A DNA stretch of 22,369 nt from the NCBI GenBank assembly GCA_945878065.1, contig CAMDXA010000031.1:1-22369 (forward strand), read 5' to 3'. A program made the translations under genes and the position numbers. This DNA is from Bordetella parapertussis. GTDB taxonomy: Bacteria > Pseudomonadota > Gammaproteobacteria > Burkholderiales > Burkholderiaceae_C. The notes under the pieces are model-generated. The model made no database searches. It saw nothing but the letters and a program-made list of their open reading frames with translations, and was not told the DNA's origin. Shown here piece by piece: positions 1 through 22,369 of this stretch. The stretch's first letter is position 1. Each line of letters opens with the position of its first letter.

Positions 1-410
1 TCAATATCCAAATGATTGAATGCCATGTTGATCATGGCGTTGAGGATGTTGTTGTGCTTTCGAACGCTGTTGGGATGAAGGCCTTCAGCCAAACGGTGAT
101 CTCGGTACTCGGTGATGTGCCAATGTCTGAGTTCATCCAAGTACATGTCGCCAAACTGCGCCACAAAGCGTTTGAAGTACTGATTGGCATTGAGTTTGAA
201 TTTGCGTCTGTGGGCTGAGGTGTTCTCAGTCATGTAGATTTCAAACGCATCCGACAACTTGGGACGTTGCTTGCTGTTGAATTCTTGAAGGTGTTTGATC
301 AGCAACTCCTTGATCAAGTCCTCATCAACATCGATACCGCTGACGTTGATGCGCCTTGTGATCTGGGTGTTGAGATAAGTGCGTGGAGCAATTTGAATTT
401 CATGTGTCAT
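1..410 (-). CDS. Tyrosine-recombinase (phage-type) integrase, N-terminal part, cut by the window edge
   Basis: The frame is open from an ATG at 410-408 to the left edge, giving 136 visible residues and no stop. Residues about 52-134 look like the SAM-like core-binding domain of tyrosine recombinases: a basic stretch (AHRRKFKLN) followed by LDELRHWHITEYRDHRL and NSVRKHNNILNAMINMAF, the usual pattern of helices before the catalytic domain. The catalytic R-H-R-Y domain would lie to the left and is not visible, so activity cannot be judged. No strong Shine-Dalgarno precedes the ATG, and the frame stays open a little upstream, so the start is tentative. A truncated tRNA-Asn lies about 410 bp upstream, which fits an element that integrates at a tRNA gene. 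The integrase fold call is fairly secure; the element type (prophage, ICE or island) is unknown. Confidence 0.78.
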   Translation of the reverse strand, partial: MTHEIQIAPRTYLNTQITRRINVSGIDVDEDLIKELLIKHLQEFNSKQRPKLSDAFEIYMTENTSAHRRKFKLNANQYFKRFVAQFGDMYLDELRHWHITEYRDHRLAEGLHPNSVRKHNNILNAMINMAFNHLDI

Positions 411-662
411 GTGATTCTTAAAAGGTGCAGAGCCTAAGCAAATGCAGCAGTGCAATGGACTTCACATGAATTTAGTTTCAGCACTGTGGTTTGGGCAACC
501 GCTTCAGTGAGTGTCCCGAAGCATTGGACGGACTCTCAAGCAGCTTGTAAAAATAGAAATTCAACAAGCACTCAAATCAAAGTTTTGGGTGATGAAAGCC
601 AACTTTGTTTTGGGTCGCTAAGAGGAGGGTGCCAACCGCAGAAAACAGGTTTTCAAATCGTC

Positions 663-712
663 AGTTGCAAAATGCAACTTCTCATAATGTGAGAAGCCTA
701 CGAAGTATTCGT
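663..712. repeat. Three consecutive inverted repeats (hairpins)
   Basis: Three perfect small palindromes follow one another. AGTTGCA (663-669) pairs with TGCAACT (673-679) around AAA. CTTCTCA (678-684) pairs with TGAGAAG (690-696) around TAATG. ACGAA (700-704) pairs with TTCGT (708-712) around GTA. The first two overlap by two bases, so they cannot both be fully formed. No T-run follows on either strand, so they are not ordinary intrinsic terminators. Their place between an integrase gene and a truncated tRNA suggests recombinase or excisionase binding sites, but that is inference. Confidence 0.55.
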
Positions 713-730
713 GTAATAACCGTGTAATTA
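710..730 (+). repeat. Short tandem direct repeat, 10 bp copies
   Basis: CGTGTAATAA at 710-719 is followed after one base by CGTGTAATTA at 721-730, nine of ten bases identical, with an 11-bp period close to one helical turn. Such phased repeats upstream of an integrase gene can be arm-type binding sites or excisionase sites. That role is only suggested by position; chance in an AT-rich stretch is possible. Confidence 0.35.
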
Positions 731-817
731 ATACTTTAGGTAAAATATAGGCTATAAATCGTTGATTTATATGGGTTTTTTAAGGGTATTTTTTAGTAAG
801 GAACTCTTTCTGCGGAG

Positions 818-856
818 TTAACAGTCCGGCGCTCTACCGACTGAGCTATCGAGGAA
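818..856 (-). pseudogene. tRNA-Asn(GTT) 5' half, truncated at the anticodon loop
   Basis: Read on the minus strand from 856, the sequence gives a tRNA 5' acceptor strand (TTCCTCG), a D-arm (GCTCAGTCGGTAGAGC) and an anticodon arm ending CTGTTAA, with GTT as anticodon, exactly as in tRNA-Asn. After the loop comes an extra C and a short TCCGCA match (816-811). There is then no variable loop, no T-arm with GGTTCGA, and no 3' acceptor strand complementary to TTCCTCG. I searched the neighbouring sequence by eye down to the integrase and found no 3' half. The break at the anticodon loop is a common crossover site for tyrosine recombinases, and an integrase gene lies 410 bp away. It is most likely a disrupted or leftover tRNA gene at an attachment site and not a functional tRNA. 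Confidence 0.75.
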
Positions 857-1077
857 TGTATTCGGTTTTTTCTAGCAAGAAACATGCTTGAGGGGTGTCA
901 CCTGTAAGGGTTGATTCCCGCACATTTTATTGCTCTGACATTGTAGCAAACAATTTTTGGGCCTCTGAATTTGCTGAGTTTCCAGATCAAAAAGTAATCA
1001 ATAAATCAGCAAGGTTTCTGTGGGAGTCGTTGGGGTTAGCCTGTTTCATTGACTTTGCATCGGCAGGTGAAGTGATG

Positions 1078-1314
1078 TCAATCCTGTTGCTTTTGAAAAA
1101 CATTCAACTTGACCCAAAAATTTTTTATTTTCAATAAAAATTCTTTCCCAAGCAAAACCATACTTAAGAAAAATGCAATTTCTCCAATGATTACAAGACC
1201 TGTTGTGTAAGCCGTAGCCATCCCGATCGATACATCCAAAAAAGGAACCACGGCAATCGCCCCCAAAGTGATAAATGACAAGACGAAGAGAGAGTAGCCA
1301 ATTGCTTGTTTCAT
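1078..1314 (-). CDS. Small two-helix membrane protein, transporter-suffix-domain type
   Basis: The 78-residue product starts MKQAIGYSLFVLSF and has two hydrophobic segments, about residues 5-27 and 36-58, followed by a basic, aromatic tail (KIKNFWVKLNVF). The pattern IGYSLFVLSF...VPFLD.SIGMA...GEIAFFLS..LLGKEFL matches my memory of the family annotated as transporter suffix domain-containing protein, which also occurs as a free-standing small protein; its function is unknown. The frame is open up to 1512, but the upstream part is basic and unlike the family, so the internal ATG at 1314 is the likelier start even though only a weak ribosome-binding site precedes it. It points away from the small gene at 1511, so the 196 bp between them should contain divergent promoters. 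The base composition is AT-rich compared with the metabolic genes to the right. Confidence 0.65.
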   Translation of the reverse strand: MKQAIGYSLFVLSFITLGAIAVVPFLDVSIGMATAYTTGLVIIGEIAFFLSMVLLGKEFLLKIKNFWVKLNVFQKQQD

Positions 1315-1510
1315 ATTTTCAGAGTTTAAAGATGAAGGCGCCAACAAAAATATGGATCCTTTTCTAAAGTTGCCATCGTATATAAGTAATAACCCTAGGT
1401 TTTGACGCGTGTGTAATGATTTATCGTTCTGACGTTTGCTGGGTTCGCGACACTTATAGAAAACTTGTTGTGATTGCTTTGTTAATTGTTCACGTTGAAA
1501 GGATACCGTC

Positions 1511-1714
1511 ATGTTTTTTCCTGCTCCTCACGATGCCAAGGACACCATCTCTAAATTTGCCGGTTTCATTGGCATGGTTGCCAGCATTGCATTGGCTGTC
1601 CATTTGATACTGCCCGTCAGCCCAGCGTTGTCTGCTTCTTCACAAACGGTGGTGTCCATCATCATTGGTTTGATGATCGGCTGGTTGTCGTTTGCCGTTC
1701 AATTGAAAAAATAA
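1511..1714 (+). CDS. Small hypothetical membrane protein, 67 aa
   Basis: A good Shine-Dalgarno (GAAAGGA, ending at 1503) precedes the ATG by about seven bases, which supports translation. The 67-residue product has a short polar N-terminus (APHDAKDTISKF) and two hydrophobic segments, about residues 17-36 and 46-63, separated by a loop with prolines and serines, and ends in two lysines. This would give a two-helix inner-membrane protein with both ends probably cytoplasmic. I do not recognise a family. It converges with the LysR gene to its right, with a hairpin-rich 86-bp gap between them. It could be a small cargo gene of the putative element or an ordinary chromosomal orphan. Confidence 0.5.
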   Translation: MFFPAPHDAKDTISKFAGFIGMVASIALAVHLILPVSPALSASSQTVVSIIIGLMIGWLSFAVQLKK

Positions 1715-1723
1715 CCTGCCTGT

Positions 1724-1759
1724 TCACGCATCGCAATCACGTTTTAGATGCGTGATTGC
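1724..1759. terminator. Overlapping inverted repeats between convergent genes, possible bidirectional terminator
   Basis: Two perfect 9-bp stems are possible and exclude each other. TCACGCATC (1724-1732) pairs with GATGCGTGA (1747-1755), or GCAATCACG (1733-1741) pairs with CGTGATTGC (1751-1759). The site sits between the 67-aa gene and the LysR gene, which converge on it. On the plus strand a T8 tract lies at 1784-1791, about 24 bases after the second stem, so it is not a textbook intrinsic terminator; on the minus strand no T-run follows. A role in ending transcription from both sides is likely from position; a switching role is speculative. Confidence 0.45.
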
Positions 1760-1800
1760 TTCAGTGATTAACGGTTAGTGGGCTTTTTTTTAGACGATTC

Positions 1801-2703
1801 TTATTCACTGAACAATTCCACCAACTGCTGGCGCATCCACACATTGGCGGGCTCGCGGTTGTATTTGGCATGCCAAAACAAATTGATTGCAATTTCAGGC
1901 AATTTGAATGGCAGAGGGGACGTTTCCAACTGAAAAGGCTGCTTGCATTTTTGTGCAAACCGCTCAGGCACGGTGGCGATCAAATCCGAACTGTGCAAAA
2001 TATGACCAACAGCCACAAAATGTGGAACGTGCAATTGAATGGGCCGGTGTATGTTTTTTTTCTCCAACCATTCGCTGAGTTCCCCGTGCCCGGTATTTGC
2101 CGACATGATGCCCACATGGGGCAGTGATTTGTATTGCGCCAAGGTAATCGGGTTGCTGGCTGCAGGGTGTCCTTGTCTAAACATGCACACATAGCGCTGT
2201 TTGAACAATCTCCGCTGAAAAAAACCTGTGGTCAGACTTGGCAGCAAGCCTATGGCCAAGTCCACTTCGCCTGCTGCCATGTCGTCACTCAGGTGACCGC
2301 TCTGGTGTCTGAGGGTGCTGATTTTTATTGTGGGTGCCAAGCGTGAAAGCATCTCCATCAAGGTCGGCATGAAATAAATTTCACCAATGTCTGTGATGGC
2401 CAGGGTAAAAGTACGGTCGCTGGTGGCCGGATCAAAACTGTCTCGTTGGTTCAACGCGGTTTGCAGCATCCCCAAGGCGTAGCCCACAGGCTCGATCAGG
2501 TGCATGGCGTAAGGGGTAGGCTCCATGCCCCGAGACGTTCGCACAAACAAGTCATCTTTGAGAAAATCCCGCAATCGCTTAAGTGCATTGCTGACTGCAG
2601 GCTGTGACAAACCCAATTTATCTGCGCTGACAGACACGCTGCGATCCAGCAACAATTGATTGAACACCACCAGCAGATTGAGGTCTATTTTTCTGAGATC
2701 CAT
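1801..2703 (-). CDS. nagR: LysR-family regulator, NahR/NagR type, of the salicylate hydroxylase operon
   Basis: This is a 300-residue LysR regulator, the same length as NahR. The winged helix-turn-helix is at about residues 6-65 (IDLNLLVVFNQLLLDRS, then GLSQPAVSNALKRLR and LFVRTSRGMEPTPYA). The effector domain carries the NahR/NagR signature TFTLAITDIGEIYFMP near residue 100, then DLAIGLLPSL.TGFFQRRL, VPHFVAVGHIL and EIAINLFWHAKYN. These proteins bind salicylate-type inducers and activate the adjacent degradation operon. The frame extends to 2748, but the ATG at 2703 (MDLRKIDLNLL) matches the family start. It is transcribed away from the nag genes, and a perfect LysR box lies only 13 bp upstream of its start codon, which suggests self-repression together with activation of the divergent operon. 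The family call is very secure; the exact inducer is inferred from the neighbours. Confidence 0.9.
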   Translation of the reverse strand: MDLRKIDLNLLVVFNQLLLDRSVSVSADKLGLSQPAVSNALKRLRDFLKDDLFVRTSRGMEPTPYAMHLIEPVGYALGMLQTALNQRDSFDPATSDRTFTLAITDIGEIYFMPTLMEMLSRLAPTIKISTLRHQSGHLSDDMAAGEVDLAIGLLPSLTTGFFQRRLFKQRYVCMFRQGHPAASNPITLAQYKSLPHVGIMSANTGHGELSEWLEKKNIHRPIQLHVPHFVAVGHILHSSDLIATVPERFAQKCKQPFQLETSPLPFKLPEIAINLFWHAKYNREPANVWMRQQLVELFSE

Positions 2704-2715
2704 GGCAAAAACAAT

Positions 2716-2730
2716 ATTCACGAAATGAAT
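2716..2730. promoter_or_regulatory. LysR-type operator (T-N11-A box)
   Basis: ATTCA (2716-2720) and TGAAT (2726-2730) form a perfect 5-bp inverted repeat with a 5-bp spacer, so the box has the T-N11-A layout of LysR regulators. It lies in the divergent region between nagR and the nag operon, just upstream of the nagR start. If the nag promoter is the TTTACT (2753-2758), 17 bp, GACAAT (2776-2781) pair, the box would centre near -65, as in the nah/sal promoters. An alternative pair, CTGACA (2774-2779), 17 bp, TATTTT (2797-2802), would put it near -86. The operator is well supported by sequence; the promoter choice is not settled. Confidence 0.65.
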
Positions 2731-2807
2731 ACAGTCTATATGATCCAAAGGATTTACTTATAAGGTCTGGTTTCTGACAATGGACCCTATCGAGGATATT
2801 TTTTTAT

Positions 2808-2951
2808 ATGGAACTGCTGGTCACGCCCCAAAACTTGCGCTTGCAGATTCAAACCGGTCATAACCTGTACGTGGCGGCCGTGGCCACCAACATTTGTCAT
2901 CCCATGTTTGAAAAAATCCATGCCGATGCGTTTTATCCCTCGGGTATTTGA
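2808..2951 (+). pseudogene. nagAa: Internally deleted ferredoxin reductase gene (nagAa remnant), 47 codons
   Basis: The short frame begins MELLVTPQN, like the N-terminus of NagAa/NahAa-type ferredoxin reductases (MELL...), and ends KIHADAFYPSGI, like the C-terminus of the same proteins (..IYADAFYPGGI). The family is about 328 residues long, so roughly 280 residues are missing, including the four-cysteine [2Fe-2S] loop and the whole FAD and NAD domains. The join, near residues 20-33, leaves the frame open. In known nag operons nagAa directly precedes nagG, which is exactly where this remnant sits, 22 bp before nagG. It cannot be a working reductase. A weak GAGG lies about 12 bp before the ATG. 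The identification rests on both ends and the position; the middle residues (about 21-33) match nothing clearly. Confidence 0.75.
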
Positions 2952-2973
2952 CATTGAACCAAGGAGATGTGTC

Positions 2974-4233
2974 ATGACAACAACCAGTGTATTTCCCAAA
3001 GACCCGACCTGGGACGGCGAAGGTACCAGTCGTATTCCATTTTGGGCTTACACGCGTGACGATTTGTATAAAAAGGAACTGGACAAATTTTTTTACAACG
3101 GGCACTGGTGTTATGTGGGCTTAGAGGCTGAGATTCCCAACCCGGGTGATTTTCGTCGCACGGTGGTCGGTGAACGCTCGGTGATCATGGTTCGAGATCC
3201 AGACGGTGGCATCAATGTGATCGAAAACGTGTGTGCCCACCGTGGCATGCGTTTTTGTCGCGAACGACACGGCAACGCCAAAGATTTTTTCTGTCCCTAT
3301 CACCAGTGGAATTACAGCGTCAAGGGCGATTTGCAAGGCGTACCTTTTCGGCGCGGCGTCAAGCAAGACGGAAAGATCAATGGCGGCATGCCCAAAGACT
3401 TCAAGGTAGAAGAGCATGGTTTGACCAAACTCAAAGTGGCAACGCGAGGTGGGGTGGTGTTCGCTTCTTTTGACCATGACATTGAGCCATTGGAAGCATT
3501 TTTAGGGCCAACCATATTGGCTTACTTTGACCGCACATTCAATGGACGACCACTCAAGGTGTTGGGATATCGACGCCAAAGAATTCCCGGTAACTGGAAG
3601 TTGATGCAAGAAAATATCAAAGATCCTTACCACCCGGGTCTTTTACATACTTGGTTTTCTACCTTTGGTCTTTGGCGTGCTGACAATAAATCAGAATTGA
3701 AAATGGATGCCCACTTTCGCCATGCCGCCATGATTTCTACCCGAGGGCAGGGTGGGAACAATGAAGACGTGGTGAGCGGTGTGGACAGCTACAAAGAAAA
3801 AATGACGCTCAACGACATGCGCTTATTGGACATCGTCCCCGAGGCATGGTGGGCGGGTCCAACCGCTGTGATGACCACCATATTCCCCAGTTTGATCATT
3901 CAGCAACAAGTCAACAGCGTATCCACTCGCCACATTCAGCCCAATGGACATGGCTCGTTTGATTTTGTCTGGACACATTTTGGTTTTTCAGACGATACCC
4001 CTGAGATGGAGCAACGCCGTTTGATACAGGCCAATTTATTTGGTCCCGCAGGATTTGTATCTGCAGACGATGGTGAAGTGATTGAATGGTCTCAACAAGG
4101 GTTTGAACAAAAACCCTCGCACCGCACTGTGGTTGAAATGGGTGGACATGAAGTGGGCGACACAGACCATATGGTTACTGAAACATTGATTCGCGGGATG
4201 TACAAATATTGGCGTCAGGTGATGGGAGAGTGA
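2974..4233 (+). CDS. nagG: Salicylate 5-hydroxylase, large (alpha) oxygenase subunit
   Basis: This is the catalytic alpha subunit of a Rieske non-haem iron oxygenase that would convert salicylate to gentisate. It has 419 residues, against about 423 in NagG. The Rieske centre is CAHR (C87, H89) with CPYH (C107, H110). The mononuclear iron site shows in [20 protein letters not shown]217 as the bridging aspartate and H220 and H225 as ligands, with the carboxylate ligand probably in SADDGE (D365/D366). Long stretches agree with NagG of naphthalene/salicylate degraders as I remember it, which favours salicylate over other benzoates. The start is set by AAGGAG at 2961-2966 before the ATG at 2974; the frame is open further upstream but overlaps the nagAa remnant. 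It overlaps nothing downstream and is two bases from nagH. No key residue is missing. Confidence 0.92.
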
Positions 4234-4235
4234 GC

Positions 4236-4715
4236 ATGATGGATTTCAAAACCTATTTCGAACTCTTAAACTTCTACAGTGATTACGCCATGGTGTGTGA
4301 TTCTGAGGAATGGGAAAAATGGCCAGACTTCTTTTTAGAAGATGGCACATACCGACTGCAACCTCGGGAGAATTTTGAACAAGGTCTGCCTTTGTGCTTG
4401 CTTGCCTTAGAGAGTCGCGCCATGATCAAAGACAGGGTGTATGGCGTGAAAGAAACCCTTTATCACGATCCCTACTACCAACGCCATATTGTGGGCACCC
4501 CCAGGGTTCTTTCGGTTGCAGACGACGCTAGCCGCATTCATTCAGAAGCCAACTACACCGTTATTCGCACCAAATTCGATGGCGATTCGACCATTTTGTC
4601 TGTTGGTTTTTACCGCGATCATATTGTTCGCACCAGTGAAGGCTTGAAATTCCAATCGCGTTTGTGCGTCTATGACAGCGAAATGATTGCCAACTCCATC
4701 ATCTATCCCATTTAA
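4236..4715 (+). CDS. nagH: Salicylate 5-hydroxylase, small (beta) oxygenase subunit
   Basis: This is the beta subunit of the oxygenase, an NTF2-like cone-shaped protein that supports the alpha3beta3 hexamer and has no cofactor. The product is 159 residues, close to the 161 of NagH. Recognisable pieces are [40 protein letters not shown] near the N-terminus, [24 protein letters not shown] in the middle, and [19 protein letters not shown] at the end, typical of Rieske dioxygenase small subunits. The start at 4236 follows GGGAGAG at 4224-4230; a second ATG at 4239 is possible. It begins two bases after the nagG stop and ends ten bases before nagAb, so it is translationally linked to both. Confidence 0.9.
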
Positions 4716-4725
4716 GGAAATGCAT

Positions 4726-5037
4726 ATGACTGACTCATGGATTGACGTATTGGACGCAAGCGACATGCCGCAAGGCGACGTCACTGCAGTGATGGTAAAC
4801 GGCAATGAAATTGCACTTTACGAAGTAGATGGTGAAGTCTTTGCAACTGACAATCTGTGCACCCATGGTGCTGCCCGTATGAGCGATGGTTTTTTGGAAG
4901 GACACGAAATTGAATGTCCTTTTCACCAAGGCCGCTTCGATGTGTGCACAGGCAAAGCCTTGTGTGCGCCATTGACCAAAAACATCCGCACTTATCCGGT
5001 ACGTATAGACCAATCAAGAATATGGGTAAAGTTATGA
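4726..5037 (+). CDS. nagAb: Rieske-type [2Fe-2S] ferredoxin of the hydroxylase
   Basis: This is the electron carrier that delivers electrons to the NagG Rieske centre. The product is 103 residues, the usual size for NagAb/NahAb. The Rieske ligands are CTHG (C45, H47) and CPFH (C64, H67), with the standard hydrophobic and Gly/Asp pattern between them and a C-terminal strand [14 protein letters not shown]. The ATG at 4726 follows AAGGA at 4714-4718 by seven bases and is preferred over the ATG at 4720. The last four bases (ATGA) overlap the start of the gentisate dioxygenase gene. Its usual partner, the NagAa reductase, is only a remnant in this window, so its electron source must be encoded elsewhere or be a general reductase. 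Confidence 0.9.
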
Positions 5038-6074
5038 CACAAGAGCTCGGTCGATTAGAAGATTTACCTGTTGACTATGTTCAAGATTTACGGGATTTGA
5101 ACTTGGTACCCTTGTGGCCCAGTTTGCGCGGTGTGTTGCCGCCGCATATTCCAACTCGCCAAACACGTCCCATCCATTGGCCTTATCTGTCAATCAAAGC
5201 CTTGCTTCTTAAAGCAGGTGAACTGACGCCGATTGAAAAAGCTGAACGCCGTGTGCTGGTGCTGGCCAATCCGGGTCACGGTTTGGACAAGATGCAGGCC
5301 AGTTCGGCCATGTACCTGGGCATGCAGTTGCTACTGCCGGGCGAAAGGGCGCCCAGTCACCGGCATACCCCAAATGCAGTGCGGATGATTGTGGAAGGCG
5401 AAGGCGCATACACCACGGTGGACGGTGAAAAATGCCCGATGCACAGAGGTGATTTGATACTGACACCCACAGGCTTATGGCATGAGCATGGCCATGATGG
5501 GACCGATCCTGTTATTTGGTTAGATGTATTGGACCTTCCGTTGGTCTATTACATGGAGACCTCTTACCACGTCAATGGCGAGCCGCAAAAGGTGGTCAAT
5601 GGGCGAGGAGACAAGCAGTATGCGCATGGAGGAGTCGTGCCCACAAAAGTGTTTGAGCGCAGCACAAAGGCATACCCGATGTTGCGTTACGCATGGGCAG
5701 ATGCAAAAGCTGCGTTGCAAGCCTTGGCAGTGGATGATCCCGCTGTCGAACAGGTTCAAGTCACTTACACCAACCCTGAAACTGGCAGTGATGCAGAAAA
5801 TATCTTGGGGTTTTATGCGCTGATGTTGCGCCCAGGCCAGTCGCTTCGGTTGCCTGCCCGTTCACCTGCCCAAGTGTTTCATGTGATTGAAGGTGAGGTG
5901 CAAGCGCAGATCGTCAACAACCTATTTCATTTGCTTGAAGCGGATACCTGCTGCGCCCCGGGCTATGAAGCAGTGACTTTGGTCAATCTGCATTCACAGC
6001 AGCCAGCTTTTTTATTCATGGCCGACGAGTCCCCGTTGCACCGAAAACTCGGTGTGTACGAGAACCGCGGTTGA
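5034..6074 (+). CDS. nagI: Gentisate 1,2-dioxygenase (bicupin)
   Basis: This enzyme cleaves gentisate between C1 and C2 to maleylpyruvate. It has 346 residues, normal for the family, with two cupin domains (about 90-170 and 255-330). The N-terminal cupin shows the iron-binding motif [17 protein letters not shown] with H109 and H111, and the third histidine is probably H150 in LWHEHG. The DLTPL-like region LNLVPLWP and the segment [17 protein letters not shown] are typical of gentisate and salicylate dioxygenases. I chose the ATG at 5034, which overlaps the nagAb stop by ATGA; an ATG at 5022 is possible. Its place after a salicylate 5-hydroxylase makes gentisate the likely substrate, although a salicylate 1,2-dioxygenase activity is known in this family. 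Genes for the next two steps are not in the window. Confidence 0.88.
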
Positions 6075-6108
6075 ATCCATTTTTATTCCCGGCACCTTAT
6101 TGACTGGA

Positions 6109-7038
6109 TCAATGTTGAAGATGTGTTGTCAAGCATGTCTGTAATTGCGCAACGGCTTGAGACACATCGGTTGCTGCGGTGATGGCCCGAACGAATGCCG
6201 CAGAGCCGACGCCCGTTTGCATGACCGCTGGCAAGCGTTCAATATCGATACCGCCTATGGCGACCAGCGAGCGCCCGTGCATCAACCTGGCATACATGGC
6301 AAGCCGTCCTAATCCTTGCGGGGCAGTGGCCATGCGTTTGAGTGTGGTGGGAAAAACCGCACCCAGCGCCAAATAGCTGGGTTGAACCGCACAGGCTTTT
6401 AGCATTTCGGCATAGCCGTGCGAACTGAGTCCAAGGCGCAGACCCGCTGAGCGAATGGCGTCAAGCGAGGCCAGTTCCATGTCCTCTTGACCCAAATGCA
6501 CACCATAGGCGCCAGCGTCTATGGCGACTTGCCAATGGTCATTGATGAACAAATGGGTATGGCTTCCTTCAACAGCTTTCACAGCGGCCAGTACTTCTTG
6601 CTGAATCGATTTGGTGTTGTCCGACTTGAACCGTAACTGCACGGTAGGTACACCTAAATCCACCATGCGTGCCACCCATTGCGCGTCAGGCAGTACCGCG
6701 TACAAGCCCAGAGAAGCAGGGCAGGGCGCAAACGCGTTGCTTGCTGAAGTTGGTGACAAAGAGAAATCTTGCGCTTCACAAGGCCAGCATGTGGCATCAA
6801 AATTTCCAGTGCGTTGGGTTTGTGCTTGCCACGCGTGTGCGATGCAGTCTGCGTCTTGCGGTACAAAACCCAGCAATCTTGCGCCATACCAAACGGCTTC
6901 GAAAGGCGTTTCTTTTAACGTTGTGGGAACAGCATGCGGCAACGATTCCCAGTTCGCCTGTTCAGCGGCTTGTAAATTTTTGAACCGCTCGGCCAAAGCC
7001 GTTGCCAAGAGGTGTTTGTCCGTTGAAAGTGTGTTCAT
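6109..7038 (-). CDS. thiE: Thiamine-phosphate synthase with N-terminal extension
   Basis: ThiE joins HMP-pyrophosphate and thiazole phosphate to thiamine monophosphate. The TIM-barrel part occupies about residues 110-300: LYAVLPD, VPTVQLRFK, LFINDHWQVAIDAGAYGVHLGQED, GLSSHGYAEM, YLALGAVFPTTLK and SLVAIGGIDIERLP. Before it lie about 105 residues that are not part of the barrel, including FEAVWYGARLLGF, DADCIAHAWQAQTQRTGNF and a CWPCE pair of cysteines. I recall similar extensions in other betaproteobacterial ThiE proteins; their role is unknown to me. The ATG at 7038 overlaps the thiG stop (ATGA), and no other start fits, because the frame further upstream lies inside thiG. It is the last gene of thiO-thiS-thiG-thiE and converges with the gentisate dioxygenase gene, 34 bp away. 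Confidence 0.87.
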   Translation of the reverse strand: MNTLSTDKHLLATALAERFKNLQAAEQANWESLPHAVPTTLKETPFEAVWYGARLLGFVPQDADCIAHAWQAQTQRTGNFDATCWPCEAQDFSLSPTSASNAFAPCPASLGLYAVLPDAQWVARMVDLGVPTVQLRFKSDNTKSIQQEVLAAVKAVEGSHTHLFINDHWQVAIDAGAYGVHLGQEDMELASLDAIRSAGLRLGLSSHGYAEMLKACAVQPSYLALGAVFPTTLKRMATAPQGLGRLAMYARLMHGRSLVAIGGIDIERLPAVMQTGVGSAAFVRAITAATDVSQAVAQLQTCLTTHLQH

Positions 7039-7829
7039 GCTTGGTGCCAAAAAGGTGTGCCGATCAAAGGGGTGCTGGCCTGTGCGGATGTTTGCGCTTG
7101 CATGGCTCCACCCAAAAAAGCTTGCCTGCCTGCCACAACAGCATGCGCAAAGGCTTGCGCCATGCCAATGGGACTTTGTGCCAAAGCCACGGCGGTGTTT
7201 AACAACACGGCGTCGTAGCCCCATTCCATGACTTGACAGGCATGCGACGGGACACCCAGACCCGCATCAACGATCAAGGGTACTTGCAATCGCTCGCGCA
7301 ACAATCGCATGGCATATGGATTGACCGGCCCTTGACCGGTGCCAATCGGTGCAGCCCAAGGCATGATCGCCTGACAACCCACATCGACAAGCTTTTGACA
7401 AAGCACCAAATCTTCTGTGCAATAAGGCAGTACTTTGAAACCTGCTTTGACCAAATGTTCGGCAGCCGCGGGTAAGTTCAAGGTGTCGGGTTGCAAGCTG
7501 TAATCATCGCCAATCAATTCAAGTTTGAGCCAATCGGTCTCAAACACTTCACGCGCCATTTCCGCCGTGGTGATGACCTCTTGCACGCTGTGACAACCCG
7601 CCGTGTTTGGCAGCACAGGCACTTTCATGTCCTTGAGTAAATTCCAAAATGCAGGCGAGGTATCGGCATGTGCTGTTTGTCGTCGCAATGAAGCCGTGAG
7701 CATGGCAGGTTGCGATGCCTTGACGGCATCTGCCAATACTTGCGGTGACGGGTAACGCGAAGTGCCAAGCAACAAGCGGCTTTGAAAAACTTCGCCGTAC
7801 AAAATCAGCGAATCGGTAGGTGTGAGCAA
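7035..7829 (-). CDS. thiG: Thiazole synthase, TTG start
   Basis: ThiG builds the thiazole phosphate ring from deoxyxylulose 5-phosphate, dehydroglycine and ThiS-thiocarboxylate. The 264-residue TIM barrel shows SRLLLGTSRYPS, PNTAGCHSVQEVITTAEMARE, WLKLELIGDD with the Schiff-base lysine K102, VLPYCTEDLVL, and MPWAAPIGTGQG with VDAGLGVPSHA and DAVLLNTAVA. Methionine 44 is far too late, so the start must be the TTG at 7829, backed by a strong AGGAGG five bases upstream. That ribosome-binding site is formed by the last codons of thiS. The residue PCTED and the phosphate-binding glycines are intact. The stop overlaps the thiE start. Confidence 0.92.
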   Translation of the reverse strand: MLTPTDSLILYGEVFQSRLLLGTSRYPSPQVLADAVKASQPAMLTASLRRQTAHADTSPAFWNLLKDMKVPVLPNTAGCHSVQEVITTAEMAREVFETDWLKLELIGDDYSLQPDTLNLPAAAEHLVKAGFKVLPYCTEDLVLCQKLVDVGCQAIMPWAAPIGTGQGPVNPYAMRLLRERLQVPLIVDAGLGVPSHACQVMEWGYDAVLLNTAVALAQSPIGMAQAFAHAVVAGRQAFLGGAMQAQTSAQASTPLIGTPFWHQA

Positions 7830-7830
7830 A

Positions 7831-8043
7831 CTATCCTCCTGTGACAGGGACGATCAATTCAATTTTGTCACCAGCCTGCAAAAGGTGATGGGCATGGTTT
7901 TTTTTGGGCACGAACTGCATATTGACGGCAGCCGCAAAAGGCGGTTTGAGATCTGCTGCTGCAATCGCATCCGACAGTGTTGCAGGCGCATTCAGTTCAG
8001 TGCTGATTTGGTTGATCCAGACTTGGATAGTTGCTGCGGTCAT
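7831..8043 (-). CDS. thiS: Sulfur-carrier protein ThiS
   Basis: ThiS is a ubiquitin-like protein whose C-terminal Gly-Gly is adenylated and converted to a thiocarboxylate that donates sulfur to ThiG. The product is 70 residues with the expected pattern: an N-terminal strand IQVWINQ, a helix region TLSDAIAAADL, FAAAVNMQFVPKKNH, and LQAGDKIELIVPVTGG ending exactly in Gly-Gly. The ATG at 8043 lies one base after the thiO stop, so translation is coupled; an ATG at 8052 inside the thiO end is possible. It has no strong ribosome-binding site of its own. The Gly-Gly codons also serve as the thiG ribosome-binding site. The adenylating enzyme ThiF is not in the window. Confidence 0.9.
   Translation of the reverse strand: MTAATIQVWINQISTELNAPATLSDAIAAADLKPPFAAAVNMQFVPKKNHAHHLLQAGDKIELIVPVTGG
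7834..7840 (-). promoter_or_regulatory. thiG ribosome-binding site inside the thiS stop region
   Basis: On the minus strand AGGAGGA is formed by the final base of a Thr codon plus the two C-terminal Gly codons (GGA GGA) of thiS, directly before its TAG. It lies five bases from the TTG start of thiG. It decides the thiG start, since no ATG or GTG is available in register. Confidence 0.8.
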
Positions 8044-8044
8044 G

Positions 8045-9124
8045 TCATGCATTCTGAAGCAGTTGAAAGCGCTCGGCCAATGTCTTGTCCCCTTGTATCC
8101 ATCCCAATACTGCATCAAGCATGGCCGGGGCAATCAAGAACCCATGGCGGTACAAACCGTTGATCTGTAACAGGCGCGGTGAAGATTGGCGAATGCCCGG
8201 TAAATTGTTGTTCAGGGCAGGTCGCAGTTGTGTGTTGATTTCTAGAATCCGCGCTTCAGCAAATCCTGAGTGCAAGCTGTAGGCAGCGCTGAGCAATTCC
8301 AGAGTAGAACGCACACTCGCAGGTGATGTATCGTCACTTTCAATTTCTGTGGCGCCAATCACATACACCTGACCGGGTTTGGGCGCAATGTACAAAGGAT
8401 AGCGCGGGTGCATCAGCCTCACGGGGCGGTGAATATTCACATGGGGTGCATGCAAGCGAACGACTTCGCCTCTGACACCGCGGACTTGTTGCCAGTCGGC
8501 TTTAGCGCCTGTGCCGCGACAATCAAACACCCAATCAACACCGTTGCTGACCATGTTTTGTATGTCAGCCATGGTGAGGGCCGAATGCCAATGGATATCA
8601 ACTTTGTGTTTTTGTAACGATTGCAGCAAAGCGTCTAGCAATTGTCGATTGTCTAGTTGCCCTTCGCGCGGCAGCAGCAGGCCTTGTTGAAATTTGCTGC
8701 CGAGTTCAGGTTCGAGTTCCATCAACTGGTCTGCGTTGAGTGACACAGGGGCAGATGCAGCGGGCAATTGCTTGCTGTTGACATACAACTTGTCCACCAG
8801 TGTTTTGGCTTGCAATGCATCTTGCCGGTGCCACAGCAGCAAGCTGCCAGCTTGCTGAAAGAAAACGGGTGCAGGCAAACTTTGAATCAAGTCCGGCCAA
8901 CGTTCAAGACTGTACTGACCCATTTGCACCACTGGCCATTCGGTGATCGCGGACTCTGCCAAAGGGGCCAGCATAGAGGCAGCTATGCGAGCCGCTGAAC
9001 CATGGCCTTGGGAATCTGCAGCATCGTAAATGTGAACCTTGTGCCCAGCCTGCGCAAGCGAATGCGCCAGTAACCGCCCCATCAATCCGGCGCCCCACAC
9101 GATGCAATGCATGGGTTTACTCAT
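8045..9124 (-). CDS. thiO: Glycine oxidase ThiO
   Basis: ThiO is an FAD-dependent amine oxidase that turns glycine into dehydroglycine for thiazole synthesis. The product has 359 residues. The dinucleotide-binding motif is at the N-terminus (CIVWGAGLMGRLLAHSLAQAG, GAGLMG at 11-16), followed by SAARIAASMLAP. Later come VRGEVVRL, YVIGATEIESDD, LRPALNNNLPGI and YRHGFLIAPAML, the usual signature of ThiO C-termini. The ATG at 9124 follows AGGAAAG and is preferred over the in-frame ATG at 9112 and over the open frame upstream. It is the first gene of thiO-thiS-thiG-thiE and is divergent from thiD, with only 44 bp between the two start codons. That gap is too short for a TPP riboswitch, so any control must come from overlapping promoters. 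Confidence 0.9.
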   Translation of the reverse strand: MSKPMHCIVWGAGLMGRLLAHSLAQAGHKVHIYDAADSQGHGSAARIAASMLAPLAESAITEWPVVQMGQYSLERWPDLIQSLPAPVFFQQAGSLLLWHRQDALQAKTLVDKLYVNSKQLPAASAPVSLNADQLMELEPELGSKFQQGLLLPREGQLDNRQLLDALLQSLQKHKVDIHWHSALTMADIQNMVSNGVDWVFDCRGTGAKADWQQVRGVRGEVVRLHAPHVNIHRPVRLMHPRYPLYIAPKPGQVYVIGATEIESDDTSPASVRSTLELLSAAYSLHSGFAEARILEINTQLRPALNNNLPGIRQSSPRLLQINGLYRHGFLIAPAMLDAVLGWIQGDKTLAERFQLLQNA

Positions 9125-9168
9125 TTCTTTCCTGTGCCGCAGTAAGGACGCGTGAAAGTTTGCTGATA

Positions 9169-10023
9169 ATGCAAACCATGAACGAGATTCCATTCACTCA
9201 CCAATACGCGCGCGTGCTCAGCATCGCTGGTTCTGACAGTGGCGGCGGCGCTGGCATTCAAGCCGATTTGAAAACTTTTTCTGCATTGGGCTGCTATGGC
9301 ATGACTGCTGTGACCGCGTTGACTGCCCAAAACACCTTGGGTGTGCAGTCGATTCATGGCGTGCCAGCGCCATTTTTGAAAACCCAATTGCAGTCTGTGC
9401 TGGACGATATCGGCGTGGACGCGGTCAAGATCGGCATGTTGCACTCCCCCGAAGTGGTCGAAGTGGTGGCGTGGGCGATTGACCATTACGGTTTGAAACA
9501 AGTGGTGCTTGACCCGGTGATGGTGGCCACCAGTGGCGACCGTTTGATCGCCGAAGAAACGGTGGCTGTGTTGGTGCGCGAACTGTTCCCCCGGGTGCAG
9601 TTGATTACGCCCAATTTGGATGAAGCCAACTTGCTGCTTAAGCAAACATTGACCGATGTACAAGCGCTGCAACCAGCGGCGCAAGCCTTGCTTGACATGG
9701 GCGCCAAAGCCGTGCTGCTCAAAGGAGGACATTTGCCAGGAGACCTGCTGTGCGATGTGTTGCAAACACCTGGCAGTGATGCCGTGGTGTTTGAATCGAC
9801 CCGCATTCACAGCCGCAATGTGCATGGCACCGGTTGCAGTTTGTCTTCTGCGATTGCCGCCCATCTGGCCTCGGGCAAAACCATGGCTGACGCGGTGGCG
9901 GCGGCACGCGTGTTCATTCTGCAGGCGATTGCCGACGGTGCCAGCGTGAAAACTGGTGAGGGTCATGGTCCCTTGAACCATGGGTTTGCACCAGTGCTTA
10001 TGCAATTGAAGCCTTTGCGTTGA
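9169..10023 (+). CDS. thiD: Hydroxymethylpyrimidine/phosphomethylpyrimidine kinase
   Basis: ThiD phosphorylates HMP to HMP-P and then to HMP-PP, the pyrimidine half of thiamine. The ribokinase-like fold shows VLSIAGSDSGGGAGIQADLKTF at about residues 16-37, GMTAVTALTAQNT, KIGMLHSPEVVE, VLDPVMVATSGDRL, LITPNLDEANLL and the anion-hole/catalytic HGTGCSLSSAIAAHLA. About 284 residues is normal. The start is one of ATG 9169, ATG 9178 or TTG 9160; I took 9169, with GAAAG at 9153-9157 upstream. It is divergent from thiO, and its last 26 bp overlap the end of cytX on the other strand. It would act on HMP brought in by that permease as well as on HMP-P made by ThiC, which is not in the window. Confidence 0.92.
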   Translation: MQTMNEIPFTHQYARVLSIAGSDSGGGAGIQADLKTFSALGCYGMTAVTALTAQNTLGVQSIHGVPAPFLKTQLQSVLDDIGVDAVKIGMLHSPEVVEVVAWAIDHYGLKQVVLDPVMVATSGDRLIAEETVAVLVRELFPRVQLITPNLDEANLLLKQTLTDVQALQPAAQALLDMGAKAVLLKGGHLPGDLLCDVLQTPGSDAVVFESTRIHSRNVHGTGCSLSSAIAAHLASGKTMADAVAAARVFILQAIADGASVKTGEGHGPLNHGFAPVLMQLKPLR

Positions 10024-11260
10024 CGGGACGGGTCAGCCAGCCCAGCAACAAAGTCAACATCAAGCTCGGCAGTGCAGAGCCCCATGGCGATTCAAATTGC
10101 ATGCACAGTTGGTATAGCGCAATGCCTGCCAACCAAGACAATACGGCTTTTATGTCCACCCTAGACGTTTGCGTGCTGCTGTAGCCAAAACCCATGCGAC
10201 CCAGAATCACGCCAAACAGTGGCAAGAACACTGAACTCAAGGTCAATAGGAAAGGCTCAAGACTGTGCATGGGCAACACCATCGCCAAACCTGTGCACAG
10301 CACCGCAATCAAGATGCCCCAATGCTTGGTACTGATGCCCGAAAAAATACTGTGGCTGTTGACTGAAGCGGAATACGTATCACCATAGGCATTGTCGAGT
10401 TCATCCAGCAAGATCAGACCCAAGGCAAGCAAGCCGCCTTGCGCCAACAACAAAGTGTTGACCAAATTGGCATCAGGGGCTGACACACTGATCACCATCA
10501 CGCCCAATGCATAGCACCAGATATTGGCCAATGCGTAGCCGAGCCAGCTGCCGGTCATGGCTGATCGGCTGTTTTTGCCAAAGCGTGCATAGTCAGCAAT
10601 CAGCGGCAACCAGGACACAGGCATGGCGATCACCAACTCCATGGCCAGCATGTAATTTTTTTGATCGTTGCCGGGCTTGTTCCAAAAGCTTTCCCATCCT
10701 TGTGTTTGCAACATGCCGATGAACTGCCAGCTCAACCACAGCAGCGACAACACCACCAATGGCAATCCAAAGCGACTGAGAAAGCTGCGCACCAAGCCCA
10801 GCATGGAACCGGTCATCAGCAGCACCAAAACCAGGCCCCACAGCAAAGTCGCTGCATAGGGAGCAGACCAATGGGTGGCATTTGTCATGGCAAGCGTGCC
10901 ATCGCGCATGACCACCAACTCAAACGTGGTCCATCCGACCAATTGAACAATATTGAGCATCACCGGCAAACGTGCAAAACTGCTGCCAAACACTTGGTGC
11001 ATGAGACCTGCGCTAGACAAGCCAGTGTCGCAACCCACTTTGGCCACCCAAGCAAGCAAGCCTGCGCCCACGATGGAACCCACGATGGTGACCAAAAGGG
11101 CTTCTTGCGTGCCCAACCGGGGAACCAAGTAAGCACCGACCTGCATGACAAGCAGTCCGACGCCCAAGCTGAACCAAAGCGACGCGTGTGAGTACCAAGT
11201 GAACACGCGCTCGGTGGGGCCGATAGGTGTCAAGGATTCGTTGTGAGTGTTGTGTGCCAT
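9998..11260 (-). CDS. cytX: Putative hydroxymethylpyrimidine permease, NCS1 family (CytX-like)
   Basis: The product is a 420-residue inner-membrane protein with about 12 hydrophobic segments. It has the N-terminal stretch of nucleobase:cation symporter-1 permeases (RVFTWYSHASLWFSLGVG, then GTQEALLVTIVGSIVGAGLLA) and, later, MPVSWLPLIADYARFGKN and LDELDNAYGDTYSASVNS, as in CytX-type proteins. CytX genes are known for being under TPP riboswitches and near thi genes and are thought to import the HMP precursor. Here a TPP riboswitch ends about 70 bp upstream of the ATG at 11260 and thiD is next door, which supports that role; transport has not been shown from sequence. The stop lies inside the 3' end of thiD, with the two genes convergent. 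Confidence 0.85.
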   Translation of the reverse strand: MAHNTHNESLTPIGPTERVFTWYSHASLWFSLGVGLLVMQVGAYLVPRLGTQEALLVTIVGSIVGAGLLAWVAKVGCDTGLSSAGLMHQVFGSSFARLPVMLNIVQLVGWTTFELVVMRDGTLAMTNATHWSAPYAATLLWGLVLVLLMTGSMLGLVRSFLSRFGLPLVVLSLLWLSWQFIGMLQTQGWESFWNKPGNDQKNYMLAMELVIAMPVSWLPLIADYARFGKNSRSAMTGSWLGYALANIWCYALGVMVISVSAPDANLVNTLLLAQGGLLALGLILLDELDNAYGDTYSASVNSHSIFSGISTKHWGILIAVLCTGLAMVLPMHSLEPFLLTLSSVFLPLFGVILGRMGFGYSSTQTSRVDIKAVLSWLAGIALYQLCMQFESPWGSALPSLMLTLLLGWLTRPVNAKASIA

Positions 11261-11326
11261 CTGTTTTCCAAAAAAGAATGGCAGTTCGGCCAGGCCTGGG
11301 GAGCATGAATGAGCAGTTCCTGTGGG

Positions 11327-11416
11327 CCGTGCTTCCCTGCGCGAGGATTACCTCAATCAGGTTCAAAGGGACTTTCTCAGCCTTGGTTTGTGAAAACCTC
11401 AGCACCCCCAGCGGAC
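11327..11416 (-). ncRNA. TPP riboswitch (THI element) in the cytX leader
   Basis: Read on the minus strand, the element begins CCGCTGGGGGTGCT, continues with a stem closing at GGTTTTCACAAACC, then has the conserved CTGAGA, followed by CCCTTTGAACCTGAT, a small TGAGG-TAAT-CCTC hairpin, and GCGCAGGGAAGC, which pairs back to the start. These are the conserved blocks of the thiamine-pyrophosphate aptamer in the right order. The cytX start codon is about 70 bp downstream. The expression platform is unclear: a weak TGGC-N6-GCCA stem followed by TTCTTTTTT just before cytX could be a terminator, or the switch may hide the GGA ribosome-binding site. High TPP is expected to turn cytX off. Confidence 0.9.
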
Positions 11417-11466
11417 TTGTTGTGAAACAAGTTTTGCGATTATGCCCTGCTCATGGGGCCGCCTAT

Positions 11467-12507
11467 TCAAACCCCCAGCAGACGGTGTAACCGGGGAGAT
11501 GCCGTGGTGTATTCGAGCGCCACTTTTTGTTCGGGACGCAGAAACGCGGCGGCACCGAATGCGGCCAGCGTGGCCTCATGGAATCCGCTGACGATGAGTT
11601 TGCGTTTGCCCGGGTAGGTATTGATGTCTCCAACGGCGAATATGCCAGTCGCGCTGGTGCTGAAATTTTCTGTGTTGACAGCCAACTGTTTGCGCGACAT
11701 GTCCAGACCCCAATCTGCCAGCGGACCGAGTTGCGGGGAGAGGCCGAGCATCACCCGCAGTTGATCGCAAGCCAAGGTGCGAGAGCTGCCATCCATCAGG
11801 TTAATTTGCAAACCATTCAGGTGCTGGTCCTTGATCTGGGCTTGAGCAATGTGTGCGGTGATGAATACCATGTGTTTAGCGGCAACCGCTTGTTGCAATC
11901 TTTGTTGTAATTCAGGGGAAATATCCAGTGTGCTGCGACGGTGCAGCAATGTCACGCTGGCTGGCGAATGGGACAAAGCCAGAAGCGCGGCTTGAACAGC
12001 CGTATCGTCACCACCTACCACCACCAGGTGTTGACCCGTGGCCAATGCTGCATCTTCCGCTGAGTAAAAAACTTGCTTGCCATCCAATGGCTGCAATTCA
12101 GGCAGCGGCAGCATGCGCGGCACAAACGCACCTACCCCTGCGGCGATGAACACTGTCTTTGCCAAAAATTGCAGGCCGTGGTTGGTCGTGGCCAGCCAAC
12201 GACCGTCGGGTTGGGCTTGCATGCCGGCTATGCGTTGTTTGAAATGAAACCCGGCTTTGAAAGGCGCGATCTGTTTCAGCAAGCGTTGTGTCAAATCACG
12301 GCCGGTACTGGCAGGCAGGCCAGGTATATCGTAGATAGGCTTATCTGGGTACAGGGCCATGCATTGGCCGCCAGCTTCAGGCAGGACATCCACCACCTGC
12401 GCATGGATTTCTTGTAAACCCAATTCAAAGATTTGAAACAAGCCCACCGGACCTGCACCGATGACCAGTGCATCGGTAGTCATGTGGGTGGCGGTGTCAG
12501 TGCTCAT
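11467..12507 (-). CDS. Ferredoxin-NADP+ reductase, thioredoxin-reductase-like type
   Basis: This flavoprotein of 346 residues has the two-dinucleotide-domain layout of thioredoxin reductases. The FAD motif GAGPVG is at 17-22, LPEAGGQCMALYPDKPIYDIPG follows, the NADPH motif GGDDTA is at 165-170 with LLHRRSTL after it, and the C-terminal FAD contact is AVGDINTYPGKRKLIVSGFHEA. It lacks the CxxC redox pair of thioredoxin reductase, as do the ferredoxin-NADP+ reductases of Bacillus YumC and Chlorobium type, so it should pass electrons between NADPH and ferredoxin. It lies 25 bp downstream of fdxA in the same direction, so that ferredoxin is the obvious partner. No Shine-Dalgarno is visible before 12507; an ATG at 12483 is an alternative start. 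It could serve the sulfite reductase of the cys operon. Confidence 0.85.
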   Translation of the reverse strand: MSTDTATHMTTDALVIGAGPVGLFQIFELGLQEIHAQVVDVLPEAGGQCMALYPDKPIYDIPGLPASTGRDLTQRLLKQIAPFKAGFHFKQRIAGMQAQPDGRWLATTNHGLQFLAKTVFIAAGVGAFVPRMLPLPELQPLDGKQVFYSAEDAALATGQHLVVVGGDDTAVQAALLALSHSPASVTLLHRRSTLDISPELQQRLQQAVAAKHMVFITAHIAQAQIKDQHLNGLQINLMDGSSRTLACDQLRVMLGLSPQLGPLADWGLDMSRKQLAVNTENFSTSATGIFAVGDINTYPGKRKLIVSGFHEATLAAFGAAAFLRPEQKVALEYTTASPRLHRLLGV

Positions 12508-12532
12508 GGCGCATAGGCCCCGCCCGACACAA

Positions 12533-12859
12533 TCAGCGGGCTAGCTCGGAGAGCTTGCCGGTCTTGTCTTTCCAGTCATCGGCGTCCGCCAAAGGGGTTT
12601 TGCGTTTGGTGATGCTGGGCCAGCCGATGCGGGCCAGTTCCACATTCAAAGCAACCATGTGTTGCTGATCGGCGGGTACATCTTCTTCAGCATAAATCGC
12701 GTTGACCGGGCATTCTGGAATGCAGACCGCGCAGTCGATGCATTCGTCCGGATCAATGGTTAAAAAATTCGGGCCTTCGCGGAAACAATCGACGGGACAG
12801 ACGTCCACGCAGTCGGTGTATTTGCAACGGATACAGGCTTCGGTAACAACGTGGGTCAT
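12533..12859 (-). CDS. fdxA: 7Fe ferredoxin FdxA ([3Fe-4S][4Fe-4S])
   Basis: The 108-residue protein matches the FdxA family of Azotobacter ferredoxin I. Cysteines C9, C17 and C50 would hold the [3Fe-4S] cluster and C21, C40, C43 and C46 the [4Fe-4S] cluster. The C-terminal tail about residues 60-108, with [19 protein letters not shown], is also characteristic. It is a small soluble electron carrier. It starts 68 bp after the cysN stop and is followed after 25 bp by a ferredoxin reductase gene on the same strand, so the three may be co-transcribed. A TAAAAT-like -10 at 12913-12908 might give it its own promoter, but that is weak evidence. Confidence 0.92.
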
Positions 12860-12927
12860 GGTGATTCAGGTGTTGATCAATCGGGCGAAATGGCCACGGG
12901 AAAAAGCATTTTAGGGCAATGTGAGCA

Positions 12928-14202
12928 TCACTCTCGAACCATGACAGCGGCAGAAGTTTTGTGGCTGGCGGTGTCAACCAGCACCAGTGAACCCAAGCTG
13001 CGCGATCTTTCGAATGGCAAGGTGACCAAGGGTTGTTGCAAACTCAACTGGACATGGCCAATGGAGTTTGCGGGCAATTCGGTGGCTTCTAGCTCTTGCA
13101 AGCTGTTGACATCTAATCGATGCACGATGCGCACCACTTTGGCTTTGACCCAACGGTGCCCATGCAACGCCCAGTAAACACGACCAGCCACCAAGGGTTC
13201 ATCGTCCAGCCATGCCAGCGTGACATTCAACTGGTTTTGCGCTTGGACTTCGTGCGTTTGAGCCAGTACCCAGTCGCCACGGGACACATCGACTTCACGG
13301 TCCAACACCAAACCTGCGCTGTGTCCTGCTGCAATCTCTGCGGATTGGCGCACGCTGCTGAGCACTTCTTTGATGAGGGCAGTTTGGCCGCTGGGAAACA
13401 CGCGAATGGTGTCCCCAGCGCGTGCGATACCGGTGCCGACACGGCCCCAATACACGCGTCTGCCTTTGGAGGTGTCTGCGCTGTCATGAAATTTTTCCAC
13501 CCACTGCACGGCAAATGCCAGTTCAGCGTCTTCTTCAAATGCAGTGACAGGCAGGCTTTCGAGCAATTGCAACAAGCTCGGGCCGCTGTAATTGCACCAA
13601 TCAGGCTGCGGATTGACCACGTTCCAACCTTTGAGAGCTGACAGCGGTACGGTGGCCGTGATGTCGATACCGGCTTCGTCAGCAAAGCTTTGCAATGCCT
13701 GGGCAATGTTCACAAAAGCGGTGGCAGCATCTTCAATCGCGTCGAGCTTGTTGATGGCAAATACGATGGACGGCACACGCAAAAGTTTGAGCAACAAACT
13801 GTGTCTGCGGGTTTGTGGCAGCAGGTTAAAACCGGCGACAGACCAGTCGAGTTTGGTGGCGTCTACCAGCACGACTGCTGCGTCGGCGCTGGAAGCGCCG
13901 GTCACCATGTTGCGCGTGTATTGCTCGTGGCCGGGCGAGTCGCCAATGATGAATTTGCGTGACTCGGTGCTGAAGTAGCGGTAAGCCACGTCAATCGTGA
14001 TGCCTTGCTCGCGCTCGGCAGACAAGCCGTCTGTCAGCAAAGCCAAGTCGGTTTCGCCTTGGCGCTGCATACCGGCCAAATGGTCTTGCAGCACGGATTT
14101 GGAGTCGACCAGCAATCGACCGATGAGCGTGGATTTGCCATCATCTACCGAACCGCAGGTGATGAATTTCAGGGCAGGGCGCGTAGCAGTTTGCGTAGTC
14201 AT
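12928..14202 (-). CDS. cysN: Sulfate adenylyltransferase, GTPase subunit
   Basis: CysN is the regulatory GTPase that drives ATP + sulfate to APS with CysD. The product is 424 residues. It shows a P-loop GSVDDGKST at 17-25, EREQGITIDVAYRYF (switch I), DSPGHEQYTRNM (G3), and NKLD (G4), followed by the EF-Tu-like beta-barrel domains with GRVGTG and the tail VLVDTASHKTSAAVMVRE. The frame is open to 14610 but that part lies inside cysD and is basic, unrelated sequence, so the ATG at 14202, overlapping the cysD stop as TGATG, is the start. No APS-kinase domain is fused to its C-terminus, and no cysC is nearby, consistent with direct APS reduction by CysH. Confidence 0.94.
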   Translation of the reverse strand: MTTQTATRPALKFITCGSVDDGKSTLIGRLLVDSKSVLQDHLAGMQRQGETDLALLTDGLSAEREQGITIDVAYRYFSTESRKFIIGDSPGHEQYTRNMVTGASSADAAVVLVDATKLDWSVAGFNLLPQTRRHSLLLKLLRVPSIVFAINKLDAIEDAATAFVNIAQALQSFADEAGIDITATVPLSALKGWNVVNPQPDWCNYSGPSLLQLLESLPVTAFEEDAELAFAVQWVEKFHDSADTSKGRRVYWGRVGTGIARAGDTIRVFPSGQTALIKEVLSSVRQSAEIAAGHSAGLVLDREVDVSRGDWVLAQTHEVQAQNQLNVTLAWLDDEPLVAGRVYWALHGHRWVKAKVVRIVHRLDVNSLQELEATELPANSIGHVQLSLQQPLVTLPFERSRSLGSLVLVDTASHKTSAAVMVRE

Positions 14203-15131
14203 CAGAAGTAGCCTTCTTTCTTGCGCTTCTCCATCGAAGCGTCTGAGGTTTGGTCGTCCATACGGGTGGCACCGCGTTCGCTGACATCTGCGGCCAAGGT
14301 TTCGATGACGATATCGTCGGGCGTGGCGGCGGTGCTTTCTACCGGGCAGGTGCAAGTGATGTCGCCGACAGTGCGAAAACGCACTTGGCGTTGTTGCACG
14401 GTTTCGCCATCTCGCGGCGGCGTCATGTGGGTCACGGGCACGAGCAAACCCTTGCGCTCGATCACGTCGCGTGTGTGTGTGTAGTAAAGCGAAGGCAGGG
14501 CGATGTGCTCGCGTGCAATGTATTGCCACACATCGAGCTCGGTCCAGTTGGAGATAGGGAACACCCGGAAATGCTCGCCCGGATGCAGGCGGGTGTTGAA
14601 TAAATTCCACAACTCAGGGCGTTGTGATTTGGGTTGCCACTGGCCGAAGCTGTCGCGGTGGCTGAAGATGCGCTCTTTGGCACGGGCTTTTTCTTCGTCA
14701 CGGCGTGCACCGCCAATCAGGGCATCAAAACGGAATTCATCAATCGCTTCAAGCAACGTGACCGATTGGTGCACATTGCGCGATTCGTCAGGGCGGGCCA
14801 ATCGCACCGTGCCGCGTTTCATGGAGTCCTCAACGCTGCGCACGATCAATTCAGCGCCCAACTCTTTGGCGCGCAGGTCGCGAAAGTCTGTGACTTCGGG
14901 GAAGTTGTGGCCGGTGTCAATCATCAACAGCGGGTAAGGAATGCGGCCGATGCCAAAGGCTTTTTCGGCGCATTTCAACATCACCAAAGAATCTTTGCCA
15001 CCTGAAAAAAGCAACGTGGGACGCTCAAACGCAGCAGCGACTTCGCGCAGGATGAAGATGGTTTCTTCTTCCAACGCGTCTAGGTGGGCGTTGCTTAATT
15101 GGTGCAACTCTGTGGGTATTCTGGCGTTCAT
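14202..15131 (-). CDS. cysD: Sulfate adenylyltransferase, small (catalytic) subunit
   Basis: CysD is the ATP-sulfurylase catalytic subunit of the PP-loop superfamily, working with CysN. The 309-residue product has the PP-loop SGGKDS at 43-48, LMIDTGHNFPEV, ALIGGARRDEEKARAKERIFS, HFRVFPISNWTELDVWQYI and the C-terminal RFRTVGDITCTCPVES, all as in E. coli CysD (302 residues). I start it at the ATG at 15131 (MNARIPTEL); an upstream TTG at 15146 would add only five residues and has no better ribosome site. It lies 30 bp after cysH and its stop overlaps the cysN start. Confidence 0.94.
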   Translation of the reverse strand: MNARIPTELHQLSNAHLDALEEETIFILREVAAAFERPTLLFSGGKDSLVMLKCAEKAFGIGRIPYPLLMIDTGHNFPEVTDFRDLRAKELGAELIVRSVEDSMKRGTVRLARPDESRNVHQSVTLLEAIDEFRFDALIGGARRDEEKARAKERIFSHRDSFGQWQPKSQRPELWNLFNTRLHPGEHFRVFPISNWTELDVWQYIAREHIALPSLYYTHTRDVIERKGLLVPVTHMTPPRDGETVQQRQVRFRTVGDITCTCPVESTAATPDDIVIETLAADVSERGATRMDDQTSDASMEKRKKEGYF

Positions 15132-15161
15132 ATTGTTCTCGTTCAAATTTTGTAAAGGCCA

Positions 15162-15893
15162 TCAAGCCTTGACATGCAAACCGCATTCTTTGGCAGTTTC
15201 ATCTTCCCACCACCAACGACCGGCGCGGAAATCTTCGCCGAGGCTGATAGCGCGGGTGCACGGTGCGCAACCAATGCTGGGAAAAAACTGGTCGTGCAGC
15301 GGGTTGTAGTCCACTTGGTGTGTGGCGATGTAGTGCCAGAGGTCGCCCCAGGTCCAGTCAACCAGCGGATTGAGTTTGACGATGGGCACGCCGTTGGTCA
15401 GATCCGCTTCCTGCGCAGAAACTTCTGCGCGCGCTTGGGATTGTTCGCGGCGCAATCCGGTGATCCATGCCTTTTGGTCTTTCAACGCACGACCTAAGGG
15501 CTTCAGTTTGCGAACACCGCAACAAGCTTTGCGGTTGGCCATGCTGTCGTAAATGGCTTGCTGACCCGGGTGCTTCACAAACGCGATGACAGCTTCATGC
15601 TGCGGGCGGTACACCTGAACCGGTGCGCGTGAATGCGCTTGCAATCGCTCGAGCAATGCCAAGGTATCGCTGTGTAGTGCGCCGGTTTCCAGCACAAACA
15701 CGGGAATATCCAACTGCAAGCTGTTAATGATGTGGGTGATGACCACGTCTTCCGCGCCCAGACTGGAGGCTTGTTTCAGCGGCTGTAGCTCTAACGCTGC
15801 AGCTATGAGTTGTGCTTGTGTGGCAGCCAGTTTGTCAGCAAACGTGGCGCTGGCTTTGGCGTGTAATTCGGTGGCTTTGGGTAAGGGTTTCAT
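15162..15893 (-). CDS. cysH: APS reductase (adenylyl-sulfate reductase, [4Fe-4S])
   Basis: CysH reduces APS to sulfite with thioredoxin. The 243-residue product has the PP-loop-derived region SSLGAEDVVITHII, FVLETGALHSDTL, and two cysteine pairs, CC at 124-125 (KACCGVRK) and CxxC at 209/212 (IGCAPCTR), which bind the [4Fe-4S] cluster that marks APS reductases as opposed to PAPS reductases. The C-terminal ECGLH (C237) is the catalytic cysteine. This agrees with the lack of APS kinase in the operon. The ATG overlaps the stop of the DUF934 gene (ATGA), so translation of the two is coupled. Confidence 0.94.
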   Translation of the reverse strand: MKPLPKATELHAKASATFADKLAATQAQLIAAALELQPLKQASSLGAEDVVITHIINSLQLDIPVFVLETGALHSDTLALLERLQAHSRAPVQVYRPQHEAVIAFVKHPGQQAIYDSMANRKACCGVRKLKPLGRALKDQKAWITGLRREQSQARAEVSAQEADLTNGVPIVKLNPLVDWTWGDLWHYIATHQVDYNPLHDQFFPSIGCAPCTRAISLGEDFRAGRWWWEDETAKECGLHVKA

Positions 15894-16261
15894 CGTGCAA
15901 ACAAGGGTTGGGGCTGTGTCACGTCGCCTTGGTAAAAAGCACTGAAATGGCTGAGCAATTCTCGCCCCTTGGCGATGTTCTGGTCTGCGCGCAAAACAGC
16001 ACTGCTAAAACCGCAGCGCTGCATCTGGCTGAGTTGGTCAATCAGCACGTCGCCAGTGGCGCGGATGTCTCCGGCGAAGCCGCAACGACGGCGCAGCATC
16101 AAGGCTTGGCTGAAGGCGCGGCCGTCAGTGAATTTGGGGAAATGCAGTTCAATGGTTTGAACGTTTTGCAATGCTTGTTGCATAGGGTCTGCGTCATTGG
16201 GTAATGTCAGCAGATGGTCGTGCGTCAAGGTCGCGTGTTCTGTGTGTGAAATCAGTTGCAT
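15890..16261 (-). CDS. DUF934 protein of the sulfate-assimilation operon
   Basis: The 123-residue protein fits the DUF934 family that regularly lies between sulfite/nitrite reductase and cysH in proteobacteria. The characteristic part is at about residues 35-95: TIELHFPKFTDGRAFSQALMLRRRCGFAGDIRATGDVLIDQLSQMQRCGF shortened here to its landmarks FPKFTDGRAFS, LRRR.GF.G.IRA.GDVL and QM.RCGFS. It has no signal peptide, membrane segment or metal-cysteine motif. It begins nine bases after the cysI stop and overlaps the cysH start by ATGA. Its biochemical role is not established to my knowledge; position strongly suggests a helper of sulfite reduction or APS reduction. Confidence 0.85.
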   Translation of the reverse strand: MQLISHTEHATLTHDHLLTLPNDADPMQQALQNVQTIELHFPKFTDGRAFSQALMLRRRCGFAGDIRATGDVLIDQLSQMQRCGFSSAVLRADQNIAKGRELLSHFSAFYQGDVTQPQPLFAR

Positions 16262-16270
16262 ATTCAGCTT

Positions 16271-18073
16271 TCAGTCGATGGTGCTCAAGGCTTCGTCGTC
16301 CGAGAGGTGACGGGCGGCATTGGCAGCAATTTTGAAGGGCTCGATACCGATGCGATTGGTCGCATCAATAAAACTTTCGCCATGGTGACGTTGCTCTGTG
16401 TACACCTGCAACACTGCCTCAATCACATCCACCACTTCGGTAGATGAAAACGAGGGGCCAACCACTTTACCGGCCTTGGGTGCGCCGCTCAGCGTGGATC
16501 CATCAGAGCCGCCCAGCGTGATCTGATACCACTCCTTGCCGTCTTTATCGACGCCCAGAATGCCGATATGGCCGCTGTGGTGGTGACCGCAAGAATTGAT
16601 GCATCCGCTGATGTGTAAATCGATTTCGCCCAGATCAAACAACTCGTCCAAATCCTGGTAGCGCTCGCTGATAGCGGCGGAGACCGGCAGCGAACGCGCA
16701 TTGGCTAAAGAGCAATAGTCGCCGCCAGGGCAGGCAATCATGTCGGTCAGCATGCGTATGTTTGGTTTGGCCAGTCCCAGAGCTTTGGCTTGCTCGTAAA
16801 GCGCGGGCAAGTCTTGTGCAGACACCCATGGCAACACCAGGTTTTGGTCATGGCTGACCCGCGCTTCACCGGAGGAGAAGCGATCCGCCAACACGGCGGC
16901 AGCGTCGAGTTGATCCGCAGTGGCGTCGCCGGGTGCTTGACCTAATCTTTTGAAAGAAAGGGTAACAACGCGCAAATGCGGGTCGCGGTGTGCCGCCACG
17001 TTTTGTTGCAACCAACGGGCGAAGTCTTTGTTCTGATCGGCTGCTTGAGTCAACTGCTGATGCACGGCTTCAGCCGACAAACTGTTTTGCGCTGCCAGAA
17101 CAGGCGCAGCGAAGTTGGCTTTGACGCGGTCAAACTCGGCTTGCGTGATGGTGTGTGGTGCGCCGTCTTGCGTGAGGATGCGCTGGTACTCGGCTCGTAC
17201 TTCCTGTATGTAACGCGGGCCTTCTGCTTTCACCAAAATTTTGATACGGGCTTTGTAAATATTGTCCCGACGGCCCCAGCGGTTGTAAACGCGCACCACG
17301 GCTTCCAAAAAGTTAAGTATCTGGTTCCAAGGCAGGAACTCGTAAATCACCGTACCGGTGATGGGTGTGCGGCCCATGCCACCGCCAACCATGACGCGAA
17401 ACCCGACTTCGCCTGCTGCATTGCGTTGCATATGCAAACCTACATCGTGCCATGCGGTGGCGGCGCGGTCTTCCAAAGCGCCGCTGATGGCGATTTTGAA
17501 TTTGCGCGGCAGAAATGCAAATTCAGGGTGCAGCGTGCTCCACTGGCGCAAAATTTCTGCGAACGGGCGCGGGTCCACAATTTCATCCACTGCCACACCG
17601 GCGCGTTCGTCGCTGGTGATATTGCGTATGCAGTTACCGCTGGTTTGAATACCGTGCATGTTCACGCTTGCCAACAAGTCCATCACATCGGCGCTTTTGT
17701 CCAGCGGAATCCAGTTGTATTGCAGGTTTTGACGGGTGGTGAAATGGGCGTAGTTTTTCGTCAAAGCCGGTGCGGGAATGCCGCCGATGGCGTCTTGCGT
17801 GGTTTGGGCGCGTTCGAACAAACCGGGCTCGGGCGTGTCGTAGTCGCGTGCAATGGTGGCCAGCACACGCAGTTGCGCACTGCTGAGTTCGCCGTAGGGC
17901 ACAGCCACACGCAACATGGGTGCATAGCGTTGCACATACCAGCCGTTTTGCAAACGTAACGGACGGAATTCGTCGTCGCTTAAATGGCCACTGAGGTGGC
18001 GCTCTAACTGGTCGCGGTACTGAGCAGCGCGTTCGCGCACAAAGCGTTTATCGAAATCGGTGTATTGGTACAT
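16271..18073 (-). CDS. cysI: Sulfite (nitrite/sulfite) reductase haemoprotein
   Basis: This enzyme reduces sulfite to sulfide by six electrons using sirohaem coupled to a [4Fe-4S] cluster. The 600-residue product has the two ferredoxin-like/sirohaem repeats: a first half with NYAHFTTRQNLQYNWIP and SGNCIRNITSD, whose arginines (about R114, R150) and the PRKFKI lysines fit the anion-binding pocket, and a second half with CPGGDYC (C448, C454) and CINSC (C491, C495), the cluster ligands, followed by GHHHSGHIGILG. No CysJ flavoprotein is present, so electrons probably come from ferredoxin. It starts six bases after the tauE-like stop and is the second gene of the operon. Sulfite is preferred over nitrite because of the cys neighbours. 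Confidence 0.92.
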   Translation of the reverse strand: MYQYTDFDKRFVRERAAQYRDQLERHLSGHLSDDEFRPLRLQNGWYVQRYAPMLRVAVPYGELSSAQLRVLATIARDYDTPEPGLFERAQTTQDAIGGIPAPALTKNYAHFTTRQNLQYNWIPLDKSADVMDLLASVNMHGIQTSGNCIRNITSDERAGVAVDEIVDPRPFAEILRQWSTLHPEFAFLPRKFKIAISGALEDRAATAWHDVGLHMQRNAAGEVGFRVMVGGGMGRTPITGTVIYEFLPWNQILNFLEAVVRVYNRWGRRDNIYKARIKILVKAEGPRYIQEVRAEYQRILTQDGAPHTITQAEFDRVKANFAAPVLAAQNSLSAEAVHQQLTQAADQNKDFARWLQQNVAAHRDPHLRVVTLSFKRLGQAPGDATADQLDAAAVLADRFSSGEARVSHDQNLVLPWVSAQDLPALYEQAKALGLAKPNIRMLTDMIACPGGDYCSLANARSLPVSAAISERYQDLDELFDLGEIDLHISGCINSCGHHHSGHIGILGVDKDGKEWYQITLGGSDGSTLSGAPKAGKVVGPSFSSTEVVDVIEAVLQVYTEQRHHGESFIDATNRIGIEPFKIAANAARHLSDDEALSTID

Positions 18074-18079
18074 GGTGTG

Positions 18080-18880
18080 TCAGATCAAAATCAATTTGGT
18101 GCCGGCCCAAGCCAGCAAAACAGACAAGGCGGTGCGGATGAAACGCTCGGGTACTTTGGTGACCAGGTGCGAGCCCAACCAAATGCCGGGCAAGGAACCG
18201 ATGAGCAACATGCCCAAAAGGCTCCAGTCCACCGTGCCGAGTGAGGCGTGACCTAAACCGGCAACCAGCGTGAGTGGCACGGCATACGCAATGTCGGCAG
18301 CAACGATGCGGGGCAAGGAAAGCTGCGGATAAAGCAGCATCAGCACTGTGACGCCAATCGCACCCGCGCCGACCGAAGTCAACGTCACCAACACACCAAT
18401 GACAGCACCGAACACGATGGGCATCCAAGGGTGTGTGGTTATGTCCGCAGGTGACGGGTCAATGTCCTTTTCGCTATCCATGCGGCGCAGCGGGCCGCGA
18501 ATCGCTTTGTAAAGCGTGGCTGCTGCTGTCAGCAACAAGGCAATGCCGAGCGTGAAGGTGATCGCGTGTTGCACCGTAGGGTTGGAGGTGCCGAAATGGT
18601 GCAACACCGCCAGTGTGACGGCGGCGGCCGGCACACTGCCAAAGCTGAGACTGAACACCACACGCCAGGGAATGATGCGTTGTCTGGCGAAATTGAGCAA
18701 GCCACCGAATTTGGTGGCTGCTGCAAAAAGCAAATCGGTGCCGACTGCAAACGCAGGCTTGATGCCGAATCCGAAGATCAGCAAAGGTGTCATCAAAGAG
18801 CCGCCGCCGACCCCTGTGAGTCCGACGATCAAGCCCACCACAAAACCGGCCAAGACAAAAGCAAAAGGTAAATTTTCCAT
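18080..18880 (-). CDS. TauE/SafE-family sulfite/anion exporter
   Basis: The 266-residue protein has about eight hydrophobic segments in two similar halves, each carrying the glycine-rich family motif: GLTGVGGGSLMTPLL near residues 20-34 and TSVGAGAIGVTVLMLLYP near 168-185, with a hydrophilic linker at 129-150. TauE/SafE proteins export sulfite, sulfoacetate or related organic anions. As first gene of the cys operon it may vent toxic sulfite, or move sulfate or sulfite in the other direction; the sequence cannot tell. The ATG at 18880 is the natural start by family length, although a -10-like TATAGT lies only about 10 bases upstream and no ribosome-binding site is seen. Confidence 0.85.
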   Translation of the reverse strand: MENLPFAFVLAGFVVGLIVGLTGVGGGSLMTPLLIFGFGIKPAFAVGTDLLFAAATKFGGLLNFARQRIIPWRVVFSLSFGSVPAAAVTLAVLHHFGTSNPTVQHAITFTLGIALLLTAAATLYKAIRGPLRRMDSEKDIDPSPADITTHPWMPIVFGAVIGVLVTLTSVGAGAIGVTVLMLLYPQLSLPRIVAADIAYAVPLTLVAGLGHASLGTVDWSLLGMLLIGSLPGIWLGSHLVTKVPERFIRTALSVLLAWAGTKLILI

Positions 18881-18889
18881 AAGCCGCGA

Positions 18890-18917
18890 ACTATAGGCAT
18901 GAGATGCAAGCAAGCAA
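18890..18917 (-). promoter_or_regulatory. Possible sigma-70 promoter of the cys operon
   Basis: On the minus strand TTGCTT (18917-18912), a 16-bp spacer and TATAGT (18895-18890) resemble a sigma-70 promoter. Transcription would begin near 18883, only a few bases before the ATG of the tauE-like gene, so the message would be almost leaderless. The -35 match is modest. The AT-rich stretch upstream (about 18920-18960) could hold a CysB site, but I cannot identify one. Confidence 0.35.
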
Positions 18918-19095
18918 ACTATTTTTTAGTTGGACGTATATGCAAATTCGATATAAGCACATTGGCATTCCGTCTAAATTGTGTAAGTGCAATGTTTCGA
19001 CGCATCACGTGAGTTTCCCAAAGATTGCCAGAGCTGTTAACGGTGGGTTAGCTGCTGATGAAAATTCATGCGCCGTTCGAAAGGGCTGCGTTTAT

Positions 19096-20295
19096 TTATG
19101 CGTTTTCTAAATCGCACTGCATGGCCTTGTACAGTGTTTCCGACTCGGCAGGTGGTTTTCCTTCTATGTGGTCGGCCAACCATTGAGCGCACAACAAGGC
19201 AGTCGTCAATCCTCGGGAGCCTAGGGCAGACAAGATATGCAAACCCGCCAAGCGTTGCGGATCCAAGGGGCCAACTTTGGGCAAGCGGTTGACGGACGCA
19301 CAGCGCACGCCAACCCATGCATGCAGTTCGCTGTCGCTGTTCCATTGCGCATGCAATGCTTGCGCGGCTTGGGGCAATAACTGTGAAAGACGGTGTTGGT
19401 TGTGCGCATGGGCTTGTGCGCTTGCCACGGTGGATCCGTTGTTGCGCTCAAAGGTCGCGCCGCTGAACCAAGCTGTGCCGTTTGCGGTGGGCACATGTGC
19501 CACAAAGCTGCCATGTCCATTGACAGCAAAAGGCGGCAGTGGTTCGTGCACATGTGTATGCAAGCCCCATGACACTTGTCCGGAAATTGGGTGCAAGCCC
19601 ATGTGGGGCTCATACAGAACTTGGTTAAAAAAATCTGGGGTTTGTGCTCCCGTGGCCAAGACAATATGTGGCGCGTTTTCGCTGGTGTAAGTGTGCGAGC
19701 TTCCCATGCTGGGGATGGAAATATGGTGCTTGATGCGCAATTGCCATTCACCAGTGGCAGGGCTTTTTTGCATGCTCTCTACTTCATGCAATCCCATGAA
19801 GTGGATGTTGTCATGGCTCAAAAGCGCACGTACCAGTGCCAAAGGTTTGATCCATGCGCCTTGTGGTTGCCACAGGTCTTGCGAGTTGTTGCTGTTCAAA
19901 CCGGCGGCATTGAGTTGTTCAGCATTAGCCAGATGCACATGGGAAAACCACACACTGTCCTCGGTTGGTTCCTGCCAAGGCTTTTTCGGGTGGTCGGTTT
20001 CTACAAGCCGGCGTTCCAGCACACCAGTGGGCGACCAGTCTTGTCCTTCAATCAAATACTTTCGTGCAAACGCCAGCGTGTAGCTCATGCCTGCCCGTGT
20101 CAACTGGGACAACAGGTTGTTGTCTGGCGATGCATGGCAAGACACCACGCCAAGCGGGACGCCAGACGCAGCAGCACAGGGCTCAGGGGCAATATCCAGG
20201 ACTTTGACTTGCCAACTACGGTCGGCCAAGGCGCGTGCGCAGGCGGCACCTGCAATGCCCGCCCCAATGACGATACAACGCTTGTCAGCTTCCAT
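19096..20295 (-). CDS. FAD-dependent oxidoreductase, MnmC C-terminal-domain type
   Basis: The 399-residue protein has an N-terminal FAD motif (CIVIGAGIAGAACARALADR, GAGIAG at 11-16), SGVPLGVVSCHASPDNN, HPISGQVSW, WVGVRCASVNRLPKVGP and a closing ALGSRGLTTALLCAQWLA (GSRG at 359-362). The last two are the signature of the oxidoreductase half of MnmC, which removes the carboxymethyl group from cmnm5(s2)U34 of tRNA. In E. coli this half is fused to a methyltransferase domain, which is absent here. It begins 14 bases after the yggX stop on the same strand, so the two are likely one operon. A more general DadA-like oxidase is the alternative, but GSRGLTT argues for the MnmC group. Confidence 0.78.
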   Translation of the reverse strand: MEADKRCIVIGAGIAGAACARALADRSWQVKVLDIAPEPCAAASGVPLGVVSCHASPDNNLLSQLTRAGMSYTLAFARKYLIEGQDWSPTGVLERRLVETDHPKKPWQEPTEDSVWFSHVHLANAEQLNAAGLNSNNSQDLWQPQGAWIKPLALVRALLSHDNIHFMGLHEVESMQKSPATGEWQLRIKHHISIPSMGSSHTYTSENAPHIVLATGAQTPDFFNQVLYEPHMGLHPISGQVSWGLHTHVHEPLPPFAVNGHGSFVAHVPTANGTAWFSGATFERNNGSTVASAQAHAHNQHRLSQLLPQAAQALHAQWNSDSELHAWVGVRCASVNRLPKVGPLDPQRLAGLHILSALGSRGLTTALLCAQWLADHIEGKPPAESETLYKAMQCDLENA

Positions 20296-20309
20296 CGCTT
20301 CGAAAAAAA

Positions 20310-20585
20310 TCAGGCAGCAGGCGGAGGCACGTAGCCTTGTGCAGCATCGGCGCCATCGCCGAAGAAATGGTTTTCCATTTGACGGGCCAGGTATTGGCGT
20401 GCGCGTAAATCGGCAAGGTTCAAGCGGTTTTCATTCACCAGCATGGTTTGGTGTTTCAGCCACGCGGCCCAAGCATCCTTGCTGACGTTTTCCCAAATGC
20501 GTTTGCCCAACTCGCCAGGGTAGGGCGCGAAATCCAAGCCTTCGGCTTCTTTTTCAAGTTTGATGCAGTGAACGGTGCGTGCCAT
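20310..20585 (-). CDS. yggX: Oxidative damage protection / Fe(2+)-trafficking protein YggX
   Basis: This is a 91-residue cytoplasmic protein of the YggX family, linked to iron handling and protection of FeS proteins against oxidation. It starts [10 protein letters not shown] with the conserved C7, then [30 protein letters not shown] in the usual form, [16 protein letters not shown] and MENHFFG, and has a short proline/alanine tail. The ATG at 20585 follows GAGGAAT by a good distance and matches the family start; the frame upstream is not part of the gene. It is divergent from dsbB (136 bp between start codons) and is followed by the MnmC-like gene 14 bp downstream. Confidence 0.93.
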
Positions 20586-20721
20586 GAAATTCCTCGCGTG
20601 TGTCAGACAAAGCTGTGACTGTAGCAAGCTTTGAATCCCCTGCTGCCAGTCACCCATCAGACCAAATACCATGCGCTTGTTTCGAAACTGGCTAGACTTA
20701 CTCGCATACTAGGAATTTTGT

Positions 20722-21276
20722 ATGGTCGCGCCTTTGAAATTTTTGAACCTGATAACCGCTCGGCAGGCTTGGGCCTTGTTGCTTTTGGCTTGTATCGGGC
20801 CACTGGGCTTTGCCTTGTATTTGCAGCATGTGGTCGGCTTGGAGCCTTGCCCCATGTGTATCGTGCAACGCTATGCGATGACGGTCGTTGCCTTGATCGC
20901 TTTGATTGGGTGGGTGGTCACCCATCAAAGAGCAGGGCAGGTATTGGTGGCAGTTGGTGTGCTCACCGCAGGCTTTGGCGCATTTGTTGCTGCGCGGCAG
21001 TCTTGGTTGCAGTGGTACCCGCCAAACATTGTCAGTTGCGGACGGGATTTCTACGGCATGATCGAAGCGTTTTCTCTGCAGCGCACCATTCCGCTGATCT
21101 TCAGGGGCAGTGGTGACTGCACCAAAATTGATTGGACATTTTTAGGTGGCTCGATCGCCAACTGGACCTTTGTGGTGTTTCTTGCCATGGGGCTTTGGTT
21201 GGTTGCCGTGGTTTGGCGCAAATTGGGCCAGCACACCCAAGCCGCCAATGACGACCATTTTCAACCATCAGCCTAA
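20722..21276 (+). CDS. dsbB: Disulfide bond formation protein DsbB
   Basis: DsbB reoxidises DsbA in the periplasm and passes electrons to quinone. The 184-residue protein has four hydrophobic segments (about 17-37, 48-66, 72-92 and 145-165). The first cysteine pair is CPMC (C43, C46) in LEPCPMCIVQRYAM, next to the quinone-contacting arginine R50, and the second pair is C106 and C133 in the large periplasmic loop (SCGRDFY, GDCTKIDW). All four functional cysteines are present. The ATG at 20722 follows AGGAAT. It converges with argA, leaving 19 bp between stop codons, and no hairpin terminator is evident there. Confidence 0.92.
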   Translation: MVAPLKFLNLITARQAWALLLLACIGPLGFALYLQHVVGLEPCPMCIVQRYAMTVVALIALIGWVVTHQRAGQVLVAVGVLTAGFGAFVAARQSWLQWYPPNIVSCGRDFYGMIEAFSLQRTIPLIFRGSGDCTKIDWTFLGGSIANWTFVVFLAMGLWLVAVVWRKLGQHTQAANDDHFQPSA

Positions 21277-21295
21277 ACCACCCTGATGAAGCGCC

Positions 21296-22369
21296 TCAGT
21301 TCAAAGGCAGGCGTTTGACCAGCACCACACTTTTACGGTCCGGGCTGTATTTGCCCAATCGCGCTTGCGGCAGCCAGTCGATAGGCACTTGCACAAAGCC
21401 ACGTTTTAAAAACCAGTGCATGGTGCGCGTGGTCAGCACAAAAATACTTTCTACCCCAAGGTGACGGGCGCGCTGCTCGATGCGACGCAGAATTTTTTCG
21501 CCGTCCCCCTGTCCTTGAGAATGAGGCGACACGGTCAGAGCCGCCATTTCGGCGGTTTTGTTTTCAGGATATGGATAGAGGGCAGCGCATCCAAAGATCA
21601 CGCTATCGTGTTCAATAACCGTGTAGTTACCGATGTCGCGTTCTATTTCGGTGCGTTCACGGCGCACCAGGGTGCCGTCGTTCTCCAACGGCTCGATCAA
21701 TTGCAAAATGCCGCCTAAATCGTCCGGTGTGGCCTCGCGCAAACTTTCCAGCCGCTCATCAACCCCCATGGTGCCAATGCCGTCGTGCACATAAATTTCC
21801 AGCAGCAACACGCCGTCCACCGCGAACGGCAGGATGTGGCTGCGTTCCACACCCGCTTTGCAGGCCTTCACGCAATGCTGCAAATAAAAACCAATATCGG
21901 TGGGCTGCGTGGCCGAGGGCTCTTTGGCTAGCAAGGCTTCGGCCACATCCAGTGGCATTTCCGTGTCAATCGGGTTGTCTTCGCTCTCGGGTTCATGGGG
22001 TCGGACACGAATGCCGGGCACTTCGGCGACAAAGATGAGTTTGTCGGCGTGCAAGGCGATGGCCACCGAGGTGGCCACTTCTTCCATGGTCAGGTTGAAA
22101 GCTTCGCCCGTGGGTGAGAAGCCAAACGGCGAGATCAACACCATGGCGTCGAGGTTCAGAATTTGGCTGATGCCGGACACGTCGACTTTGCGCACCATGC
22201 CCGAGTGTTGGAAGTCCACGCCATCGACGATGCCCACCGGTTTGGCGGTGATGAAATTGCCCGAGATGACGCGCACCGTGGCACCGGCCATGGGCGTGTT
22301 GGGCAGGCCTTGGCTGAAGGCTGCTTCAATTTCATAGCGCAGTTGGCCTGCGGCTTCTTGGGCGCAATC
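21296..22369 (-). CDS. argA: N-acetylglutamate synthase ArgA, N-terminus beyond the window
   Basis: The frame runs from the stop at 21296 to the right edge without a break, giving 357 residues; the first visible residues (AAGQLRYEIEAAFSQGLPNTPMAGA) match the interior of ArgA, so the ATG at 22291 is internal and not the start. The amino-acid-kinase-like domain covers the part with VISGNFITAKPVGIVDGVDF and VLISPFGFSPTGEAFNL, which binds arginine or acetyl-glutamate. The GNAT acetyltransferase domain is at the C-terminus with the acetyl-CoA loop SPHSQGQGDGEKILRRIE and FLKRGFV. ArgA makes N-acetylglutamate, the first step of arginine synthesis. Roughly 70-90 N-terminal residues should lie outside. 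Confidence 0.93.
   Translation of the reverse strand, partial: DCAQEAAGQLRYEIEAAFSQGLPNTPMAGATVRVISGNFITAKPVGIVDGVDFQHSGMVRKVDVSGISQILNLDAMVLISPFGFSPTGEAFNLTMEEVATSVAIALHADKLIFVAEVPGIRVRPHEPESEDNPIDTEMPLDVAEALLAKEPSATQPTDIGFYLQHCVKACKAGVERSHILPFAVDGVLLLEIYVHDGIGTMGVDERLESLREATPDDLGGILQLIEPLENDGTLVRRERTEIERDIGNYTVIEHDSVIFGCAALYPYPENKTAEMAALTVSPHSQGQGDGEKILRRIEQRARHLGVESIFVLTTRTMHWFLKRGFVQVPIDWLPQARLGKYSPDRKSVVLVKRLPLN

Follow-up and report, generated by a model that had tools for sequence, protein, structure and literature searches.

NagAb, a Rieske ferredoxin, normally receives its electrons from NagAa, an NADH-dependent reductase. For the salicylate 5-hydroxylase of Ralstonia sp. U2, NagAaGHAb, the source is a table entry (PMC2358900), and in most strains of Ralstonia solanacearum described in the relevant excerpt of PMC4916378 the full gene set, nagAaGHAbIKL, lies in one locus. 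Another arrangement is found in the sphingomonads, where the electron-transport genes of the ring-hydroxylating oxygenases, according to the parts of two papers that treat them, are shared and unlinked (PMC2358900, PMC1847435).

The window, by which we mean the whole stretch of DNA that was analysed (22,369 nt), holds an operon that is like the one of Ralstonia sp. U2 (L016), with lysR upstream and the order nagG-nagH-nagAb. The identity to that locus is 88% for nagG, 81% for nagH and 71-72% for nagAb, and the oxygenase subunits are of the NagG/NagH type. Ralstonia sp. U2 has however a full nagAa before nagG, where the window has a relic. As in the R. solanacearum locus, the genes of the window point to salicylate degradation via the gentisate pathway, but unlike that locus, as the excerpt describes it, the window lacks nagAa, nagK and nagL beside nagI. 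In having no reductase gene beside the oxygenase genes, and probably one reductase that serves from elsewhere, it resembles the sphingomonad oxygenases, with the difference that sharing is the state described in those parts of the papers, whereas here a resident reductase has repeatedly been lost and the ferredoxin gene has stayed and changed. Unlinked reductases are known from these excerpts, and the repeated loss of a resident reductase with matching changes in the ferredoxin was not found in the open-access literature, nor was any reductase-less salicylate 5-hydroxylase or a ferredoxin partner exchange of such kind. The reductase gene is a relic, and we believe, with a probability of roughly two in three, that NagAb is reduced by a reductase encoded elsewhere, that the hydroxylase persists, and that the cluster face of NagAb has changed with the partner.

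The relic and its operon

Window 2808-2951 (+) translates to MELLVTPQNLRLQIQTGHNLYVAAVATNICHPMFEKIHADAFYPSGI*, i.e. 47 codons and a stop, which occupy the nagAa position between an intact lysR, which starts at 2703 (-), and the nagG start at 2974 (Table 1), as was claimed in an earlier note on this DNA. That note also took both ends of the frame to be those of NagAa and called for an alignment, and for this we used G037 (NagG 97% identical), which among the relatives found is the closest that has kept nagAa intact. Window 2802-2866 is identical to the start of its nagAa in 56/65 nt and window 2906-3003, which covers the tail, the spacer and the nagG start, in 91/98 nt. This identity makes both ends NagAa, beyond chance, and the operon spacing has been kept along with them, just as had been proposed.

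Table 1. Features of the nag operon in the window
Feature	Position	Strand	Basis
lysR-type regulator, divergent from the nag operon	1801..2703	-	PF00126, PF03466; ATG at 2703
Shine-Dalgarno-like GAGGA before the relic (putative)	2792..2796	+	sequence reading
nagAa relic, 47 codons + stop	2808..2951	+	G037 alignment; P0002/P0003 relatives
Relic island 1: NagAa residues 1-20	2808..2867	+	alignment with G037
Relic island 2 (13 codons), in which NagAa residues 219-228 most likely lie	2868..2906	+	P0003-spelling alignment
Relic island 3: NagAa residues 315-328 + stop	2907..2951	+	alignment with G037
Shine-Dalgarno-like AAGGAG before nagG (putative)	2961..2966	+	sequence reading
nagG, oxygenase large subunit	2974..4233	+	PF00355, PF00848; open frame
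nagH, oxygenase small subunit	4236..4715	+	PF00866
nagAb, Rieske ferredoxin, Phe at residue 66	4726..5037	+	PF00355
nagI, gentisate 1,2-dioxygenase-like	5034..6074	+	TIGR02272 best NCBIfam match, below cut-off; cupin PF07883
Site of the nagK-like gene (234 aa) of G037, missing in the window	6075..6114	.	comparison with G037

The proposed search for the relic elsewhere was made among about 5.8 billion predicted proteins and found it in two further clusters, P0002 (47 aa, 94%, 2 members) and P0003 (56 aa, 94%, 52 members), which have the same three-part build and each its own substitutions. Judged from the alignments, the relic is most likely composed of three islands of 20, 13 and 14 codons, the middle one being less certain. 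In the spelling of P0003, island 2 aligns to NagAa residues 219-228 in eight of the nine intact NagAa of the genus, with a shuffle p of 0.002 for G037 and between 0.009 and 0.31 for the remaining seven; in the ninth (G068) it aligns elsewhere (p 0.32), and with the window's own DNA p is below 0.05 for one of the nine only (G037, 0.009). Three islands imply at least two deletions, with the net frame open, and the single in-frame deletion that had been suggested was not borne out, as a third island is probable between the two ends. The loss of the cofactor domains was correctly noticed: the 47-mer matches no family in Pfam, and its two hits in NCBIfam are both at chance level. The operon of the window encodes no reductase NagAa with [2Fe-2S], FAD and NAD domains and has the relic only, and since the relic is without any cofactor domain it is not a reductase.

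NagAb of the window (103 aa) matches PF00355 and retains the cluster ligands in the alignment, which identifies it as a Rieske ferredoxin, and between 813 and 8275 the window runs collinear with the stretch fetched from G037. A nagK-like gene (234 aa, L124:2198-2902) follows nagI in G037 and is absent from the window; it is found after nagI in G001, G003, G005, G008, G068 and G035 as well, and the stretches fetched from G002 and G006 showed none. The description of the cluster as undamaged thus holds for nagG, nagH and nagAb, which are open and of full length, but not for the nagK-like gene, which is missing in comparison with G037. The frame of nagI is open as well.

Losses of nagAa among the relatives

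The genus was sampled with 84 genomes, in which 15 loci were comparable, that is, with nagG at least 88% identical and the nagAa position visible. At nine of these nagAa is intact (G037, G001, G021, G077, G004, G084, G003, G046 and G068), and the other six have a damaged nagAa or none: in G002 the gene shows an internal deletion and is spread over two frames, in G005 the first codons alone survive, G006 is without both nagAa and lysR, in G007 and G008 no nagAa is left, and G061 has unreadable debris. In a tree of nagG and nagH the sister of the window is G037 and that of G002 is G004, both with nagAa intact (support 100 for both), G005, G006 and G008 form one clade (support 100), and G007 and G061 group with intact G009 (support 85-87). 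From this topology follow at least five losses of nagAa, the window counted. The placement of G007 is not firm, and in a 77-locus protein tree it stands beside intact G046, where its loss is a separate one too. Outside the genus (L009 to L080), 11 of the 70 loci with a visible upstream region had no NagAa in the fetched stretch. The loss of nagAa is recurrent, and several relatives have lost it independently.

Some of these loci have peculiarities of their own. G069, which is visible at the nagG start only, and G005 (L123 and L005) have a common nagAa remnant of about 27 codons, the frame of which runs into the nagG start. In G061 (L125:3880-4260) nagAb is ruined and the cluster ligands are gone, and nagG and nagH are open. 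The bin G004 (L098, L228) holds two versions of nagG with 91% identity over 356 nt, which come from either a second strain or a mixed bin.

A close NagAa elsewhere in the genome was searched for in the relatives. The best full-length match was 28-30% in G005, G006, G007, G008, G061 and G088, and 39% in 11 genomes of other groups; G069 gave partial matches only, and G002, beside the broken copy it has itself, a match of 27%. Each single absence is weak because the assemblies are partly incomplete. These searches cover the relatives, and the organism of the window, of which 22,369 nt were read here, may have another NagAa. The closest candidate for a substitute in the related genomes is a conserved 345-aa protein with the build of NagAa and about 27-30% identity to it, present in 16 of 18 related genomes and not found in G069 and G004, both among the smallest assemblies. 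It is present in genomes with nagAa too and therefore proves nothing alone. A BphA4-type (GR-type) reductase was rejected as a substitute, as Reductase_C (PF14759) occurs in none of the 18 related genomes, while three of 14 control genomes were positive. In the window itself, a thioredoxin-reductase-like flavoprotein beside a ferredoxin gene (11467-12859, -) may be a candidate electron donor.

Selection on the oxygenase and changes in NagAb

Branch codon models were fitted to nagG and nagH, with G061 excluded from the final tests because its branch was saturated. Omega was 0.042 in the background, 0.023 on the window branch and 0.054 on the inner branches of the G005/G006/G008 clade, with a 2dlnL against omega 1 of 49 for the window branch and 543 for the clade, and against the background of 2.3 and 2.9, respectively, neither of which is significant. 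The two oxygenase genes are under strong purifying selection. The clade gives the stronger result because nagAa is lacking in all its members; a late loss is possible on the window branch, which makes the omega of that branch less telling. For NagAb omega was 0.168 on the window branch compared with 0.056 (2dlnL 5.35), and not significantly different from 1 (2dlnL 3.3). On the other nagAa-less branches it was at the background, and a raised NagAb omega was therefore rejected as a general mark of nagAa loss, being seen on the window branch only.

The sequence of NagAb is nevertheless associated with the presence of nagAa. In the first set of loci, all 62 that bear nagAa have D18, A50, E61 and L66 in NagAb, and 13 of the 16 without nagAa differ at one or more of these residues, the exceptions being L002, L069 and L079. 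In the window it is Leu66 that has become Phe. The changes were counted on the 77-locus tree (62 taxa with and 15 without nagAa), where 21 NagAb sites are unchanged on nagAa-bearing branches; on the nagAa-less branches these sites have 11 changes, and four of them are hit recurrently. The same count gave 16 changes at 213 sites in NagG and 4 changes at 45 sites in NagH, none of them recurrent. Site 66 has changed in three separate lineages (the window, the G005/G006/G008 clade and L077), site 50 in two (L007; L033 and L034) and site 18 in two (L067; the clade of L033, L034, L037, L039 and L053), one of which has an additional change. At site 61 the two changes belong to a single clade. Left out of the count were L125 with a broken nagAb, L011 with a NagAb cut short, L018 and L032 with the nagAa position off the contig (the four sites are unchanged in both), L042 and L052 where no NagAb was found, L004, L044, L047 and L076 with NagAb off the contig, and L130, in which NagG is cut short and sites 61 and 66 are changed.

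As a matched null we used the 62 nagAa-bearing taxa only, with branch length matched and 4000 draws, each drawing on average 24 taxa to equal the branch length of the 15 nagAa-less ones. For NagAb, p was 0.01 for the 11 changes and 0.00075 for the four recurring sites, and the counts of changes showed no excess in NagG (p 0.37) or NagH (p 0.54). This null supersedes a first permutation (0/5000) that was too generous since the loss taxa remained in its background. A comparison per sequence carries no weight alone, as relatives are not independent and NagG and NagH were raised in it too (p 0.0045 and 0.026).

The four sites were discovered in the first set, and the loci fetched later were for that reason checked separately. 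All 15 later loci with nagAa are unchanged at the four sites; ten have a full NagAa adjacent (L165, L167, L170, L199, L202, L203, L207, L208, L213 and L214), in L204 NagAa is cut by the locus end, in L206, L217 and L218 the contig carries a NagAa of 55-58% some kb upstream, and G068 was read on its second contig, which overlaps the first by 32 identical bases. Five of the six later loci without nagAa are changed, namely L149 (D18C), L152 (D18S, L66M), L171 (D18A, L66F), L215 (L66H) and G035 (D18E, L66F), and L212 is unchanged at all four sites. Since L149, L152 and L215 are related to loci of the first set, the separate new cases are L171, G035 and L212. In G035, where the nagG start is off the contig, NagAa was judged absent from a search of the genome (best match 28%). 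Loci identical to earlier ones were not counted (L150, L151, L164, L166, L168, L194 to L198, L200, L201, L205, L209 to L211 and L216), nor were those without NagAb (L169, L172, L173 and L174), and L228 was dropped because its nagG piece is 91% identical to the other nagG of the bin, so that its nagAa state is not assignable. Of the 120 best relatives of the window's NagAb, 25 have Phe66 and one has Arg66. A NagAb with Phe66 that is near-identical to the window's is present in three further assemblies (P0004 to P0006). In P0007 the first part of NagAb equals that of the window and the end resembles that of G002, and it is either a recombinant or a chimeric assembly.

In the ferredoxin of Sphingobium yanoikuyae B1, Ala50 and Phe66 are described, in the part of PMC1847435 concerned, as outer-shell residues of the cluster, and Cys45, His47, Cys64 and His67 as its ligands; the ligands of the window's NagAb have the same numbers. 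In the ferredoxin of carbazole dioxygenase the equivalent Phe67 moves with the redox state and affects the binding to the oxygenase, and reductases are called moderately promiscuous in the same review, as far as its excerpt goes (PMC12445004). Residue 66 of NagAb could act on the docking of the reductase, on the docking of the oxygenase or on the redox potential.

Possible electron donors and the fate of the operon

At least two deletions would have reduced nagAa to a 47-codon leftover without reductase function, in an operon that by its predicted products still encodes the NagGH oxygenase, NagAb and a gentisate dioxygenase. Salicylate 5-hydroxylation is predicted to continue, most likely with NagAb reduced by an unlinked reductase, and the face of NagAb around the [2Fe-2S] cluster, which must meet the reductase, has changed in most lineages that lost NagAa. 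That NagAb changes near its iron-sulphur cluster upon the loss of nagAa suggests that the electrons now come from another reductase. The earlier note had offered reliance on another reductase as something that may be the case, and with the purifying selection on nagGH and the association in NagAb it has become the best-supported reading.

It is possible, at a chance that we put well short of even, that NagAb has merely been released, so that the four residues drift without NagAa and another reductase serves NagAb with no adaptation. The variety of residues at site 18 (C, S, E, Q and A) and at site 66 (F, H and M) would fit such a drift, as would an omega that is not raised outside the window branch, but NagAb is constrained overall, and Phe66 arises in the window, in the G005/G006/G008 clade, in L171 and in G035, and both facts speak against it.

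The main rival, because the window has no nagK-like gene, is decay, in which the reductase and nagK were lost first, the rest is open through recency only, the hydroxylase is inactive and NagAb unconstrained. The missing nagK-like gene, the higher omega of NagAb on the window branch, and G061 with nagAa and nagAb both in ruins and nagG and nagH still open, all speak for it. We consider it unlikely, as the omega of nagGH is low both on the window branch (0.023) and within the nagAa-less clade (0.054), NagAb is at background outside the window branch, and near-identical Phe66 ferredoxins exist in P0004 to P0006. Both lost functions, the reductase and nagK, are ones that might be provided by general enzymes, and their loss fits outsourcing and decay alike.

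A retained short frame, translated as a leader that aids the translation of nagG, had also been thought of, and indeed none of the three known versions of the relic has an interrupted frame, Shine-Dalgarno-like sequences precede both the relic and nagG, and the remnant frame of G005 reaches into the nagG start; this is nonetheless improbable, since nagG is still open also where the frame before it is gone (G007, G008) or broken (G002, G061), and 47 codons with few substitutions easily stay open by chance. That a full-length nagAa was collapsed in the assembly deserves hardly any credit, as the three-part peptide, with substitutions of its own, is predicted in other assemblies and the relatives show comparable losses.

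Reduction of NagAb by a reductase encoded elsewhere is consequently the reading we prefer, and a tentative extension of it, to which we would give not quite even chances, is that NagAa fixes residues 18, 50, 61 and 66 of NagAb, that these are rebuilt after its loss, repeatedly with Phe66, for a general reductase of the cell, and that such operons outsource replaceable parts (the reductase, nagK) and keep the specific ones.

To our knowledge, the choice of reductase by a Rieske ferredoxin is little resolved. Several independent natural losses, together with close kin that bear nagAa, point to four residues of the ferredoxin and one recurring substitution. If our reading is true, an operon without a reductase gene is not necessarily dead, and annotation gene by gene may miss working hydroxylases; under the tentative extension the natural losses of NagAa would map the reductase-recognition face of a Rieske ferredoxin.
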